Part shown: positions 1 through 64,000 of the stretch, piece after piece | Numbering within the stretch: the first letter of the stretch is position 1 | Layout of the letters: each line of letters starts with the position of its first letter | Source: Thermosipho sp. (in: thermotogales) | GTDB taxonomy: Bacteria > Thermotogota > Thermotogae > Thermotogales > Fervidobacteriaceae | Direction: 5' to 3' | NCBI GenBank assembly: GCA_017656345.1 | Contig: JACDNZ010000005.1 | Location: forward strand, 1 to 64,000 | DNA: 64,000 nt | Made by a program: the position numbers and the translations under genes | Notes under the pieces: generated by a model | The model's database searches: none | What the model was told of the DNA's origin: nothing | The model's input: only the letters and a program-made list of their open reading frames with translations

Positions 1-79
1 GCTGGATTTCTATGATTGCGTGAGCTTTTTCATCATATTAAGTTAACAGTACCTTTTTTTCCACTCCGGCAGGCCTTAA

Positions 80-298
80 CTAAATAAGTGTAAAGGCACG
101 GGCAAATGTTTCAGCCCACTGCCTCGGATCAGGGACACGCAGCCCCTTTTGGCGCATGACCTCGTATGCAAGGTCATATGGACTAATGCTGCGTGCCTCT
201 TCAAAGGACATTGTACGCCTCATCTCCCGTCCTAAATCCCATGCTTCCTCCAGCTGTTCGGTGGTGCATGGTTTACATATTCTCCTCATCATATTCAT
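80..298 (-). CDS. Small hypothetical protein (72 aa)
   Basis: I do not recognise this family. The start at 298 is chosen because AGGAGGAGTGT lies just before the ATG; a longer reading to 319 lacks such a site. The protein is charged, helical and has one Cys pair near the N-terminus (CKPC), followed by a segment rich in Glu and Arg. It overlaps the end of the upstream 58-aa gene by 26 nt in another frame, so the two are probably translationally coupled. The 79 nt downstream to the window edge hold no gene I can support. Confidence 0.6.
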   Translation of the reverse strand: MNMMRRICKPCTTEQLEEAWDLGREMRRTMSFEEARSISPYDLAYEVMRQKGLRVPDPRQWAETFARAFTLI

Positions 299-449
299 AC
301 ACTCCTCCTTCACCTGCACATTCTTGCTCCACTCCAGCTAGGCATTGAAAATACCTATCTTCCCTTTTTAGAGGATAACCCGTTATAGTATGGGTTACCT
401 CCACACAGCAATTACAAGTTTTGCATTTCTCTTTTAGTTTTAGTTCCAT
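273..449 (-). CDS. Cysteine-rich small protein (58 aa)
   Basis: This short ORF begins with ATG at 449 after GGAGGGATTATT. It has six cysteines: a CKTCNCC cluster at residues 9-15 and two more at about 36 and 44. That pattern suggests metal binding, but no family is recognised. It is the first gene behind a sigma-A promoter and a terminator-like leader hairpin, and overlaps the next gene. Coding status rests on the ribosome binding site and the clean frame. Confidence 0.5.
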   Translation of the reverse strand: MELKLKEKCKTCNCCVEVTHTITGYPLKREDRYFQCLAGVEQECAGEGGVYEYDEENM

Positions 450-504
450 AATAATCCCTCCTTTTGCATTTCACTGACCACTCTTTTTTGTTTCATTTGA
501 AAAG

Positions 505-540
505 AAAAACAAAAAAGAGGGCCAGTTATTTTGCCCTCCT
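505..540 (-). terminator. Leader terminator/attenuator hairpin
   Basis: On the minus strand GAGGGC (538-533) pairs with GCCCTC (522-517) and is followed by a run of six T. It lies between the promoter at 626-654 and the first gene, so it would act as an attenuator, not an end-of-operon terminator. Similar leader hairpins precede the RNR, 3.9 kb, ERF and primase genes. Confidence 0.55.
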
Positions 541-625
541 CACAATTTTTACACTAACAATATTTTTTAACACTCCGTTAGAAAAAACAATTTTCTAACA
601 TAATAAAATTTAGTTTTACAGGTAT

Positions 626-654
626 ATTATACCATAATATTGTTTATTGCTCAA
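626..654 (-). promoter_or_regulatory. Sigma-A promoter for the 58-aa/72-aa gene pair
   Basis: On the minus strand TTGAGC (654-649), a 17-nt spacer and TATAAT (631-626). The interval between this promoter and the first start codon (about 180 nt) holds the attenuator-like hairpin and no ORF. Confidence 0.6.
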
Positions 655-714
655 CAATAGTTATATGTTGTATTTTATATTTATTTTATTAAACTACAAC
701 TTATAAGGCCTTCT

Positions 715-758
715 TTTGGCAAAAATAATCCCCGCTCCAACCAAAGTGAAACGGGGAT
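715..758 (-). terminator. Terminator after ribonucleotide reductase
   Basis: Minus-strand stem ATCCCCG/CGGGGAT (758-728) followed by TTATTTTT, 11 nt past the RNR stop codon. A standard intrinsic terminator. Confidence 0.8.
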
Positions 759-768
759 ATGCTTAGTT

Positions 769-2988
769 TTATCCGCATTTACTGTAACCGCAGTTTGTGC
801 ATACAACACAACCACCATCCGGCTGCAGAGTACGCAAACCGCATTCCGGGCATTCATCATAATCGGTATTCCCAACATTTTTTACGGGTTCCGCTGCAAC
901 AGCTATTTCTTTATTTATTTCTTCTTGTTGCAGGGCATATTCCAGTTCCCGTCCAATGGCATCCGGGCAACTTAAAACTTCACTTTTACCATTAGCGCGA
1001 AGGCAAGAAGGACACCGAATACCTCTTAACTGGTCAATGATTTCTTTAGGATCTACCCCGCTGCGGAGTGCAATTGACGCTAACCTGCCAATTGCGATAC
1101 TTTGAGAAGGACAACCCCCACGTTTGCCAGTCCTAGCAAACACTTCGGCTATTCCATGTTCATCTTTATTAGTTGTGATGAACATGGAACCACATCCTGT
1201 CTTCCACGAGGTTGTTACCCCAAATAACCGTTTGCCGCGGGGACGAGGTTTGATGTTTTTCGGTACAGCTGCTACTGCCTCTACTTTTTTGCTTGCACTG
1301 GTGTTTAAAACCTGACTCTGGCGGCTACCGTCACGATATACGGTAGTGCCTTTCAACCCTAATTCATATGCCAGCAGATAAATCTTCTTAACATCCTCCA
1401 CCGTTGCAGAGTTAGGAAGATTTACCGTCTTGCTGACTGCATTCTCGGTATGACGCTGGAACGCAGCCTGCATACGCACATGAACTTCCGGGTCAATTTC
1501 AGCAGAGATTTCAAACACCTGCTCGACATCCTTCGGTACTCCCTTTATGCCTCGGCAACTACCTCCGTTGTCAAGAATTTCTTGCGGCAAAGAATCACGC
1601 CAGAAACCTCTTGCTCTAGCAACCCGCTCAAAGGCGGAATTAATCTCGATGAACTCCTGATCCACCCGTTTGGAAATTGTAGTTAAACCAAAGATAGGTT
1701 CAATGCCGCTACTTACACCGGCCAGCATGGAAATACTTCCAGTTGGTGCAATTGTTGTAACAGTAGCATTACGACGTTTAATGCCTTTTTCCTGCCACAA
1801 AGACCCTTCCCACGCAGGGAATACTCCTCTTTCCGCAGCCAAATCCACACTGGCTTGGTGAGCAGTACGATTTATAAAACCCATAACTTCTTCTGCAATT
1901 TCCTGGGCTTTAGGGGCAGAGTAAGGTACGCCTAACATAGTCAACATGTCGGCAAACCCCATCACCCCTAACCCAATCTTACGGGTCTTAAGAGTCTGCT
2001 CTTTAATTTCGGGCAGCGGGTACTTGTTAACTGTTATTACGTTGTCCAAAAATCTTACGGCCAACCTGACCGTTTCTGCTAATTTTTCAAAATCAATTTC
2101 CCCGCTGTCAACCTTAACGTGCTTCACTAGGTTTACAGAACCTAGATTACAGCACTCGTTAGGTAACAGTGGCTGCTCTCCGCAGGGATTGGTGGCTTCA
2201 ATGTTCCCAAGTTGTGGAGTAGGATTAGCGGCGTTAATATTGTCCAGGAAGATAACTCCCGGTTCACCGTTTTTCCACGCCTGGTAAACAATCTTTTCAA
2301 AAACTGCTCTTGCATTCAATTTTCTGACTGTTTTGCCTGTGTGTGGTTCTACTAAAGCATAATCTTCCCCGTTAGCGAAGGCCCTCATAAATTCCCTGGT
2401 AATGCCAACGGAGAAATTGAAGTTGCTGTATTCGCCTTCTTTATTTTTAGCTACAATAAACTTTTCAATATCCGGGTGGTCAACCCTAAGAAGCCCCATG
2501 TTGGCTCCTTTCCGTTTACCACCCTGCTTAATCGCATTTGTTGCTTCGTCGAAAACTTTAATGAATGGCAACGGTCCGCTTGAAAATTTACCAGTACCTT
2601 TCACATACGCCCCCGCTTGGCGAAGGCTAGAAAAGGAAAATCCAGTGCCGCCTCCGCTTTTATGTATCATAGCGGCTTTTGCCACAGCACCGTAAATTCC
2701 CTCGATGCTGTCAGGTACCGGCAATACGTAGCACGCTGCCAATTGTCCAAGCGGAGTACCCGCATTCATCAATGTCGGCGAGTTGGGTAAGAAAGCCAGG
2801 GAAGTCATGAGGCTATAATACTTCTTTGCCCATTCTTTCCTTTCTTCTTTCTTTTCTGCCTCCGCAATGGCATTGGCAACGCGCCAGAACAATTGCTCCG
2901 GCGTCTCGATTGCATTTCCTTCCTCATCAGTCTGCAAATAACGCTTTTTCAGTAAAGTCATAGCATTATCAGTTAAGTTTAAGCTCAT
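769..2988 (-). CDS. nrdJ: Adenosylcobalamin-dependent (class II) ribonucleoside-diphosphate reductase
   Basis: Reduces ribonucleotides to deoxyribonucleotides using a B12-generated thiyl radical. About 739 aa, full length. Visible: LAACYVLPVPDSIEG with the first redox cysteine (about 86), the SGGGTGFSFSSLR loop, NPCGE at about 267-271, APTGSISMLAGVSSGIEP, then a TSCPD domain near residues 590-680 and a C-terminal zinc-ribbon with ECPECG, CTNCG and a terminal CG. No small subunit gene is nearby, as expected for class II. ATG at 2988 is preferred over TTG at 2994 because GGAGG sits 8 nt upstream. Such genes on phages and large plasmids supply dNTPs for their own replication. The leader is long and structured. 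Confidence 0.95.
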   Translation of the reverse strand: MSLNLTDNAMTLLKKRYLQTDEEGNAIETPEQLFWRVANAIAEAEKKEERKEWAKKYYSLMTSLAFLPNSPTLMNAGTPLGQLAACYVLPVPDSIEGIYGAVAKAAMIHKSGGGTGFSFSSLRQAGAYVKGTGKFSSGPLPFIKVFDEATNAIKQGGKRKGANMGLLRVDHPDIEKFIVAKNKEGEYSNFNFSVGITREFMRAFANGEDYALVEPHTGKTVRKLNARAVFEKIVYQAWKNGEPGVIFLDNINAANPTPQLGNIEATNPCGEQPLLPNECCNLGSVNLVKHVKVDSGEIDFEKLAETVRLAVRFLDNVITVNKYPLPEIKEQTLKTRKIGLGVMGFADMLTMLGVPYSAPKAQEIAEEVMGFINRTAHQASVDLAAERGVFPAWEGSLWQEKGIKRRNATVTTIAPTGSISMLAGVSSGIEPIFGLTTISKRVDQEFIEINSAFERVARARGFWRDSLPQEILDNGGSCRGIKGVPKDVEQVFEISAEIDPEVHVRMQAAFQRHTENAVSKTVNLPNSATVEDVKKIYLLAYELGLKGTTVYRDGSRQSQVLNTSASKKVEAVAAVPKNIKPRPRGKRLFGVTTSWKTGCGSMFITTNKDEHGIAEVFARTGKRGGCPSQSIAIGRLASIALRSGVDPKEIIDQLRGIRCPSCLRANGKSEVLSCPDAIGRELEYALQQEEINKEIAVAAEPVKNVGNTDYDECPECGLRTLQPDGGCVVCTNCGYSKCG

Positions 2989-3459
2989 AAACAATTCCTC
3001 CTTTTCATTTTTAAATGAAACTGATTAGGAATAAATTTTGATATAAGTTTTTTAAAACTCAACACCTCCAGATTTAGCATCCTCTTACCTATCAGTTTCA
3101 TTTCCTCCTATGCATTTTTGGGGAAAATACCCCTTCTCCCAAACTTCCGCTTCGACCATTTATAGGCCGAAAGCTCTTTTTGGTTATTTTGAGTAAACCC
3201 GGGGAATTCACCTGGGCGAATAGTTAAACCATTCACCGTAATACTATTATTTTTCTCCCTCCTTCCATTTTTGCGCTCCTGTACCACACCTCAAAACTTT
3301 TTCTACCCTCCCCTTTTTTCAAGGAATAAAAAAACAGCTTTAAGAAATAAACTTCTCACTCCTCAAAGCTGTTTTCCACTCCATTTTTTAATATTATTTT
3401 CACCTATCCACCGCAAGTAATCTTACCGCGGCTTTAATTTGTATTTTGTTATTAAGATA
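2989..3459 (-). promoter_or_regulatory. Long RNR leader (about 470 nt)
   Basis: No large gene. It holds a perfect 11-bp hairpin (AAAACAGCTTT/AAAGCTGTTTT, 3331-3375) followed by T residues in minus orientation, which looks like an attenuator, and possible short reading frames: a GTG-started 42-aa frame at 3236-3108 and a 38-aa frame at 3101-2985 that overlaps the nrdJ start. Neither has well-spaced ribosome binding sites. I do not see the conserved boxes of a cobalamin riboswitch, though B12 control would make sense for this enzyme. Confidence 0.45.
3326..3376 (-). terminator. Attenuator-like hairpin in nrdJ leader
   Basis: The arms 3331-3341 and 3365-3375 are perfect complements (11 bp) followed on the minus strand by a T-rich run. 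Its place between promoter and gene suggests conditional termination. Confidence 0.55.
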
Positions 3460-3503
3460 ATTATACCAAAACTAACCATTCAGGTGCAACCTATATAATT
3501 TGA
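3460..3503 (-). promoter_or_regulatory. nrdJ promoter with conserved upstream box
   Basis: Minus strand: TTGCAC (3489-3484), 18-nt spacer, TATAAT (3465-3460). Immediately upstream and overlapping the -35 is TCAAATTATATAGGTTGCA (3503-3485), which recurs at 9569-9551 and nearly at 17013-16998, each time with an 18-nt spacer. Confidence 0.7.
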
Positions 3504-3530
3504 ATATAAATAACACAAGTTTCATTCTGG

Positions 3531-3569
3531 AAAAAAGCAACCTGCAGCGCAAAGCCGCAAGTTGCTTTC
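3531..3569 (-). terminator. Terminator after the 78-aa gene
   Basis: Minus-strand stem AAAGCAAC...GTTGCTTTTTT with a GC-rich inner part (GCGGCTTTGCGC), 50 nt past the stop of the 78-aa gene. Confidence 0.7.
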
Positions 3570-3619
3570 TCTATACCATTCCCCGGCACTCCTTTAAAAT
3601 TTGCCAAGCAATTGCTTTG

Positions 3620-3856
3620 TTAAGCACTCAAACCAATTTCATCATTCAAAACCTGCTGAAAATAACGGTATCCTTCGCATGTAGCCCAAACACAACGCTG
3701 ACCGTCAATATTACAGCTTAAAACTAAACCTTTGTCTTCGTACCATTTAATGATGCTTTCACTAATTCCCCTATCAACCAAGTCTACCAATCTAACCTTT
3801 TTTCCCAACTTTCTTCCCGCAACAAACACCTTCGCAGCAATTAACTTTCCAGACAA
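3620..3856 (-). CDS. Small possible winged-helix protein (78 aa)
   Basis: Function unknown. The middle reads like a helix-turn-helix plus wing: LVDLVDRGISESIIKWYEDKG followed by a short beta region, and a C-terminal helix. The start is TTG at 3856 with AAGGGGG 8 nt upstream. It has its own promoter (4034-4063) and is transcribed as a single gene behind two hairpins. Its position just downstream of the ubiquitin-like cassette may be chance, as terminators separate them. Confidence 0.6.
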   Translation of the reverse strand: MSGKLIAAKVFVAGRKLGKKVRLVDLVDRGISESIIKWYEDKGLVLSCNIDGQRCVWATCEGYRYFQQVLNDEIGLSA

Positions 3857-3915
3857 GGTAAAAACCCCCTTCTCAATTTTTTATTAAGGGTTTTTTACCT
3901 GTCCTCTGGCTTTTT

Positions 3916-3993
3916 TATAGCAGCACATCTGCTATAAACACAAAAAATCTTTAGGAAACAAGCACGCATTTCGCTCGCTCCTAAAGATTTTTT
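3916..3993 (-). terminator. Two leader hairpins before the 78-aa gene
   Basis: A perfect 15-bp stem (3942-3956 with 3979-3993) followed by TTTTTTG on the minus strand, then a second stem TATAGCAG/CTGCTATA (3936-3916) followed by six or more A/T in terminator style. Both lie between promoter and gene. Confidence 0.6.
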
Positions 3994-4033
3994 ACCACAA
4001 AAATCTAATTATTTTGCCAATCACCTTACTTAA

Positions 4034-4063
4034 ATTATACATCATATAGTAATCATTTTTCAA
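4034..4063 (-). promoter_or_regulatory. Promoter for the 78-aa gene
   Basis: Minus strand TTGAAA (4063-4058), 18-nt spacer, TATAAT (4039-4034). It lies just past the terminator of the E1-like gene. Confidence 0.6.
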
Positions 4064-4094
4064 ATATTTATTTTGCACAAATCCCTTAATTAAT

Positions 4095-4131
4095 AAAAAA
4101 AGAAGCGGTAACCAAAAGGTTACACCGCTTC
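4095..4131 (-). terminator. Terminator of the recombination/ubiquitin-like operon
   Basis: Minus-strand stem GAAGCGG...CCGCTTC with a GGTTAC/GTAACC inner part, followed by TTTTTTTATT. The upstream arm overlaps the last codons of the E1-like gene. Confidence 0.75.
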
Positions 4132-4875
4132 TCCAACTTCATCCTCGGAAGTTAATTCTGGCCTGGCATAACATACCTGAGAATTGTAATTTACCCTGCT
4201 AACCAATATTTCATTATTAGTTAGTAGGGAATTCAACACCGAGAAAGCTGCCAGAGCCGACTGAATATTTGTCGCCACATTCTGCGGAGCATGATAACTT
4301 CGCTCCGCACAACTTTCTTCCGACTTAAACTTCGAATCATCATTAAGCACTTCTGGAAAAACATCCCCCACCGGTTTTAAGATTTGACGACCATCCAACT
4401 TAAACCCAACTATTAGTTGTCCTACATACTCTTCGTTTCCCACATCAAGGTAAAGCAAAGTATTGACCCGTTTGAAATACCGGTGCATAACCGCTCTCGA
4501 TTTATTATTGTCCACACACCCTATTAGAATGGGCAATGTGGGCCTAGGTGTTATCCAAGCTCCATAAAAAAGACTTTCTAACTGGTCAATACTTTCACAG
4601 TATTCCGTTGAATAGCCAATATTTAATCCATGCGCTTTGCCATAACGCTCTGCCAGAACTTCTGCTTTGAACCTGCCAATATCAGCGGGAATAAATTTCT
4701 GCCGGCTAAGATTAGCTTCTTCAACCACATCCCCGTCAGCTATTACATAAGCCACGGGCCTTGATACACTGTATATTAACTGAGTTAAAAACTCTGTCAA
4801 GTAGCTTCCATTCCCCCCTGCTCCAATTTGGACTATACTAAAAGAACAGGGAGCCTTCCATCCTGTTAACCGCAT
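4120..4875 (-). CDS. E1-like ThiF-family adenylating enzyme (PRTRC ThiF type)
   Basis: Expected to adenylate the C-terminus of the ubiquitin-like protein and load it on a cysteine. Visible: nucleotide loop GAGGNG at residues 18-23, the DGDVVEEANLSRQ strand with arginine finger (46-59), the FK lysine at about 70, and a candidate catalytic Cys189 in KSEESCAERSY. 251 aa, a compact single-domain E1. The start overlaps the JAB stop by 10 nt, so translation is coupled. It is the last gene of the operon. The order E2-Ub-JAB-E1 matches PRTRC cassettes, known from proteobacterial mobile elements. A sulfur-carrier role (ThiF/MoeB) is less likely because no thiamin, molybdopterin or rhodanese gene is near. 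Confidence 0.82.
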   Translation of the reverse strand: MRLTGWKAPCSFSIVQIGAGGNGSYLTEFLTQLIYSVSRPVAYVIADGDVVEEANLSRQKFIPADIGRFKAEVLAERYGKAHGLNIGYSTEYCESIDQLESLFYGAWITPRPTLPILIGCVDNNKSRAVMHRYFKRVNTLLYLDVGNEEYVGQLIVGFKLDGRQILKPVGDVFPEVLNDDSKFKSEESCAERSYHAPQNVATNIQSALAAFSVLNSLLTNNEILVSRVNYNSQVCYARPELTSEDEVGEAV

Positions 4876-5447
4876 TGATAATCACCCAATTCAAAAACCT
4901 CGCCGAGCTTTAAAGGTTTGTAATAACCATTACAGCTCATGCGAAGCCTTATTTTAGGGCGTTCCCGATGGAGCCCGGCCACTATTCCGTATAATCCAGT
5001 TGCAATCTCGTCCCTGTCATCTACCGGGGAGAATTGAGCAAAATCTCCAGGGTGGGAATGCATCTCAAGCACTAATATACAGTTTTCCGGCACATCCCGC
5101 TGAAAAGTTACCGCGTATCTGTCTCCTTTCTGGTGGGGATATTTTACAAAATGTTTCTTTGTTTGTTTATTCCAGAAGACCTGGGCAACTTTTTCTTTGG
5201 GTTGAGCTTTTTTAAAGGCATCTATAATTTCCATTAAAATTTCAAGAGGAATTTTTGGGAGGGAAGGCGTAAAACCTTCCTCTACCCGTTCCAATTCCTC
5301 TATTTCCTCTGTTACCTTTTTGCTAAAGAACCCAACCCCATTATGCCTTATCTCGTAAATACCGTCTCTCCCCATTACATAGTTAATGGGCCTCGGATTT
5401 TTCTTCATTTCCTCAAGGGAAGTGAATATGCCTACTAAACTATTCAT
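4866..5447 (-). CDS. JAB/MPN metallopeptidase, PRTRC protein A-like
   Basis: A zinc isopeptidase fold expected to trim or remove the ubiquitin-like protein. The JAMM signature is complete: MHSHPGDFAQFSPVDD gives H-x-H-P-x6-S-x2-D at residues 133-146 of the longer reading, followed by a G-rich strand and the pattern GLHRERPKIRLRMSCNG typical of PRTRC A. The N-terminal 65 residues are helical and charged. Start ATG 5447 is preferred over GTG 5456 because AAGGGA lies 10 nt upstream. It overlaps the stop of the Ub-like gene by 8 nt and the E1 start by 10 nt, implying coupled stoichiometry. Confidence 0.85.
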   Translation of the reverse strand: MNSLVGIFTSLEEMKKNPRPINYVMGRDGIYEIRHNGVGFFSKKVTEEIEELERVEEGFTPSLPKIPLEILMEIIDAFKKAQPKEKVAQVFWNKQTKKHFVKYPHQKGDRYAVTFQRDVPENCILVLEMHSHPGDFAQFSPVDDRDEIATGLYGIVAGLHRERPKIRLRMSCNGYYKPLKLGEVFELGDYQCG

Positions 5448-5817
5448 ATTTTTCACTTCCCTTCTTGCCCATTCCGAGAACGGGAATTACCATGCATTTT
5501 TTTGCATCATAATTCATTTTTACAAGTTTCTTATCTTGCAGTTCCATAAATTTTTTGCCCAGCCACTTACGAATGACTTCCAGCGCTTCTTCTTCGGACT
5601 TCCCTTTAGCTTTTGCTACCACATCATCCGGAACTACAATCTGGTGGCCAGCATATCCAACTATCACAGGTTTACCCGGTTCAAACAACTTGTCTGTCTC
5701 CGTCTTGGCTGGATCTGTTTTCTCTTTTTTCTTACCCTCCTCATTGGCAGCCTTGCCTTCATTTTTTCCTTCCTCTTTATTTACATCCTCCACATCAAAA
5801 AGTCTTAATTCTTCCAT
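5440..5817 (-). CDS. Ubiquitin-like protein, PRTRC protein C-like
   Basis: The likely modifier of the cassette. 125 aa: a highly charged, Lys/Glu-rich, probably disordered N-terminal 45 residues, then a compact domain from about 46 with a beta-hairpin (KPVIVGYAGHQIVVPDD), a helix (SEEEALEVIRKWLGKKF) and a last strand KKCMVIPVLGMGKKG. PRTRC C proteins end in a strand plus G-x-K-G; here Gly120 is followed by five more residues (SEKYE), so maturation by the adjacent JAB peptidase can be inferred. ATG 5817 is chosen for the strong GAGGAGGG site. The assignment depends on context and the C-terminal motif, because the domain itself is short and divergent. Confidence 0.65.
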   Translation of the reverse strand: MEELRLFDVEDVNKEEGKNEGKAANEEGKKKEKTDPAKTETDKLFEPGKPVIVGYAGHQIVVPDDVVAKAKGKSEEEALEVIRKWLGKKFMELQDKKLVKMNYDAKKCMVIPVLGMGKKGSEKYE

Positions 5818-5845
5818 TTTTTTACCCTCCTCAAATTTAATATTT

Positions 5846-7015
5846 TTATTCACCAAAGCTATCAAAATAGCTTTGAAAATCAATGCCAATAGGTCTTAAT
5901 AATTCTATTGGGAATACTTCCTTTGTCTCCAGTTCCTCAAATAACTGCCGCAAAGGTTTCTTATTGACATACAAGTCGTTGTTATTTTCAGCCCCGAAAA
6001 ACAGCTCGGGGACCATTTCAAGCTGCCTCGGCTCTTTTATTTTAAAATCGCCCAATCCGATTGTTCCCCAACATATTTTAGTGTTGCTGTAAACATTACT
6101 GAAAGGATAATGAAATAATTGTGTTTCTCTGTTTATTACCGTGTCTTTTACTGCGACTACCGTGCTGTTGGTTATTTTTTCACTTTCAACTTCTAAGAAA
6201 AATATCAGATTGGGATAAGGCACCTGGAATCTGTCTTTAAAATAAGCCGTCCAGCGTTTCTTGCCGCTAACCAAAAGGGCTACTGCATACTTCTCGTTAT
6301 TAACAGATTCCTTGTAAGCCACTGTTCCCTGTGGTAGCACAGGGGTTTTAACACCAAACTTTCGGCCTAATTCTCCGTATGTTTCTTGAAATGTTTCCTG
6401 AATAACTGCTAGAAATTCAGCCGGGCCAATCTTATTTTTTCGTGTTACATTTCCTTCGTTGCTGATAATCGTGATATCACCTTTGCTGCCAAGTTTAATA
6501 GTTACCTCAGTTGCAGGCTTTTCTTCTTCTTTAGGCCAGTTATTCCGGTCAGTTTTTATTAAAACTGCTTGGGGGTCAAATTCACGAGCCAACATATACA
6601 AATCGAATAACTCGTCTATGAAAGCTAAACTGCCCATATCAAATAGCATTTCTTCGTCATAGTAAACAATAAGCTTTTTGCCCTGTTTCTGTAACCCCCA
6701 ACCCACACAGCGCTTACCTATTTCATTGGCTTTCTGGTACGCTTCGTTTCGCCTATCTTCAGGTATTCGGTTAAAGTCTAAAACCACAACTTCAATTCTG
6801 AACTCATTTTCTGCCACTCTTACCTCTGAAAACAAGCTTTGAAAAAATATTTCAGCAAAGTCAAAGCAAGAATATCCTTGTTGGAACTGCAATTTAGCAA
6901 GTTTCTCGTTTAAAGGTACTCCCTCGTCATAAAATTTTTTTACGATGCCAATTATTGTAGCATCGCTAAGCATTTGATTTAACTGCTCTGCAGAATAGAA
7001 AGAATCTGCAGTCAT
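5846..7015 (-). CDS. E2-like conjugating protein (PRTRC protein B / Prok-E2_D type) with N-terminal extension
   Basis: Expected to receive the modifier from the E1. The C-terminal half carries the E2 hallmark of this family: FHYPFSNVYSNTKICWG, that is an HPN-like segment followed by a catalytic Cys (about residue 315) and Trp, then FFGAENN. 389 aa, longer than usual PRTRC B (about 240 aa): the first 190 residues are an extra domain of alternating strands and helices I cannot name. Start ATG 7015 follows GAGGAGGGGG. It sits between the 146-aa unknown and the Ub-like gene in the operon. Confidence 0.75.
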   Translation of the reverse strand: MTADSFYSAEQLNQMLSDATIIGIVKKFYDEGVPLNEKLAKLQFQQGYSCFDFAEIFFQSLFSEVRVAENEFRIEVVVLDFNRIPEDRRNEAYQKANEIGKRCVGWGLQKQGKKLIVYYDEEMLFDMGSLAFIDELFDLYMLAREFDPQAVLIKTDRNNWPKEEEKPATEVTIKLGSKGDITIISNEGNVTRKNKIGPAEFLAVIQETFQETYGELGRKFGVKTPVLPQGTVAYKESVNNEKYAVALLVSGKKRWTAYFKDRFQVPYPNLIFFLEVESEKITNSTVVAVKDTVINRETQLFHYPFSNVYSNTKICWGTIGLGDFKIKEPRQLEMVPELFFGAENNNDLYVNKKPLRQLFEELETKEVFPIELLRPIGIDFQSYFDSFGE

Positions 7016-7028
7016 TTTTCCCCCTCCT

Positions 7029-7469
7029 CTAAAAATAATCAACTGGCTCACGCTTTTTTGGCAACCTGGATAATTGGTACTTAAATTCTTCAGTTAGTAT
7101 TACGTCATGCAGTGGGTTTTCGGCGTTCGCGTATTCATCCGCATCCATCACACTTTCCACACATACGTATCCCCATAATGCTTCAAAAAATTCTTCCAAA
7201 TCCTCTAGTGTAAATCCATTGAAGTCAATGTCTGCCAAGGTGATTGCGGGATCATAAATATGATACATTTTTGCACATGAATTATAAGCCTTGATGTAAT
7301 CATTGGAACTTTCATTGTACTTCCGCAATTTCTCTATTAATTTGGAATACACCATGTCAGCCAGCTTTGCATTTTTAGCCCTTTTAGGCTCCTCCTCTCT
7401 CAACTTTTCTCCCTCCTTTTCATCTTTTTCAAACGAAAAGGATTTAGGGGCATGTTTCACACGCCCCAT
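7029..7469 (-). CDS. Conserved hypothetical (146 aa)
   Basis: Unrecognised. The N-terminal 40 residues are strongly charged (Lys/Glu) and followed by helices; no cysteine cluster beyond scattered residues, no membrane segment. It lies between the Gam-like and E2-like genes with 5-nt and 13-nt gaps, so it belongs to the same transcript. It may be a target or accessory of the ubiquitin-like system or part of the recombination module. Confidence 0.65.
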   Translation of the reverse strand: MGRVKHAPKSFSFEKDEKEGEKLREEEPKRAKNAKLADMVYSKLIEKLRKYNESSNDYIKAYNSCAKMYHIYDPAITLADIDFNGFTLEDLEEFFEALWGYVCVESVMDADEYANAENPLHDVILTEEFKYQLSRLPKKREPVDYF

Positions 7470-7474
7470 AAGAT

Positions 7475-8095
7475 TTAAAACTTAACGTCAAATGCCTCCG
7501 GCACCCTCTCGATCTCTATACCGGGAATATCAAGTACCTCCCCGGTTTCAGTATCAATAATGGTGTTACCGTCTTTAATTTCGAGTCTCTTTTTGAACTG
7601 TCCCCATTGAAGTTGGGGCTCCTCTTTAATAAATTCCTCAAAGCAGCCGTTTTCTTTAGCCCATTTACCAGCGATTTTCTTATCACATTTCAGCTGGAAC
7701 TTGGGCTTTTTCAAAATCAATGCTCCGTACGGCAATTTATATTTTATTTGAGTTTCTTGCTCTTGTTTGCCTTCTTCAAGAGACTCGAAGTATTCCCTCA
7801 ATAATTTGAGGTATACATTGCGTTCACCTAGCCACTTCAATTTTTCCTTTTCAATTTCCTGTTCCAGCTCTTTTATCATACCTTCCGCTACTTTTTTAAA
7901 CCTCTCAAACTGTTTGTCTATGTTCTCAATTTTTTTGAGGGCCCATGCGGCCTTCTCGTCGCTATCAATCACAAAACGCTGCTTTTCTTCCTCCTCATCT
8001 TCTCCAATCTTTTGACCATCGCCGAACATCATGTCGATAATTTTATTAGCGATGATCTCGTCCTCAAGACTGTCTTGTTTTAAATTAACCGCCAT
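7475..8095 (-). CDS. Mu Gam-like host-nuclease inhibitor protein
   Basis: Gam proteins bind and shield double-strand ends from host exonucleases. 206 aa. After an acidic N-terminus, DEKAAWALKKIENID begins a long coiled coil (about residues 50-120), followed by KYKLPYGALILKKPKF, the hairpin typical of Gam family members, and a C-terminal domain rich in charged residues. It follows the ERF-like gene after 59 nt, the usual partnership of annealing protein with end-protection protein in phages. Confidence 0.75.
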   Translation of the reverse strand: MAVNLKQDSLEDEIIANKIIDMMFGDGQKIGEDEEEEKQRFVIDSDEKAAWALKKIENIDKQFERFKKVAEGMIKELEQEIEKEKLKWLGERNVYLKLLREYFESLEEGKQEQETQIKYKLPYGALILKKPKFQLKCDKKIAGKWAKENGCFEEFIKEEPQLQWGQFKKRLEIKDGNTIIDTETGEVLDIPGIEIERVPEAFDVKF

Positions 8096-8154
8096 TTTAT
8101 TCCCTCCTCAAAATTTTAGTAGTTTAGTCGAGAGAGGAAATATTCCCCTCTCAA

Positions 8155-9105
8155 CTATGCAGTTAACTTTTGCTTCAGGCTGTTAATCATCATCTGGGCC
8201 TGTTGGTTAGTTAACTGCTCTAATTCCTCGATACCATACTGCTGACAAATCAGTCCTGCAAGTTCTTGCTTATCCTTGCCTTGCTTTTTGGCAACCTTTT
8301 CAAGCAGAACCCACAGGTACTTGATTTTTCGTTCATCAGCAGTATTTTGCCCTTGAGCTTTATCGGCTCCCTTGTCCTTGCTTTGGTTGCTGCTACCCTT
8401 GGCACCGGCAGAAGCCGAAGAACTGTTGTTAAACAGCTGCTTAATCAGCTTATCTGCCTGGTCAAAGGTGAGCTTTTCAATTTTTTCCTTTGTGAGACCC
8501 AGCATTTCCATATTCCCCTTCTTGCTGAGGATGTTCTTCTGTTTCTCCGTAGCTGGGCGTGCTTGTTGTTCTAATTCCTGATGTTCGGCCATAGCCCGAA
8601 CCACTTCTTCGTAACTGGCAATGCCAGTTCCAACCAGGCCATAACCCAGGAAGCCCAGGGCACGCCCTAAAGCCGAAGTTTCGGCGTTTTCCACCGGGTT
8701 GGTGGCGTCAACGCTTCGGCCACCGAAGCCAACTTTTGCCGTTCCGCTAGCTTCACCGCGGGCGGTGTGTACTCTGACTATACACACCATTTGGTCGCCA
8801 ATCTCAGTGTATTCCGGCGGGTCCACCTTAAACGGCTTCCCTGCTTCTTTAGCTTCATCAACTGCCCAAGCTACTCTGCCATCGACAGAGAAGTAGGGCA
8901 CTTGTGTTTTTATATAGGTCGCCCCTCTGTAACTAAATACCCCCAGCCGGGCTAGCTCTGGGTCAATTTCAATATCCATGTTGAGGATTTTCTGGTTTTG
9001 CTCCAGAAAAATCAAAAACGGCAGGTATTTTTCCGGGATCATCTTTTTGGCCTGTTCCCGGAGTATCTCCTCACGCTTTTTAATTTCCTTGACCTTTTCT
9101 ATCAT
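8155..9105 (-). CDS. ERF/Sak-like single-strand annealing protein
   Basis: Probable recombinase that anneals complementary single strands. Core at residues 45-180: DGRVAWAVDEA, a beta sheet, then NPVENAETSALGRALGFLGYG, the conserved helix of ERF-type phage annealing proteins, and TGIASYEEV. The C-terminal 130 residues hold a Ser/Gly/Ala-rich linker (about 225-255) and a helical tail that resembles C-terminal SSB- or replication-partner domains. First gene of the operon behind the 9.55 kb promoter. The exact family (ERF, Sak or DUF1071) is not certain. Confidence 0.7.
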   Translation of the reverse strand: MIEKVKEIKKREEILREQAKKMIPEKYLPFLIFLEQNQKILNMDIEIDPELARLGVFSYRGATYIKTQVPYFSVDGRVAWAVDEAKEAGKPFKVDPPEYTEIGDQMVCIVRVHTARGEASGTAKVGFGGRSVDATNPVENAETSALGRALGFLGYGLVGTGIASYEEVVRAMAEHQELEQQARPATEKQKNILSKKGNMEMLGLTKEKIEKLTFDQADKLIKQLFNNSSSASAGAKGSSNQSKDKGADKAQGQNTADERKIKYLWVLLEKVAKKQGKDKQELAGLICQQYGIEELEQLTNQQAQMMINSLKQKLTA

Positions 9106-9212
9106 CAGGCAATCCCCCTTTTACTTATTTTTTTCCACTCCTCTTGAAACACTTTTTTACCTTCCTCTAATTTCCTTTGCAGGACTACCTGCTCGGGCAC
9201 GCTCCCGGAAGT

Positions 9213-9412
9213 GGCTGGGGGAATTCCCCAGCCGCGTCTACTTACTCTTGTGAGCTGCCCTTAAAAAAAGATAGTAACTGCAATACGTAGGCTAACAATT
9301 GTTTGATAACCTGTTAGATTCACGTTTTTTCCCTCCTTATTTTTTTCGGCAAATAAAAAATCCTTGGACGCCGACATCTTTACATACAAATGCCACGCCA
9401 AGGATTTTCTGC
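9213..9412 (-). promoter_or_regulatory. Leader of the recombination/ubiquitin-like operon
   Basis: No supported gene. In minus orientation it carries first a nested hairpin (GGCA/TGCC outside AAATCCTTGG/CCAAGGATTT; 9412-9347) followed by T residues, then a second palindrome GGCTGGGG/CCCCAGCC (9213-9233). The first hairpin shares flanks and layout with the primase leader at 16818-16881. A GTG-started 31-aa frame (ending in the ERF start codon region) is possible but unsupported. Confidence 0.6.
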
Positions 9413-9525
9413 CCTCTGATATTTGTTTTTACAACACAATACCCATTTTTAGCAATATCAGCTACTGCAAATCTTTCCAGTAGCTTTGGAAATTTTGACC
9501 ACACCCGCTATGCGGTTCTAAAATC

Positions 9526-9569
9526 ATTATAGCATATAGAAAATAGATATTGCAACCTATATAATTTGA
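9526..9569 (-). promoter_or_regulatory. Promoter of the recombination/ubiquitin-like operon
   Basis: Minus strand TTGCAA (9555-9550), 18-nt spacer, TATAAT (9531-9526), with the conserved upstream box TCAAATTATATAGGTTGCA (9569-9551) identical to that of nrdJ. Confidence 0.7.
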
Positions 9570-9605
9570 TAATACATTTTTCTGATACATAATCTTGCGA
9601 GAAGG

Positions 9606-10637
9606 TTATATTTTTTTCTTAGAAATCTTATAATGAGTACAGAACCTTTCGTAGTATTCGTCAACATTAATGATAACCTCTAAAGGCACTCTCAACATTT
9701 TAACCAGCCGCCACATAACCTTAGAGCTAATCTTTTGGTTCCCCTGCTCCAAATTAACATAACCGTTGTATGATAGGCCTAGTGCTGTGTGCATTTCCTG
9801 AATTGTTAACCTGGTTAAAGTCCTAACTGCTTTCAAATTATTTAATTCTTTTGTGATCGCCTTAAATTTAATACGATTTTTTCTTTTCTTCGTATCTTCA
9901 ATAACAGTTACATCTTCTATATCCAAAACATCAGTAACATAGTAATCGTTCACCGAATCGCCTTTGGGAATCTTAAAAGGTTGGCTAAGATAAACTTTAT
10001 CCCCTTCAATTCTCACCTTGTGACCATCCACATCTTCTTCGATTGTGTTAATAGCATCATCAAAGCCCCTATATTTAAGCATTTCAGTAAGCCTTCGATC
10101 TTCATTCTCCAAAAAATTGATATCAAACTCGTATTCCCGTGTCTCCAATTCCTTATAATCCAGGTCAACTTTCAGATACATTTTATTGCCGACAATTTCT
10201 TTATGTAATATAGTGTAGCCATCCACTTTGCCCTCTAATTTTCGATTTTTAAGATTACTTTGAATTTGTTCCATTATTGCTGTCTCATTAATATTAACGT
10301 TTCTTAAAACTTCTTCCACAGACGGGTACTGCTTAATTTCCTCCTCCGAAAGATCAAAAACCAAAGTTATCGGCCTGATATCTTTTGAAACATAATCCGT
10401 AACAGGCAGCACCCTTCTATCTCTAACATCGTAAACTTTGTAAAAATTAATATTAAAATACTTTAAAACTCGAATAGTTGTCTTACCGCTAAAATTCTTT
10501 TTTTCCATTTCAACTGCTGACAAAAAATTACGATCAATCTTCAAATCTTCCGCAACCTGTTTAACAGTCAACCCTCTCATGTCTCTAATAGCTCGTAAGT
10601 TGTTAGGCAGCGCATCAGGAACTAAAATTTTTTCCAT
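9606..10637 (-). CDS. Double-HTH (XRE-type) transcription regulator
   Basis: 343 aa. The N-terminus is an XRE helix-turn-helix (LRAIRDMRGLTVKQVAEDLKI, residues 10-65), and the C-terminal 75 residues form a second (LTIQEMHTALGLSYNGYVNLEQGNQ). Between lies a 200-residue strand-rich region of unknown fold. Start ATG 10637 follows GGAGGCGGG. Two copies of the element-wide palindrome AATAYNNRTATT (10675-10686 and 10784-10795) lie upstream, so it is the best candidate for the protein that binds that operator family and regulates itself; this is inference. Confidence 0.75.
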   Translation of the reverse strand: MEKILVPDALPNNLRAIRDMRGLTVKQVAEDLKIDRNFLSAVEMEKKNFSGKTTIRVLKYFNINFYKVYDVRDRRVLPVTDYVSKDIRPITLVFDLSEEEIKQYPSVEEVLRNVNINETAIMEQIQSNLKNRKLEGKVDGYTILHKEIVGNKMYLKVDLDYKELETREYEFDINFLENEDRRLTEMLKYRGFDDAINTIEEDVDGHKVRIEGDKVYLSQPFKIPKGDSVNDYYVTDVLDIEDVTVIEDTKKRKNRIKFKAITKELNNLKAVRTLTRLTIQEMHTALGLSYNGYVNLEQGNQKISSKVMWRLVKMLRVPLEVIINVDEYYERFCTHYKISKKKI

Positions 10638-10674
10638 TTTTATCCCGCCTCCATTTTTTATTTCCATTTATTAC

Positions 10675-10686
10675 AATACAAATATT
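10675..10686 (-). promoter_or_regulatory. Operator palindrome upstream of the double-HTH gene
   Basis: AATACAAATATT on the plus strand. A second, AATACGTATATT, lies at 10784-10795. The motif-to--10 spacing of 4 nt seen at other promoters would place a weak TAAATG at 10670-10665. Confidence 0.5.
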
Positions 10687-10808
10687 GTCTACCTAATTAT
10701 AATAAAATATTACCTTATTTTTCTGTTTACATCAATGGAAAAGGTCACACTTAAAAACACCTTGATTTATTTTTATTTATTGTAATACGTATATTGTGCC
10801 CTGTCAAT

Positions 10809-11381
10809 TTATCCCAATTGAATTAAGAAATATTGACTAAGAACATGTTTTGCGTAATTGTCATATATATACTTGTCTATTTTTCTCCCTCTTTCATATT
10901 CCATAACCCGAAACGGGTCACGAACAGGATGAGGCCTGTAAATTCTTGCGCTTGTAATTGCCTCAAATATATCTGCTATTGTTATAATCCTACTCAGCAG
11001 CGGAATTCTTTCTCCGGACAGACCATCGGGATAACCGCTGCCATCATAGTATTCGTGATGACAGCGAATTATTTTCCCGTTTGTTTTATTGTTTTCTATC
11101 ATTAAGTAAATATCTTCCGAATATATAGGATGTTTTTTCATAACTTCCCATTCTTCCTCAGTTAACTTATCCTTTTTATATAAAATATCCGGAGGTACTT
11201 TGCTTTTCCCTATATCGTGAAGCAACCCCAAATCGTACAATCTATAAATGTCTTCCTGGGGCAACATCATAACCATTCCTATATCACGGGCTATTTGCGC
11301 AACTCTGAGCCCGTGAAGAGTAATATCTAAAGAGTAATCATGCTTTCCGGTTATAATATCAGGCATATTCCAGGCACCCAT
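10809..11381 (-). CDS. HD-GYP domain phosphodiesterase-like protein
   Basis: HD-GYP proteins hydrolyse cyclic di-GMP. 190 aa, essentially one domain. Visible metal ligands and signature: HGLRVAQIA, LLHDIGK, HHEYYDGSGYPDGLSGERIPLLSRI, ADIFEAITS and R-x-YRP. The GYP element reads SGYPDGL, intact. No sensor domain is present. Encoded alone on the minus strand between two regulators. It could tune motility, biofilm or conjugation-related behaviour; nothing here shows which. Confidence 0.85.
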   Translation of the reverse strand: MGAWNMPDIITGKHDYSLDITLHGLRVAQIARDIGMVMMLPQEDIYRLYDLGLLHDIGKSKVPPDILYKKDKLTEEEWEVMKKHPIYSEDIYLMIENNKTNGKIIRCHHEYYDGSGYPDGLSGERIPLLSRIITIADIFEAITSARIYRPHPVRDPFRVMEYERGRKIDKYIYDNYAKHVLSQYFLIQLG

Positions 11382-11500
11382 TTGCTTATTATAACCTCCA
11401 GGCTTACTAATATCTTACAATTATTTTATCATTTAGTAAGCACATGCTCAATGCTAATATTGTCAACAAAAAATATAATTTATTAATTTTCTAATAAATA

Positions 11501-11535
11501 AAAAACGGGTTTCCTGTAAACAGGAACCCGCTATT
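11501..11535 (-). terminator. Terminator after the 318-aa gene
   Basis: Minus-strand stem CGGGTTCCTG/CAGGAAACCCG followed by TTTTTTATTT, 7 nt past the stop. Confidence 0.8.
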
Positions 11536-11541
11536 AAAACC

Positions 11542-12498
11542 TTATTGCAATATTGTATAGTTTAATACTGTTATTTTGGCTTTTACACTTTCGCCTTCCT
11601 CGACAAAAGAAAATCTAACAAAGCTCTTGTTTAATTCATTTGAAAGCACTCTTAAGTCAGTCGTGTAAATAACATTTGTGCCTTTAAACTGGATATTATT
11701 TTTGTAAAGAATCTTAAATAACTCGAAAAGATGCTTGTCATCTTCTCCTAGAATAACCAGTTGCGGCGGTGTAGGCATATCCTCACTTGGTCTGAAATAT
11801 TCATAGAACTCCTGGTACTGCTTCATGCGTTTCAAAAACTTATCCTTATATCCGTCAAAACTTCTGACTGGTTCAAATAAGATAGTTTCTTTTTCCTTGC
11901 CTGCTTTAACATCAATTCTCAGAAAACAATTGATATGCTTACCAGACTTTATCAGCCTTAAACTAGGATTCACCTTATAGCTTTCCAAATTTTTTAGTTT
12001 GGTCCGGTAGGTCAGCAGCACCTGATTTCGAGCAAGAATTTCTTTCACTGTATCTATGGGCCTCGTATTATCTGTAGGTTTCCAATGGCACTCGTAATTC
12101 CTGCTTTGAAGAAGATATTTAGCGGCTCTTTCAATACAATATACCCGGACCATTGATTTCCCTTCGTCGCTTTCAAATTTAAAACGAGTAATAATATTAA
12201 GCTTGTTCATAAATTTAAGCCGGTTCTGTACTTTAATCTGGCTAATATCAATGTTTTTTAAACGAAGATACTGAGTAACCATTCTGCTTGTGGCAAATTC
12301 TAATTCACTTAAAGCCTCCATAATGACAAAGTCTACACCGTAAACATGTCCTCTTTTTACTCTCATCATAATATGATGTATAGGTATTTCCGTCAGTCGA
12401 CCATCATATACCATTCTTTCATTCCTGTATGCAGCAAAGGGTGATTTGCTAACCGATATTTCGTTGTCCTGTGTCAACAAACCATCCATGTCGCTCAC
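11542..12498 (-). CDS. Replication-relaxation-like winged-helix protein
   Basis: 318 aa. The first 130 residues form a winged helix (VDFVIMEALSELEFATSRMVTQYL, then a wing with IITRFKF), and the C-terminal part has alternating strands with ILFEPVRSFDGYKDKFLKRM and a helical end, as in replication-relaxation family proteins of Gram-positive mobile elements. Last gene of the group beginning at 14944 or 14271. The family is found near oriT or rep of conjugative elements. The call is by architecture only. Confidence 0.5.
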   Translation of the reverse strand: MSDMDGLLTQDNEISVSKSPFAAYRNERMVYDGRLTEIPIHHIMMRVKRGHVYGVDFVIMEALSELEFATSRMVTQYLRLKNIDISQIKVQNRLKFMNKLNIITRFKFESDEGKSMVRVYCIERAAKYLLQSRNYECHWKPTDNTRPIDTVKEILARNQVLLTYRTKLKNLESYKVNPSLRLIKSGKHINCFLRIDVKAGKEKETILFEPVRSFDGYKDKFLKRMKQYQEFYEYFRPSEDMPTPPQLVILGEDDKHLFELFKILYKNNIQFKGTNVIYTTDLRVLSNELNKSFVRFSFVEEGESVKAKITVLNYTILQ

Positions 12499-12560
12499 CT
12501 CCGCTCCCCGTTCTAGTTAAAAGCAGGGGTTAGGATAGTTACCCCAAAGCCCCTAGCCTT

Positions 12561-13403
12561 TTAGACAAATCTCAATTTAATCTTTTTTCGTTCCTTATTA
12601 ATATCAACAATTCTTACACGGGCCTGCTCACCTTTTTTAAAGGTACGACCAGGCGCAAAGTCAGCAAGCCCTTCAAAACTCTCATCCAAACGGACAAAAA
12701 TACCGGTATCAATCATCTGGCCGACAGTACCAATAATAGTATCACCTTTCTTATAGTAGTTATCTATTTCATCCCAATCAGCCAGAAGTTCTTTTCTGCT
12801 CAATGTAGGTTTAATCACTTCACCGTCTTTTTTAATCTTGGTGACCACAACATCGAGCACCTGTCCTACTCGAAGTATGTCACCCGGTTGGCCAACATAA
12901 ACCCTGGCTATATCCTGCACCGGTATAACCCCTTCAACATCGCCGCCGATATCAATAAAAGCGCCCCATTCCTGCCAGCCGGTCACAACACCGGTAACAA
13001 TCATGCCTGGCTCGATCTTTTCAAAATACATATCGCGAATTTCTATCATGGCATCCTTTCGCGATAAAATAGGTACAATTTTGCCATCTTCCTCTTTGAT
13101 GTCTTTAACTTTAAATTGAATATTTAATCCTACACGCTTCCGGCAAAAATCCAAATGAACCATGCCGCGATCTGCCACTTTCCAAGAAACCTCATTCCGA
13201 GGCACTATGCCAATTAAATTCTCAGAAAGCTTAACCTCAAGGTTTCCTTCACTGGTACATTTCTGCACATAACCCACCAGTGTTTTCCCAGAGTTCATAG
13301 CCGCTTGCAATTCTTGAAGTATCTCAGCATCACTGGTAGGATTATTGCTATTAACAGTCATTAACAATTCATCCGGTTTATACTGCTCCTCAAACCTTTT
13401 CAT
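12561..13403 (-). CDS. Three-S1-domain RNA-binding protein
   Basis: 280 aa made of three S1 repeats: about 33-100 (VGYVQKCTSEGNLEVKL, degenerate), 130-205 (GMIVTGVVTGWQEWGAFIDI, then IPVQDI) and 215-280 (GTVGQMIDTGIFVRL, then VRIVDINKERKKIKLRFV). Similar in layout to truncated RpsA/Tex-type proteins. It likely binds single-stranded RNA or DNA. Sits between the Rad52-like and replication-relaxation-like genes, 13 nt from the former, which hints at a nucleic-acid annealing or replication role. Confidence 0.8.
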   Translation of the reverse strand: MKRFEEQYKPDELLMTVNSNNPTSDAEILQELQAAMNSGKTLVGYVQKCTSEGNLEVKLSENLIGIVPRNEVSWKVADRGMVHLDFCRKRVGLNIQFKVKDIKEEDGKIVPILSRKDAMIEIRDMYFEKIEPGMIVTGVVTGWQEWGAFIDIGGDVEGVIPVQDIARVYVGQPGDILRVGQVLDVVVTKIKKDGEVIKPTLSRKELLADWDEIDNYYKKGDTIIGTVGQMIDTGIFVRLDESFEGLADFAPGRTFKKGEQARVRIVDINKERKKIKLRFV

Positions 13404-13416
13404 CTTTAAAACCTCC

Positions 13417-14271
13417 TTATTTATCTGTTATTACTTTGTTAATGACGTACTGTTTTTTCCCTTGGTAGAGACTTTCAAAATATCCAACCTTCAATTCTTT
13501 ACCTTTAACTAAATGTTCTTTATACTGCAAAAGCATCTCCAACATCTTCTGATGCTCACCTGGATTACGTTTGTTTTCCCGATAAACAATTATATCAATT
13601 TCTTCTCCTGTATTTACATCAACAGCTCTGGCTTTCAGCCGTACCGTACCACTGTCGTTTATCTGAACTTTTTCCAAAAGCCTTACTTTAGTAACTTTTT
13701 CACCAAAAGATTTGTCGTTACTATCATCCTCATCAAGGTAAAGATAACGCAGCATTCCCATAGTCTTAAAGCAGTCTTTTAGTCCGTTGGCCACTGCATT
13801 TTTCTCCGCTGAACCTTTCTTAACAGCTCCTGCGTAACCGATGCCGTCAACCTGATAATATGTAACAAATTCGCTTCCCGGAGTGTTATTTGCATCGGTA
13901 TACATCGTCCAGTTACCGATCTTCAAACTGACATATACTTTAAACCAGTGCATTGGCTGTTTCGATTCGTCCCGTTCATTTTTTACCAGTTCATATTCAT
14001 CAACTCTGTGTTCGATTTTTATATGTGAAGGTCCAAAGACTTTCTGAACACGGTTAAGTTGTAAAGCATATGACACACCTTTAGTAGTAAAACCGCCGTC
14101 TCTCCCCGTTTCTACTGCCGACTCATCAAAAGGCAATAATAAAAGCTCCATTAACTTATCTATCAACTCAGGACTGATACGCCCATTTTCAAATTCTGTC
14201 GGAGCCGGAAGTTTCAGCTCTTTTCTTTTATCCTCAATCATTTTGTTATCTATCTTTAAGGCATCACACAT
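13417..14271 (-). CDS. Rad52-like single-strand annealing protein
   Basis: 284 aa. The core reads KRVQKVFG-like helix, strands with WFKVYVSLKIGNWTMYTDA, a GIGYAGAVKKGSAEKNAVANG loop and the helix LKDCFKTMGMLRYLYL, in the order strand-strand-K-A helix of Rad52/22-type annealing proteins. C-terminal 90 residues are strand rich (VNTGEEIDIIVYREN). A palindrome operator and -10 (14303-14324) lie directly upstream, so this gene starts its own transcript with the S1 and replication-relaxation genes. This is a second annealing protein beside the ERF-like one. Confidence 0.6.
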   Translation of the reverse strand: MCDALKIDNKMIEDKRKELKLPAPTEFENGRISPELIDKLMELLLLPFDESAVETGRDGGFTTKGVSYALQLNRVQKVFGPSHIKIEHRVDEYELVKNERDESKQPMHWFKVYVSLKIGNWTMYTDANNTPGSEFVTYYQVDGIGYAGAVKKGSAEKNAVANGLKDCFKTMGMLRYLYLDEDDSNDKSFGEKVTKVRLLEKVQINDSGTVRLKARAVDVNTGEEIDIIVYRENKRNPGEHQKMLEMLLQYKEHLVKGKELKVGYFESLYQGKKQYVINKVITDK

Positions 14272-14302
14272 TGCAGCACCTCCATGGATCTTTTTATTTT
14301 TA

Positions 14303-14324
14303 ATTGTATCACAATATTAGTATT
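14303..14324 (-). promoter_or_regulatory. Promoter with AATA-type palindrome, Rad52-like gene
   Basis: AATATTAGTATT (14313-14324 on plus), 4 nt, then TACAAT on the minus strand (14308-14303). The geometry is the same as at eight other promoters in the window. Confidence 0.6.
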
Positions 14325-14365
14325 TTGTAAATGATTATAATTTTATTCAAAACACACTCTTAAAA

Positions 14366-14393
14366 GAAAACCCACCGCAATTTGCGGTGGGTA
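14366..14393 (-). terminator. Terminator after the 180-aa gene
   Basis: Minus-strand stem ACCCACCGCAA/TTGCGGTGGGT followed by TTTTC, 10 nt past the stop at 14402. Confidence 0.8.
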
Positions 14394-14401
14394 AAATCAG
14401 T

Positions 14402-14944
14402 TTAAGCTATTTTAAGCAATTTGTCTGTCCATAAATCGTATTCCAGAATGCTTTTAAGCAATTCTGGCTGCTCAAGAAACTCGGGGTATTTATTATACAG
14501 CTTTTGGGCTTCACTTATACGCTGCTGTATAATCAGCTTTACCTCACTGTCTTTAGTGACACACATCTCCGCTATCAGTTCAAGGTCAATTGCATAATTA
14601 GAGAAATCTTTCTTAAACTGAATATACATTTTTTTAAGGTTTTCACCTTCTCCCACATACTTAATAATTATCTTAATCAACGCACTTTTAAGTATGTGGT
14701 TAATTTTATTCTTCTCCCTCAAAACGTAAGAGAGGTTTCTGTCATTAAGCCGTTCCCAGCTCTCTGCCCATACATATACATGTTCAGGCAGAGTAAGCAG
14801 GATCTTTTTTTCATCGTCAGGTAAGTCAAGATCTTTTAATAAGGCAATAACTCTTTCTCTAGCTTTTTGTTTCCCTTCTTTCCTGTTATAACTTTCTAAC
14901 ACGATTGCTCTGACTGTTTCTGCTACAATTTTTTTGCTCATCAA
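14402..14944 (-). CDS. Hypothetical helical protein (180 aa)
   Basis: Unrecognised; almost entirely helical with many Lys and Glu, no cysteine pattern except one CVTK, no membrane segment. Ends in a Leu/Ile-rich helix. Third gene of the primase-led operon (16776, 15601, 15348, 14944) that stops at the terminator just downstream. The spacing to the gene upstream is 14 nt. Confidence 0.6.
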   Translation of the reverse strand: MMSKKIVAETVRAIVLESYNRKEGKQKARERVIALLKDLDLPDDEKKILLTLPEHVYVWAESWERLNDRNLSYVLREKNKINHILKSALIKIIIKYVGEGENLKKMYIQFKKDFSNYAIDLELIAEMCVTKDSEVKLIIQQRISEAQKLYNKYPEFLEQPELLKSILEYDLWTDKLLKIA

Positions 14945-14958
14945 CTTACCCCCCTCTC

Positions 14959-15348
14959 CTACGCTAATGCCAGGTCAAGCTGGTCAACATATATTTCTTC
15001 GGCTCCAGTTTCGCATGCCAGCATATCCAGGGCATTAATAATAGACCCGAAATTCAGCACGATCCAGTATGATAAATCTTTTAAACTTTCCCACTCTACC
15101 ACATCTTCTATTACATAGAACAACACCGAACCATAATAAATGTTAATAGAGCTGTTGACCACCTTAACCTTAATACCAGGGCGAGACTCAAACCTTTCAA
15201 ACAGTTGCCTGATTGCAAATGAAATTGCCTTTAACCTAATATCTTTCATGGCTTTCATTTGCAGTACTTCTTCGGTTTTAACTCCCACTTTTTTCAGGTA
15301 AACTTCAATTGATTTTTCTACCATAACACTCGGTCTAACCCAACTCAT
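14959..15348 (-). CDS. Hypothetical protein (129 aa)
   Basis: Unrecognised. Alternating strand and helix: MKDIRLKAISFAIRQLFERFE, then a VKVVNSSINIYYGSVLFYVI sheet, then acidic helices. It starts with ATG after GGAGGG and lies between the 66-aa and 180-aa genes in the primase operon. Confidence 0.55.
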   Translation of the reverse strand: MSWVRPSVMVEKSIEVYLKKVGVKTEEVLQMKAMKDIRLKAISFAIRQLFERFESRPGIKVKVVNSSINIYYGSVLFYVIEDVVEWESLKDLSYWIVLNFGSIINALDMLACETGAEEIYVDQLDLALA

Positions 15349-15400
15349 TTTTCTCCCTCCTCAAAATTTTAACTCTAAATTTATTAAAGAGGGGCAGGGA

Positions 15401-15601
15401 CTAAGCTGCCCCAAAATTAAAGCTTAGTTGAACCAAAGTTCCAGTGTATTCCGGCTCATTAATCTGCATGTTTAGCTCTCTTATCAAATATAGGAGGTCA
15501 ACTATATCCAGGTCATAAACCTCCGCCTGCATTTCCTCCGGATACCCGGCAATTTCCAGCAAGTCACCAGCTTTCTCCGCAAGTTTTTCCCACAAAATCA
15601 C
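15401..15601 (-). CDS. Hypothetical protein (66 aa)
   Basis: Acidic helical polypeptide, no recognised family. Strong ribosome binding site (GAGGGAAATAACGTG-like start region). It follows the primase-like gene after 29 nt and precedes the 129-aa gene. Confidence 0.5.
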   Translation of the reverse strand: MILWEKLAEKAGDLLEIAGYPEEMQAEVYDLDIVDLLYLIRELNMQINEPEYTGTLVQLSFNFGAA

Positions 15602-15630
15602 GTTATTTCCCTCCTCACATTTTTTACCTT

Positions 15631-16776
15631 CTATACAATTTTGTATTTAATTTTTTGCCCGGCTTGCAGCGCATCATCAATCCCCTTATCTTTAGGGTCC
15701 CAGTAAGCTATTGCAACTTGATGGCCGGTACCCTTGAGCATGGCGATGGTGTTTTTCTCCGCTTTTCTTACGTCTGGGTTATCTTCTATATCCAGGGCCA
15801 GTATAATGTTATACTTTTTACCCTGGATTTTTTCTAAGGCGATGATATTTTTAACCAGGCGCCGGTAGTTATGAACGCCTGCCTCAAACATCCCTTCAAA
15901 ACCCAGCTTTTCTGCAGCGATTTTGCCTTTGATGGCACCTTCTGTGACCAACAGCACATCATCCCGTTTTAATTCAGACGGGATGTAATAATCACAGGGA
16001 GCGCCACTTCTGGCGTTTTCACAGCTGTACCAAAAATACCGTAGCAATTTTCCTTTTTCGTCATACATGGGCTCAGTCAACCTGTACTGCAGGCCAACTA
16101 TCTGGCCAAAAATGTTGACGTATGGTATAAAGTAGCCCTTAATTGGTACAAACTTCTCTTGCAAATCTTTTCTAACGGTTTTGAAGGTTACGTATTCATC
16201 GCCTGTTTTTTTGTTGGTTCTTTTAATAAACCCGGGAACTTTTAAAAGGTCCGAACCGAACTCGTTTTCAAGCTCTTTTGAGATTGCGGTTGTGACCTTT
16301 ACCATATAATCCCCGTCTGCCCAGACTTTATTGCCGCTAGTAGGCACGGAGAAAAACATCATCCGCTCGATTTGTTCTTTGGTAAGACCCCTTCTGAGCA
16401 GGTCCTTTTCATCCCGCTCGTAAAGATAACTCCCCTCATACTTTTTTACCAGCTCCCGGAACCGGCGGTATACCTTATCCCGCAGCTCCAGTAGCTCGAA
16501 AGTAATTTCTTCCTGTTTAACTTCAGGAAGAATTCTCGGGAGTCTCTCTTTCATGGGGTCATACCCGTCCACCTCCGAGACAAGGTGGATATACCAGCCA
16601 TCGCCACTGGGCCGGTGGGACGGACGGTATTTACAACGATAGAAGACTTTAATGCCTTCTGCGTTGTAAAACTCCGCACAACGCCCCCTCTTGCTTCCGC
16701 AAACCGGGCAAATCTGACCTGATCGGATGGGTACAAACATACTTCCGTCAGCATACTGAGTTACACCCATCATCAT
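15631..16776 (-). CDS. TOPRIM primase-like protein with zinc finger
   Basis: Likely synthesises or assists primers for element replication. After the start comes a zinc finger of four Cys (CPVCGSKRGRCAEF with a later Cys), a middle domain with KVYRRFRELVKKYEG and a TOPRIM domain: VLLVTEGAIKGKIAAEKLG (acid E of motif I), then ILALDIEDNPDVRKAEK (DxD), and DPKDKGIDDALQAG. About 380 aa. A reading from 16899 is rejected because the leader hairpin 16818-16881 lies inside it; ATG 16776, 16773 or 16770 after AAAGGA is preferred. First gene of its operon. It resembles DUF3854/phage primase types. Confidence 0.75.
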   Translation of the reverse strand: MMMGVTQYADGSMFVPIRSGQICPVCGSKRGRCAEFYNAEGIKVFYRCKYRPSHRPSGDGWYIHLVSEVDGYDPMKERLPRILPEVKQEEITFELLELRDKVYRRFRELVKKYEGSYLYERDEKDLLRRGLTKEQIERMMFFSVPTSGNKVWADGDYMVKVTTAISKELENEFGSDLLKVPGFIKRTNKKTGDEYVTFKTVRKDLQEKFVPIKGYFIPYVNIFGQIVGLQYRLTEPMYDEKGKLLRYFWYSCENARSGAPCDYYIPSELKRDDVLLVTEGAIKGKIAAEKLGFEGMFEAGVHNYRRLVKNIIALEKIQGKKYNIILALDIEDNPDVRKAEKNTIAMLKGTGHQVAIAYWDPKDKGIDDALQAGQKIKYKIV

Positions 16777-16817
16777 CAGTCCTTTCAAAAAATTCCATTT
16801 TAACCCTCCTCCGATTT

Positions 16818-16881
16818 GGGCAAATAAAAAATCTCGCCCACGCATTTTGCATATCTCATGCGCAAACGAGATTTTATGCCC
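16818..16881 (-). promoter_or_regulatory. Leader attenuator-like hairpin before primase gene
   Basis: Nested stem: GGGCA/TGCCC outside AAATCTCG/CGAGATTT, T run on the minus strand, and a loop containing TTTGCGCATGAGATATGCAA. Shares flanks (AGAGGGCA before, TTTTTTATTTGCC after) with 9347-9412, though the inner sequence differs. Confidence 0.65.
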
Positions 16882-16972
16882 TCTATTGATTTTGGCCACA
16901 AGATTTAATTATTTTGCCACTACACTGCGGAAATCATTCCGCAGCTTATACGTATATTTTCCTGTTATTAAC

Positions 16973-17013
16973 ATTATAACTCAATATTCAAAGTCAATGC
17001 AACCTATATAATT
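16973..17013 (-). promoter_or_regulatory. Promoter of the primase operon
   Basis: Minus strand TTGCAT (17002-16997), 18-nt spacer, TATAAT (16978-16973), with AATTATATAGGTTGCA upstream (17013-16998). Same layout as the promoters at 3.46 and 9.53 kb. Confidence 0.7.
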
Positions 17014-17094
17014 AAATTTAACACTAATCATTTTGAATTTTGTTTGTTAGGCTGACAAAATCTGCATTTCCCCTCCCTGGAAACTTAATCTCTT

Positions 17095-17532
17095 TCATTT
17101 AACCAAGCGGCTAATTATATTTTTTCTTATATCTTCGTCTTTATCGAAACCGTTTTCAAAAAATACGCTTAAGATACAATTGATTACCAGTGCTTTCTTT
17201 TCATAATCCGTATATTTAACAGGAAAAATCTTATTTATTTCCTCGACAAACTGTGTAATATACTTGTCATTTTCCGGTTTAATATACGCAGAAAACTCAC
17301 CCGTTCTGAATAGTTCGTCGAAAGTCAATCTTATATTTTCACCCAGCAAAGTTAGTAACGTATTAATTTCTTTAACCCTGCCCATATTTTCACCATGCTC
17401 CATATTGCCGATCTTTTGATACCTGTGCTTGGGATTAAGTATTTTAGCCAACTCCTGCTGGGTGTACCCCGCTTTCTTTCTATATAATCTCAAGTTGTTT
17501 TGCCACAAGTCCTTTTCTTTTTTCTTTGCCAT
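17095..17532 (-). CDS. XRE-family repressor
   Basis: 145 aa. N-terminal helix-turn-helix: LRLYRKKAGYTQQELAKILN with the recognition region KHRYQKIGNMEHGENMG, followed by a helical C-terminal domain that may dimerise. Start ATG 17532 follows GGGGAGCTAGCT. Two copies of the 15-bp operator lie upstream (17639-17674), and the same operator sits over the ssb promoter (23743-23757), so self-repression and control of ssb are inferred. Confidence 0.75.
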   Translation of the reverse strand: MAKKKEKDLWQNNLRLYRKKAGYTQQELAKILNPKHRYQKIGNMEHGENMGRVKEINTLLTLLGENIRLTFDELFRTGEFSAYIKPENDKYITQFVEEINKIFPVKYTDYEKKALVINCILSVFFENGFDKDEDIRKNIISRLVK

Positions 17533-17638
17533 AGCTAGCTCCCCTTTTAAATATTTAAAAACCTTTGCCCTCTGGTAAATTGATAAGTAGTAAAACAAAC
17601 CAAGAAACCACATATTCCTGTAAATCTATTTATATTAT

Positions 17639-17674
17639 ACCATATTAAATAGTAAAACTACCATATTATATGGT
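17639..17674 (-). promoter_or_regulatory. Tandem operators of the XRE repressor
   Basis: ACCATATTATATGGT (17660-17674) is a palindrome; ACCATATTAAATAGT (17639-17653) is a degraded copy 21 bp away. The second overlaps TATAAT on the minus strand, so binding would block the promoter. Confidence 0.65.
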
Positions 17675-18141
17675 ATACCTCCGCAAAAAAAATATATTTA
17701 ATCAATCAATTAATTATATAGTTTGCAATTTTTACCCGTCTTAATGTAAAATTAATACTAAAAGAAGGATTTAGGAAAAGCGTGTCGAATGTCTATAAGC
17801 AGGCTTGGGTAATTTTGCTAATTTTTCATTTTAACCAATAAAAAAGTTTGACCAGCTAGCCCCCAACCAACTGGTCAAACACCCTAAGTTAACCTTCAGT
17901 TTTATAAACTAATTCGCTATTAAGCGTTAAAATCCTTCTTTTTACATAACTTTTTTGCAAAAAAAATTTGAAGGTGCTTAGGGTGTCCCGTAAAAGAGGT
18001 TGGGCAGCTCAAAGCACCTTTTCATTTTGTCATAAAATAAATTTTGGTGAGTTCCCCAACTCACCAATCTAAAAAATAAATTTCAGTTTTAAGTTTTTTA
18101 GATCAGTGAGTAGCCGGTTCTAACTTCCCCCAAAGTTAGAG

Positions 18142-18190
18142 CCAAACTAACACCAAACTAACACCTAACTACTAATTCTCCTAACTAAAT
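18142..18190 (+). repeat. Iteron-like 11-bp direct repeats
   Basis: CCAAACTAACA at 18142-18152 and 18153-18163 are exact tandem copies; CCTAACTACTA follows at 18164-18174 and CCTAACTAAAT at about 18180-18190. Small in number, but they lie in the right place for a Rep binding site. Confidence 0.5.
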
Positions 18191-18214
18191 AGCCCCCAAA
18201 AGAAACCGGGTAAC

Positions 18215-18248
18215 CAATTTTTAAAAAGCCCCCACTTTTTAAAAATTG
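18215..18248. repeat. Perfect 14-bp inverted repeat before the Rep gene
   Basis: CAATTTTTAAAAAG (18215-18228), a 6-nt loop and CTTTTTAAAAATTG (18235-18248). It could be a Rep operator or a DNA-unwinding element. Confidence 0.6.
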
Positions 18249-18368
18249 AACGTTAGCCGGACGGGAGCCGTACACCCTTTTTTACGGCAACGATTATACC
18301 AGAAAAATGCGCTATTTTCAATACTTTGGGGCAAAAAAGATGGAAAAAATTGAAAGAGGTTTATCGTT

Positions 18369-19211
18369 ATGGCCAATGCTAATAAACACGCCAGACAATA
18401 CAAAAAGCCATTTGCCCTCATACCCAGGCAATTACTTAACAGCAGGGAATTTCTGCTTTTAACCAAAAATGCTCTGGCTGTCTACATTATACTATCCAGC
18501 ATTGCAGATACTAATGGAATAATCTGCAAGCTAAACCGTGCGGCACTGGCCAGAGCATACAACATGCCTTACTCAAATTTCTATGAAGGCTTTCATACCC
18601 TAATTGCTACCGGGTTCATCGCAGCTGATTCCCACAACGTAATCCTTTTAAAACATAAAACATACATAACCGATAAAAAAGGAAAGAAAAAAGGCTTTGT
18701 TAAAATTCCCCTGGGCGTACTGAAAGGTACAAACTTTACCGGGGTCACATTAAGAGCCTTAAAAATACTAATCTATTTTATGAGTATCAATGCTCACACT
18801 GAAAAAGAAGGAAATGTTTACAACGTTCAAAAAATAATGCTGGCCACAGGGATCAACCGCCCGTGGAAAATCAAAAAAGCCATTCAAGAACTTTCTTACA
18901 TACTGAGCTTTAAATTCTTTGACACCAAAGGTGTATTTATTAAATTTGACAGCCAGGCAAGAAAAGAGACTTATACGTCAGGAAAATATTACAGCGAGTA
19001 CTTTAAGGGGTCAAAGAGCTATTTTGATTACAACGACGAAACCTACAAAACCTTGGCTATTTGGGCGCGGCAATATGGACAGCCCCTTGTTATACAAGCC
19101 TTGAAAGAAACAATTAAACGAAGATTTAGCATCCAACAGAACTTCATAGCCTATATGAAAGGATTAATTGAAAATCTCTGGATATTAAAATCTGGTTTAA
19201 AAACAACCTAG
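18369..19211 (+). CDS. Replication initiator candidate (DnaD/RepA-like winged helix)
   Basis: 280 aa. N-terminal winged helix (ALAVYIILSSIADTNGIICKL, then AALARAYNMPYSNFYEGFHTLIATGFI) resembles the RepA-N/DnaD-type initiators and helix-turn-helix_36 domains of Gram-positive plasmids; a second helix-rich domain follows (RALKILIYFMS, ATGINRPWKIKKAIQELS). The C-terminus has YKTLAIWARQYGQP, like DnaD C-terminal helices. It is the first plus-strand gene after the putative origin, with AGAGG 9 nt before ATG. A replication role is inferred from domain and place, not shown by a signature. Confidence 0.55.
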   Translation: MANANKHARQYKKPFALIPRQLLNSREFLLLTKNALAVYIILSSIADTNGIICKLNRAALARAYNMPYSNFYEGFHTLIATGFIAADSHNVILLKHKTYITDKKGKKKGFVKIPLGVLKGTNFTGVTLRALKILIYFMSINAHTEKEGNVYNVQKIMLATGINRPWKIKKAIQELSYILSFKFFDTKGVFIKFDSQARKETYTSGKYYSEYFKGSKSYFDYNDETYKTLAIWARQYGQPLVIQALKETIKRRFSIQQNFIAYMKGLIENLWILKSGLKTT

Positions 19212-19213
19212 TC

Positions 19214-19252
19214 TTTTCTTAAAAATAATAAGAAAAGGCCTGGGGTTTTTTT
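19214..19252 (+). terminator. Terminator of the Rep gene
   Basis: CTTTTCTT/AAGAAAAG stem with a short GCC...GGGG extension and a run of eight T, starting 3 nt past the stop. Confidence 0.7.
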
Positions 19253-19282
19253 TGCTTTTTTCAAGTTAAAAGCACATGAAAC

Positions 19283-19324
19283 AATAAAATCCCTTTCCAA
19301 GATAAAGTGGAAAGGGATTTTATT
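19283..19324. terminator. Long bidirectional hairpin
   Basis: Perfect 17-bp inverted repeat (19283-19299 with 19308-19324) with A-rich and T-rich ends; would act as a terminator in either direction. The following 350 nt up to 19678 contain no gene I can support. Confidence 0.6.
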
Positions 19325-19435
19325 ATGCTCAATCACATATAAAGGTGATAAAAAGAGCAAAATACACCTTAATTTTATCCACATATGAGATAGTTTTTCC
19401 AATACCAGTCCAATTTTTATTCCAGTTTTGGACAT

Positions 19436-19677
19436 AAAAAATATTCACATTTTACACTGTAGTTTCAATTCTGGACGCTTTTGCTTGTGAATTTCCAAAA
19501 CTGTTCTTCAAAGATACAAAACTGGCCATAGCAAAACGCAGAAACCATTAATTTTAATAGGTTTAAAGCGTTTGTATTTCCTCCCTTATATTTTGGTTAT
19601 TTATAATATAGTATCTACGTCATAGTATTGTTTTATAAAAATTAAACTGCTGATGATGACAACGACAATTCTTTAAC
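19436..19677. other. Intergenic region, no feature seen
   Basis: About 240 nt of AT-rich sequence with no convincing ORF, RNA gene or promoter. A sequence ATAGTATTGTTTTATAA near 19632 resembles the -10 region of the parM promoter but has no gene behind it. Confidence 0.4.
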
Positions 19678-19712
19678 AAAAAAACCGGTAGGTTAAAAAT
19701 CCTACCGGCTTA
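19678..19712 (-). terminator. Terminator after ASCH gene
   Basis: Minus-strand stem GCCGGTAGGATT/AACCTACCGGT followed by TTTTTTT, just past the stop at 19733. Confidence 0.8.
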
Positions 19713-19732
19713 AATACACTATTTCCATGTTA

Positions 19733-20053
19733 TTATCGTTGCACAACTTCAAAATCAACTACCCAAACCATAAGGTCAGGCTCCCAAAAGCCATATATGC
19801 GTTTAAATGCCTCTTTATACTCTTGAATAGAAGAATACCCTTCTGCTTTAGCATCATCTTCTGATATATCGCCTAACCGTTCTTGTCGAACAGATATTAT
19901 TTTAAGTAGTGCAAAAGGTTTGCTTCCTTTTTTAAAATTCAGCTTGGCTTGATGTATACTGCCAACTTTCCACCGTTTCTTTCCCGTGCGTCTTGTTTGA
20001 GTTTTTATTCCCTGTAAAATCAATTCTTTATGTTCTGGTTTAAATAAAATCAT
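19733..20053 (-). CDS. ASCH-domain protein
   Basis: 106 aa. Typical ASCH pattern: MILFKPEHKELILQGIKTQTRR at the start, then VGSIHQAKLNF, LLKIISVRQERLGDISEDDAKAEGY and W-VVDFEVV. ASCH domains bind RNA or nucleotides in a PUA-like fold. A start at 20173 would overlap the methylase in another frame by 58 nt; ATG 20053, with GAAGGTGATGAA before it, is preferred. It follows the methylase in the same transcript. Confidence 0.75.
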   Translation of the reverse strand: MILFKPEHKELILQGIKTQTRRTGKKRWKVGSIHQAKLNFKKGSKPFALLKIISVRQERLGDISEDDAKAEGYSSIQEYKEAFKRIYGFWEPDLMVWVVDFEVVQR

Positions 20054-20115
20054 TTCATCACCTTCAAAGATTAAATCTATCTTTCCAGAATGTCTGTGCG
20101 GAATGTCCGAAATAA

Positions 20116-21528
20116 CTAGTTTAATAATGCTTCCACCGTCGCTTTCATCCAATCGGAATGTCTTTTCACCCATATACCCGTAGCACCCAGCACAAACTCT
20201 TCGCCCAATGCATTTGGCAGCATTGCCCTCAGCATCGTTTCCCCAATCGCTCTAGCAGCCGGCGGCGGTACTGCATTACCTATCCGTTCTCTCCACCGGG
20301 CATCCGAATTACCTGCCAATTCAAGAGGTCTACCGTCTGACATGGTCAGGGGAAATCCCTGCAGAGTTGCTAACTCAAGCGTGGTCATTGGCCGGTGCCA
20401 GGTTCCATCCGGGGCAATGATTACCGGTGGCGGGTCCGGCCGCTCGTGGTCCTCCGGAATCCTGGGGTCAGCCACGGCAGCACAGCCGGCATGAATATCC
20501 GCGCTGGTCACTGTGTAGGCTGGTTTGTCCCAGGCATGGACGCCATAGCTTCCGTTTCTGCACCTGCACCCCAGGCGCGGGTCGGCCACGCAGGCTGCGC
20601 CGTTAGACTTCCCCACTGCAGCGCTACCTATTATCGTCGTAGCTGGTTCTTCCCACCTAATTATCCGATACACCCCGTCTCGCGGAGTGTGTTTCAGCCG
20701 GTACTGCTCTGGGGCTATCTTCTCCAGGTCCCTCCAGTCCCCGCCGGCGGAGATTAACGCCAATCTCACCCACGTTTTCCACTGCAGCCGCGGTAACCGG
20801 TGCATCTTTCCTCCCGCTGGATCATCAGGTAAAGGCAATGGGCCTATGATTTCACCAATGCTTTTTACCCTCTGCACCGGTGGTTTATAAACAAACGGTT
20901 TTACTTTACCCGGGTGCCTGGCTATCAGCAGATACCTTCTCCTGTGCTGTCCCAAACCGCCTATTTCACCACAATCATGATACCCGTCGTGAACTGCGTA
21001 CCCATAAGACTGCAGCATGCCCTTGATGGTATTTAACAATTTAGTACCCCTGGTCGTTATCCGCGGAACATTCTCCAGCAGGATAATCCCCGGCAAATCA
21101 TTTTTCCATGCTTCCAGTGTGAGCCATATACCGCGGACTGTTAGGTTGTTAAGGGCCTGGTATTTGGCTGACTCGGCCCTGTTTTTGGGCAACAGCCCGC
21201 TAAAGCCTTTGCACGGCGGGCTGGTAAAAACCACATCTGGCGCAATTCCCCCGGTTGCCGCCCGAATATCCTCCGGGGTTGCTTCCCGCCAGCCTTTGGG
21301 CGGCTCGTGGCCATGGAAGGCCGCATAGTCTTCACGGTTAAACAGGTCCATCTGCACAGCCGGGGCACCGGTCAGGTTTGCGAAATCCTCACACGCTTCC
21401 GGGTCTACATCTATCCCGGCCAGGGTTTTGAACGTGCCTTTAATGCCGCGGTAATCCTCTGTGGCTTGCTGAAAGCCTATTGCTCCGCCTCCGATGCCGC
21501 AGAATAGGTGTAATACTCCGTACTCCAA
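20116..21528 (-). CDS. dcm: DNA (cytosine-5) methyltransferase
   Basis: Transfers methyl groups to cytosine C5 in DNA. 470 aa, full length. Motifs in order: FCGIGGG at 9-15 (AdoMet), SPPCKGFSG at about 103-111 (catalytic Cys), ENVP at about 152 (motif VI), GQHRRRYLL at about 193 (motif VIII), and the C-terminal motif X-like helix RIGNAVPPPAARAIGE. A GC-rich insert (about 250-380, with variable Cys/Gly) is the target-recognition domain. No restriction enzyme gene is adjacent, so it looks like a solitary methylase that may guard the element from host restriction. The GC content is higher than in neighbouring genes, a sign of separate origin. Confidence 0.93.
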   Translation of the reverse strand: MEYGVLHLFCGIGGGAIGFQQATEDYRGIKGTFKTLAGIDVDPEACEDFANLTGAPAVQMDLFNREDYAAFHGHEPPKGWREATPEDIRAATGGIAPDVVFTSPPCKGFSGLLPKNRAESAKYQALNNLTVRGIWLTLEAWKNDLPGIILLENVPRITTRGTKLLNTIKGMLQSYGYAVHDGYHDCGEIGGLGQHRRRYLLIARHPGKVKPFVYKPPVQRVKSIGEIIGPLPLPDDPAGGKMHRLPRLQWKTWVRLALISAGGDWRDLEKIAPEQYRLKHTPRDGVYRIIRWEEPATTIIGSAAVGKSNGAACVADPRLGCRCRNGSYGVHAWDKPAYTVTSADIHAGCAAVADPRIPEDHERPDPPPVIIAPDGTWHRPMTTLELATLQGFPLTMSDGRPLELAGNSDARWRERIGNAVPPPAARAIGETMLRAMLPNALGEEFVLGATGIWVKRHSDWMKATVEALLN

Positions 21529-21562
21529 ATTGCTCTCCCCCTCTCATGATGAGGTTGTTTTG

Positions 21563-22300
21563 CTAAATCACGTCATAAATGCTCAACTGAGCCGGTTTAT
21601 TATCCCAAAACAACACTTTTTTCTCGAATACCTTGGCTTCTCTCCAATCATTTGCGTTGCGGCCGTTTTTCCTGGCGTGATAGCTCCAGGCCATGCTATC
21701 TGCCGAAAATAGTAGTCTCCGGATTGAAAAGTTTTTCAGGGCTGTAATTTTTAGACCGAACCCATGAAGCCTCAAGTCTTCTCTGGCTTTTTTGATTGCG
21801 TATAGTACATCCAGTACATCCATTGGATTAGAATTTCTTTTGCAGACGGAGCCTACTCCAACCCATGCACCGTACCGCAAACTTTCTCCGTACATCCTGA
21901 TGTGCCTCACGCATTCAGCCGGTGTATAGCCCTGTAAAACTGGCATAATGTCAACGTCGAGAACCAACTTTTTCAATTGCATATACCGCTCAATAGTGAG
22001 TTCCTGGTGTTCTTCCACGGTCATTCGAGTCCATTCCAGAATGAACGGCTCGCACATGTAGTCCTGGCTCACAGCTGCTAATAACCTGCCGCAATGGGCC
22101 CACCGGTGTATCTGCTCTGCGTACTCTTCCACCGGCATGTGCTGGCCAGAGTTGTAAATCTGACTAAAGGCGCCGCTGTCCAGGATCCACTCACCCACCT
22201 TAAAATCGCCCTTCCTGTTTTTCAGCCGGTTAACGCTGATAAAGGACCTGGTGAAGTATTTAGCATCCGAAGGTTGATGTAAGCCTACAAAAAACATCAT
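21563..22300 (-). CDS. DpdA-like / TGT-like deazaguanine transglycosylase family protein
   Basis: 245 aa. The recognisable elements are FFVGLHQPSDAKYF, ILDSGAFS (a conserved strand with Asp), VEEYAEQIHRW, LPVLQGYTPAECVRHI (TIM-barrel strand), GVGSVCKRN and FGLKITALKN followed by SADSMAW. These match the queuine tRNA-ribosyltransferase-like family found in phages as DpdA, which exchanges a base for 7-deazaguanine in DNA. No QueC/QueD/QueE/FolE homologue is in the window; the modification substrate would have to come from the host. ATG 22300 is preferred because the longer reading runs through the tRNA. Confidence 0.65.
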   Translation of the reverse strand: MMFFVGLHQPSDAKYFTRSFISVNRLKNRKGDFKVGEWILDSGAFSQIYNSGQHMPVEEYAEQIHRWAHCGRLLAAVSQDYMCEPFILEWTRMTVEEHQELTIERYMQLKKLVLDVDIMPVLQGYTPAECVRHIRMYGESLRYGAWVGVGSVCKRNSNPMDVLDVLYAIKKAREDLRLHGFGLKITALKNFSIRRLLFSADSMAWSYHARKNGRNANDWREAKVFEKKVLFWDNKPAQLSIYDVI

Positions 22301-22327
22301 GATTAAAACACCGCTTTTTAATTTTTG

Positions 22328-22436
22328 CAGGGCGGGCAGGACTTGAACCTGCACGGTACAGCTCCTCACTACCGCCGTGATAACGACGGTACTGTACCTA
22401 TCAGGGGTTAGCGTCTACCGATTTCGCCACCGCCCT
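22328..22436 (-). tRNA. tRNA-like gene (Leu-type arms), anomalous middle
   Basis: A minus-strand sequence of 109 nt with a perfect 7-bp acceptor (AGGGCGG/CCGCCCT), extra GC pairs at both ends, a Leu-type D arm (GCGAAATCGGTAGACGC), a 5-bp T stem with TTCAAGT loop (GCAGG/CCTGC) directly joined to the acceptor, and no encoded CCA. The part between D and T arms is about 20 nt too long for a type II tRNA. Possible anticodon loops (CCTGATA with anticodon TGA, or CGTTATC with TTA) each lack T33, and hairpins such as TACCGTCG/CGGCGGTA exist. So the anticodon cannot be assigned. Confidence 0.6.
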
Positions 22437-22485
22437 GCGAATATAACTAAGTGAATTTAAACCTCCCCATATTCCTCCCTATGCG

Positions 22486-22572
22486 TCAAAACACTTCTTT
22501 TTCCAAGGCACGGGCCAGGGTAGTTTTCCCCGACCCGGACTCGCCCACAAGGCAAATGATTTTATCGCTCAC
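22486..22572 (-). pseudogene. Truncated P-loop kinase fragment
   Basis: A GTG-started 28-aa frame with a full Walker A motif: DKIICLVGESGSGKTTLARA followed by ALEKEVF and stop. It resembles the start of guanylate- or adenylate-kinase-like proteins, which would continue for another 150 residues. It ends just before the tRNA-like gene. A true short peptide is possible, but the intact nucleotide-binding loop without any following domain suggests a cut-off gene. Confidence 0.5.
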
Positions 22573-22948
22573 TTTTATCACCCATACATAGCTCTAAAAA
22601 TTTTTCCGCATACCTTAACTTAGCTGTCAGTTCTTTTACCAATTTTTCTGCCTCGCTTACAGGGTATTTCTCTGCCCTGCACCAAAAACTTCCTATTAAA
22701 AAGACTCTTTGGTTTGTTTCGTGTTGCCATCCCCTTGCCTTTATAAGTTCATCCGGTATTTCGACACTCGCGCCGCTTTTATCCACATAGGAAATATAAT
22801 ATACACTACCCGTATATTTATCCCGCACAACATCACCTGGTTTGAAACGTTTTATAGGCGGCTTATAACAATTCAATGCTTCTTCTTCCGTGTCATACGC
22901 CTTATTACATACTGGACAATGGTATTTAATGATAATATCTTTACTCAT
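22562..22948 (-). CDS. Zinc-finger small protein (128 aa)
   Basis: Unrecognised. A C2-type pair CPVCNKAYDTEEEALNC near the N-terminus looks like a zinc knuckle; then FKPGDVVRDKYTGSVYYISYVDK resembles a small beta barrel. The C-terminus is helical. It overlaps the P-loop fragment by 11 nt. Start ATG 22948 after AAAGGGGAGAAACC. Confidence 0.6.
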   Translation of the reverse strand: MSKDIIIKYHCPVCNKAYDTEEEALNCYKPPIKRFKPGDVVRDKYTGSVYYISYVDKSGASVEIPDELIKARGWQHETNQRVFLIGSFWCRAEKYPVSEAEKLVKELTAKLRYAEKFLELCMGDKSER

Positions 22949-23124
22949 CACGGTTTCTCCCCTTTCAATTTTCCTCTTTTATCCGGTCTATTAGTCGCCG
23001 TATCGTTCGCGGCTCCACTCCATCGCCCATTCTTTAGTAAAGAGAACTATCGGTGAAATCCAATATAAATCCCCCCTCTTTCCTCTCCTTAACTTTGTCC
23101 GGCTCCTATTTACAGAAACAGATT

Positions 23125-23160
23125 AACAACTCCCCGCCTTTTTTTTAGCAGGGAGTTGTT
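23125..23160 (-). terminator. Terminator after ssb
   Basis: AACAACTCCC/GGGAGTTGTT (10 bp) with T-rich flanks on both strands, 10 nt past the ssb stop. Confidence 0.75.
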
Positions 23161-23170
23161 TTTTAACTTC

Positions 23171-23572
23171 TTAAAAAGGAACGTCATCTATGTCTGGAAA
23201 ATCGTAATCTTCGGCACCTGCAGCTATTTCACTTTGGTTTTGCTCATTATTTTTGGGCCAATCCAAAAATCTAATATTTTCTGCTACAACTTCTGCAACC
23301 TTTCTCTTATCACCAGAATCAGTCTCATAATTTCTAATCTGCAGGCGACCTTCAACAGCAACTAATCGTCCTTTACCCAGGTTATTAGCACAGACTTCCG
23401 CCAGCTTTCTCCAGACCACAATTCTAATAAAATCAGCTTCCCTCTCACCGTTCTGATTGGTGTACGGTCTGTCAACTGCAATTGAAAAACTTCCAACAGC
23501 CACACCCGAGCTAGTATATCTCAATTCTGGATCATACGTTAAACGTCCAATCAAAATGACTTTATTAAGCAT
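23171..23572 (-). CDS. ssb: Single-stranded DNA-binding protein
   Basis: Binds single-stranded DNA during replication and recombination. 133 aa: OB fold MLNKVILIGRLTYDPELRYT, then SIAVDRP, FIRIVVWRKLAE, GRLVAVEGRLQIRNYE. C-terminal tip DIDDVPF, the partner-binding tail. The short linker (about 20 residues) is typical of plasmid/phage SSBs. It has an operator of the XRE repressor over its promoter. Confidence 0.95.
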   Translation of the reverse strand: MLNKVILIGRLTYDPELRYTSSGVAVGSFSIAVDRPYTNQNGEREADFIRIVVWRKLAEVCANNLGKGRLVAVEGRLQIRNYETDSGDKRKVAEVVAENIRFLDWPKNNEQNQSEIAAGAEDYDFPDIDDVPF

Positions 23573-23742
23573 TTTTAATTACCTCCTTGTCTAATTTACA
23601 TTTACCACCAATATGGCTATCCTCACGTTCCTTTTTGTTGCAGGAATAAAATACGTCTAAACGTTCCCTGCAACCCTCCTCTTGACACATTTTTGCCACA
23701 CCTCCCGTAAATACGTGATATTTCCCTGTTCTCTATCATTAT

Positions 23743-23757
23743 ACCATATAATATGGT
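23743..23757 (-). promoter_or_regulatory. Operator over the ssb promoter
   Basis: ACCATATTATATGGT on the minus strand, followed directly by TATAAT overlap (GGTATAAT). Identical to the operator upstream of the XRE gene (17660-17674). Confidence 0.65.
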
Positions 23758-23882
23758 AAAAATCAATAAATTAGTTATCAAAAACACAATACTTATATTT
23801 TTAAAGTAATATATTTAAAATTTGCAACCTTTATGATATAATTTTCAGGACAAGGTTCCTAAAAATAAAGGGGGTCAGAAAA

Positions 23883-24146
23883 GTGCTTTTAGATACAATA
23901 AAAATAGGTTTGGGAAAAGCGAAGAATAGAAATAACAAGTTGGAAAAAGTTTTACATTTAAAAGATAAGCTGGTTAAATTAGGTTATAACCCTTCTGAGA
24001 TAGATTATCTTATAAATATCCGCACCGGCGGTCAAAAAATTTCTAAAGTCAGCATAGAAACTTTAAAGGAAGTAGAGGAAATGCTTGATAATCAAGTCAA
24101 AATCGCTCTAAAATGTATTGAAAAAATTCAGATGGAAATGATGTAA
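23883..24146 (+). CDS. Small hypothetical protein (87 aa)
   Basis: Unrecognised basic protein; helical, with EKVLHLKDKLVKLGYNPSEIDYLINIRTGGQK, which could be a small DNA-binding or regulator fold. GTG start after AAAGGGGGTCAGAAAA. Divergent from ssb; a promoter with TATAAT (about 23836) lies upstream. Confidence 0.55.
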   Translation: MLLDTIKIGLGKAKNRNNKLEKVLHLKDKLVKLGYNPSEIDYLINIRTGGQKISKVSIETLKEVEEMLDNQVKIALKCIEKIQMEMM

Positions 24147-24205
24147 AAACAAAGGAAACCTTAAAAGCATTTAGAGGCTGACAAATCACAAGCCCGAAAT
24201 AGTAA

Positions 24206-24229
24206 AAAACACGGCGCCAGCCGTGTTTT
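24206..24229. terminator. Bidirectional terminator
   Basis: AAAACACGGC/GCCGTGTTTT (10 bp, 4-nt loop) between converging genes; it overlaps the end of the EXLDI gene. Confidence 0.75.
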
Positions 24230-24716
24230 AAATATCGAGGTATTCAGTTATTTCTTGTTCCAAGGCTTTGGCAGCATCTTTGACCACTTCGGTCGGTACA
24301 TCAGCGTTTTTCTGGAGTTCCTCCAAAGTATCGAAAATTTTATAATATCCCTTATCTGCCTCACCATTTTGCATGCTCCACTGATTAACATAGAGCAGAA
24401 TTTTGCCTTTTCGGGTTTGGTAGATGACATAATCGACACCGCGGGACCCCAAGAGGTCGCTCTTATCACAGCCACGGGCGAGTTCACGCCCAATAAACTT
24501 AACCGTGTGAAGATTGCAAGGCACACCCATTTCTCCTTTTACTGCTCTGATGCCAAGAGTGATTTCACTAAATCCCTTCGCTTCGGCTTCTTTTACTTCC
24601 ACAAACCGTTTGAGTGCCTCGGCAATAACAGCGCTTAAACTGTTATCTCCAAGTTTTTCTGCCTTTTCAAATATCGGGAGGTCCTCCTCACTTACATAGA
24701 TTGTTTTTCTGGGCAT
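24228..24716 (-). CDS. EXLDI-family protein
   Basis: 162 aa. N-terminus KTIYVSEEDLPIFEKAEKL like a ribbon-helix-helix antitoxin, then SEITLGIRAVKGEMGV, LLYVNQWSM and the terminal EITEYLDI, which is the signature ending that names the EXLDI family. Members are often found in mobile elements beside short HTH genes; function is unknown. It is followed by a bidirectional terminator. Confidence 0.8.
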   Translation of the reverse strand: MPRKTIYVSEEDLPIFEKAEKLGDNSLSAVIAEALKRFVEVKEAEAKGFSEITLGIRAVKGEMGVPCNLHTVKFIGRELARGCDKSDLLGSRGVDYVIYQTRKGKILLYVNQWSMQNGEADKGYYKIFDTLEELQKNADVPTEVVKDAAKALEQEITEYLDI

Positions 24717-24746
24717 TAAGATACCTCCGTTTAGCTCTGGTTTTCT

Positions 24747-25079
24747 TTAAGCTGGTTCAATTTCGTCACCGTAGTAGTCCAGGACTTTGCTGATGTCAGG
24801 GTTATGCGGGATCATAAAACGTACCCAGTAACGGTACAAGCCTGGCTTGCGCAGTTCTTTGCCGATTACTTCGCCTACCTTGCCTTCCCAGTCGCCAAGC
24901 AAGAGCACTCTGACCTTATCGCCGATATTGAAATCATAAACCTTACGCACTTTTTTGGGGTAAAACTCGGTGCACTGTCCGTTTTCATCTACAGGTGGTT
25001 TTTTAGTAAAGCATGCACATATCCCCGGCAGCTCGGGGGCAATTAAATGCACGCACTGTAAATTATCGCATTGCAACAT
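24747..25079 (-). CDS. Hypothetical Cys-rich protein (110 aa)
   Basis: Unrecognised. Cysteines at residues 3, 8, about 19 and 21, plus 34, within the first 40 residues, then an SH3-like stretch: FNIGDKVRVLLLGDWEGKVGEVIG and YRYWVRFMIPHNPD. Start ATG 25079, preceded by AAGGTG. The second half resembles a KOW/SH3-like barrel, as in phage accessory proteins. Confidence 0.55.
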   Translation of the reverse strand: MLQCDNLQCVHLIAPELPGICACFTKKPPVDENGQCTEFYPKKVRKVYDFNIGDKVRVLLLGDWEGKVGEVIGKELRKPGLYRYWVRFMIPHNPDISKVLDYYGDEIEPA

Positions 25080-25169
25080 AGTTCTCACCTTCCTATTTTT
25101 ATATTAGGGTGACTATTTATTATCTTCCATTGGCCTCCCTGGCTGTTATGATGACAAAGTTTTATAAAA

Positions 25170-25412
25170 TTACTTTTTTGCTTTAAGTAAATCTAATAAT
25201 TCATTTAAATCTTTAAAATTAACTTTTTTACCTAAAGAAGAATTTTCTATTACAAAATATCCATACCCAAAGTCTTCAGGAAAATATTCTTCAATATAAA
25301 ATATATCATCAACAAAACCAAAATTTTTACAGACTACAGCCTTTCTTAAATAAATGTCATTGTATAAATGTAATTCAGTAATTTTAATTCTATCTAAAAA
25401 CATTGACAACAT
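25170..25412 (-). CDS. Small hypothetical protein (80 aa)
   Basis: Unrecognised; DRIKITELHLYNDIYLRKAVV and an acidic C-terminal helix. It shows a good ribosome binding site (GGAAGGG) and independent frame; downstream of the EXLDI group. Confidence 0.5.
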   Translation of the reverse strand: MLSMFLDRIKITELHLYNDIYLRKAVVCKNFGFVDDIFYIEEYFPEDFGYGYFVIENSSLGKKVNFKDLNELLDLLKAKK

Positions 25413-25474
25413 TAAAAACCCTTCCTTTCTTTAAATAAATTCTATAAATCTTTAAATGCTTTACCTTTTCAGCA

Positions 25475-25618
25475 TCAAAATTTTTTAATTATGGCTTTAC
25501 CCCCCCCGGTTATACGGCCGCACGCCGTGAGGCCAGGCTGGCTTCCAACTCTCTCGTCACCAACGCGGTACACAACCCTCGTCGGTGATACCCATTCAGC
25601 GTATACGTTTTTATACAT
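25475..25618 (-). CDS. Small basic protein (47 aa)
   Basis: Begins with MYKNVYAEWVSPTRVVYRVG, then a Gly-rich and Lys-rich tail. The ATG at 25618 follows AAAGGAGGTAATAATA, stronger than the reading to 25666. It is behind a promoter whose spacer is filled by a palindromic operator (25685-25706), so its expression is probably tightly controlled. Confidence 0.5.
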   Translation of the reverse strand: MYKNVYAEWVSPTRVVYRVGDERVGSQPGLTACGRITGGGKAIIKKF

Positions 25619-25684
25619 TATTATTACCTCCTTTGAACAATTTCCTATTTTCGCCGAGAACTGCAATCCAGCTGCTACTTATAT

Positions 25685-25706
25685 TATACGTATACGTATA
25701 CGTATA
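25685..25706 (-). promoter_or_regulatory. Palindromic operator of repeated TATACG in a promoter spacer
   Basis: A 22-bp perfect palindrome of three and two-thirds TATACG units between TTGAGT (-35) and TATAAT (-10) on the minus strand (spacer 17 nt). It precedes the 47-aa gene. Confidence 0.6.
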
Positions 25707-25747
25707 CTCAAGAGTTTTACAAAATTTTCTAAGAAAAAAATAGAAAA

Positions 25748-25780
25748 CCCGCAACCCTTAGATATTCAAAGGATTGCGGG
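25748..25780. terminator. Hairpin CCCGCAA/TTGCGGG
   Basis: Strong stem CCCGCAACCCTT/AAAGGATTGCGGG; A-rich on the left, so best suited to minus-strand termination upstream of the 47-aa promoter. It lies in a region of about 400 nt without a gene (25619-26009). Confidence 0.5.
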
Positions 25781-26009
25781 CAATCTCCCCCAGCACGAAA
25801 TTCAGCAAACCTATTGTTTTGGACAAAATAAAAGGGGTAGATGTATGAAGATACATCTCTCCCCCTGATTTTTTTACCCTCCACTGTTTTTGCAGCATAA
25901 CTGCCGCTCCGCCAAGGCTATATAAGCCTTTGGCTTAAAAATAATACCAGTCTACATAAATATTGTAACCTAAAATACAGAAATAATCAATTATTTTTAC
26001 CCTTGCCGG

Positions 26010-26153
26010 CTACGGCGTCTCCAACTTCCCAGGGATAGCGGTAAAATCTGCAATGTTTTCTAAAGTATTTCTTAAAGTACCGGTACCGGCATATGCCTGG
26101 GTACTAATTGCCAACAATACCACAAATAAAGTAATACTTAAAATTTTTTTCAT
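26010..26153 (-). CDS. Small secreted peptide (47 aa)
   Basis: MKKILSITLFVVLLAIS followed by QAYA gives a clear signal peptide with cleavage near AYA. The remaining about 25 residues (GTGTLRNTLEN...) are not recognised. Strong GGAGGC site before ATG 26153. It overlaps the end of the membrane protein gene (ATGA). Confidence 0.55.
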   Translation of the reverse strand: MKKILSITLFVVLLAISTQAYAGTGTLRNTLENIADFTAIPGKLETP

Positions 26154-26344
26154 TTTTGAGCCTCCTTCATGACTTCTTCCCAAACTTCTTGCCAAATTCT
26201 TTTAGGATTAAGTGCTTCACGAACCTGCGCCTGCTGCGCCCTGTCCAAAAACGGATAAAAAACTACAATTAAAACTATGCAAAGGGCAAACACAATGACT
26301 ACGCCAAGTGCAGCTGCTTTGAGATACATCGCCAGAAAACTCAT
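26150..26344 (-). CDS. Small membrane protein (64 aa)
   Basis: One strong transmembrane helix (AAALGVVIVFALCIVLIVVF, about residues 10-30) followed by a charged amphipathic helix with Arg/Glu repeats and WQEVWEEVMKEAQ. ATGA overlap with both the gene before and after makes a three-gene translational unit. Confidence 0.6.
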   Translation of the reverse strand: MSFLAMYLKAAALGVVIVFALCIVLIVVFYPFLDRAQQAQVREALNPKRIWQEVWEEVMKEAQK

Positions 26345-26457
26345 AATGCCACCTCCAATTCAAGTCCTTCTTCTTGTAACTCGTTGAGACGATCCTCGAC
26401 CAGCTCGGGCTCTTCTATTACTTCGCAAAGTATTACTTCACCTTCTTTCAATATCAA
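26341..26457 (-). CDS. Short peptide (38 aa) with EDRLxEL motif
   Basis: TTG-started frame ending in TGA that overlaps the ATG of the membrane protein. Contains EEPELVEDRLNELQEEGL, close to IDEPDVAEDRLCELAEQGL of the 59-aa protein at 45025. Missing the N-terminal half of that relative; an in-frame stop lies just upstream, so it is short or a remnant. Confidence 0.4.
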   Translation of the reverse strand: MILKEGEVILCEVIEEPELVEDRLNELQEEGLELEVAL

Positions 26458-26546
26458 ATTTTACTTATGATTAATTAAGTTTCAATAAATTTAATCAAAT
26501 TGATTAAACCTATTTTGTAGTGTATAATTTTTTTGAGGTGATTCCT

Positions 26547-26705
26547 ATGCCAGCAAATGAGCTAAAAAATAGAGTGCGTTTCTCCAGCACGTTACCTAAA
26601 GAGCTGCAACAAAAATTTAATGAGCTTGCAAAAGAAACTAGAATACCGAAATCGAAACTACTTGAAGAAGCTATCGAGGATTTACTTAAAAAATACAAAT
26701 ACTAA
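26547..26705 (+). CDS. Ribbon-helix-helix protein (CopG/MetJ type)
   Basis: 52 aa with RFSSTLPKELQQKFNELAKE (strand plus helix) and TRIPKSKLLEEAIEDLLKK (second helix), the pattern of small Arc/CopG repressors. ATG 26547 follows TTGAGGTG. It may act on its own promoter or be half of a lost toxin-antitoxin pair; no toxin gene is next to it. Confidence 0.7.
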   Translation: MPANELKNRVRFSSTLPKELQQKFNELAKETRIPKSKLLEEAIEDLLKKYKY

Positions 26706-26712
26706 ACCCTTT

Positions 26713-26736
26713 GCCCCTATTTTTTTAGGGGCTTAT
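26713..26736 (+). terminator. Terminator after RHH gene
   Basis: GCCCCTA/TAGGGGC followed by TTATTTTA. Confidence 0.7.
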
Positions 26737-26988
26737 TTTAGCTCTCACGGCCTCGTTTTGCATGCCCTGAATTACCTCATAAAAATTTGCCGAATGCTTG
26801 CAAATCAAGGTTTCTGCTAAGTTTTTCACGTGTCCGTCTTAATTTCACGTCCTGATATCCCTACCCTTTCAATCCCACTCTAATTAACCACACCAAATTG
26901 GGCGGTTCCCTGACCCGGCAGGTACTTACCTTCCCTATTCCTCGTGTTACCTTTTTTTCAAAATTTCTTTAAATTTTCCTGTTTTTTC

Positions 26989-27017
26989 TTGTAAATTGCA
27001 TGCATGCATGCTATAAT
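26989..27017 (+). promoter_or_regulatory. Promoter with GCATGC palindrome spacer
   Basis: TTGTAA (26989-26994), a 17-nt spacer containing GCATGCATGCATGC (26998-27011), then TATAAT (27012-27017). It heads the plus-strand array of small genes. Like the TATACG promoter, the spacer is a palindromic repeat, likely an operator. Confidence 0.6.
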
Positions 27018-27055
27018 ATAAGTAACAAAACAACAGAACAAAGGAGGCGTAAATA

Positions 27056-27460
27056 ATGTTTAAAGTGGCTCCCACGGAACATGACAATATTCACCTGTGG
27101 GCAAGGTTGGGCCCAAGGCGTATCAGACTTAGCGGCGCTACATACTCGGTCAAGGACAAGCTTAAAAAAGCTGGATACACCTGGAATGGCAGCGAATGGC
27201 AAAAAGATTTCACCACTGAAAATGAAGTTTACACAGAGATCGCCAGGCTGGCTGAGGAATTTGATAATCTCGCTGTCATCTGGCCAAAGTTTCCATATAA
27301 AAGAGAACGGCAACCTATAGCCCGAAAATTGCAAGAGCTCGGCGGTCAATATTACATCCCGGCACATTTTGCGCATCAGTACGGTGCCGAGGATATAATA
27401 GACCGGGCAAGCAATCCTTGTGGGTTACACCCAATTCCCTGGGATGTGTATTTTCGGTAA
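27056..27460 (+). CDS. Hypothetical protein (134 aa)
   Basis: Unrecognised. Start MFKVAPTEHDNIHLWARLG; contains GYTWNGSEWQK, a motif-like element reminiscent of phage or element-borne small domains. AGGAGGCG site before ATG. First gene of the plus array; no membrane segment. Confidence 0.6.
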   Translation: MFKVAPTEHDNIHLWARLGPRRIRLSGATYSVKDKLKKAGYTWNGSEWQKDFTTENEVYTEIARLAEEFDNLAVIWPKFPYKRERQPIARKLQELGGQYYIPAHFAHQYGAEDIIDRASNPCGLHPIPWDVYFR

Positions 27461-27502
27461 AAACCGCTTAAAAAATCAAAATCAGAAGGAGTTGGGCTTA
27501 AC

Positions 27503-27751
27503 GTGACGCATACCGAGCTTAAACAAAAGGGTTTTAAATTAGTAATGTTAGGTGATGGGAACTTTAATTATTACCTCGACCATGAATTGCACTGCATCTG
27601 GTACTTTTCCAAAAACAAACATTGTGGTCATGGCATATTTGGTAATATAGAATACTTCAAAAGATGGGTTTCCCAACAATACAAGAAAAACCCTAAAATC
27701 ACAGGAAGGCTTACTGCTCTCGGCTTCAAAATAACCGGTCTTAACCCCTGA
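27503..27751 (+). CDS. Hypothetical protein (82 aa)
   Basis: GTG start after AGAAGGAGTTGGGCTTAAC. Aromatic-rich beta pattern: FNYYLDHELHCIWYFSKN, then KRWVSQQYKKNPKITGRLTALGFKITG. Unknown function; in the small-gene array. Confidence 0.5.
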   Translation: MTHTELKQKGFKLVMLGDGNFNYYLDHELHCIWYFSKNKHCGHGIFGNIEYFKRWVSQQYKKNPKITGRLTALGFKITGLNP

Positions 27752-27758
27752 CAATTTA

Positions 27759-27797
27759 GGCCCGCCGGGAGCCGCTTAATCCCGGCAAACCAAAACT
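27759..27797 (+). repeat. Intercistronic hairpin repeat, copy 1
   Basis: AGGCCCGCCGGGAGCCGCTT then TCCCGGCAAACCAAAA; the arms GCCGGGA/TCCCGGC pair. A related copy lies at 28911-28943 and a weaker one at 28413-28440, each just before a ribosome binding site of a small gene. Confidence 0.55.
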
Positions 27798-27812
27798 GAA
27801 GGAGGATTGACT

Positions 27813-28049
27813 ATGCCAAAGCCTTATAAAGCACCGAACGGACGAATTATCCAAAGGAGCCGCAACGGACGGTTTAGGCGCACAACTCTACGGGATTTCG
27901 GCATATCTTCTTCTGAATTACAAGACGGCCCGGCTGTATGTGCCAACTGCGGATATGGCTCAAAAGAAACATGGAGACCTATTTTAAAAACCGGATACTG
28001 CCCGAAATGCGGCAGTCAGGAAAAGGTAACTAACCCCGAAGCGAGATAA
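27813..28049 (+). CDS. Zinc-ribbon small protein (78 aa)
   Basis: Basic N-terminus with arginines, then CANCGYG and CPKCGS: a four-Cys zinc ribbon. ATG 27813 after GGAGGATTGACT. Could bind nucleic acid. It sits in the array. Confidence 0.6.
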   Translation: MPKPYKAPNGRIIQRSRNGRFRRTTLRDFGISSSELQDGPAVCANCGYGSKETWRPILKTGYCPKCGSQEKVTNPEAR

Positions 28050-28082
28050 TTCATACCCTTATCTAAAGGAGGCGAATAAACA

Positions 28083-28433
28083 ATGAATCTCGAAAAAATG
28101 ACCTTTGCTGAATTTATTTCTCAGTGCGATGTATCGCACTGGGAATTGATCAACTCTGCTCCAGACCCAATTGTTGAAGACGGGGACTACGTTATTGTAT
28201 GTGTAGTTCCTGCGGAAGACCCGGATTTCCTTTTCCGCGAAGATATTCCCACTCCCGAGGGAGCAGTAGCCGTGGTAGATTGGGGTCTGCCAGTAGCAAT
28301 CACTGATGACCCTTGGCAAGAGGCATACACAATCTATAAGCGCTCCGGCCACACATGGAAATGTACCGGTCAATTATTTGCAACTTTAGAAGAAGCTAGA
28401 GAAGGACTTTGTAAGGCCTGCCGAGAGCCTTAA
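28083..28433 (+). CDS. Hypothetical acidic protein (116 aa)
   Basis: Strand-rich, acidic (DGDYVIVCVVPAEDPDFLF, VAVVDWGLPVAITDD) with C-terminal CKACREP; no recognised family. AAGGAGGCG site before ATG. Confidence 0.5.
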   Translation: MNLEKMTFAEFISQCDVSHWELINSAPDPIVEDGDYVIVCVVPAEDPDFLFREDIPTPEGAVAVVDWGLPVAITDDPWQEAYTIYKRSGHTWKCTGQLFATLEEAREGLCKACREP

Positions 28434-28512
28434 TCCCGGTCTTATTAAAATCTGCGCCGCCCGCCGATAACGGGGCGCAAATACAAATACCAGGCGGGCA
28501 AAGGGGGGAAGG

Positions 28513-28908
28513 ATGAATCTAAGAAAAGTCTATGGAGATGAGTTAGGTGAATTCCTCGAAGACTGCATAATATCTATCATGAGTGCCGTTGAGGAAGGCC
28601 GACAAAAACGTTGGGAAGCGCTTCCGCTCGACAAACGAAATAAAATACTTGACTTGCTTAAGGATATTCCAGCTGACCCGGAAAAATTCGAGAAAAAATA
28701 TCCCGAAGCAATAATTGCAGATCACGGTTTCTTTTACGGAGATGGTTACTACAGTTTATATCTAACGGACACTCTTACTCCTACAAAACAGAAAAACACA
28801 GCTTCTTTTGTAATCGCAGTTCGATACAAACAATATGAACTTAAAGAAAAAACAGCTTGTGTTAAAGAAAACAAATATTGGGAAATAATCTATCAAGAAA
28901 TATATTAA
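28513..28908 (+). CDS. Hypothetical protein (131 aa)
   Basis: Acidic helical N-terminus (FLEDCIISIMSAVEEG), a central GYYSLYLTDT, and a basic end. Unrecognised; ATG after GGGGGGAAGG. In the array. Confidence 0.5.
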   Translation: MNLRKVYGDELGEFLEDCIISIMSAVEEGRQKRWEALPLDKRNKILDLLKDIPADPEKFEKKYPEAIIADHGFFYGDGYYSLYLTDTLTPTKQKNTASFVIAVRYKQYELKEKTACVKENKYWEIIYQEIY

Positions 28909-28910
28909 AA

Positions 28911-28943
28911 GGCCCGCCGGGAGCTTATCTCGGCGTAACCAAA
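28911..28943 (+). repeat. Intercistronic hairpin repeat, copy 2
   Basis: AGGCCCGCCGGGAGCTTATC then TCGGCGTAACCAAAA, nearly the same as copy 1 with a shorter loop. Placed between two small genes. Confidence 0.55.
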
Positions 28944-28967
28944 ATAATTAAAAGGGAGGAATCTATA

Positions 28968-29336
28968 ATGAAAAAATTATTTGTTGGAATTAATGGTGAG
29001 AAAGCTATTGGCTCCAAAGAAACCCTGAAACAAATAGAAGAAGTGAAGTCTTTTGAATGTGCCCTGGAATACAATGGGCAAAAACTCACCTGGAAGGATT
29101 TCGACAATCCACAAGAGCCTAAAACACTATTCCGAGCAATAGTAAGAGATAGAGAAAAAAGAATCGACAAAAAAATGTTGATGGCTGACCGTCCTCCTTT
29201 TTGTGTAATTACGGTTGATAAAGGAAAAGCAGTAAGGCTTGAATACTACGAAGGACATAATAAACTTTCTCTTATATATGATGTAAGGGCGCCAGAATTA
29301 AAAAATAAAAAACTGGCTCCTTATTACGAAGAATAA
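28968..29336 (+). CDS. Hypothetical protein (122 aa)
   Basis: Start ATG 28968 after AAAAGGGAGGAATCTATA. Basic N-terminus MKKLFVGINGEKAIG, then EYNGQKLTWKDFDNP and FCVITVDKGKAVRLEYYE. Unknown. Unlike its neighbours it has few cysteines. Confidence 0.55.
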   Translation: MKKLFVGINGEKAIGSKETLKQIEEVKSFECALEYNGQKLTWKDFDNPQEPKTLFRAIVRDREKRIDKKMLMADRPPFCVITVDKGKAVRLEYYEGHNKLSLIYDVRAPELKNKKLAPYYEE

Positions 29337-29385
29337 CCCCAATTGATATAAACAAAACCCTTCAGAAAGATGGGAGGTTGATAAA

Positions 29386-29685
29386 TTGGATAAACTCGAC
29401 TTATTAATACTTAGCAAGGAAAAACTATGGAACCAGTTATCAGCTAAAGACATTTTAACTGATAACGAAAAATGCAAGCTAATAACCGCCGAACTTCGTC
29501 TTAGGCATATACTAAGACTCGAAGAAGAAGCAAGAAATTTAAAACAAAGTCTTTGGAGCTCAATGGATTCCCCTGTTGCCGACGAGTGGCGGGAAATCCA
29601 AAAGGCTGCAAAACTTTTAGAAGAAGCTCAAGAAGCTCTTTCTAAAGCTTCTGAGAAAGTTTTGCAATACATGCGCCAAATCTAG
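29386..29685 (+). CDS. Coiled-coil hypothetical protein (99 aa)
   Basis: TTG start after GGGAGGTTGATAAA. Almost entirely helical: RLRHILRLEEEARNLKQSL, then AAKLLEEAQEALSKASEKV. Probably dimeric. Unknown role. Confidence 0.5.
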   Translation: MDKLDLLILSKEKLWNQLSAKDILTDNEKCKLITAELRLRHILRLEEEARNLKQSLWSSMDSPVADEWREIQKAAKLLEEAQEALSKASEKVLQYMRQI

Positions 29686-29711
29686 CCCAGTAAATGGAGG
29701 TGAACCTATAA

Positions 29712-29870
29712 ATGGAAATGGATCCGCAAGTGCAAAAAAGTTTCCGTATCTATTACAGCTTAGTTAAAAAACTGGCGGAATTGTCTAAGTCCACTGGTAA
29801 GAGCCAGAATGAGTTGGTTAATTTAGCTCTCAAAGAATACCTAGAAAAAGAAGATGATTCCTCTAAGTAA
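29712..29870 (+). CDS. Ribbon-helix-helix-like protein (52 aa)
   Basis: Short ORF, ATG 29712 after GGAGGTGAACCTATAA. KSFRIYYSLVKKLAELSKS plus KSQNELVNLALKEYLEKED matches a strand-helix-helix (CopG-like) repressor, close in layout to the 26547 gene. Its 3' end overlaps the start of the next gene by 17 nt. Confidence 0.6.
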   Translation: MEMDPQVQKSFRIYYSLVKKLAELSKSTGKSQNELVNLALKEYLEKEDDSSK

Positions 29871-30084
29871 AAAAACATTACCTGACGGTAGTGCTATTAC
29901 TGCCGTTGACGAAAAAATCTTTAAAGATTTTGTTTTTAGCATTGATACTATCAGCGATTGGTCCAATAATGATAACTGGACCAATACGCTGATAACATTC
30001 AGGATGCCGCCAGGCGATATTGTTGCATATGTCGATGACGGCGGGAAATTGGTAGTTATTCGGAAGGAGGAATATTATGATTAA
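29854..30084 (+). CDS. Hypothetical protein (76 aa)
   Basis: Begins inside the RHH gene in another frame (ATGATTCC). DEKIFKDFVFSIDTISDWSN and DIVAYVDDGGKLVVIRKEE form a beta pattern. The overlap with a RHH gene could indicate an antitoxin-toxin pair, but no toxin motif is visible. Confidence 0.5.
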   Translation: MIPLSKKTLPDGSAITAVDEKIFKDFVFSIDTISDWSNNDNWTNTLITFRMPPGDIVAYVDDGGKLVVIRKEEYYD

Positions 30085-30274
30085 TATTATGATCGAAAAA
30101 ATCTTGAAAGAAAATAATATTAAACTACGAGTAAAATACAATGATCTCGATGCTGAAATTCTTAACAAAGAAGAGATTCTAAAATTAAACAAAGTTATAC
30201 ATCCTCTTAGATTTGAGATAGATGGAGGATATATAGCTTTGTTAGATGAAAAAATGAAATCATTGATAGTATAG
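30077..30274 (+). CDS. Small hypothetical protein (65 aa)
   Basis: Starts with ATG overlapping the previous stop; GGAGGAATATT precedes it. IKLRVKYNDLDAEILNKEEILKLNK and a C-terminal helix. Unknown. Confidence 0.5.
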   Translation: MINIMIEKILKENNIKLRVKYNDLDAEILNKEEILKLNKVIHPLRFEIDGGYIALLDEKMKSLIV

Positions 30275-30308
30275 ATCTTTACGATTAAACAGCCCAAGGA
30301 GAATTGAA

Positions 30309-30596
30309 ATGAAAAAAACTGTTTATTGTGTAACTGTTATCAATAATGTTTGGACAGATGAAGTTTGGCCAAAAGTGGAAGATGTGTGCAATGCTTATTC
30401 TAACGTAGTGGGCGATGCTATTGAGTTGGGCACCCAGTGGCAAGTCTGGGCCGCCAGTACAGATGAAAAACAAGCTAGAGAAGTATTTGACAAACTACTC
30501 GGGATGTATCCTGAGCTTGAAGACGTTCTCCATATTGAAAAAGTCGAACATGAGCTCGAGTATGACCCAAGGTTTGGGGAATATAGCGTGAAGTAA
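30309..30596 (+). CDS. Hypothetical protein (95 aa)
   Basis: CVTVINNVWTDEVWPKVEDV start, alternating strands and helices, acidic end. Looks like a small ferredoxin-like alpha/beta fold. ATG after AAGGAGAATTGAA. Unknown. Confidence 0.5.
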   Translation: MKKTVYCVTVINNVWTDEVWPKVEDVCNAYSNVVGDAIELGTQWQVWAASTDEKQAREVFDKLLGMYPELEDVLHIEKVEHELEYDPRFGEYSVK

Positions 30597-30610
30597 AGGA
30601 GGACTTTAAA

Positions 30611-30688
30611 ATGGAAGTTGTAAAAAGTTGTCTTGTAACAGTTAATTTAAAGGTGGTCAAAATGAAAGAATTATACGGATTGAGATAA
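30611..30688 (+). CDS. Very short peptide (25 aa)
   Basis: ATG after AAAGGAGGACTTTAAA, an excellent site. MEVVKSCLVTVNLKVVKMKE then LYGLR. It may be a leader for the HTH gene 13 nt downstream or an artefact of the strong site. Confidence 0.35.
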   Translation: MEVVKSCLVTVNLKVVKMKELYGLR

Positions 30689-30701
30689 AGGGGTGTTAAC
30701 T

Positions 30702-30890
30702 ATGACAAAGATAAAGGAGATAAGAATCCAAAAGGGTCTCACCCAAGAGACCCTAGCCAGACAAGCCGGAATAACACTTCGACACTATCAACGCATCGAA
30801 AACAACCAACACACGCCCAACGTAAAACTTGCCTTAAAAATCGCTAAAATCCTTAATGTTCCAGTTGAAAACTTGTTCAATGAAATTTAA
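30702..30890 (+). CDS. XRE-family HTH protein (62 aa)
   Basis: MTKIKEIRIQKGLTQETLAR then ITLRHYQRIENNQHTPNVK and LALKIAKILNVPVENLF: a minimal XRE helix-turn-helix of the plasmid-maintenance or phage repressor type. ATG 30702 after AAAGGGGTGTTAACT. Confidence 0.8.
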   Translation: MTKIKEIRIQKGLTQETLARQAGITLRHYQRIENNQHTPNVKLALKIAKILNVPVENLFNEI

Positions 30891-30895
30891 TCCTA

Positions 30896-31113
30896 TATAA
30901 TCTCAAGGATTTTAGAAAAGGTATTGCCTGAAGAAATAGCAGCAGAATTTTTATGAAATTACAAGTAAAATTTGAATAAAGTGGCAGAACAGATGGGAAT
31001 GAATTACAAAACATTACAGGATTAAGCATGATTCTTTAACAGCTTATGATCTTTTGAGGCTTATTGAAATATTAAATATTGATATTGAGGACAATTTGCA
31101 GATAAAAACCCGA
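30896..31113 (+). pseudogene. Decayed HTH gene
   Basis: In broken frames one can read ISRILEKVLPEEIAAEFL-stop, then NKVAEQMGMNYKTLQD-stop and KHDSLTAYDLLRLIEILNID. Together they look like an XRE-type protein interrupted by several stops and a frameshift. No intact start is left. Confidence 0.5.
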
Positions 31114-31130
31114 TAATGGGGGGGATTGCT

Positions 31131-31322
31131 TTGTTAGAAAATATCAGAAGGCAAAAACAAAAGGAAGGAAAATTGAATTCTTTAACCAGAAAGGCCTTGT
31201 TTAAATTGAATGAACAAGAGATTAGAGAGGCTGTTGAAGGCATTAGAAACGGGGAATGGTACGACCCCGAACCGGAAGAGGTCTATGTTTCAATTTTTGG
31301 AATTCAAATAAAAAAAAGTTAG
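31131..31322 (+). CDS. Small acidic/basic protein (63 aa)
   Basis: TTG start at 31131 with GGGGGGG 6 nt upstream is preferred over ATG 31116, which lies inside the G-run. LENIRRQKQKEGKLNSLTR then EAVEGIRNGEWYDPEPEE. Unknown. Confidence 0.45.
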   Translation: MLENIRRQKQKEGKLNSLTRKALFKLNEQEIREAVEGIRNGEWYDPEPEEVYVSIFGIQIKKS

Positions 31323-31353
31323 ATATATACTGTATTAGAGAGGAGCCTGATTA

Positions 31354-31923
31354 TTGAGAAAACAATGTAACAAATGCAAATGTTCTAATTGTAAAGTTAG
31401 AGAAAACAAAATATGTCTTATTTGCGAATGTTGTTACGATTTTAAGCCAGTTAAATGTCAAGATTTTTGGAATAAAGATGATATTTCTATTTTGGAAAAT
31501 CTTGAATTTATTGCTACAGGTGTTCAGAGAAGGATTTATGATACTAAAAAAAATACAATTCTTAAAATACCCATAAACCAAGAGGGTTTGCAAGCTAATT
31601 TAGAAGAGATAACGATATATAAAGACTTGCAACAATATAGCAATGTAGATCAATTGGTTATTAAAGTAGGTGAAATTATTTCTTATCATCCGCAAGGATA
31701 TTGGATAGAAATGATAAAGTATAACGACAAAACGACAAACGACATTATAGAAAAATTCAATGAATTGATAGATGTTATACCTATTATTGATGTCAATTAC
31801 AGCAATCTAGGCAAAGATGAGTATGGTAATTATGTGTTAATGGATTATGAAGGATTGCATTGGACATGGTTTGATAAAAGAGAAAATCCTTATTATAAAT
31901 CGTCTGAAAGCCTTCGGGGTTAG
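31354..31923 (+). CDS. Small protein-kinase-like protein with Cys-cluster N-terminus
   Basis: 189 aa. The first 35 residues carry nine cysteines (CNKCKCSNCKVRENKICLIC), a probable zinc-binding patch. Then ATGVQRRIYDTKKNTILKIP resembles a kinase N-lobe (Gly-rich strand and Lys), an acidic helix, and DVNYSNLGKDEYGNYVLMDYE, which corresponds to the catalytic and DFG-like segment of aminoglycoside-phosphotransferase-type kinases (D-x4-N... D-Y-E). It is only half the normal size. TTG start after AGAGGAG. An unusual, unassigned kinase-like protein. Confidence 0.5.
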   Translation: MRKQCNKCKCSNCKVRENKICLICECCYDFKPVKCQDFWNKDDISILENLEFIATGVQRRIYDTKKNTILKIPINQEGLQANLEEITIYKDLQQYSNVDQLVIKVGEIISYHPQGYWIEMIKYNDKTTNDIIEKFNELIDVIPIIDVNYSNLGKDEYGNYVLMDYEGLHWTWFDKRENPYYKSSESLRG

Positions 31924-31961
31924 CAGGTCCTCCGAAGGCGTCCGTCGTGTTGAAGAAAGTT

Positions 31962-33170
31962 TTATCGAATAAGGTCCAGAACTTCCCTTCCCAGTGCATT
32001 TCCTTTATCCTTATCTCTTATTTGAGCAATCCTTTCAATGATATTTTTATCAAGTCTTTCTTCTTCTGCTTTGCTGATACTGTTATGCTTTCTGCTGGGG
32101 CGATTTAGGTATTTACCAACGGGAAAAACTTCAACAGCACAGTAATCCATCAACGGAGAGCTGGCAGAGCTGCCGATTTCCTCGTTAACTACCCTGGCTT
32201 TTTCCCGCAGTACTTCCTCATCCGCTCCCACAAGAGTAATCTTGTAACCGATATGATGCTGCCACCTGTACCCCATTCCCGTTTTATTACTCTTGAGATA
32301 CTGAGACTGAATATTTCTCAACTCATTGCCGCTGATCTTGTAAAACCCATGAAACAGTTTGTTCATTTTATCCCTATAGTACCTTAGGTCGTGAGAGTCA
32401 AAAATAATTATATTGGGAATGTAATGCAGAAATATCTGGCCATCATCTTCGCTTACAAACAATCGTAAGTATTCCGGTTTATCTGAAATAGTTTGCCTGT
32501 GTAAAATCAGTTTTCTGAATTCGTTTCCTACCTCGTTCCACAGCGTCCGGATAATACCCAACCGGTATTGATATTCAGGCCTGCTGTCCAGAAGATTCCA
32601 AGCATCAACAAACTGATTTATTTCCAATAACTCCTGGGCAGTTTCAACAGCATACCCCCAGCGGTTCCCTGTTGCCATAGCCGTTTTTATTATTTCTCTA
32701 GTAATATCTTTTAGCTGTTGTATAGCGGTATAATGGTTTAAAATTTTCTTATGCCTTATAAAATATTCTACCTTCAACAATGATACCATAACCTTATTAT
32801 TTTTCAGGTCTTTAGACAGGTTAATTCCCCGGGGGTTCTTATAACTTCCCGTGGCCAAAGCCATGCCAGGACGCCTGATATATAAAAGTTTATTACGGTT
32901 AATATAATCCGTGCCGATAAAGCCCAATTCTTCTAACCGGTTTACTATTCTACCTCCAATCACCTTTGCAGAGCTAAACTTCCACTTATTATCATTAATC
33001 GCCTGTAAGATGTAGACAAACTGCTGGTTAAACATATAGCCAAATCTATATAAGATATCTATGTATTTTGCATAACCGGCATCAATTACCTCAAGGTACT
33101 TTGCTTTATGTTTTTGGGGTATATCGGCAGGGATCTCATAAGTTTTATTTTTGAAGTATTCTAGATTCAT
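31962..33170 (-). CDS. Large winged-helix/unknown protein (402 aa)
   Basis: Unrecognised. The N-terminal region has winged-helix character (GYMFNQQFVYILQAINDNK, then GGRIVNRLEELGFIGTD, then a wing KLLYIRRPG). The middle is helical and the C-terminus Lys/Arg-rich (NIIERIAQIRDKDKG). It is 18 nt behind the 177-aa gene. The partner gene is also winged-helix-like, so together they may form an oriT/relaxosome pair. Confidence 0.5.
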   Translation of the reverse strand: MNLEYFKNKTYEIPADIPQKHKAKYLEVIDAGYAKYIDILYRFGYMFNQQFVYILQAINDNKWKFSSAKVIGGRIVNRLEELGFIGTDYINRNKLLYIRRPGMALATGSYKNPRGINLSKDLKNNKVMVSLLKVEYFIRHKKILNHYTAIQQLKDITREIIKTAMATGNRWGYAVETAQELLEINQFVDAWNLLDSRPEYQYRLGIIRTLWNEVGNEFRKLILHRQTISDKPEYLRLFVSEDDGQIFLHYIPNIIIFDSHDLRYYRDKMNKLFHGFYKISGNELRNIQSQYLKSNKTGMGYRWQHHIGYKITLVGADEEVLREKARVVNEEIGSSASSPLMDYCAVEVFPVGKYLNRPSRKHNSISKAEEERLDKNIIERIAQIRDKDKGNALGREVLDLIR

Positions 33171-33188
33171 GATTAGGCCTCCATAAAA

Positions 33189-33722
33189 CTATATTTCGTA
33201 CTTAATATCCTTATGAGTATGAAACATTATGTAATCATCACAAAAGTTCTTAATAAAATCCTTTTTCACTTCGATATCTGTGTCCGAATAATAGTCCGTT
33301 ACTATCTCCACAGCAACCTTTTTCCCATTGCTTGTGAACATGGCATCTGTTGTTTTTAAGCCGTGATATTTCTCCTGCAAAGCAGTTTCAGTAAGCCACG
33401 TTTCCCTTTCTTCAGGCTTCAAACTCACGTAAACTTTGGCCAGATAATAATCGTGTTCCAACTGGTTTTTGTTAGCTTTATAGGGATTAATTAAAAACTC
33501 CTGGCGCATTCTCTCTTTAATACGATCAGTCAATGTGTATATATCTATATAGCGGCCATAGATAAAATAAGCCTCTTTGGTGATGTATCCATGTTTAAGT
33601 AGTTTGTAAATACGCTTTTCACTAATAAACTTTCGAGCCATTTCATAAGTTGCTATTCCGGTTCTGGCAATTGCTTTTAAAAAAGCTATATCATTGGGTG
33701 TTTCAATTAATTTTTCAGCCAT
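33189..33722 (-). CDS. Replication-relaxation-like winged-helix/nuclease-like protein (177 aa)
   Basis: The N-terminus is a winged helix (NDIAFLKAIARTGIATYEMARKF), followed by a region with HDYYLAKVYVSL, TDAMFTSNGKKVAVEIVTD (a strand pattern like a PD-(D/E)XK nuclease core: D...E-x-V) and a last strand. This is the layout of replication-relaxation proteins. Promoter with an AATATATATATT palindrome and AATAAT (33762-33783) upstream. Confidence 0.55.
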   Translation of the reverse strand: MAEKLIETPNDIAFLKAIARTGIATYEMARKFISEKRIYKLLKHGYITKEAYFIYGRYIDIYTLTDRIKERMRQEFLINPYKANKNQLEHDYYLAKVYVSLKPEERETWLTETALQEKYHGLKTTDAMFTSNGKKVAVEIVTDYYSDTDIEVKKDFIKNFCDDYIMFHTHKDIKYEI

Positions 33723-33761
33723 TTTTATCAACTTCTTTTTATATTTTTTTATAATATATAT

Positions 33762-33783
33762 ATTATTTTACAATATATATATT
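33762..33783 (-). promoter_or_regulatory. Promoter with AATA-type palindrome (winged-helix pair)
   Basis: AATATATATATT (33772-33783), GTAA, then AATAAT on the minus strand. Same layout as others. Confidence 0.5.
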
Positions 33784-33842
33784 TAGCAAGTCAAAAATAT
33801 ATAATTCAGAAACATTTTCATATTTTATCCTGGAATATAGTA

Positions 33843-33863
33843 AATACATGTATTGTGTATATT
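33843..33863 (+). promoter_or_regulatory. Promoter with AATA-type palindrome (lytic transglycosylase)
   Basis: AATACATGTATT (33843-33854) followed by GTG and TATATT on the plus strand. Confidence 0.55.
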
Positions 33864-33916
33864 AAACATATATGATATAATATTAAATCATAAAGAAAGA
33901 ACAAGAAGGGATAAAA

Positions 33917-34543
33917 ATGAACAAAAAAAGGTGGCTTGTAAGCATCGGGCCGGTTATTATTGCAACCGCAATTCTGCTTACAGGTTGCACGGAAGAAAAA
34001 ATAGAAACCACCGCCCAGCAGTTAAGATATGAAAAGCTGGAGGCGTCTTTAAATGAATTAGAGCAACAGCTTGACAGAACTCTGGAACTTTTAAAACTTT
34101 TAGACTATCTTCAAAAAACTGCTGACAGGTATAACATAGACTTACAGACAGCAGCGCTGATATATAGAAAAAGTCAGAAATATGGCTTGGATTTTGAAAT
34201 CGTCTGCAGTTTAATCCAGTGGGAAAGCGGTTTTAACCCGTATGCACTTAACCACAACAGCAATAATACCTGCGATATTGGTTTAATGCAGGTTAACAGT
34301 AGAACCGCCTTCTGGCTGGCGCAGAAAATGAAAATAAAAAACTTCAACGAAGGCATGCTCTATAATCCGGAACTCAACTTAGAGATGGGGTTGTTTTACT
34401 TAAAGGGATTATTTGAAAGATATGATCATGATTGGCATAAAACTTTGACGGCCTATAACAGAGGACCTGGTGGCCTTTTAGAATACCACAGGACGACAAA
34501 CAGCTATCAGAGTCGTTACAGCTCCAGAATACTCAGCTATTAA
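33917..34543 (+). CDS. Lytic transglycosylase lipoprotein (SLT domain)
   Basis: Cleaves peptidoglycan, probably to open the wall for the conjugation apparatus. Lipobox LTGC with Cys24 after MNKKRWLVSIGPVII; helical linker to about 90; SLT domain with catalytic Glu103 in QWESGFNP, DIGLMQVN and YNRG. 208 aa. Single gene with its own palindrome promoter and terminator. Gram-positive conjugation systems often carry such a muramidase (VirB1-like). Confidence 0.88.
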   Translation: MNKKRWLVSIGPVIIATAILLTGCTEEKIETTAQQLRYEKLEASLNELEQQLDRTLELLKLLDYLQKTADRYNIDLQTAALIYRKSQKYGLDFEIVCSLIQWESGFNPYALNHNSNNTCDIGLMQVNSRTAFWLAQKMKIKNFNEGMLYNPELNLEMGLFYLKGLFERYDHDWHKTLTAYNRGPGGLLEYHRTTNSYQSRYSSRILSY

Positions 34544-34562
34544 CCCCCTAATCAATATAAAG

Positions 34563-34596
34563 CCCCTGCCAAATCTATTGGCAGGGGTGTTTTTTA
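34563..34596. terminator. Bidirectional terminator after lytic transglycosylase
   Basis: CCCCTGCCAA/TTGGCAGGGG (10 bp) and a run of T, between the converging genes. It also serves the helicase. Confidence 0.8.
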
Positions 34597-34603
34597 TTCT
34601 ATT

Positions 34604-36592
34604 TTAAAATTTATCCGGGGATACGACACGAATGTCCCAATTGTTTTTCTTCATAACATCGTACTTTCTCCTGGAATGCCGCTCAAAAGTTCCCCCGTCA
34701 CTATCGTAAATCATCACAGCATATGCATAGTTTTTACCAGGAGCGGGGCGTCTAATGCGGCCGACAGGCTGTAAAATAGAACGCACCTTTTGGCGTGTCG
34801 CAGCATCTATTAAAAGCTCAAGGCAAGGAATATCAACACCTTGCTCAAGTATTTGACTTGCAATTATAAGGTTTATTTCCCCTTTTTCAATCTGATTAAT
34901 AACTCTTTCTTTTTCTTCTTTTTTGGTTGAACCGTGAATAAACGGTGCATTTAAGGCCAGAGACAGGTAGTTTCCGTGAGCAATAGTCCTGACCAATATC
35001 AGCGTCTTAAACCTGTTCCGGTAGTACCGGGCAATGTTTATAATTACCCGGTTACGGTCAAAGTTGGCCATAATTGCTTTGTTATACATTGGCATATATC
35101 CCATTTTAATTCGTTTTTTAGTGGCATCTATGATGTAATCCGCTTCAACCAGGGTATTTTCGTATGTTTCTTTACTGATAACGGCAGCGGGAAACTTATT
35201 TTTAGCCAGCTGGTAGAGCAGTTTGTACTTTTCCACGTCATCTTCTATAGTGTCAATACACGGCAGATTGAATTTTTCTGCTAATTCCAGAGCATGTTGT
35301 GTATCTCTAGCAAGAAGTATACTCCTTTCTTCTACCATCCGGTCAAGCAGAGTACCAATAATTTCTTCCGGTTCTTTGCTTTCTTTCTTCCCCTGTCTGT
35401 AGATGTATTTGTTGCGATTATACTCTCCCTTATACTTCTCTCTGTGTTGGAATGGAACCATCATCACTCTGACCGGTAAAAGATACCCCTGCTCGATCAA
35501 TTTTTCTTCAGTGGCATATTTCGGCCTCCAAATAGGACCGGTAGCAGCTTCAACCATCAAATCTCGGCCGTCTTCTCGCAGCGGGGTAGCGGTTAAGGCA
35601 AAACTATAATAAGGGTCACTAAGACTTGCCACACTATAAATTGTATTGGCCCCCAGCTGGTGCCCTTCGTCAACAATAAGGCAGTCGGTATTCCCTAAAA
35701 GCCAAAGCAATTGTTCTTTTGTTGTTTTATCAGCAGGGTAAGGTTTGCCGCTGTAAGCTAAGGCTTTGCTTTTAAGTTCCTCGTGGCTTTCTTTATTAAC
35801 ACCGAGTTTTGAGTATATTGTTTGAATAGTGGCCACGGTTATGTTTCCTATGCTAAATTTATCATCACCAATAACTCCGATTGGTACACCAAGGGCAAAT
35901 TTAAAGGTGTCAGCTGTTTGGTTTAAGAGGATACTACTGTAGGTAAGAAACAACGTACGAACCCCAAGCTTTCGGATTATCAAACTAGAAGTGATTGTCT
36001 TGCCCGCTCCCGTTGGCAGTACTAAAGTTGCCCTGGCGACAGCGCCTGCTTCCTCAGAAATTCTTGCCTGGTAATCCCGCTGTTCAATATGTTTCGGGAT
36101 AGCAGGAAAATCTAAATAACTTTTTGGTTTAGTCCGAGTCGGGCGATATTTTATATCTATACCTGGAAAAAGCTTTAGAAACGAACCGACGCGTTTTAAG
36201 AGCCCAGGCGGAAATGAATACGTATTATCTTTTTCTGTTTCTTTTATAAGCGATGTCTTATAAGTCCTACCCTTATCTACCTCAAAGCATGAACAGAGGT
36301 CCTCTATTGTTTTAACAAATTCTTCATTATCTGGCATGGTAATGGTGGTATCGGTAAGTGATACCTTAATCCCTTTAAATTTGCTTTTGTCTATATATTC
36401 AGTTAAATAAGGGTACAACACGCCTTCTGATAGGTTAAGTTTAGATAACACAACAGGCAATTTGTCGCTGGTAAAACTCCACTGCCAGCCGTTGAAACGG
36501 GTATTAATCTGTCTCATTACCCCTGCCACATCTTCGGCATAACCGGCAGGACGGAGCACTATTTCGTTTTCTCCGGATTTAAAAAAAAGCAT
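34604..36592 (-). CDS. SF2 DNA helicase (XPB/UvsW-like)
   Basis: 662 aa. Motif I LPTGAGKT at about 192-199, motif II DEGHQ at about 308-312 (DEGH rather than DEAH), motif III SFALTATPLREDG, motif V ASQILEQGVDIPCLELLIDA and motif VI QPVGRIRRPAPGK. N-terminal 170 residues hold a region with strands before an RDYQ helix. Likely unwinds DNA or remodels recombination intermediates, as UvsW does. A single gene with no closely spaced partner. Confidence 0.88.
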   Translation of the reverse strand: MLFFKSGENEIVLRPAGYAEDVAGVMRQINTRFNGWQWSFTSDKLPVVLSKLNLSEGVLYPYLTEYIDKSKFKGIKVSLTDTTITMPDNEEFVKTIEDLCSCFEVDKGRTYKTSLIKETEKDNTYSFPPGLLKRVGSFLKLFPGIDIKYRPTRTKPKSYLDFPAIPKHIEQRDYQARISEEAGAVARATLVLPTGAGKTITSSLIIRKLGVRTLFLTYSSILLNQTADTFKFALGVPIGVIGDDKFSIGNITVATIQTIYSKLGVNKESHEELKSKALAYSGKPYPADKTTKEQLLWLLGNTDCLIVDEGHQLGANTIYSVASLSDPYYSFALTATPLREDGRDLMVEAATGPIWRPKYATEEKLIEQGYLLPVRVMMVPFQHREKYKGEYNRNKYIYRQGKKESKEPEEIIGTLLDRMVEERSILLARDTQHALELAEKFNLPCIDTIEDDVEKYKLLYQLAKNKFPAAVISKETYENTLVEADYIIDATKKRIKMGYMPMYNKAIMANFDRNRVIINIARYYRNRFKTLILVRTIAHGNYLSLALNAPFIHGSTKKEEKERVINQIEKGEINLIIASQILEQGVDIPCLELLIDAATRQKVRSILQPVGRIRRPAPGKNYAYAVMIYDSDGGTFERHSRRKYDVMKKNNWDIRVVSPDKF

Positions 36593-36759
36593 AGTTATCC
36601 CCCAAAAACCTATATTTCCAAGGCCCCTTTCTCTCCCGTTAGGAGACCGGCTCCAGCCTCACAAAGCCTCTTAGAAAGTTATGTAAATTATCAAGATGAT
36701 TTAGAATAATGTGTATTCTCTAATGCCAGCAACAAGTTTTTTACCCCAAAACAATATCT

Positions 36760-36909
36760 TTATTCAAATATTTCATCTAAGTATTTTTTCACAAAATCAT
36801 ACTCATCTTTATATCTGCTTAACACTTCTAATGTCTTCTCGGACGGATCCCCACTACTTTTGATTTCATCAATCAAACATTCTAACAAAATTTCAATTTC
36901 TGTTTTCAT
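36760..36909 (-). CDS. Small acidic protein (49 aa)
   Basis: Below usual length: MKTEIEILLECLIDEIKSS then GDPSEKTLEVLSRYKDEYDF; ATG 36909 after GGAGG. Acidic, helical, unknown. The 150 nt before the helicase hold no other feature. Confidence 0.5.
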   Translation of the reverse strand: MKTEIEILLECLIDEIKSSGDPSEKTLEVLSRYKDEYDFVKKYLDEIFE

Positions 36910-36992
36910 ACTCAAATAGCCTCCTTTTTTCTTTCTCTCTCCCTTTTATTTTTTTATCATGTGGGATACTTCTTCTCGTATTCAGCGCAATT

Positions 36993-37190
36993 TCAACAGT
37001 TTTCATGTTCATCTCTAAAATCCAGGTTAACCCTCCCCTTGCCTCCCTTACTACTTATTTTTTCAATACCTCTACCTGCTTCACACAGGCCTTCTTTTCG
37101 CGTGCAAAAGTTGGGACCGGTGGAAAAATCATTGTCATAATTACTGTTATGTTGACATCCGACAAAACCGCATATTGGCAACTTACTCAT
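36993..37190 (-). CDS. Cys-rich small protein (65 aa)
   Basis: ATG 37190 after GAGGTGAGTTGCTT is chosen over 37238. Cysteines at 7, 12, 29 and 36 (C-x4-C, C-x6-C spacing) plus a C-terminal Cys suggest metal binding. Unknown. Confidence 0.5.
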   Translation of the reverse strand: MSKLPICGFVGCQHNSNYDNDFSTGPNFCTRKEGLCEAGRGIEKISSKGGKGRVNLDFRDEHENC

Positions 37191-37249
37191 AAGCAACTCA
37201 CCTCTGAATGTTGATATAATAAACCCTTCTTCCCCCATGCTTTCCGGGT

Positions 37250-37726
37250 TTAAAATCTAAATTTCAACTGCGGAGTAAGCAGTTCTAAACCCGCAACATC
37301 ACTACTGACTTCAATTTCCTGGCCGTTAAGCCATGATTTGAATGAGCGTTTACCAGCTATATAAACCTTATCAACCTTGTAAGTAAGCATATACGCTGCG
37401 ATGCTGGGTTTTTTCTTAATAATTACGCCTTCTGTGAAGTTGTCCCAGTGAATTTTTCCGCTAAAATCAATGTAGTATTTTCTAACCCTGTCGCCTAAAG
37501 AGAATGCGTCTATTAGTTCCTTTTTGGTAGTCGGACTATGACCGTTGGGGCATCTGACAAACCATCTTTTAAAGTGCTTACCTTGACGCAGTATTAGACG
37601 GCCTTCTGCGCCGCATATTTCGCACAGAGCTTTGCCTACCTGGGTCTCTGACGGTTCTCGATAACCGGTGTGAAGCAACGGGTGGTCAGGGTACTCTTTA
37701 TAAGCACAGTTACCTTTCATTGCCAT
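37250..37726 (-). CDS. Zinc-finger hypothetical protein (158 aa)
   Basis: CEICGAEGRL and FVRCPNGHSPTTKKELI form a CxxC...CxxxH finger at about 38-65; then strand-rich domain KVDKVYIAGKRSFKSWLNG. Unknown, phage-like. Confidence 0.55.
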   Translation of the reverse strand: MAMKGNCAYKEYPDHPLLHTGYREPSETQVGKALCEICGAEGRLILRQGKHFKRWFVRCPNGHSPTTKKELIDAFSLGDRVRKYYIDFSGKIHWDNFTEGVIIKKKPSIAAYMLTYKVDKVYIAGKRSFKSWLNGQEIEVSSDVAGLELLTPQLKFRF

Positions 37727-37757
37727 CACCAGCCTTAAATATTGTATAGCCTGATGG

Positions 37758-38060
37758 CTAATCTAAATACTTCTTAACAAAATCAATCAAAGCCATTCCT
37801 TCTTCCGTTAATACAGTTCCCCTTCCCTCGCAGTCTGGACATTCATATTCTTCTGGCCCATCTGGTTCAAAATATCCTAACTTTTCCATTTCAGTCTTGA
37901 CTTTAGGCCAATACTCATCGGGTTTTAATCCTTGTGTTTCATATTTTTTAATAATCTCAATTTCTTTTTTAAGATATTCATTCCATTCGGGATCACCTAT
38001 ATATCCACTACCATCACATTCAGGACATATTTTTTCAAGTTTAGCAAGATCAATAATCAT
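37758..38060 (-). CDS. DnaJ-like CxxCxGxG zinc finger protein (100 aa)
   Basis: Two zinc knuckles: CPECDGSGYIG (about 12-22) and CPDCEGRGTVL (about 77-87), separated by a helix (NEYLKKEIEIIKKYE). This is half of a DnaJ cysteine-rich domain without the J domain. ATG 38060 is set by GGAGGTGTTGTTT. Could hold proteins or RNA. Confidence 0.65.
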   Translation of the reverse strand: MIIDLAKLEKICPECDGSGYIGDPEWNEYLKKEIEIIKKYETQGLKPDEYWPKVKTEMEKLGYFEPDGPEEYECPDCEGRGTVLTEEGMALIDFVKKYLD

Positions 38061-38123
38061 AAACAACACCTCCACTATGCTTAAAAATTATATGGTGATA
38101 GCCAGCGCAAAATTAAGCGCGGC

Positions 38124-38570
38124 TTAACCTGCACTGGCTTCATCCCCCAGTAGTTCCGGGTTTTCATACACATTTCCAACCACTTCATAAGGCGCATACC
38201 CGTATTCATTGACATAAAGTGAGTAACCGCCTTCCTTTTGCCCAACCGGCCTCAAATAGAATGAAGCACTACTTTGGTTCCAACAGACAACATACAAATC
38301 TTTTTTGGCAACAATAGGCCGCAATATATCACCTTCAAAAATCAACTGTCCATTTTTATCTTTTAAACCAATGAACATCATCGGATAGGAAAGCACTTTG
38401 TTGGGTCCTATATCGTCTGGTAGCACGGCAAAAAAGGATGATAACGTTCCATCATCGTGCATTGTGGAAAGAGTTTCAATGCCGTCTATATCATAAGAAA
38501 TCATTGCAACCTGCTCCATCTTCTTGGTTTTATAGTTATAAACTCGCATCTTAGGTATCACTTTCATCAC
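38124..38570 (-). CDS. YopX-family protein
   Basis: Starts MRVYNYKTKKMEQVAM-like after a short leader, then FIGLKDKNGQLIFEGDIL (the YopX signature), YVVCWNQSSASF and YEVVGNVYENPELL. YopX proteins are common in phages and mobile elements of Firmicutes; function unknown. 148 aa, full length. Confidence 0.9.
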   Translation of the reverse strand: MMKVIPKMRVYNYKTKKMEQVAMISYDIDGIETLSTMHDDGTLSSFFAVLPDDIGPNKVLSYPMMFIGLKDKNGQLIFEGDILRPIVAKKDLYVVCWNQSSASFYLRPVGQKEGGYSLYVNEYGYAPYEVVGNVYENPELLGDEASAG

Positions 38571-38597
38571 ACCCCTCTACTTTAGTTTTTGCTTGGC

Positions 38598-39155
38598 CTA
38601 TAAGCCTCTCCCCCGTTTTGCTTTTGTCCTATAACAGTGCCATCTGTACGGGCTGGCAACCTCACGCTTTCCGGCCGTGCTAAATCCCTGGCAGGGAGGC
38701 CCGCCCACTACCAGGTCCACTTCCCCGGGTTTCATCCCAATGGCGTCCAAAATATCTTTCCCGCTAATTTTCCTAATGTCCCCGAACCAGAAGTTTCTTA
38801 CCGGTGGAGTATCAGCCGGCCGGTCTCTTATCCATCCGGATCCGCTTATTATCCCTTTATAGACTCCCTCTTTTTTCTGCTGTCTAATTTCTTCCTCAAG
38901 TACCTTGTTCAGCCGCTCTTTATCCTCCGGCTCTACGTAGTGTATGTTTATCGGATAGCTTCCCAGGTTAACCATATATGTCAGGGCTGAATAGGCATCA
39001 TTATCAACAGCTGCCACCACTTCAAAACCAGCCTGGATAAGTCCGGTGCTGAAACCTCCGCAGCCGCAGAATAAATCTACAGCAGTTGGCCTCTTTTTGT
39101 GCGGAAGCCAGAGGCCAGAATTATGGTATTGAAATCCAGTTACACCCAACATCAT
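38598..39155 (-). pseudogene. Truncated cytosine-5 DNA methyltransferase
   Basis: Only the N-terminal third: motif [16 protein letters not shown] and motif [15 protein letters not shown] with catalytic Cys. After [10 protein letters not shown] the sequence becomes unrelated ([14 protein letters not shown]) and ends; motifs VI, VIII, X and the target domain are missing. 185 aa instead of 300 or more. Overlaps the DUF1064 gene by 4 nt. Confidence 0.75.
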
Positions 39156-39601
39156 TCAACCACCTTGAGGCTGTATTCCGGATATTTATACTCAAACAAT
39201 TTTCGTTTAAGCATAAATACCTTGGTTTTATATCCCTTCACGTCAACAATTTCTATTTCCCCATTAGGATAGACAATTTTAAAATCAGCCGTGTATGTAA
39301 TAGGGCGGCGTTTCTTGCCGTCTTTATTGACAAAGCCTTCTTGTAAGATAAAAGTGGGCTGCAGTTCAAAGGCAACAATCTCTCCTGCTTGCAAACGGAG
39401 TTTTAAATCCTGGTAAAACTGTGCCTCCTTGATACTGTCAAATACATGCCCGTCTATTGTGACTTTTTGTGCTCGATACTTGTTGGGTTTTTTCTCTGGC
39501 AGGAGGATGTTTTTGTGGCCCCGCTTGTTTAACTGTTCGAGTATTTGTTTCTGATATTTTGGGGGAAAATCATTAATCTTAAAATTCACCGTAATCACCA
39601 T
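39152..39601 (-). CDS. DUF1064 nuclease-like protein
   Basis: 149 aa. [45 protein letters not shown] and [14 protein letters not shown] fit the DUF1064 family, which has a PD-(D/E)XK-like core (D...D-x-K) and resembles Holliday junction resolvases of phages. Same direction as the recombination genes nearby. Confidence 0.8.
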
Positions 39602-39767
39602 CCTGCAAAAAAGAAAAAATATTATGCAAGGAAGTTGCTAACCCAAACAGGAAAATTGGGTATCCTTCTAGCGGTAAATTTACTGCAATTAAAAAAAAGC
39701 CAAAACACATAATAAAACAACTTCTAAACATTGCTTTTTTCTTAACTTGCATTGTCTCTGGATGCAT
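39579..39767 (-). CDS. Small two-helix membrane protein (62 aa)
   Basis: Two hydrophobic spans (FRSCFIMCFGFFLIAVN and YPIFLFGLATSLHNIF). ATG after GGGGGATTGTT. Overlaps the DUF1064 start by 23 nt. Confidence 0.5.
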   Translation of the reverse strand: MHPETMQVKKKAMFRSCFIMCFGFFLIAVNLPLEGYPIFLFGLATSLHNIFSFLQDGDYGEF

Positions 39768-39841
39768 AACAATCCCCCAAATAAAACATTATCTTAACAA
39801 TTACATTATATATAAATACAAAAGTAAGCATCAACCAAATA

Positions 39842-40426
39842 CTAATATTTTGATGATAAATCGTAAAAAATAATAATAAGTGCATTAATCTTTTTTGAAA
39901 GCTCCTGCAGGCTGTAACTGTCTTTTGCTGGTATGCGTAAAAGAGGCAGTTCTGCGTCTTTAAACACCATGTCCATAAACTGGTCCCGCTCTTTCCTGTT
40001 TCGCCTTGTATGCGATGAGTCATCCAGTTTGATAGCCAGTATAGGGGTGATATTTTCTGTATCGCAGATTAAAAAATCAACGTGCTTAGATCTTATCTTA
40101 TTAAATTTTATCTTAAATTTTATCTTATTAAAAAAACTCTGCCGGTGCTCTGTTGTTTTGGCCAGGTAAAACACATCGGCCAACCTTACTTTTGGGAAAA
40201 TATAGTAGCCGTACTTTTCATTCCACAGAGTAAGCACTTCAAAAAAAGACCTCTCTGCTGCAGAAAAGAAATACTTGGTTTTTCTGGAAGGAAGTTTTGT
40301 TCTCGGCACTTTCGGACCTCTCTGAGGAGATGATAGCCATTTTTGTACTCTTAAAGCTATTAGCAATTTTGCTATAAAAGCTATAATCCACACCGCTGTT
40401 ATAATCAGAGAAATATAAAAAAACAT
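39842..40426 (-). CDS. DUF2726-like protein with membrane anchor
   Basis: N-terminal transmembrane helix (FYISLIITAVWIIAFIA), then FFSAAERSFFEVLTLW, VRLADVFYL, HVDFLICD and AIKLDDSSHTRRNRKERD: the DUF2726 nuclease-like core (D...K-x-D-D-S-S-H). 194 aa. Membrane tethering is unusual in a soluble nuclease-like family. Its promoter at 40469-40490 has the AATA palindrome. Confidence 0.75.
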   Translation of the reverse strand: MFFYISLIITAVWIIAFIAKLLIALRVQKWLSSPQRGPKVPRTKLPSRKTKYFFSAAERSFFEVLTLWNEKYGYYIFPKVRLADVFYLAKTTEHRQSFFNKIKFKIKFNKIRSKHVDFLICDTENITPILAIKLDDSSHTRRNRKERDQFMDMVFKDAELPLLRIPAKDSYSLQELSKKINALIIIFYDLSSKY

Positions 40427-40468
40427 ATATAACTCATCCCCCTTAATAAGATATATATTTTACTTATA

Positions 40469-40490
40469 ATTATAACACAATACAAGTATT
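40469..40490 (-). promoter_or_regulatory. Promoter with AATA-type palindrome (DUF2726 gene)
   Basis: AATACAAGTATT on plus (40479-40490); on minus, 4 nt later (GTGT), TATAAT (40474-40469). A textbook case of this motif. Confidence 0.65.
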
Positions 40491-40499
40491 TGGTAAAGG

Positions 40500-40695
40500 A
40501 AGGATAAAAAAGCCAATTAATTCTTCTGGCCTTCCGGATACATTCCGTTGCACCTCCCTCCCCTCCATGAATTAACGGGCCTTCTGAACGTGGGATAGCG
40601 GTTTTTACCGCAGATTAGCCGGCATTCCGACGGTTAACCGCTATCATTACCTTGGCCTGGGATCACGCTCCCCTTCCCCGCAGGCATTGAGCGCT
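40500..40695 (-). ncRNA. Candidate structured RNA
   Basis: About 190 nt, GC-richer than surroundings, no ORF. In minus orientation a 10-bp stem GATAGCGGTT/AACCGCTATC (40645-40636 with 40603-40594) encloses a small multistem region (ACCG, CCGG) and is flanked by GGCC/GGCC and a purine-rich GGAGGGGAGGGAGG run. Its layout suggests a structured transcript; I cannot assign an Rfam family. Confidence 0.4.
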
Positions 40696-41436
40696 TTAGT
40701 GGTAATATCCAAAGCCTCGACCTTGTCTGCGCCGGACTGGCAGCCGTATCTGGTGCATTTGAACCAGTCCTAAGAAATATCTCCATTTAGTGCTGTAACT
40801 TTCCAGTATTTTATAAAGACTGCTGTTTTCCTGTATATCGTAAATATTCTTCAGCTGTTTTCTGGCATCTTCCGGCGTCAACCATTCAAGCGGTTTTGTG
40901 GGAATATCCTTGGCAATAATATGTGCCAGCAAAAAATCATAATGGTCATCCAGTTGAATATTTTTGTCAAGTGCGTCATTAATGAACCGCTGCAGTTCCT
41001 CTAAAATGTTTATGAAATTGGGATCATAGCACCAGCTGTTCTCATCGTTATAAGACTTTACTGCTTTATCCACCAGCGGCTTAAGCTCGTCTAAACTGTA
41101 ATCGTTCAGGTCCACATCAACCGTGGTAATTCCTGCGCACCCGGACTTTTGCAGTACCTTTACAACATTAAAAAGTCTGTCTTTCAAAAACAGTACATAG
41201 ATATTCTCATTTTTATTAAGCGCCAGGTAGCGGTTAAATTTTTTTAACATATCAGAGGTTACCAATTGTTTATAAGTCAACTGGTGTTTAACGCCAAACC
41301 CAGGCAAAGCCAATAAAGCACCGCTGTTAACAAACACTCTAATAACAGACACCCCGAGAACAATCAGAATAAGAAAAATCAGCGCAAAACATACTAGAAC
41401 AAAGACTGCTGCACCGGTAAATGGGTTTTCAAACAT
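40696..41436 (-). CDS. Membrane-anchored unknown protein (246 aa)
   Basis: MFENPFTGAAVFVLVCFALI is a single transmembrane anchor, then a soluble acidic domain (DLNDYSLDELKPLVDKAVK, YDFLLAHIIAKDIPTK) and a basic end (RRRQGRGFGYYH). ATG 41436 after GGGGTGG. Unrecognised. Confidence 0.55.
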   Translation of the reverse strand: MFENPFTGAAVFVLVCFALIFLILIVLGVSVIRVFVNSGALLALPGFGVKHQLTYKQLVTSDMLKKFNRYLALNKNENIYVLFLKDRLFNVVKVLQKSGCAGITTVDVDLNDYSLDELKPLVDKAVKSYNDENSWCYDPNFINILEELQRFINDALDKNIQLDDHYDFLLAHIIAKDIPTKPLEWLTPEDARKQLKNIYDIQENSSLYKILESYSTKWRYFLGLVQMHQIRLPVRRRQGRGFGYYH

Positions 41437-41606
41437 TGAAACCACCCCACTTCTATGCTGGCCTATCATTCTGACAATATTTATCTTAAGACCCGGCCAA
41501 CTAACCGGGCCCTGATAACTTTATAAAGGAGAAAACCGTCCTTTTCTACAGGAAGATTATACTCCCTATTTTCTCGCATCATTCCACTTTTCCTTTTCGC
41601 ATTGCA

Positions 41607-43343
41607 TTAAGCCTCTTTTGCCTGGACGGCCGGGCTTAACACGGAGGTTTTAATGTCCTTTATCTGCAGCTGTACTTCATACTTTCCTTTATACTCGTTA
41701 ATATCCAGGCAGAAAACTATATCTATCATTCTTGGTTTTTTGAGTTTCTCCATGTAAAGGTCTGCAATGCCAAAAGCAATGCCTTTGATTTTTTTGCCGT
41801 TCACCATTCCTCCGAGACGCAAATGTTTTTTATCTTTGCCTACAATTGCTGTATCAGGATAACCACTTACTTCAAGGCCGGTCATCAGAAAACACGGTCT
41901 TTTATTACCTACGCCAAACGGCGCCAGTTTTTCCAGTTCATAGGCCAACCGGTAGGTAATATCATCGGGAAAAAGTTCCATGATTATATCAATCTTTGGC
42001 ACCCATAACTCTGGGTTTTCTTTTCTCAATTTCTTAGCCCTATCATTAAGTCTTCTTCTAAATTCCTCGATATTATCATTACGTATTGTAAAGCCGCAGG
42101 CATTTTCATGTCCCCCAAATCTTTCTAAAAGCTCTGCTTCTTCTTTTATAAAGGCGTAAATATCGAAATCATCAATACTTCGCCCGCTTCCTTTAAGTAT
42201 TCCTTCATTTTCAGTGTCGGTTAAAACCAACGTTGGCTTGTAAAAACGGTCGCGTATTCTCCCGGCAACTATACCAATTACTCCCTCTGATATACCCGGG
42301 CAGTCTATCACGAGAAAATCATCATCATAGTATAAATCTTCCACCAACTGGGCACACAAGTCTTCTGCTTCTTCTTGCAGGTCGCGGCGAAGGTCGTTAC
42401 AGTCCTTTAGAAATTCTGCATGGGCGTAAGCCTTTTCAAAATCTTCTTTCTCAAGTAAAAGTTCTACTCCAATTTTCGGGTCGGAGATCCTCCCTGCAGC
42501 GTTGAAGTGAGGCCCTAAAATATAACCTATATGCCCTGTATTAATCTTTTTATTGTTAAGCCCTACTCTATCAATTAATACTTCAAGTCCCAGGCGTTTT
42601 GGGTTATTAAGTAATTTTAAGCCTTTCTTAACCAGTGTCCGGTTTTCATCAATCAGAGGCACAACATCAGCTACAGTTGCCAGAGCGACCAGGTCGAGTA
42701 ATTCCTCAACTTCTGTATCAGTAGTTCCCAAGATTTTATTAATGGCCAGGACCAGCTTATATGCTACTCCGCATCCACAGATATTCTTGTTTGGGTACTC
42801 GCAAGTTTTCTTTTTAGGGTTGACTATAATACACGATGGCAGCTGGTCACCGGGTTCGTGATGGTCTGTAATGATTACTTCCATACCTAATGCCTGTGCC
42901 AGTTCTACTTCTTCAACAGCTGTAATACCGCAGTCAACGGTAATGATTAGGTCAGCTCCCATCTTTTCTTTTATCTCAATAACTGCGTTGCCGTTTAGCC
43001 CATATCCTTCGGACCTTACGGGTATGTAATAATCAAGATTATCTGTGTGCCGCGACAGATAATCCAATAGGAGTGCTGTGCCTGTCACTCCATCAACGTC
43101 ATAATCGCCGTATATGACAATCTTATTTTCCCTGGCTATATGATTGATAACTGTTTCAACTGCTTCTTTCATCCCATCCAGAATAAACGGATCATATTCC
43201 TTTTTGGGTGTGTCACTCAAAAACTCTTTTATGTCCTCCGGACTGGTTATACCTTTTTGCAACAGGATGATTTTTATTATCGGGTTCAGGTCTGCTGCAA
43301 TATCATCTTTTGGCATATCCAGCAAGCGCCATTGTTTAATCAT
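41607..43343 (-). CDS. recJ: Single-stranded-DNA-specific exonuclease RecJ
   Basis: 578 aa. Motifs: GDYDVDG at 79-85 (motif I), VDCG at 136 (II), TDHHEPGD with DHH at 160-162 (III), PHFNAAGR (IV), and GGHENACGF (DHHA1). The C-terminal OB-like domain (IDIVFCLDINEYKGKYEV) follows. Cuts single-stranded DNA 5' to 3' in recombination and repair. Slightly short of chromosomal RecJ. GAGGTGATGTAAAC precedes ATG. Confidence 0.95.
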   Translation of the reverse strand: MIKQWRLLDMPKDDIAADLNPIIKIILLQKGITSPEDIKEFLSDTPKKEYDPFILDGMKEAVETVINHIARENKIVIYGDYDVDGVTGTALLLDYLSRHTDNLDYYIPVRSEGYGLNGNAVIEIKEKMGADLIITVDCGITAVEEVELAQALGMEVIITDHHEPGDQLPSCIIVNPKKKTCEYPNKNICGCGVAYKLVLAINKILGTTDTEVEELLDLVALATVADVVPLIDENRTLVKKGLKLLNNPKRLGLEVLIDRVGLNNKKINTGHIGYILGPHFNAAGRISDPKIGVELLLEKEDFEKAYAHAEFLKDCNDLRRDLQEEAEDLCAQLVEDLYYDDDFLVIDCPGISEGVIGIVAGRIRDRFYKPTLVLTDTENEGILKGSGRSIDDFDIYAFIKEEAELLERFGGHENACGFTIRNDNIEEFRRRLNDRAKKLRKENPELWVPKIDIIMELFPDDITYRLAYELEKLAPFGVGNKRPCFLMTGLEVSGYPDTAIVGKDKKHLRLGGMVNGKKIKGIAFGIADLYMEKLKKPRMIDIVFCLDINEYKGKYEVQLQIKDIKTSVLSPAVQAKEA

Positions 43344-43374
43344 GTTTACATCACCTCATTATTAAACTAACATC

Positions 43375-43396
43375 ATTATACCACAATATTTATATT
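43375..43396 (-). promoter_or_regulatory. Promoter with AATA-type palindrome (recJ)
   Basis: AATATTTATATT on plus (43385-43396), GTGG, then TATAAT on the minus strand (43380-43375). Confidence 0.65.
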
Positions 43397-43521
43397 GTGT
43401 GAAATAGACAATATCATTAACATTAACTTTTTACAAGAAGCAGATACCAACACAAGTCTGTAAGATTTATACATAAATAAATATGCTCGTTATGCTGCAC
43501 GATAAAGTAATCTGGATGAGC

Positions 43522-43739
43522 ATTTATGTAGAAATATACATAAATAGCAATCAATGCTTATGTGAATCCTGAGACTGAGCTTTGTGTTTATGTATAAATA
43601 TACATAAATAACACATGTAAACCTCTTGCAGTTTACAAAATAGCCCTGTTATTTATGTAGAAATATACATAAATTAAGTTAACATAACTACTGTTCCCGG
43701 ATATATAAGGAATAAATTTATGTAGAAATATACATAAAT
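43522..43739. repeat. Four phased palindromes TTTATGTA-N6-TACATAAA
   Basis: Copies at 43523-43544, 43587-43608, 43652-43673 and 43717-43738, with spacer GAAATA three times and TAAATA once. Centre-to-centre distances are 64, 65 and 65 bp, about six helical turns, so all face the same side. A fifth right half (TACATAAA, 43470-43477) lies in near register. They sit upstream of the HTH/coiled-coil gene and are a candidate centromere or operator array. Confidence 0.8.
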
Positions 43740-44188
43740 AAATTATTTGCCCCTGAAGTCAGCTTAGTATCATAAGTAATTTAGATTGAACAAGGCTGCG
43801 CCGGCATATAAAGTTTCACTTTAAATAACGCCAGGGCTATCGCCTTTTTAATTAAACACACAAAGTAATACTTAACATACAATTTGCTGTTTCACTGGCA
43901 GGAATTTGTTGTTATACAGCGAATGCTTTAGGTAAAAAAAACTTAATAATAATATGACAACAATATACAACTGTCGTGAGAACAATGCTATTCGGCGTTT
44001 TTAACAAAACCTGCTATTAAAATTAATGCGGGGTGATGATAATAATATGATAAATGAAGGTAAAAAGATGAATGGTAATGATGATAAAAAGATGAAATGA
44101 GTGTGAATGAAGGTAATAAGATGATAATGTGAATATAAAATCAGAACGGTGTGAAGCATTGCTTAAAAATAAGGGGGGGTTAGTAAAA
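43740..44188. other. Intergenic region without a supported gene
   Basis: About 450 nt of AT-rich DNA between the palindrome array and the HTH/coiled-coil gene. Near its end the sequence ATGAAGGTAA-AAGATGA is repeated, giving two tiny frames (44046-44100 and 44101-44131) that read like a short leader; too small to call. Confidence 0.4.
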
Positions 44189-44797
44189 ATGGATGGAGCG
44201 TTTGAAGAGCAATGGTTTTCAATCAAGGAAATAGCTGATATGACCAACATTAGTGAGCCCACAGCCAGGAGGTATGCTAGTAAGTTCAGTGATTTTTTAA
44301 GGACAAAGCAGTATGGCAGGGTTACTAAGTATGGCCCGGAAACTGCGGATATATTACTGAAAATATCGAGATATTATAATATGGGTATGGAAACTAAAGA
44401 GGTCGAGGAACGACTGGAAAAAGAAGTACCCAGGATCTATGACATGGAAGATGAGGAACAGATGAACCCGACGGAAACAGCGCTGCAACTGAGTTCGCCG
44501 GCGTTGTTTTTCACCATGATGGCCATGCAAACTGAGCAGATGAATAAGATGCATGAAGCTATTGAACAGATGGGCCTGGTACTAAAGCAAATGGTAGAAA
44601 AGGATTCTAGAGAAGTGGAGGAATTAAGGCGTATTATAGAGGAAATGCAAAATAAACATTATGAGTATATTAAAGAAATGGAACAGGCTCATAAAAAAGA
44701 AATAGAACAGTTAAAACGGCAATTTGAGGAACAGTTAGATGAATTGAAGAGAAAAAAGCGCTTCTTTTCTTTTAAGCATTGGTTTGACAAGAAATAG
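44189..44797 (+). CDS. MerR/RacA-like HTH protein with coiled coil
   Basis: 202 aa. N-terminal helix-turn-helix FSIKEIADMTNISEPTARRYASKF, acidic linker, then a long C-terminal coiled coil (about 115-190: EAIEQMGLVLKQMVEKD, EMEQAHKKEIEQLKRQFEE) and a basic FFSFKHWFDKK tail. Similar layout to RacA and to plasmid centromere-binding proteins of Bacillus. ATG 44189 follows GGGGGGG; the longer GTG frame is less likely. Next to phased palindromes, so probably a partition or segregation adaptor. Confidence 0.65.
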   Translation: MDGAFEEQWFSIKEIADMTNISEPTARRYASKFSDFLRTKQYGRVTKYGPETADILLKISRYYNMGMETKEVEERLEKEVPRIYDMEDEEQMNPTETALQLSSPALFFTMMAMQTEQMNKMHEAIEQMGLVLKQMVEKDSREVEELRRIIEEMQNKHYEYIKEMEQAHKKEIEQLKRQFEEQLDELKRKKRFFSFKHWFDKK

Positions 44798-44841
44798 AAC
44801 GTCGAATAATGTCGAATTATCGGAACATTTGTAGAACTATA

Positions 44842-44870
44842 TTGACGAGAATCACCAATAGGTCTATACT
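44842..44870 (+). promoter_or_regulatory. Promoter of the 59-aa gene
   Basis: TTGACG (44842-44847), 17-nt spacer, TATACT (44865-44870) on the plus strand. The 150-nt leader holds no other gene. Confidence 0.6.
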
Positions 44871-45024
44871 AAGGGCAAAGTTTGATATGACAATGGATTG
44901 TGATTATGCACTTTGGGGTTCTAAATATGGTATAAAATCAAAAGGATGGTAAAACCTCTCACGGTAGATAAGAAGTTATCTATGTGCTAAATTTAGAATT
45001 TATTACAAAACGGGAGGTTATCCA

Positions 45025-45204
45025 ATGGCTATTAATGCAAAGCAATTATGCGAAGATCTACCAAAAGATTGTGTTAACTACGAAAATGGCGTGTTGGTAA
45101 TTACCAGAAATGGAAAGGTTATATTTTCTGAAGCTATAGATGAACCTGATGTTGCAGAGGATCGTCTTTGCGAACTAGCAGAACAAGGTCTTATTGTTTT
45201 TTAA
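45025..45204 (+). CDS. Small protein (59 aa) with EDRLxEL motif
   Basis: ATG 45025 after GGGAGGTTATCCA. Short alpha/beta protein with NGVLVITRNGKVIFSEAIDE then DVAEDRLCELAEQGL. The second half resembles the peptide at 26341-26457. Followed by a terminator. Unknown function. Confidence 0.6.
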   Translation: MAINAKQLCEDLPKDCVNYENGVLVITRNGKVIFSEAIDEPDVAEDRLCELAEQGLIVF

Positions 45205-45283
45205 TATAGTGCTAAAAATAGGAGGAGTTAAAAATACGCAATGATTTGGGCAAATAAAACCCCAGGTGCATAAGCTGCGAGTA

Positions 45284-45318
45284 AACGGGAGTGTATTAAA
45301 GCTCCCGTTTTTTATTTT
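45284..45318 (+). terminator. Terminator after the 59-aa gene
   Basis: AACGGGAG/CTCCCGTT and TTTTTTATTTT. Just upstream lies GATTTGGGCAAATAAAA, similar to sequence beside the primase and ERF leaders. Confidence 0.75.
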
Positions 45319-45534
45319 AATAACAAAAAAAGATGTGAGCTACTAAACGGTTAATCCCTGGTCCTTTAAATAATTTATCGTTATATCCCGAAAGCCAGTA
45401 ATAACAACTAAAAGCGATAACGAAATAGGTAACATAAAAGGTTTAACGTATATGGCAGGTCGATTAACTAAATATGTTGCCAATTTAAAAGGTATATATG
45501 TGTGATTTCGTATTCCTGAATGTTTTATGGACGA

Positions 45535-45556
45535 AATATATGTATTGTGGTAAAAT
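45535..45556 (+). promoter_or_regulatory. Promoter with AATA-type palindrome (RecD2)
   Basis: AATATATGTATT (45535-45546), GTGG, TAAAAT (45551-45556). Confidence 0.6.
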
Positions 45557-45578
45557 TAACTTTACAAGGAGTGATTTG

Positions 45579-48191
45579 ATGATGCAGAATACTTTACTAC
45601 AAGAAGTAAATAAAAATATTCTCGCTGGCCTTGATATAGGTGAAAGTCTTGCGATTGAAGGAATCATTAAAAAACAAATATTCTCTGCTGATAATGGGTA
45701 TTCAGTGTATTTGGTTGGCCTGGAAAAACAGATTTATCTTGATGACGAAGGGAAATATCTAGGAGAAAACATTGTAGAGGCAGAAATTACAGTATGTGGA
45801 TACTTTACATTGATGGAGGGGCAGCGATACCAATTACGTGGCCAAGTTAGCAGGTACAAAAATAAGAAACAAATAACACTAACACATGCTGAATATGTAG
45901 AACCAAATACGGAAGACGATATCATTGCCTTTCTGGCATCAGATTTAATAAAAGGCATCGGAGAGAAGACAGCGGAAAAATTGGTTAAGGGCTATATACA
46001 TAAAGGGAAATATATTGAGGGTTTTGGAGAAAAAACTTTAGAAATTATTAAAAATAACTTTAAGGCTTTAACCAAGATACATGGCATATCAGAAAAGAAA
46101 GCCCGGCAAATACATGAAAGCTACATGAAAAACATTGAATATCAAAATGTAATGATGTTTTTTCAAAAATTCGGCCTATCTCCCAAAGCTATAATGAAAA
46201 TTTACGCCAAATTTAAAGAACAAGCTATTGAAAAAGTAATGGTTGACCCGTTTGTTTTAGAGCAAATATCTGGTTTTGGTTTTAAAATCTGTAACAGTTT
46301 ATGTTTGAAATTAGGTACCGATCCCCATAATATCACCAGGATTAAGTCTTGCATAAAACATACTCTGTATCAAGCTGCAAATGAAGGGCATTGTTACTTA
46401 ACAGATAAAGAACTGCTTGAACGAGTTGAACAACAGTTAAGTATTACTATATCTTTGAACGAAGCAAAAGGATACTTGATTTCCAGCCGAAATAACACAA
46501 AAGTTAAAGTAAATATTGGAGGATTAAGTTATACTTTACCTTACAAAAAACTATATGAACAAGTGGTCCAAAAAGAGAAATACAGACATAGTCAAAACGT
46601 GAAAATAATAATAGACCCTGTGATGCCAGAAGAAATACTAACAACACTTGAAGAAATGTTAGAGAAAGGCGAGTTGAGCTCTTGTAAACATAAAAAGCAT
46701 TTATGTATATATTTAAACGAATTATATAAAGCCGAATTAGAAACCGCTGCTTTTGTGAGAAAAATACAAAAAAGCAAAACTCCAAAAGTAAACTTTAAAC
46801 TTGTAGACCAGTATATAGCTGACTTTGAAAAGAAAAAAGGCTTTAAACTGGAAGAGAAGCAGAAACTAGCAGTAAAAACAGCTTTAACAACTAATATAGC
46901 CATAATTTATGGCCCGGCAGGCAGCGGAAAAACCACGGTGATAGAAGCAATAATTTATGTTTTGGGGAAAATATTAGAAAAACCAATTGAGTTTATATTA
47001 TCAGCAACAACAGGCAGAGCGGCAAAACGTTTAACCGAGGTAACAGGTTACGAAGCAAAAACGATACACAGAGCTTTGGGGTTCAATCCGTTTGATGAAT
47101 TTAATGGATTTACTTACAACGAAATAAACCCACTTCCTTATGACCTGGTAATCGCGGATGAAGTGTCTATGCTCGAAATAACGATGGCAAGAAATTTATT
47201 ATCTGCAATTGATACGGAAAGAGGCGCCAAGATAATTTTGATTGGAGACCATTTTCAACTTCCGGCCATCGGCCCGGGAAATGTGCTTAAAGATCTTATC
47301 GAAAGTAGAATGGTTCAGTCTGTGAGATTAGATGTGGTTAAGCGACAGCAAGAAGATTCAGGGATAGTGAAAAATGCAAACCGCATACTTACGGGAAAAC
47401 CCATATCTACCGATAATCGAAATAAAGATTTTTTCCTGGTAAGAGAAAATAATGTGCAAAAAATAGCTGATAAAATCGTGCAATCCGTAGCCAACTTGCT
47501 AAGTAAAGACAAATATTCGTATAGTATAGACGATATACAAGTTATCAGCCCCCAAAAAGCGCATGAAATAGGAGTAGAGATGTTAAATAATCGCCTCCAA
47601 AATCTAGTCAATCCTCCGTCTGAAAACAAAAAATCTATTACGCGGGGAAGCGTAACTTATAGAGTGGGGGATAGGGTTATTCATACCAACACCAATGATT
47701 ACAAAAAAATACACTATGAAAAAGTTGGAGATGATTACGTAGAAATTGAAAAAGGTGTGCCTTATAACCTGAGAAAACACATCGGCGTTGCGAATGGAGA
47801 AATAGGGAGGGTAGTTGATATAAGAGATTTCGAGAATGAAGAAACAGGGGAGATAGAAAAAAAAGTAATTGTGCAATTTGATTCTTTTTATGCTATGTAT
47901 GACAAAAGCGAGTTAAAGGACTTAGAGTTAGCATACGTTTTAACAGTACATCGGGCGCAGGGTTCCCAGTATAAGGTTGTGATTATGCCGGTACATTTAA
48001 TTAACAAACACATGTTAAATCGCAGCTTGGGCTATACAGCTATAACTCGTGCAAAGGAAATTGCATGTTTAATTGGACAGCCTCAAGCGGTTAAACTGAT
48101 GACCGAAAAAGTTGTAGTGAATAAAAGAAACACTTTATTAAAGGATTTCTTAAAAATCCCTGATATTGAAGGTTTTTTTAATGCATGTTAA
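45579..48191 (+). CDS. recD2: RecD2-type SF1 helicase
   Basis: About 870 aa. N-terminal OB and helix-hairpin-helix region (residues 1-220, FLASDLIKGIGEKTAEKLV, ISEKKARQIHESY), Walker A GPAGSGKTT at about 444, DEVSML (motif II), HFQLP (III), DVVKRQ (IV), and the C-terminal LTVHRAQGSQY (motif V) and TAITRAKE (VI). Unwinds DNA 5' to 3'. ATG 45579 follows AAGGAGTG; the longer reading begins before the promoter. Missing the nuclease domain, as in RecD2. Confidence 0.9.
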   Translation: MMQNTLLQEVNKNILAGLDIGESLAIEGIIKKQIFSADNGYSVYLVGLEKQIYLDDEGKYLGENIVEAEITVCGYFTLMEGQRYQLRGQVSRYKNKKQITLTHAEYVEPNTEDDIIAFLASDLIKGIGEKTAEKLVKGYIHKGKYIEGFGEKTLEIIKNNFKALTKIHGISEKKARQIHESYMKNIEYQNVMMFFQKFGLSPKAIMKIYAKFKEQAIEKVMVDPFVLEQISGFGFKICNSLCLKLGTDPHNITRIKSCIKHTLYQAANEGHCYLTDKELLERVEQQLSITISLNEAKGYLISSRNNTKVKVNIGGLSYTLPYKKLYEQVVQKEKYRHSQNVKIIIDPVMPEEILTTLEEMLEKGELSSCKHKKHLCIYLNELYKAELETAAFVRKIQKSKTPKVNFKLVDQYIADFEKKKGFKLEEKQKLAVKTALTTNIAIIYGPAGSGKTTVIEAIIYVLGKILEKPIEFILSATTGRAAKRLTEVTGYEAKTIHRALGFNPFDEFNGFTYNEINPLPYDLVIADEVSMLEITMARNLLSAIDTERGAKIILIGDHFQLPAIGPGNVLKDLIESRMVQSVRLDVVKRQQEDSGIVKNANRILTGKPISTDNRNKDFFLVRENNVQKIADKIVQSVANLLSKDKYSYSIDDIQVISPQKAHEIGVEMLNNRLQNLVNPPSENKKSITRGSVTYRVGDRVIHTNTNDYKKIHYEKVGDDYVEIEKGVPYNLRKHIGVANGEIGRVVDIRDFENEETGEIEKKVIVQFDSFYAMYDKSELKDLELAYVLTVHRAQGSQYKVVIMPVHLINKHMLNRSLGYTAITRAKEIACLIGQPQAVKLMTEKVVVNKRNTLLKDFLKIPDIEGFFNAC

Positions 48192-48300
48192 AATAAATGT
48201 ATGTATTGGGCTGAATATTGATAAATCATTATTTTATAAAGAATATAGGTGATGCATGGTGAAGGTCTTGGATTTGATAAAAATAAGGAGTGAGAAACTT

Positions 48301-48693
48301 ATGAGCAAAGGTGAAGTCTTATATAATCTAAATAACTTACAGATTGGCGAAAAAATAAAAGTGTATTCAAGCGGAACAGATATGTACGGTAACGAATCAG
48401 TTGATATATATGTTATTGAACGAATGCCTGATGGTTTATATGCAAGCTATCGCAAAAAGAAAGGTTTCGATGAAGAAACAGAGATCAGTTTCAGCAGCAA
48501 AATCAAAACAATTGGCACTGCAACGGAACCTGCAAAAACTATGGGACTGACAAAAGCAGAACAGGAAGCAATACAAGCTGCTGCTCTGGAAGAAAGGTTA
48601 ATAAGAAGAAACTACTCATTAATTGGTGAATTGGAAGATGGCTTAAGGTTTGAATATCCCAATATCATCTATGTGGAAAAAATTAACACTTAA
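48301..48693 (+). CDS. Hypothetical protein (130 aa)
   Basis: Start ATG 48301 after AAGGAGTGAGAAACTT. Strands KIKVYSSGTDMYG and VDIYVIERMPDGLYASYR, then an acidic helix. Unrecognised; it precedes the Spo0E-like gene by 17 nt and may be in the same transcript. Confidence 0.55.
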   Translation: MSKGEVLYNLNNLQIGEKIKVYSSGTDMYGNESVDIYVIERMPDGLYASYRKKKGFDEETEISFSSKIKTIGTATEPAKTMGLTKAEQEAIQAAALEERLIRRNYSLIGELEDGLRFEYPNIIYVEKINT

Positions 48694-48710
48694 CATAAGG
48701 AGATATTAAA

Positions 48711-48872
48711 ATGGGTGAATTAGAAATGCAAATCAGACAATTATCTCAAGTTTTAGGCCATTTATATGAAAAACACGGATTAACGCCAGAAGTAATTGAT
48801 TTGAGTCAAAAAATAGATGAGCTAGTAGTTGATGATTTAAAGGAAAAGTTAGAAGGGAGAAGTAAAGAATGA
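48711..48872 (+). CDS. Spo0E-like aspartyl-phosphate phosphatase
   Basis: Spo0E family members dephosphorylate Spo0A~P and delay sporulation. 53 aa, single domain: MQIRQLSQVLGHLYEKHG, then EVIDLSQKIDELVVDDL with the core S-Q-x-[IL]-D signature. ATG 48711 after AAGGAGATATTAAA, stop overlaps the VirD4 start (ATGA). Placed right before the coupling protein, which suggests that the element links sporulation timing to transfer. Confidence 0.65.
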   Translation: MGELEMQIRQLSQVLGHLYEKHGLTPEVIDLSQKIDELVVDDLKEKLEGRSKE

Positions 48873-51466
48873 CTTATATTGAAAAGTATTTTCAAAAACT
48901 TATTGATAAAATAAACGGAAAAATAGTGGATATAATATCCCTGATACTCTACTCAATAATTGCAGTTTTTGCGGTACATGTGGTATGGAATATATTACAG
49001 CTTGTCAGAAACCCTATTTTAAAGACGCAGTATAGCCCCACCTTTTTTGCCTTGCTTATTGTGCTTCCGATACTTACATTTTACTTAACGTTAGCAGGGG
49101 ATTATTTTAAAAAACCTTTTAGGCGTATTCAGCAGTTTATTTTTTGTATTACAACAACTGCTATTTTTGCTTTAGGCTACTTGGTGCAAATGGCCAATAT
49201 TGGTTTTGTAAGATTTTTATTTGAAATAGATAATATTGATATATTACCTGCGAACTTATTGGAAGGTAACATCCGCCTGGTAAGTTTATTTCTTCCTCTA
49301 ATTCCGATACTGCCTATTTTTTTTCTAACTTTAAAGCTGGTTTTTGATAAGAAAATTAGAAAAGATTTAATTGAGTTTGAGTTAGACTTTCTTCTCCCGA
49401 CAGTCCACGAAATGGACGACACTACAATTGATTTAAAAATTTGCGAGGATGTGGAAACCGGAAAGCCTTGTATTGTTCCAGAAAAACAATTGTATGGACA
49501 TATCTGGCTGCAAGGGGGCACAGGGTCAGGTAAAACTGCAACTGTAATCAGGCCGTTACTGGATCAGTTGTTTCATAAAAAAGCCTACTTGAAGGAATGC
49601 CAGAAAAAGTTGGCTTACGAAGCTCTTAAAGAAGGAATTGCAGAATTAACCAAACCTGTATCAAATGAATGGTTTAATGAAAATTTCTCAATGAAGCTGA
49701 TTAAGCCAAAGCAGGGTAGGGAAGAAGAATTTAAGGCAAAATTTAAGAAATTTATTAGAGGTATCAGAGATACAGGGGAAATTATATTTAAAGATTTGGG
49801 GGTAACGGTCATTGCACCTGACGGCGGACTTCCCCAAGATACAGTTAAGATTGCCGAGAGCAGAGGAATTAAAGTTTATAAAATTGACCCCAAAGCAGAA
49901 GAAATTGCTAAAGGAAATATAGCTAAATTCAACCCGCTGAAGGGCGATGTTTCTCCTGAAAAACTAGGGGATATCATAAGTAGTATTCTGGTAAGAATGG
50001 AGCAGAGCGACGGAAAGGAAGGTAAATCATACTTTACCAATGCCAGCGTTCGTGCCGTAAGAAATGTAGTTATTTTATTAAAAGTAATGTACCCGAGACT
50101 ATATGGGTGTGAGCCGGTTTTAACGGATGTACTAAACATACTTAACAGGTTTGATGCGGCTTGCGAACTGGTTGAACGGATGAAAGAAGATGAAGAGCTA
50201 AGAAATAGGTGGAAGAGCGTAATAGACTATTTCGAGACAAGTTTCTATCCACCGGAAACGGACAGCAACGGCAGGGTAATACCGGGAGGCACAATAGGCT
50301 CGCTAAGAAAGAAAACAGAAGAAGCTATCAGCGGTATTATCAACCAGCTTGACAACTTTCTTGGGCGTGAAGAAGTGCGATATATTTTGTGTGACAGAGA
50401 AGAAAGCTTGGACTTAAAAGAAGTATTGGAGAATGGTGATTGTATTGCTATAGCGACCAGGCAGAATGATTTGGGGGAAAGACTCGGAAAAGCATTTGCA
50501 CTATTTTTTATTTTAAGTTTACAAAATGAAGTTTTATCACGGTACTCAGAAGACGAGAACCCAGAGATACCTCACTTTTTGATTATTGACGAGTTTCCGT
50601 TCTACGTTAACGACAGAACGAAAGTATTCTTTACATTTGCAAGAAAGTACAGGTGTTCAGTAACAATTGCTATTCAAAACATGGGACAACTCAAAGAGAT
50701 TAGCGATGCTTTTGGCGAAACTATTTTTACTAATACAGATACAAAGATACTTTTACCAAAGAGTAACGTAGAAGACCGTAAGTATTGGGCTGAATTTTTT
50801 GGTACTGAAGAACGATTTGAAATGCAAACTGGCGTCACGTCTTCTACTATGTTTTCTCCAAACCCCAAATATACAGAACAGAGGAAGGGGGCTATTACCA
50901 ATAAACAAAGAATTACCGAACAAGAAATTAACAATTTACATTTTAAGGAAGCTTTTTATTCGTACACTAACGCAAAAGGTAGGCAGAAAATTGGTAAAGG
51001 CAATACTGATTTTCTTGATGAACAAAAGTTACCTCCGATTAAGCGTAAGTTTTTTGATTTTGAAGCATTTAATCCCCCGGAAATTACTAATACAGCAGAA
51101 CAAAAAGCTGGTAACTCAGTAAATATATTTGATATGCTAGATAATGCTGCGAGCAACCAGGAACAGTCAAAAACAAACGCTAAAATCAAAGAATTAGAGG
51201 AAAGAACAGTCAGCAGCTCCGTGAACTCCCAAAATAACTTAAATGATACACTGTTTAAAAGAGAAACAGCTATTAAAATCGAAGGCACAGCGGATATGCT
51301 AAACGAACCTCCCAAAAATATTGATATTGATGCCGTTGATTTTGACGGAGAAGTACAAACACAGGAAGGAGATAAACAAACAAGCAGTAAAACAAAAATC
51401 ATAGAGCTTGATAATCAAGACGGAGAAGAATATATAATTGAAGGAGGTTTTTTAGGTGAAAACTAA
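48869..51466 (+). CDS. VirD4/TraG-type conjugative coupling protein
   Basis: ATPase that brings the relaxosome to the secretion channel. 865 aa. Four N-terminal transmembrane spans (about 20-45, 60-80, 88-110, 135-155), Walker A GGTGSGKTATVIRP at about 215, DLGVTVIAPDGGLP region, Walker B FLIIDEFPFYV at about 565-575, ATRQNDLGERLGKAFALF, and Gly-rich motif downstream. A 170-residue acidic, probably disordered tail (TNAKIKELEERTVS...) follows. Overlaps the Spo0E-like gene. Confidence 0.9.
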   Translation: MTYIEKYFQKLIDKINGKIVDIISLILYSIIAVFAVHVVWNILQLVRNPILKTQYSPTFFALLIVLPILTFYLTLAGDYFKKPFRRIQQFIFCITTTAIFALGYLVQMANIGFVRFLFEIDNIDILPANLLEGNIRLVSLFLPLIPILPIFFLTLKLVFDKKIRKDLIEFELDFLLPTVHEMDDTTIDLKICEDVETGKPCIVPEKQLYGHIWLQGGTGSGKTATVIRPLLDQLFHKKAYLKECQKKLAYEALKEGIAELTKPVSNEWFNENFSMKLIKPKQGREEEFKAKFKKFIRGIRDTGEIIFKDLGVTVIAPDGGLPQDTVKIAESRGIKVYKIDPKAEEIAKGNIAKFNPLKGDVSPEKLGDIISSILVRMEQSDGKEGKSYFTNASVRAVRNVVILLKVMYPRLYGCEPVLTDVLNILNRFDAACELVERMKEDEELRNRWKSVIDYFETSFYPPETDSNGRVIPGGTIGSLRKKTEEAISGIINQLDNFLGREEVRYILCDREESLDLKEVLENGDCIAIATRQNDLGERLGKAFALFFILSLQNEVLSRYSEDENPEIPHFLIIDEFPFYVNDRTKVFFTFARKYRCSVTIAIQNMGQLKEISDAFGETIFTNTDTKILLPKSNVEDRKYWAEFFGTEERFEMQTGVTSSTMFSPNPKYTEQRKGAITNKQRITEQEINNLHFKEAFYSYTNAKGRQKIGKGNTDFLDEQKLPPIKRKFFDFEAFNPPEITNTAEQKAGNSVNIFDMLDNAASNQEQSKTNAKIKELEERTVSSSVNSQNNLNDTLFKRETAIKIEGTADMLNEPPKNIDIDAVDFDGEVQTQEGDKQTSSKTKIIELDNQDGEEYIIEGGFLGEN

Positions 51467-51612
51467 GATTTTAAATTTACTCAATCTGTCTAATTAGTAT
51501 ATCTGTTGAAACTATTATTGTACTGGGGCTATTTAACATTTAAAGAAAATATAAGTATTTAATATTAGTGTTATAACAAAAAAACAAAGCTATACAGAGT
51601 AATATTTGTTTA

Positions 51613-51634
51613 AATATATGTATTGTGATATAAT
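51613..51634 (+). promoter_or_regulatory. Promoter with AATA-type palindrome (MqsA-like gene)
   Basis: AATATATGTATT (51613-51624), GTGA, TATAAT (51629-51634): the cleanest case on the plus strand. Confidence 0.7.
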
Positions 51635-51683
51635 GAAACTGGTTATAATAACAAATAAGCACTGACTTTAAAGAGGTGAAGAA

Positions 51684-52493
51684 ATGATGAAAGAATGCAC
51701 CAAATGTGGCGGCCAAATGATAGACCTGCTAATAGACTATGAACGTAACATCATGGGTCAAAAAATAACTATACCGAATGTGGAAGGGTATAGATGTGAA
51801 AAGTGTGGTTATGAGGAAATTGCTCCTTGGGTTGAAAAGCGGTTGGCAGTAAAAGTCCTTAAAAAACAATTGGAAATTCAAAAGGATATGCCTGCAGAGC
51901 CCATTACAATTAACAAACTAAAAACAGTCAGGAAGAAGAAAGAAATACCGCAGAAACTGATAGGAGAAGCTATAGGTTTTACAGAACAGCGGTTTGGAGC
52001 AGTCGAAAGGAACGAAAATACACCAACCGTGCACCTTGCTAATCAGATAGCAAGTGTGATGAATGTTAATGTTAGTGATATTTATGAAACACTATACATT
52101 CCAAGAGATTTTTTTCTTGAATTGCTAAATATGGATTCCAACTTTGAAATTATTGAGGGTTTACCAGAATTGAGAGAAGAGTTTCAGAAATGGGATGATA
52201 GACACAATGTTATAAAGAATGAGATGCGTAAAATCCGGAGTAAGGCTAGAAAAATAGCGAGAGAAACAGGGAAGAAAGTTAAAGACCCCATGACTTTATT
52301 GCCCGAAGAAACAAGGAAGGAATTTGAACAATTAATTGAAGAAAATAAGATGGTATTAGAGCAAAAGGAAAAACTTAGAAAGAAAATGAAGCCTCTTAAA
52401 AAGAGATCAATATTGAAGCAGGACCGTATTATAGATGCAGACACTTGGGAACGGATTAAAGAGAAATTCCCGGATAGAATAACTCTTTACTAA
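51684..52493 (+). CDS. MqsA/YgiT-like zinc-finger HTH regulator
   Basis: 269 aa. N-terminal zinc finger CTKCGGQM and CEKCGYEE, then XRE helix-turn-helix (KEIPQKLIGEAIGFTEQRFGAV, ENTPTVHLANQIASVM) and a long coiled coil (about 150-260). MqsA is the antitoxin of MqsR, but here the C-terminal domain is much longer and no MqsR is near. Its promoter has the AATA palindrome. Confidence 0.75.
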   Translation: MMKECTKCGGQMIDLLIDYERNIMGQKITIPNVEGYRCEKCGYEEIAPWVEKRLAVKVLKKQLEIQKDMPAEPITINKLKTVRKKKEIPQKLIGEAIGFTEQRFGAVERNENTPTVHLANQIASVMNVNVSDIYETLYIPRDFFLELLNMDSNFEIIEGLPELREEFQKWDDRHNVIKNEMRKIRSKARKIARETGKKVKDPMTLLPEETRKEFEQLIEENKMVLEQKEKLRKKMKPLKKRSILKQDRIIDADTWERIKEKFPDRITLY

Positions 52494-52496
52494 ACG

Positions 52497-52520
52497 CTGA
52501 CAATAAAGTCAGCTTTTTTT
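52497..52520 (+). terminator. Terminator after MqsA-like gene
   Basis: GCTGAC/GTCAGC (52497-52502 with 52512-52517) followed by TTTTTTT, 4 nt past the stop. Confidence 0.7.
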
Positions 52521-52545
52521 GTAAATCCAAAAAGGAGGTTTAAAG

Positions 52546-54207
52546 GTGCAAAATAAAGAAAAACCAGCTGCAAATACAGTAGGAATGAATGAAAAAGACT
52601 TAGGAATAACCGGGAAAATAAAAAAGCTAAATAACACTCCCCAAAATACATTATTAACTGAATTGCATGCACTAATTGGCAGCATGGTGTATAAAGAGAT
52701 TGAGGTAGAAGAATATACATTTACTGATGATAAAGATTTCGTAGATAAACAACACCTAGTATTTGGAAATCATTATATCGCAGTGGATATTGCTTCTGAA
52801 AATGAAATACGAGTAGTAACAGAGGATCCGAAAGCATTTATAATTGACACAGAAAAAATCAGCGAGAAAATTTATTCGGTACTGTTTACATCTCATATCC
52901 CCAGGAAAATTTTCATAAATTCTAAAAAGCTTTATACATTTAAGCAGTTTAAAAAAGAGTCTGTATACGACCTGGGCCACATAATCCAAATGTTCTACGG
53001 ATATAAAGATTTGAACTTAAAAGAAATTAACGAGCTATTTAAAAATAAGAGTACCGACGACTATAACCAGCTGCTGTATAATCTGTTTGAGATCAAAGAT
53101 AAAATTAACACAATATTGGAGAAGCACCGTTCAATGAAGGTCTTAAATAAAGAAATGGAAATAATGGAAATTGTGGCTAAATGCGAAGCTAAAGGTTTAC
53201 CATTCTCTGAAAAGGAATTTGAAAATTTCCTATCTTCTCTCGAAAGCAAAAGAGATAAACTGCTGGCTGATTTTCAAGAAAGGTTTGGGGAGATATTTAG
53301 GAATAAAGAAGAATTGGTTCAAATACTTACTCGAAACAATTTACCTGCTTCTGCAAACCAGGAGTTTTTAGAAAAGGAAAACGAAATGGGAATTTTGGGT
53401 TTAGTTATAGCTGATAAATTACTGGATAAATACAAAAAAACCAAATTAAACTTTAATGCAGGAAGATTATATCTAAGTTATAACCCATATAACCGGTTTG
53501 GTAACATTGAAGCTGACTTTTCGGTAGATAATTACTACATAATAAGCCAGGATAAACAGCTTGTAAGCGGCAGTTATCAAGATTTTTATCTGAGGATATT
53601 AGCGCATCTCAGCAAGATAGATTATTTAATTAAGGGCGTAAATGAAGGTAATTTAGAAAGCGTGTTGGCCGAAAGGATTTTTGGCAAAAACAATAATTAC
53701 ACGCAGTTTAACAGCATGATACTTTTGGACGGTTTTATACAAGGCAAGTTTACTCCGGAGGATATGGCAGATTTTTATTGGGACCACTATGATACCTATA
53801 TTAGCGATGAGAGTGCTGCTATGTTAATGCAGAAGTTTGCAGAGAAATGCGGGGAAGTCTTAGATTGGATTGAAGAATACGAAGATATGCCAAGTAAAGA
53901 TAAAAGATATTCCGTAGCGGAAACTACATCAGTTTATAAGCGTATCAAGTTAACGGAAGCGGATATATTTAAAAATGCGGTTGCTTTGGTGTATAGAAAT
54001 ATAGTGGATTTTAATAAGAGAAATAATGAGAAAATCTATATCGTTGGTTTATTTGATAATAAAATAATACTGGAATCTGATGAGAATGCTGTTAACATTG
54101 CAATAGACACATTAAATCGAAACCTCGAGAGAGCTTTCAACAGATACATTCCTAACGTAAAAGCAGTATGTAATATCAATGCCGGTAATAAACTAAAATT
54201 TTCATAA
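52546..54207 (+). CDS. PolA-like protein without catalytic residues
   Basis: 553 aa. By the order of its segments it aligns with the Klenow part of family A DNA polymerases: a decayed 3'-5' exonuclease domain (about 70-165, NHYIAVDIASENEI, KIFINSKKLYTFK, YDLGHIIQMFYGYKDLNLKE), the thumb helices (about 205-265, EIMEIVAKCEAKGLPFSE), then SGSYQDFYLRILAHLS at about 341-356, where DYSQIELRILAHLS is normal: the catalytic Asp is Ser and the Glu is Tyr. Motif C HDE is replaced by FDN (503-505). No finger O-helix R-x3-K-x-N-FG-x2-YG is found. So it likely binds primer-template DNA without synthesis. Confidence 0.6.
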   Translation: MQNKEKPAANTVGMNEKDLGITGKIKKLNNTPQNTLLTELHALIGSMVYKEIEVEEYTFTDDKDFVDKQHLVFGNHYIAVDIASENEIRVVTEDPKAFIIDTEKISEKIYSVLFTSHIPRKIFINSKKLYTFKQFKKESVYDLGHIIQMFYGYKDLNLKEINELFKNKSTDDYNQLLYNLFEIKDKINTILEKHRSMKVLNKEMEIMEIVAKCEAKGLPFSEKEFENFLSSLESKRDKLLADFQERFGEIFRNKEELVQILTRNNLPASANQEFLEKENEMGILGLVIADKLLDKYKKTKLNFNAGRLYLSYNPYNRFGNIEADFSVDNYYIISQDKQLVSGSYQDFYLRILAHLSKIDYLIKGVNEGNLESVLAERIFGKNNNYTQFNSMILLDGFIQGKFTPEDMADFYWDHYDTYISDESAAMLMQKFAEKCGEVLDWIEEYEDMPSKDKRYSVAETTSVYKRIKLTEADIFKNAVALVYRNIVDFNKRNNEKIYIVGLFDNKIILESDENAVNIAIDTLNRNLERAFNRYIPNVKAVCNINAGNKLKFS

Positions 54208-54212
54208 ACAGC

Positions 54213-54254
54213 AGACCCTTTGCTAGCATTCAAACAGATGCAAGCAAAGGGTCT
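54213..54254. terminator. Convergent terminator
   Basis: AGACCCTTTGCT/AGCAAAGGGTCT (12 bp) and T residues; overlaps the 3' end of the recombinase-like gene. Confidence 0.75.
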
Positions 54255-55171
54255 TTTGCTACTTCAATATAATAATGCTCTACTTTTTCCTGGTTTAAAA
54301 TTTTCTTGAGCGTTTCTTTATCAACTGACTTAGTCATGTTATATGAAAAGGTAGCCCTCAAATGCCTGGGAGAATAACCTTTATTTAAGTCCAACTCCAA
54401 GACAACTTTCTTAAAGTTTTGTTGGAAGGCACGGATAGAATAAGGTTGTCCAGAATTTGAAAGAAACAACGCTCCGCTATGCTCATACGCAGCTAGAAAA
54501 GCCCTCCATTCCATATATGCAGTCAAATCTTTTTTTAAGCTTTTCGGAATGGCAAAAGTGTAAGACTTTTCTTTTCCGTTCTTACCCCTTCTTCTAACAA
54601 AAAATACGTTACTATCCAGATCGACATGTTCTACTTTTAACTGAAAAACCTCTGAAATAAGCAAGCCGGTAAGCACTAAAAACTTAATAATACAAACATC
54701 CCTAATACCATTATCTTTTTTATAAAACTCATTAATAATCTTTTTTAAATCTTCGACAGGAATATGCCTCGGGCGTAATTCCTTTTCTTGTTTTAAGTAC
54801 GACACCTTCCATGCCGGGTTATGTTTTAATTCCCCTTTATGCAGCGTTAAATAATCCAACAATCTCCGGATAGCTTTTAACTTTTTATTAACTGTTTTGT
54901 TTTTATTTTCCAGTTTGGTAGTACAAAAATCAATGTATTGCTTAATATGCTCCTCATTTATTTGCTTTACGTGTTCTAACTTTGGATATTCTTTGCTTAA
55001 AAATCTATCAAACCTATATAGTTCATATATTGTCTCACGCAAGGTGCCTGGTTTATATTTGCCTTTTGAGAGCATATGTTGTTCAAATGCAGGGATATAC
55101 TTGGCCAAAATAAAACCAGTGCCAGAAAAGTTCTGTTCAATTATTTCGAGGCTTTCAAATATTCCGCTCAT
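54230..55171 (-). CDS. Tyrosine-recombinase-like protein with degraded active site
   Basis: 313 aa. N-terminal SAM-like domain (about 20-110) and catalytic domain from 130. The box I Arg is Leu: TGLLISE in place of TGLRISE (about 168-174). Box II reads SPRHLRATF where SPHxLRHTF is normal, so His and the third His/Trp are lost while Arg remains. The C-terminal YYIEVAKD still has a Tyr. It could be a DNA-binding regulator or structural protein derived from an integrase. ATG 55171 after GGTGATAAGT. Confidence 0.7.
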   Translation of the reverse strand: MSGIFESLEIIEQNFSGTGFILAKYIPAFEQHMLSKGKYKPGTLRETIYELYRFDRFLSKEYPKLEHVKQINEEHIKQYIDFCTTKLENKNKTVNKKLKAIRRLLDYLTLHKGELKHNPAWKVSYLKQEKELRPRHIPVEDLKKIINEFYKKDNGIRDVCIIKFLVLTGLLISEVFQLKVEHVDLDSNVFFVRRRGKNGKEKSYTFAIPKSLKKDLTAYMEWRAFLAAYEHSGALFLSNSGQPYSIRAFQQNFKKVVLELDLNKGYSPRHLRATFSYNMTKSVDKETLKKILNQEKVEHYYIEVAKDPLLASV

Positions 55172-55176
55172 ACTTA

Positions 55177-55626
55177 TCACCAACTATTATGTTGGTTTAA
55201 GGATGGGTTAGAAATGACATGAACTTTATAGCCTTCTTTTTTTAAAACATCTTTGAGTATAAACAAGTGGCAATATGAACCTAGTTTGCAATTATCAAAC
55301 AAAACGATTCGTTTTCCTTTGGCAATGTTGTATTCTAACTCGTCTAGGCCCCTTCTAAAATCCCGTCTATTTTTAATTTCTTCTAAATATTCATTTTTGA
55401 AAATATGATAATTTAGTTTAAATACTTTATCATCCAACCAGGCTTTTTTCTTGAGGAATAATTCAAAACTGGGAGCTAATTGGTCTGCGTAAATAGCATC
55501 TTCCGGAATATTTGGTGAATAAGTTGTGCAAAAGAGGTTTATATGGGCATCTGCTAAGTGATAATTTTCTATAGTGCCTATATAAATCTTGCCGCGCCTT
55601 CTTGCTAATTTAACCACTTGTCCCAT
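55177..55626 (-). CDS. DUF488-like protein (149 aa)
   Basis: KIYIGTIENYHLADAHINLF, then LDELEYNIAKGKRIVLFDNC and GSYCHLFILKDVLKKEGYKV: the C-x3-H layout of DUF488 proteins. ATG 55626 follows GGAGGGATAAA. It ends 5 nt before the recombinase-like gene start, so they are co-transcribed. Unknown role. Confidence 0.55.
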   Translation of the reverse strand: MGQVVKLARRRGKIYIGTIENYHLADAHINLFCTTYSPNIPEDAIYADQLAPSFELFLKKKAWLDDKVFKLNYHIFKNEYLEEIKNRRDFRRGLDELEYNIAKGKRIVLFDNCKLGSYCHLFILKDVLKKEGYKVHVISNPSLNQHNSW

Positions 55627-55636
55627 TTTATCCCTC

Positions 55637-55684
55637 CTTCTTCTTCTGTACCATTCCATACTTCTTCTTCTATACCATTCCATA
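55637..55684 (-). repeat. 24-bp tandem direct repeat
   Basis: Two units, CTTCTTCTTCTGTACCATTC then CATA, differing at one base. It lies before the DUF488-like gene; the longer reading of that gene translates the repeat as MEWYRRR twice. Confidence 0.7.
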
Positions 55685-55784
55685 GTTAGTTTAACATTAT
55701 TTGGTTATATATATCAATATTATCACAATAGAAAGAATTGGATTTTTTCGTGTACAAACAATTATTTTAATAATACATATACCG

Positions 55785-55813
55785 TTGACACAATAAAAGT
55801 ATTGTTTTATAAT
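55785..55813 (+). promoter_or_regulatory. parM promoter with AATA-type palindrome
   Basis: TTGACA (55785-55790), AATAAAAGTATT (55792-55803), TATAAT (55808-55813) on the plus strand. Confidence 0.7.
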
Positions 55814-55826
55814 AGGCTTGAAAAGG

Positions 55827-55858
55827 CATATTTGTATGAAAATATTTATACAAATATG
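55827..55858. repeat. Palindrome upstream of parM (centromere/operator candidate)
   Basis: Perfect 11-bp inverted repeat CATATTTGTAT (55827-55837) and ATACAAATATG (55848-55858) with a 10-nt spacer, in the parM leader. A lone half site TACATAAA of the 43.5 kb array type is at 55914-55921. Confidence 0.6.
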
Positions 55859-56004
55859 TAACCCCTAAAGCCCAGAAACCCCGTTATTACAGGCAACATA
55901 GCAAATAATGGTATACATAAATAAGATTATGAAAAAAATAGCAGGAATCTAGGGCGTTAGGGAAGAATTAACTAAACAATCATAAAGAGGAGAGTGATTA
56001 AAGC

Positions 56005-57216
56005 ATGTTTTATGTTGGCGTTGACGGAGGAAACTCGACAATTAAAGTTGTAGTAAACGGGGACAAAATTTTACCTGCGTTCCCAAGTATCGCTGCTAAA
56101 GGTGAAAGCATTAACTATAATATGGTTGTTGGGAAACGTACTGAGCTGCAGAACAAGTACGGCCATGATAAGCTCGACGTAACTGTTACAACTCATCGGG
56201 ATAAAACCAATAGTTCTGAAAGAAGATTTTTCTTTGGAGACCTGGCCGCTGAATATAACTACGAGACAAGAAACGGCACAAAGAAGAGTACCGACAAAGA
56301 CCTTCTTAACTGGATGTTAACTGCTATTGCTTATTCAATTTTTGAATATCGCAAAGCTAAAGGTGAGCAAGTTCCTAAAAAAGCAAAGGCAGAAGTTGCT
56401 GTTGGTACCGGTTTGCCGTACTGGGAAGCACAAGACAATCAAAATAGATTAGCTTTTGAAGAAAGCTTGATAGGAAATCATCTGGTTAAATTTAACGACC
56501 CTTGGTTTGGTGGCCTGGAAATGGAATTAAATATTACTGACGCTAGATGCTTTATGGAAGGAGAAAGTGCTCTGTATACTGTACTATATGATGAAAAATA
56601 CGGGTTTCAAGACAGCGATCCGATGGACTTGATTGGCCATTTGATAACTATAGTTGAAATGGGTGGGGGGTCTACCGAAATTGTTACATACGCTTTCGGA
56701 GAAGCCCCAACATTAGATATATATAACAACGACAACATTCAAGTAACTTTAGATTTCCGGCCCCAATTTACAGGGGGTATTAAGAAGGGAATCGGAAATG
56801 TGATGACACAAACTATAGCCGATTTAAAAAAATACGAGGAAAAATTAAAGGACAGGGATTTAAGAAAACGCGATATTGAAAAGGCAATCGCCAGGAACTT
56901 TACCATTTTACCGGAAAAAATTAAAATTGATAAGTATTTCAACGAAAATGTCAATGATTATATAGATCAGACGGTGGCTAAAATCAATCAGTTGCTTGAA
57001 ACACAAAAGTCGCGGCTAAAAAAGATTTACCTTGCCGGCGGCGGAAGTAAGGTAGATGTAGTAGTTGAAAAACTCAAAGAAGCTTTAGGTTCACTGGGGT
57101 TTGACACGGATAAGGTCGTTTGCCTGAGCGACGGTGTTTATGCAAATGCCCTGGGTTATTATGAAAACTTATTAGATGCGCTAGGAGTAGAGGATCCAGA
57201 AGAGGAGCGGGAGTAA
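56005..57216 (+). CDS. parM: ParM/Alp-type plasmid actin
   Basis: Polymerises with ATP to move plasmid copies apart. 403 aa. Phosphate-1 FYVGVDGGNSTIKVV at the start, phosphate-2 EMGGGSTEIVTYA (about 219-231), adenosine motif LAGGGSKVDVV (about 346-356). Close in type to ParM/AlfA-like proteins of Gram-positives; PRTRC systems also carry an actin-like protein D, but this one is 50 kb away. ATG after AGAGGAGAGTG. Its likely partners are the two small genes downstream. Confidence 0.88.
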   Translation: MFYVGVDGGNSTIKVVVNGDKILPAFPSIAAKGESINYNMVVGKRTELQNKYGHDKLDVTVTTHRDKTNSSERRFFFGDLAAEYNYETRNGTKKSTDKDLLNWMLTAIAYSIFEYRKAKGEQVPKKAKAEVAVGTGLPYWEAQDNQNRLAFEESLIGNHLVKFNDPWFGGLEMELNITDARCFMEGESALYTVLYDEKYGFQDSDPMDLIGHLITIVEMGGGSTEIVTYAFGEAPTLDIYNNDNIQVTLDFRPQFTGGIKKGIGNVMTQTIADLKKYEEKLKDRDLRKRDIEKAIARNFTILPEKIKIDKYFNENVNDYIDQTVAKINQLLETQKSRLKKIYLAGGGSKVDVVVEKLKEALGSLGFDTDKVVCLSDGVYANALGYYENLLDALGVEDPEEERE

Positions 57217-57218
57217 AC

Positions 57219-57422
57219 ATGCCCAAGGTTCGGACTAAGCCTTATAATCCGGGTGACAGGTTTACTGTTAAAATACCGAAAGACGTGGATCCTATACTTC
57301 TAAAATGGCTTAATAATCAAAAGTTTCTATCGCCAACAGTAATTCAAGTTCTCGAAGCTTATGCACGAAAGACAATGCAATACTTAGAAGAAGCAAGTAG
57401 CTCCGAAACAGCTGCCAAGTAG
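57219..57422 (+). CDS. ParR-like small DNA-binding protein (67 aa)
   Basis: Two nt after parM. TVKIPKDVDPILLKWLNNQKF and a helix; similar to ribbon-helix-helix ParR proteins in size, basic N-terminus and place. The next gene has a matching VLEWLNKQNN motif, so they may be related paralogues. Confidence 0.55.
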   Translation: MPKVRTKPYNPGDRFTVKIPKDVDPILLKWLNNQKFLSPTVIQVLEAYARKTMQYLEEASSSETAAK

Positions 57423-57497
57423 ACTCGGTTTTGCGATGCTTAAATGAATGGGAACTGGAAATGCTCATTTTCCAGGGTTGACTACTAATTTGTTGAA

Positions 57498-57530
57498 GGA
57501 GAGTGTTCTCATGGAAAAGGAACACTCTCC
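57498..57530 (+). promoter_or_regulatory. Hairpin masking a ribosome binding site
   Basis: GGAGAGTGTTC (57498-57508) and GAACACTCTCC (57520-57530) pair perfectly (11 bp); the left arm contains GGAGAG and the loop the ATG at 57511 of a possible 180-aa reading. Confidence 0.6.
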
Positions 57531-57579
57531 TAAGTTGCCAATAGAGCACTTGAGGGTTTGGCGGAAAGGCTGTGGTATT

Positions 57580-58050
57580 ATGCGAAAAAAAAAGAAAAAA
57601 GTTGATAGGCGACAAAGATATAATATATACATAGGAGATTATGTAACTGATGAGGTGTTGGAGTGGTTAAACAAGCAAAACAATATGACCCGAGCTATCT
57701 TTGAAGCATTGGATGAATATTTAAAGCTAGTGAAAAAACAAGAAACACTGGACAAAATAGAGCGTTTACTTTTAGCAAAAATACAACAGGATGAGGCCGC
57801 TGCCGCAGAAACAAAAGATGTAGAACCGAAAATAAAAACTGAAGATATTGAGAAAGAAGTTAAAAGTACTCCAGAAGAAACCAACACCATAAGTCAAGAA
57901 ACTGTTATAAGTACCCCTTTATCCAATAAAGAAAAACGCAAAAAAATCCGGAAGCAATTTGTAGTTAATTCGTCTAACAATAGCCGACGCAACCGGAGAC
58001 CAGATATTAGTGGGGAAGGAGCAAAAATTTTAGTTAATGAAAGTTTATAA
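57580..58050 (+). CDS. Second ParR-like protein (156 aa)
   Basis: MRKKKKKVDRRQRYNIYIG (basic, strand) then VTDEVLEWLNKQNNMTRAI (helix) form a probable RHH domain similar to the upstream 67-aa protein. A Glu/Lys-rich tail with a Ser/Asn/Arg-rich end follows. A start at 57511 is possible within the hairpin; ATG 57580 is preferred as conserved domain begins there. Probably a partition adaptor. Confidence 0.5.
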   Translation: MRKKKKKVDRRQRYNIYIGDYVTDEVLEWLNKQNNMTRAIFEALDEYLKLVKKQETLDKIERLLLAKIQQDEAAAAETKDVEPKIKTEDIEKEVKSTPEETNTISQETVISTPLSNKEKRKKIRKQFVVNSSNNSRRNRRPDISGEGAKILVNESL

Positions 58051-58113
58051 GCCTAAAGACAGTGGAATATACAGGTAAAATTAACTGCATATTTTTTTTT
58101 ATATTATTGAATA

Positions 58114-58135
58114 AATATAAGTGTTGTGTTAGAAT
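58114..58135 (+). promoter_or_regulatory. Promoter with AATA-type palindrome (transfer operon)
   Basis: AATATAAGTGTT (58114-58125), GTGT, TAGAAT (58130-58135). It precedes the type IV secretion genes. Confidence 0.55.
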
Positions 58136-58198
58136 TAAATAAAAGATTTGCAACTAAAGGAGTTGTTGTATATAGCGGTTATTTAGGCGGTGATGCTA

Positions 58199-58822
58199 AT
58201 GTCATTTATTTTAAATACATTTGGTTTATTTATACTGTTGGGTGTAGCTTTGTTTGTGATAGTAGCGTTGAGACCCGTAGCTATAATCGCATACTCTCTA
58301 CTGAAGTTGATTATTAATATCCCTATTACAATCTACAAAAGCGTAAAGTACAGAAAAGAAGAAAAGCGGCGAAAGATATTTAGGTCAAGAGTAAAGGCTG
58401 TTAATGAAAATAAGGAAGCTATAGAACAAGCAGAAGGGACTATAAAGGAATACTCAAAAGAGGATAGCAAAAAATTTGGGATGCAATTTAACGGCAAATT
58501 TAAGCGGCCCATTAATTTGAGACCAACCGGTTACTCGCAGATGCTTAATGAAGCACAAAAAGCAGGGAACAAGGTCTACTCGGAAGCCATGAAAAATTGG
58601 GTGCCGCTGAAGTATCTGTATACTGAAAATGAACTAAAGAATAAAACTATTAGAGTTTTCGTTGATACATTAAACGGAAAAAAAGCTAAGTTAATAGATG
58701 ATACCGCTGTTTTTGAATTAGAACTAGACGGCGTTTATGGTATCGCAGGGGAGTTTGTAATGATTAATCTCGATAAGGAAGGTGATAAGTTTAAGATTAA
58801 TTACATTTTACCAGACAATTAA
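58199..58822 (+). CDS. Membrane protein of the transfer operon (207 aa)
   Basis: N-terminal transmembrane helix (GLFILLGVALFVIVAL), then a second short hydrophobic span and a soluble domain with GEFVMINLDKEGDKF at the end. Family not recognised; first gene of the transfer operon. ATG 58199 after GGCGGTGATGCTA. Confidence 0.5.
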   Translation: MSFILNTFGLFILLGVALFVIVALRPVAIIAYSLLKLIINIPITIYKSVKYRKEEKRRKIFRSRVKAVNENKEAIEQAEGTIKEYSKEDSKKFGMQFNGKFKRPINLRPTGYSQMLNEAQKAGNKVYSEAMKNWVPLKYLYTENELKNKTIRVFVDTLNGKKAKLIDDTAVFELELDGVYGIAGEFVMINLDKEGDKFKINYILPDN

Positions 58823-58840
58823 AAAGAAAGGGGAGGATGT

Positions 58841-59275
58841 ATGAAAGTTAAATTTTTCACCGTACTTATACTACTCACATTTGCTGTATACCTGGCAGGA
58901 GGGCTTGTTTTTATTGATGACGCTTATGCAAATACCGACCCAACAGATTTAAGTAAACGTCTAGAAGAAATTAAACAAGCTGAAAATGATCCTAATACAA
59001 AAGACGTAATTGACCCTAATGCCAAAAAACGTATAAATAAGTTGTCCAGCGAAGTAATTTCTCTTGTTGGAACAATTGTAATGACAATTGTAGTTATATC
59101 CGGACTTTGGACAGCAGTAAAATTTGCTACTGCTGGAGATAATTCTCAAAAGAAAACCGTATTAAAAGCAGCGCTCATAATGCATATTCTTGGCATCCTA
59201 TTTCTGGCAAACTATTTCGATTTCATAAACTTTTCTTTCAAGAGCTTAAGCGGGTTATTTTCCGGGGGAAATTAA
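58841..59275 (+). CDS. VirB2/TrbC-like pilin candidate
   Basis: 144 aa. Signal peptide (FFTVLILLTFAVYLAGGLVF, cleavage near AYA), charged linker, then two transmembrane helices (VISLVGTIVMTIVVISGLW and VLKAALIMHILGILFL) with a short loop: the layout of VirB2-type pilins. Directly followed by an intrinsic terminator, a common way to set a higher pilin dose. Confidence 0.7.
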   Translation: MKVKFFTVLILLTFAVYLAGGLVFIDDAYANTDPTDLSKRLEEIKQAENDPNTKDVIDPNAKKRINKLSSEVISLVGTIVMTIVVISGLWTAVKFATAGDNSQKKTVLKAALIMHILGILFLANYFDFINFSFKSLSGLFSGGN

Positions 59276-59296
59276 TAACTGCGATACCATAAGCAG

Positions 59297-59330
59297 AGGA
59301 TATAGTCTTTGGGGGCTATATCCTTTTATT
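59297..59330 (+). terminator. Intergenic terminator/attenuator after pilin gene
   Basis: AGGATATAG/CTATATCCT (9 bp) followed by TTTTATTT. It lies inside the operon. Confidence 0.7.
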
Positions 59331-59391
59331 TCACCAAAATGATGACTATATAATTAAGAATTAATTTTTATATACAGGTGGTGAGTAAAAG

Positions 59392-59715
59392 ATGGGTCAT
59401 CCAATACCCAAAGAATTACGAGGAGAGGAAAGATATTTTAGTATCCCGGTGCTGAATATTCATTTCAACAAAAAAGGAGTTATTTACAACGGGATTGCAA
59501 CTGGAATAGCAGCTCTGATAGGAAAGGTAACAAATACTTGGGTGTTTGGCACTTTGTTGGTTATATTGAATCTCATTGCATACCCGCTGGCTCATGTAAA
59601 ATTACCGAGAAATAAATTTGACGGTGGAAATGTAGGGCTAGATATTTACCTTTATAGATGGGTTAAATACAACTTCTTCAATAAAAACCTTTATTTGCGA
59701 AGGGGTGGCAGGTAA
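59392..59715 (+). CDS. PrgI/VirB3-like membrane protein
   Basis: 107 aa. IPKELRGEERYFSIPVLNI at the N-terminus and two hydrophobic spans (GIATGIAALIGKVTNTWV, TLLVILNLIAYPLAH) fit PrgI-type conjugation proteins, which take the place of VirB3. Overlaps none, 0 nt from the next gene. Confidence 0.65.
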   Translation: MGHPIPKELRGEERYFSIPVLNIHFNKKGVIYNGIATGIAALIGKVTNTWVFGTLLVILNLIAYPLAHVKLPRNKFDGGNVGLDIYLYRWVKYNFFNKNLYLRRGGR

Positions 59716-60732
59716 ATGGGCGCGTACATAGTCATCATCCAAAAAATCGTTGTCGCTATAGGTTTAATAGGCGTTGTGGGAGCTGTCATACTTCTGCTTG
59801 CTGATGGCCAAATAGAAAAGGTAAGAGGCGTATTTACAAAAGGCACCGGGAGAGCTATTAGTGACAACCGCGAGAAACACAAAGAAAAAAGTAAAAAGAA
59901 TAAAAGCAAAGTCAACATTAAGCATATTCAAACGGACCTGCTGGATTTTGACGAAATAAAATCGTTTACTACAGATGATGGGTCAACTATTGGCTTAATT
60001 GTCCAAAACAACGGTAAAAGGTTTGTCGGGATACTCGAGGTCTTCGGTGTAAATTACAATATTCTAAGCATTGAGGAACGAGAAATCTTAGAGGAAGCTT
60101 TTACATCCATGTTAAATGGCTTGGATTATCCAATTCAAATATTTATTCAGAGCCGTAAACTGGACCTAGAGAGTTATCTTAAAAAGTACGATTCTCGTTT
60201 GGATGAGATCAAGGAAGTTATAAATAAAACCCAGCATAAATTGGAGTTTTTGAAAGAAAGCAACCAAACAGAAGAAGCTGCAAAAATGGAAAACAAACTA
60301 CAAAGACTTACTAATCAGTTTAATTATGGTGTAAAAATCCGCAACTTTATAGCTCGTATTTCGGAACCCAAAAATATGCTCCAGCGTAAATACTATATCG
60401 TTATCAGTTACGAGCATGATAAATCCAAATTTAATGAAAAACTAACATTCGATGAAATTGCTGCGAATGCTTTCTATGACATTTCAAATAAAGCCAAGAG
60501 TTTAATTGCGGCACTAGAGAGAGCAAACCTAAGCGGAATTTTGTTATCACCGGTTGAAGTAGCCGAAGTGCTTTATATCAGTTACAACAAAGGCGATAGC
60601 GAACATTATAAACTGAAGAATGCTCTTAAAAGCAGGTTTAGCAGTTACTTTGTAACCGGCCAGCCAGTTGAACTAAAGGCTTTGCGCCGACAAAAAGAGG
60701 AACTGCAAAAATCCTTGAAGGAAGGTGCGTAA
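59716..60732 (+). CDS. VirB4 N-terminal-domain-like membrane protein
   Basis: 338 aa. N-terminal transmembrane helix (VVAIGLIGVVGAVILLLA), then RPVN-like region: FTTDDGSTIGLIVQNN, VFGVNYNILSIEEREILEEAF, LDYPIQIFIQSRKLDLESYL and SYEHDKSKFNEKLTF. These match the N-terminal domain of VirB4/TrbE-type ATPases. It is immediately followed by a VirB4 ATPase, so the function may be split over two genes. Confidence 0.6.
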   Translation: MGAYIVIIQKIVVAIGLIGVVGAVILLLADGQIEKVRGVFTKGTGRAISDNREKHKEKSKKNKSKVNIKHIQTDLLDFDEIKSFTTDDGSTIGLIVQNNGKRFVGILEVFGVNYNILSIEEREILEEAFTSMLNGLDYPIQIFIQSRKLDLESYLKKYDSRLDEIKEVINKTQHKLEFLKESNQTEEAAKMENKLQRLTNQFNYGVKIRNFIARISEPKNMLQRKYYIVISYEHDKSKFNEKLTFDEIAANAFYDISNKAKSLIAALERANLSGILLSPVEVAEVLYISYNKGDSEHYKLKNALKSRFSSYFVTGQPVELKALRRQKEELQKSLKEGA

Positions 60733-60733
60733 G

Positions 60734-62719
60734 ATGATTTTTAAACGCAAGCGGAAAGAAAAACAAACACCAGCAAAACAAGAAACAAATAAAAAACTTG
60801 AGTTTAAAGATCGAGAACCAAGTATTTTTGAGCGGCATAAAAAGAACTTAAAGGATTTAATAGCACCTGAAGATATTGATTTTGCACAATCACCCAAATA
60901 TGCAACCATGGGTGATAAGTATTTGATGAAAAATATGTATATTGGTCTTTTACCAAATGAAGTTAATTTTGCTACGTTTTTACACGACTTATATAACTAC
61001 GGCAATATAGACACTTCTGTATTTATTAATCCAATTGATTCCGAAACGGCTAAAGCAGAATTATCAAAATTACGTACCAACCTGGAAATGGAATATCTTG
61101 ACTCAGAAGGGTCCACCAACAGAGCAGATGATATGGCAGCTAAAGTTGCTGAGGCTCGGCGTTTAAGGAATGAGGTTAGGGATGGAATTAATAAAATATT
61201 TGAAGTTTGTATTTTTTCAACTCTATTTGAGACAAGCCTTAGAGAACTTAATAATAGAGCAGACAGCCTCAAAGCCATACTTGGTCAAAGCGATATTGGC
61301 TTGAAGTGTGCCACTTTAACACAGGAAGAAGTGTTTAAAACCAACAAACCGTTCAATAAGATTTATTTAGACCTTACTAGCCCGGAGACACACATTTTTG
61401 ACAAACGTTCTGCGGCAGCGGTATTTCCATTTACCCAGAATAATATCAATCACCCGGGTGGCGTTTTATTTGGGTTTAATATGGATAATGGTTTGCCTAT
61501 TTTTTACAACAACTTTGACGATTCTTTAGCTTCATATAACATAGTATGCTTTGCGAGGACCGGAAGCGGTAAGTCAACTACACTAAAAATGCTGGCTGCA
61601 AGAAGCTCCACGCTTGATTCCATTCAAAACATTGCAATTGACATTGAACCCGAGTACATAGAACTTGCAGAAACTTTAGGTGGCATAAATATCTATATTG
61701 AACCTGAATCTGACACAATAATCAACCCATTTGACATAACACTGGATATTGTAACCAGCAAAAAAACTGGTAAGCAGCACGACAAAATACTGATTCAAGA
61801 AAAAATTAACAGTGTAACATCCATTCTTATGAGCATGGCACAGGGGAATACAGGGCAGAACCCCTATTTTGACGACATCTTACGCATGATTATAAAGGAC
61901 TGTGTTAAAAAAGAGTACCAGCGGTTGGGGATTACGGAAGATCCAGATAGCCTTTACACATATGAAGAACAAAAAATCGTTGATGGCAAGTTAGTTGGTG
62001 GAAAAGTAAAGAAAGAAATGCCAACGCTGTCTACGTGGTATCAACAATTAGAAAAAGAAGCTGAGAAAAACCAAAATGAAACTTATCAGCCGTATTATGA
62101 CTACTTAATCAAAGTTATGGCTGATTACACCAAATACAAGGATGGCAGTTTCACCTGTTTTGATGGACAATCGACAGTAGAGCTTAATTATGATATTCCT
62201 TTTATCAACTTCGTTGTATCTTCGTTGAATGAAAAAAACGAGTTGCCCATAGCTCAACACATTATCGGTGACTATATCTGGGAAAAGCTTGTTAAAAGAA
62301 ATGTTGGTACAGGCCATAAGATTAGGGTAATAATTGACGAGGCATGGAGGATGGTTAAGTATCCGGAGGCCCTGGATTTCCTTGTTACCGGTTTTCGCAG
62401 AGCACGTAAAAAGAATACTAGTTTTTGCATCATAAGCCAACAATTCGATGAATTTTACGGAGAAGAAACTAAGTCTATCATTAAAAATGCCGAAACTAAA
62501 CTTTTCCTCAAGCCGGACGAGTCAAGTGTTAAGCATATCAAAGAAGTGTTCGATTTAACCGAAGGTGAAACTCACTTTCTAAGAAATTGCAAAATTGGCG
62601 AGTGTTTAATGAAAGTTGGTAATACAAGTGTGAAGGCACGTATTGAAATTCCTGATTTTGAAATCGGGTTTATCGAAACTAATCAAAATAAACTGGCAAA
62701 CAGCCGGGAAACTGCTTAA
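60734..62719 (+). CDS. VirB4-type conjugative ATPase
   Basis: 661 aa. Walker A ARTGSGKSTTL at about 275-285, Walker B IRVIIDEAWRM, sensor region FCIISQQFDEF and KLFLKPD. Drives substrate transfer and assembly of the channel. Begins with a basic stretch after GAAGGTGCGTAAG; the start is 2 nt after the previous stop. Confidence 0.9.
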   Translation: MIFKRKRKEKQTPAKQETNKKLEFKDREPSIFERHKKNLKDLIAPEDIDFAQSPKYATMGDKYLMKNMYIGLLPNEVNFATFLHDLYNYGNIDTSVFINPIDSETAKAELSKLRTNLEMEYLDSEGSTNRADDMAAKVAEARRLRNEVRDGINKIFEVCIFSTLFETSLRELNNRADSLKAILGQSDIGLKCATLTQEEVFKTNKPFNKIYLDLTSPETHIFDKRSAAAVFPFTQNNINHPGGVLFGFNMDNGLPIFYNNFDDSLASYNIVCFARTGSGKSTTLKMLAARSSTLDSIQNIAIDIEPEYIELAETLGGINIYIEPESDTIINPFDITLDIVTSKKTGKQHDKILIQEKINSVTSILMSMAQGNTGQNPYFDDILRMIIKDCVKKEYQRLGITEDPDSLYTYEEQKIVDGKLVGGKVKKEMPTLSTWYQQLEKEAEKNQNETYQPYYDYLIKVMADYTKYKDGSFTCFDGQSTVELNYDIPFINFVVSSLNEKNELPIAQHIIGDYIWEKLVKRNVGTGHKIRVIIDEAWRMVKYPEALDFLVTGFRRARKKNTSFCIISQQFDEFYGEETKSIIKNAETKLFLKPDESSVKHIKEVFDLTEGETHFLRNCKIGECLMKVGNTSVKARIEIPDFEIGFIETNQNKLANSRETA

Positions 62720-62742
62720 ATCCAGAAAAAGGGGGCAAGACA

Positions 62743-64000
62743 GTGAAAAACAGGAAAGCATCTGGATGGCACAAATGGCTGTTAGTCGCTATTATGGCCC
62801 TAATGGCTACTAGCCAGGCAGCTATTCCTGCATTAGCAGCGAATTATGACATTGGCGATCCTCAAAGTCAAATAGATAGCATAAACGGAACGCAAAGCAA
62901 CATAGACATACCCTACACAGGAGATTTTGAAAATGAAGTCAGACGTTACGGAACCGGCGAAGAATCTACTGAAAGAATTGAAGATGATGAGCCAACATAT
63001 GCAGAAAAAGTTATATCCCTGATTATTTACGGCATTGCCAGGGGTATAGATAAAGGCATTTTAAATGAAAGTGCAAACAACGCTGTAACTATTGATAGGT
63101 TGGTATTTAATAAAGGTCAAAAAGAAACCATGGGATTGACATTATTAGGAGGAGTTTCTGATAATACAGAATTTGACCCCAGTCGATTTTTTTACCAGTT
63201 TTATTTGGCCATGCAGTATATCGCAGTAGGTTTGTTTTTGCCCATCGGGTTGTGGATTGGATTGTACTTTATTAGAGCCGGTGAAAATGCGCAAAAGAAA
63301 GCCGAGCTTAAAGATAAACTAATTAAACTTGTAACTACTGTTGTATTACTAACGTCTGCACCGGAGATTTTAGAGTTAATGTTTAAGTTTAATGGTGCCT
63401 TTGTAAATGTTTTTGAAGCACTGGCCAAATCTTTTTTGGGCGGTTCAGAAACAGCTGCATCTGTTATGGAACTGTTTAGAAACAGAGCGGCTGAAACAAA
63501 GGCATTTATTCATTCTGCTGCCTATCTAATGGCTGTGGGTTTAAATTTTTGGCTTCTAATTGTTTATTTTATTCGTGACATTACAATTTCTTTTCTGTTC
63601 GTGCTGTTTCCGATTATTGCGATTTGGTATCCGTTAAAAAAAGGTATGGTTGTTGCCTGGTTCAGAGAGATGTTTTCCAATATTTTTACTCAATCCATCC
63701 ACGCAGTTGCATTGACAGGTGCTTTAGTATTAGCGGCCTCCGTTCCTGCCACTGCAAGCTTTTGGCAACAGCTATATGGACTTACAGGAATGATGATGAT
63801 AATACCCTTCACAGCTGTAGTAAAAAGATTTTTGGGTATTGAAGGCAGTGTGGGAGCTGCCGCTTCCCTGGCAGGGTTAGGCTCGTTATTTACTCTGTAT
63901 CACTTAGGGCGAGGTATTGTAGGTGTAACATCACATGGAGCCAGAGAAATAGGCGGTGGTGTTGCTGACCTGCTGAGGGCTGAGACCGAGAGTGCCCTGG
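62743..64000 (+). CDS. VirB6/TrbL-type conjugative membrane protein (partial)
   Basis: GTG start after GGGGGCAAGACA, runs off the window. Signal-like N-terminus (WLLVAIMALMATSQAAI), an extracellular region, then at least five transmembrane segments (MQYIAVGLFLPIGLWIGLYF, LLTSAPEILELM, LMAVGLNFWLLIVYF, LFVLFPIIAIWYP, GALVLAASVPATASF). Typical of channel proteins of Gram-positive type IV secretion systems. Confidence 0.75.
   Translation, partial: MKNRKASGWHKWLLVAIMALMATSQAAIPALAANYDIGDPQSQIDSINGTQSNIDIPYTGDFENEVRRYGTGEESTERIEDDEPTYAEKVISLIIYGIARGIDKGILNESANNAVTIDRLVFNKGQKETMGLTLLGGVSDNTEFDPSRFFYQFYLAMQYIAVGLFLPIGLWIGLYFIRAGENAQKKAELKDKLIKLVTTVVLLTSAPEILELMFKFNGAFVNVFEALAKSFLGGSETAASVMELFRNRAAETKAFIHSAAYLMAVGLNFWLLIVYFIRDITISFLFVLFPIIAIWYPLKKGMVVAWFREMFSNIFTQSIHAVALTGALVLAASVPATASFWQQLYGLTGMMMIIPFTAVVKRFLGIEGSVGAAASLAGLGSLFTLYHLGRGIVGVTSHGAREIGGGVADLLRAETESAL

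Follow-up and report, generated by a model that had tools for sequence, protein, structure and literature searches.

The 64,000-nt stretch of DNA analysed here (the window) encodes what we read, from sequence features and predicted structures, as a plasmid-borne, working ubiquitin-like (Ub-like) conjugation and deconjugation cassette whose likeliest targets would be plasmid replication and recombination proteins, a reading to which we assign a probability of about 0.6. Seven genes occupy positions 9105-4120 of the minus strand in the order P0007, Mu Gam homologue, X, E2, ubiquitin-like protein, JAB protease and E1, with intergenic gaps of no more than 59 nt and a predicted terminator at the 3' end. 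Spacing is 59 nt between P0007 and Gam, 5 nt between Gam and X, 13 nt between X and E2 and 28 nt between E2 and Ub, the Ub and JAB reading frames overlapping by 8 nt and those of JAB and E1 by 10 nt.

8155..9105, minus strand: P0007, 316 aa, conserved N-terminal domain and C-terminal GemA-like region (Pfam GemA 33.1 bits, residues 210-313)
7475..8095, minus strand: Mu Gam-like DNA-end protection protein, 206 aa (PF07352 52.5 bits, cut-off 28.3; PHROG 2205 112 bits)
7029..7469, minus strand: X, 146 aa, the conserved component that opens Firmicute cassettes (iterated HMM)
5846..7015, minus strand: E2-like protein (P0004), 389 aa, core about 222-389, candidate catalytic Cys315 (PF14460 Prok-E2_D 39.4 bits)
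5440..5817, minus strand: ubiquitin-like protein, 125 aa, C-terminus GMGKKG-SEKYE (iterated HMM, hhalign, model)
4866..5447, minus strand: JAB/JAMM protease, 193 aa, E85, HxH 130/132, S140, D143 (PF14464 Prok-JAB 30.1 bits; TIGR03735 50.9 bits)
4120..4875, minus strand: E1-like adenylating enzyme, 251 aa, GxGGxG, D122, candidate catalytic Cys189 (PF00899 ThiF 41.7 bits; TIGR03736 108 bits)
4108..4123, minus strand: core stem of the predicted intrinsic terminator closing the operon (terminator scan; folded stretch 4095-4145, fold z -4.3)
9526..9555, minus strand: sigma-70 promoter-like site with extended -10, TTGCAA-18-TATAAT, 10/12 (consensus match only)
9345..9420, minus strand: very stable hairpin and T run downstream of it, between the promoter-like site and the first gene (-32.2 kcal/mol, z -5.7)
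13417..14271, minus strand: candidate divergent Rad52/22-family gene upstream, outside the operon (hhalign against the Rad52 profile, E 2.5e-4, probability 43%)

The ThiF, Prok-JAB, Prok-E2_D and Phage_Mu_Gam matches all exceed the Pfam cut-offs. An earlier note on this DNA had described a complete, contiguous E2/Ub/JAB/E1 set with overlapping gene ends, accompanied by a Mu Gam-like protein, a description which holds, all seven open reading frames lying at or inside 9105-4120.

Conjugation enzymes and their modifier

The predicted catalytic residues of E1, E2 and JAB are intact, comprising Cys189, Cys315 and a full JAMM motif, respectively. Cys189 is present in 29/29 aligned E1 sequences, Cys315 is invariant among 29 E2 homologues and the JAMM residues E85/H130/H132/S140/D143 are kept in about 90% of 37 JABs, with JAB W92 and R169, the latter C-terminal of the motif, also conserved. 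Conservation of the catalytic residues spans phyla. Within E2, Asn307 lies eight residues N-terminal of Cys315, an HPN-like arrangement, and a His occurs at -13 from the Cys. The E2 core was modelled with pLDDT mostly of 75-91; a Foldseek search with the E2 model against the PDB returned no significant match, the low-confidence N-terminal half having swamped the search. E2 residues 1-165 probably correspond to a fused form of the 'alpha-helical' cassette protein, an assignment weakly supported by the alignment of P0004 residues 1-69 with the alpha family (E 0.002 in a set of 8 sequences).

Direct profile searches with the ubiquitin-like protein (Pfam, NCBIfam, PADLOC, PHROGs) gave no family match. 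An iterated HMM recovers 24 homologues, all within such cassettes, and hhalign relates the family to PRTRC_C/Prok_Ub with E 8.5e-6. The predicted structure is beta-beta-alpha-beta-beta; Foldseek against the PDB found no significant match, the nearest being GB1 (beta-grasp) at E about 1. The earlier note had staked its proposal on a beta-grasp fold for the 5440-5817 protein and an E2 core in the 5846-7015 protein, and the models, that of the E2 core being confident, are compatible with both but weakly so, given the Foldseek outcomes. The ubiquitin-like protein carries a five-residue tail beyond a conserved Gly120, which is invariant in alignment A3. Standalone homologues stop exactly at KKG/AKG and others run on into JAB, ends and fusions which are consistent with processing by JAB.

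From these components we infer a reaction pathway in which JAB would trim the modifier after GKKG, E1 would adenylate Gly120 and then hold the modifier as a thioester on Cys189, and E2 would take it on Cys315 and hand it to the target. X, for which an iterated HMM finds about 18 homologues, in most loci upstream of the alpha/E2 genes, or the N-terminal extension of E2 could serve as an adaptor in transfer, and JAB would also reverse the tag. Within the window the targets may be P0007, Gam or complexes of these with DNA; in other cassettes they would be the sliding clamp or Rad52/ERF.

Relation to type 6d, PRTRC and Bil systems

The type 6d predicted operon was defined by Iyer, Burroughs and Aravind in 2006, listed from B. 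cereus and B. thuringiensis and suggested to function in addiction or in protection against invading replicons (PMC1779556). Its traits include a strictly conserved His on the C-terminal side of the E2 Cys and a JAB-N domain with conserved Arg and Trp (PMC1779556). Judged by its gene content and residues, the window cassette is a variant of the type 6d (PRTRC-related) kind and not a strict member, because the His after the E2 Cys is missing; nor is it a strict PRTRC cassette. Like type 6d, which also has an additional alpha-helical protein and includes low-GC Gram-positives, it has a stand-alone small Ub-like protein whose C-terminal Gly is conserved, individual genes for E1, E2 and JAB, those for E1 and JAB lying side by side, and an E2-like protein with a conserved Cys. 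Unlike type 6d, no His follows Cys315 in the window E2, nor is one found in L042 or L027, component X, unnamed there, is present, the alpha protein is probably fused to E2, and Gam and P0007 are included in the operon. The His downstream of the E2 Cys is present in Acidobacteria and in PRTRC B. Occurrence in Gram-positives was already known, the 2006 survey having Bacillus cases (PMC1779556) and many Bacilli plasmids carrying this kind of cassette.

Identity with PRTRC (ParB-related ThiF-related cassette; TIGR03735/03736/03737), proposed in the earlier note, stands as homology and fails as membership. A, B and ThiF are homologous and C is a distant relative, but gene order differs, the curated NCBIfam cut-offs are missed by ThiF (108.1 < 144.75), A (50.9 < 101.8) and B (30.1 < 131.45), and PRTRC ParB, D and E had no match among the proteins scanned, namely cassette neighbours and actin-like proteins. 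As in Bil (BilABCD, bacterial ISG15-like), the Ub-like, E1, E2 and JAB genes share one operon; in contrast to Bil, which has a tandem Ub-like modifier, the window has a single Ub domain and a short single-domain E1. PADLOC Bil families gave no match beyond a 9.9-bit BilD trace.

Replication genes beside related cassettes and alternative readings

Related cassettes recurrently adjoin clamp, clamp-loader or annealing genes across several phyla, an association which is suggestive. Rad52(-like)-DnaN lies upstream of the cassette in seven Bacillaceae/Planococcaceae plasmids, ThiF-dnaX adjacency occurs in Lysinibacillus and Sporosarcina, and clostridial elements show E2-Rad52 and ThiF-DnaN adjacencies. 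In Acidobacteria cassettes a true ERF sits between the alpha-position gene and E2, with short P0007 relatives downstream. DnaN-DnaX-polymerase lies downstream of the cassette in the cyanobacterium Chroococcidiopsis and DnaN downstream of canonical PRTRC on a Pseudomonas megaplasmid, both cases having been chosen after the coordinates were seen. Of the cassette plasmids available whole, 19/20 have a DnaN of their own, as does one viral record. ThiF was found in 405 records and DnaN in 344, with a union of 526 and therefore 223 shared, counts inflated by clonal plasmids and plasmid size. When related plasmids were collapsed, DnaN lay within 7 kb in 2/11 groups (P=0.22, not significant) and Rad52 adjacency was retained in 2/5 (P=0.054, borderline). 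The B. velezensis, Clostridioides and Paenibacillus peoriae cassettes are without clamp or annealing neighbours, ThiF plasmids of Burkholderia, Xanthomonas and Cupriavidus added no DnaN records, and no DnaN is found on the window contig. No link of such cassettes to clamps or Rad52 was found described in the open-access literature, subscription papers lying outside the search.

For type 6d/PRTRC cassettes this association points to concrete candidate targets in clamps, clamp loaders and annealing proteins from different families, and it hints at tagging of the replication and recombination machinery in bacteria. A bolder and rather doubtful extension is that Ub-like cassettes are devoted to modifying the sliding clamp and ssDNA-annealing proteins of the plasmid that carries them, a prokaryotic counterpart of PCNA modification by ubiquitin/SUMO, the window representing a branch in which Gam/P0007 replace the clamp partner. 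The shared element with eukaryotic PCNA is the idea of a modifier tied to a sliding clamp and Rad52-type annealing; homology is claimed only for the Ub/E1/E2/JAB folds and clamp modification here is hypothetical. If true, this would be Ub-like tagging of a clamp or recombinase in bacteria.

The same genes could instead serve anti-phage or plasmid-competition defence, tagging invader proteins by the logic of Bil, Bub or Ub-like CBASS, with recombination neighbours present by chance. Bil and CBASS employ Ub-like conjugation, the cassette location is mobile and DNA-damage-regulated Bub operons are regarded as putative immune pathways (PMC13373217). We nevertheless consider defence unlikely, as no effector, nucleotidyltransferase or tandem Ub was found in the operon, the weak similarity of E1 to E1-E2 and BilD in PADLOC is limited to the nucleotide-binding part, and the recurrent neighbours belong to replication/recombination rather than to other defence systems. 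The cassette could also be a module for plasmid maintenance or partition, keeping the plasmid stable by modifying proteins or by addiction, as the original PRTRC name suggests. This would fit the position of PRTRC ParB before the cassette in Pseudomonas plasmids, the location of nearly all Firmicute cases on large plasmids and the addiction or invading-replicon protection put forward in 2006 (PMC1779556); it is quite unlikely here, with ParB not found beside the window cassette and partner genes varying, clamps and annealing proteins occurring in place of partition genes.

Least probable is a sulfur-carrier pathway, in which a ThiS/MoaD-like carrier would be E1-activated and JAB-trimmed without protein conjugation. 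JAB proteins do process sulfur carriers in known pathways, one family member weakly matches ThiS (21.2 bits, cut-off 22.5) and PAPS-reductase-like genes lie a few kb off in two plasmids, but the examined cassettes have an E2 with an invariant Cys, E1 retains the invariant Cys189 and the operon is without a sulfur-transfer or cofactor gene. Modification of plasmid replication and recombination proteins remains the preferred reading.

Operon partners, transcription signals and the element

P0007 is a putative ssDNA-binding/annealing protein. It had been called ERF-like, an identification that was rejected: PF04404 and Rad52 profiles were unmatched and hhalign against Acidobacteria ERF gave E 0.063. 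On a Thermobacillus plasmid, toprim and ssb come after a P0007 homologue. Gam adjoins the cassette only in this window, Gam copies elsewhere being unlinked, so that a conserved Gam-cassette link was also discarded. The earlier proposal that the cassette is wired to DNA-end protection and annealing is retained in part, as a replication/recombination link that is stronger in relatives, and loses its ERF.

The single promoter proposed for the operon has a counterpart in the promoter-like site at 9555-9526, although promoter matches in the region number 26 against 16.6 expected (sd 3.5), a modest excess over chance. The hairpin at 9345-9420 is a possible attenuator; an Rfam scan of the window gave no match. 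At the other end, the predicted terminator stem, 4123-4108, lies just 3' of the E1 stop. The element bears conjugation genes encoding VirD4- and VirB4-like proteins, in agreement with the conjugative nature proposed for it, but the clostridial attribution is not sustained, its host lineage being uncertain because the contig does not belong with the rest of its bin; a search for Prok-E2_D in 102 further genomes belonging to the window's phylum gave no hit. The open reading frame at 13417-14271 has no Pfam match and is the top of 41 contig ORFs against the Rad52 profile, its product being a possible divergent Rad52/22-family protein.

The operon and its proteins

The cassette is encoded within an operon of seven minus-strand genes extending from 9105 to 4120, in which intergenic gaps are 59 nt (P0007-Gam), 5 nt (Gam-X), 13 nt (X-E2) and 28 nt (E2-Ub-like) and the last three genes overlap, in agreement with the earlier note's description of contiguous Ub-like, JAB and E1 genes on the same strand as Gam and P0007.

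9555-9526, minus: promoter-like site with an extended -10, upstream of the operon
9345-9420, minus: hairpin of very high stability followed by a T run, located between the promoter-like site and the first gene (z -5.7)
8155-9105, minus: P0007, first gene product
7475-8095, minus: Mu Gam-like protein (Gam)
7029-7469, minus: X, conserved 146-aa protein
5846-7015, minus: E2
5440-5817, minus: Ub-like protein
4866-5447, minus: JAB/JAMM protease (JAB)
4120-4875, minus: ThiF-like adenylating enzyme (E1)
4123-4108, minus: stem of an intrinsic terminator 3' of the last stop codon (fold z -4.3)

This arrangement suggests that the seven genes are likely expressed on a single transcript, and the hairpin at 9345-9420 may be an attenuator. 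A second stable minus-strand hairpin (3925-4005, z -5.2) flanks the operon on its other side, the two having similar long stems, AAAATCyTTrGG, and neither matching Rfam. A barrel/TSCPD-type ribonucleotide reductase large chain (769-2994) adjoins the cassette on this plasmid-like contig.

Pfam matches above cut-offs were obtained to ThiF (E1), Prok-JAB (JAB) and Prok-E2_D (E2), and a Mu Gam match bears out the identity proposed for Gam. The NCBIfam PRTRC models ThiF, A and B select the expected proteins but all score below curated cut-offs. X has about 18 homologues and is a conserved cassette component. E2 residues 1-165 are probably, if tentatively, the cassette's alpha-helical protein fused to E2.

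The candidate E1 Cys189 is Cys in 29/29 aligned sequences, including Firmicutes, Acidobacteria, Pseudomonas and a phage, and JAMM residues E85, H130, H132, S140 and D143 are conserved in JAB. E2 Cys315 is invariant across 29 homologues, with Asn307 located 8 residues N-terminal, the HPN motif spacing of classical E2s. The His downstream of the E2 Cys in type 6d (Iyer et al. 2006) is found in Acidobacteria and PRTRC B but is absent from the window E2 and some Firmicutes.

Type 6d operons encode Ub-like, JAB, E1, E2 and alpha-helical proteins and include those of B. cereus and B. thuringiensis (Iyer et al. 2006, PMC1779556), and ThiF relatives occur in 405 plasmid records, many of them from Bacilli. 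Thus, neither the cassette kind nor its Gram-positive occurrence is new. Judged from its sequence, the cassette in the window is genuine and intact, and it is a variant form of an already known kind of Ub-like conjugation cassette.

The ubiquitin-like protein

The Ub-like protein gave no direct profile match; iterated HMM searching of the fetched loci detected 24 homologues, located in cassettes, and hhalign tied the family to PRTRC_C/Prok_Ub (E 8.5e-6). The protein is modelled as beta-beta-alpha-beta-beta (core pLDDT near 80); the nearest PDB entries by Foldseek, GB1 domains, were without significance. KKG or AKG forms the exact C-terminus in five standalone homologues, and most of the remainder run on directly past that glycine into a JAB domain. 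The window protein ends GMGKKG-SEKYE and therefore should need trimming.

Fusions with the Ub-like domain N-terminal to JAB, the conserved KKG being followed immediately by JAB-side sequence, are present in L003, L042, L070, L074, L024-L026, L007, L068, L071-L073, L075, L076, L080 and L081. Such a fusion may be a self-processing precursor. The HMM also matches a fourfold Ub repeat, Prok_Ub by Pfam (E 5e-27), in Bacillus phage vB_BauM_KLEB27-3 (L009, 2694-3443), a polyubiquitin-like protein of four near-identical 57-residue repeats, each finishing VKG-M, with E2-, JAB- and ThiF-like proteins encoded nearby.

Replication and recombination neighbours

P0007, described previously as an ERF-like annealing protein, showed no ERF or Rad52 identity by any test, and both assignments were rejected; elsewhere in the window, positions 13417-14271 encode what may be a divergent Rad52. 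The link to recombination survives in that replication and recombination neighbours recur in relatives, but the P0007-Gam arrangement beside the cassette is not conserved and the statistics are unsettled. Gam relatives occur in three other plasmid records, all away from any cassette, and P0007 relatives of Firmicute plasmids are distant from ThiF.

The order Rad52(-like)-DnaN-X-alpha-E2-UbJAB-ThiF is common to seven Bacillaceae/Planococcaceae plasmids. DnaN immediately precedes X in Brevibacillus contigs; in Lysinibacillus and Sporosarcina, the genes after ThiF are dnaX, delta-prime and one resembling DnaN; clostridial elements have E2-Rad52, one with DnaN overlapped by ThiF. DnaN, DnaX and a polymerase lie downstream of the Chroococcidiopsis cassette, and DnaN 3.8 kb downstream of canonical PRTRC on a Pseudomonas plasmid. 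The alpha-position gene and E2 of Acidobacteria are separated by a true ERF gene (PF04404, E near 1e-27), with gene ends that overlap or almost touch. Acidobacterial genomes (L029-L048, L056) carry multiple cassette copies; in many of these, ERF, an AAA ATPase and a P0007-like protein follow a conserved order, which may mark an integrative element not recognised so far.

DnaN is carried by 19/20 whole cassette plasmids plus one viral record; nearly all large Firmicute cassette plasmids (W01-W20) encode their own sliding clamp. Comparison of single and joined query counts gave a DnaN match in 223/405 ThiF records, a figure inflated by clonal groups, e.g. Pseudomonas, with no visible contribution from Burkholderia, Xanthomonas or Cupriavidus. 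DnaN lies within 7 kb of ThiF in 10/19 plasmids versus 1.6 expected; after collapse to independent gene orders, this becomes 2/11 (P=0.22), and 2/5 for Rad52 (P=0.054). The cyanobacterial, Acidobacterial and Pseudomonas cases were added later and not blindly sampled. We rate the link as genuine in kind, with its statistical standing undecided. Action on replication or recombination proteins would be the best-supported use of the cassette, offered as a testable proposal.

The host contig

The window covers the initial 64 kb of contig C5 (101.5 kb) in a genome of 2.12 Mb and 88 contigs. C5 has a GC content of 39%, against about 31% for most of the genome outside it, and its tetranucleotide profile is foreign; Prok-E2_D was found in none of 102 other genomes of the phylum. 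Either C5 was acquired recently as a plasmid or it has been assigned to the wrong bin. Type IV CRISPR genes csf1 and csf2 (below cut-off) are located at 97.7-101.5 kb (L013 13728-16103), and the repeat array that accompanies them continues into contig C23, bridging the break between the end of C5 and the start of C23.
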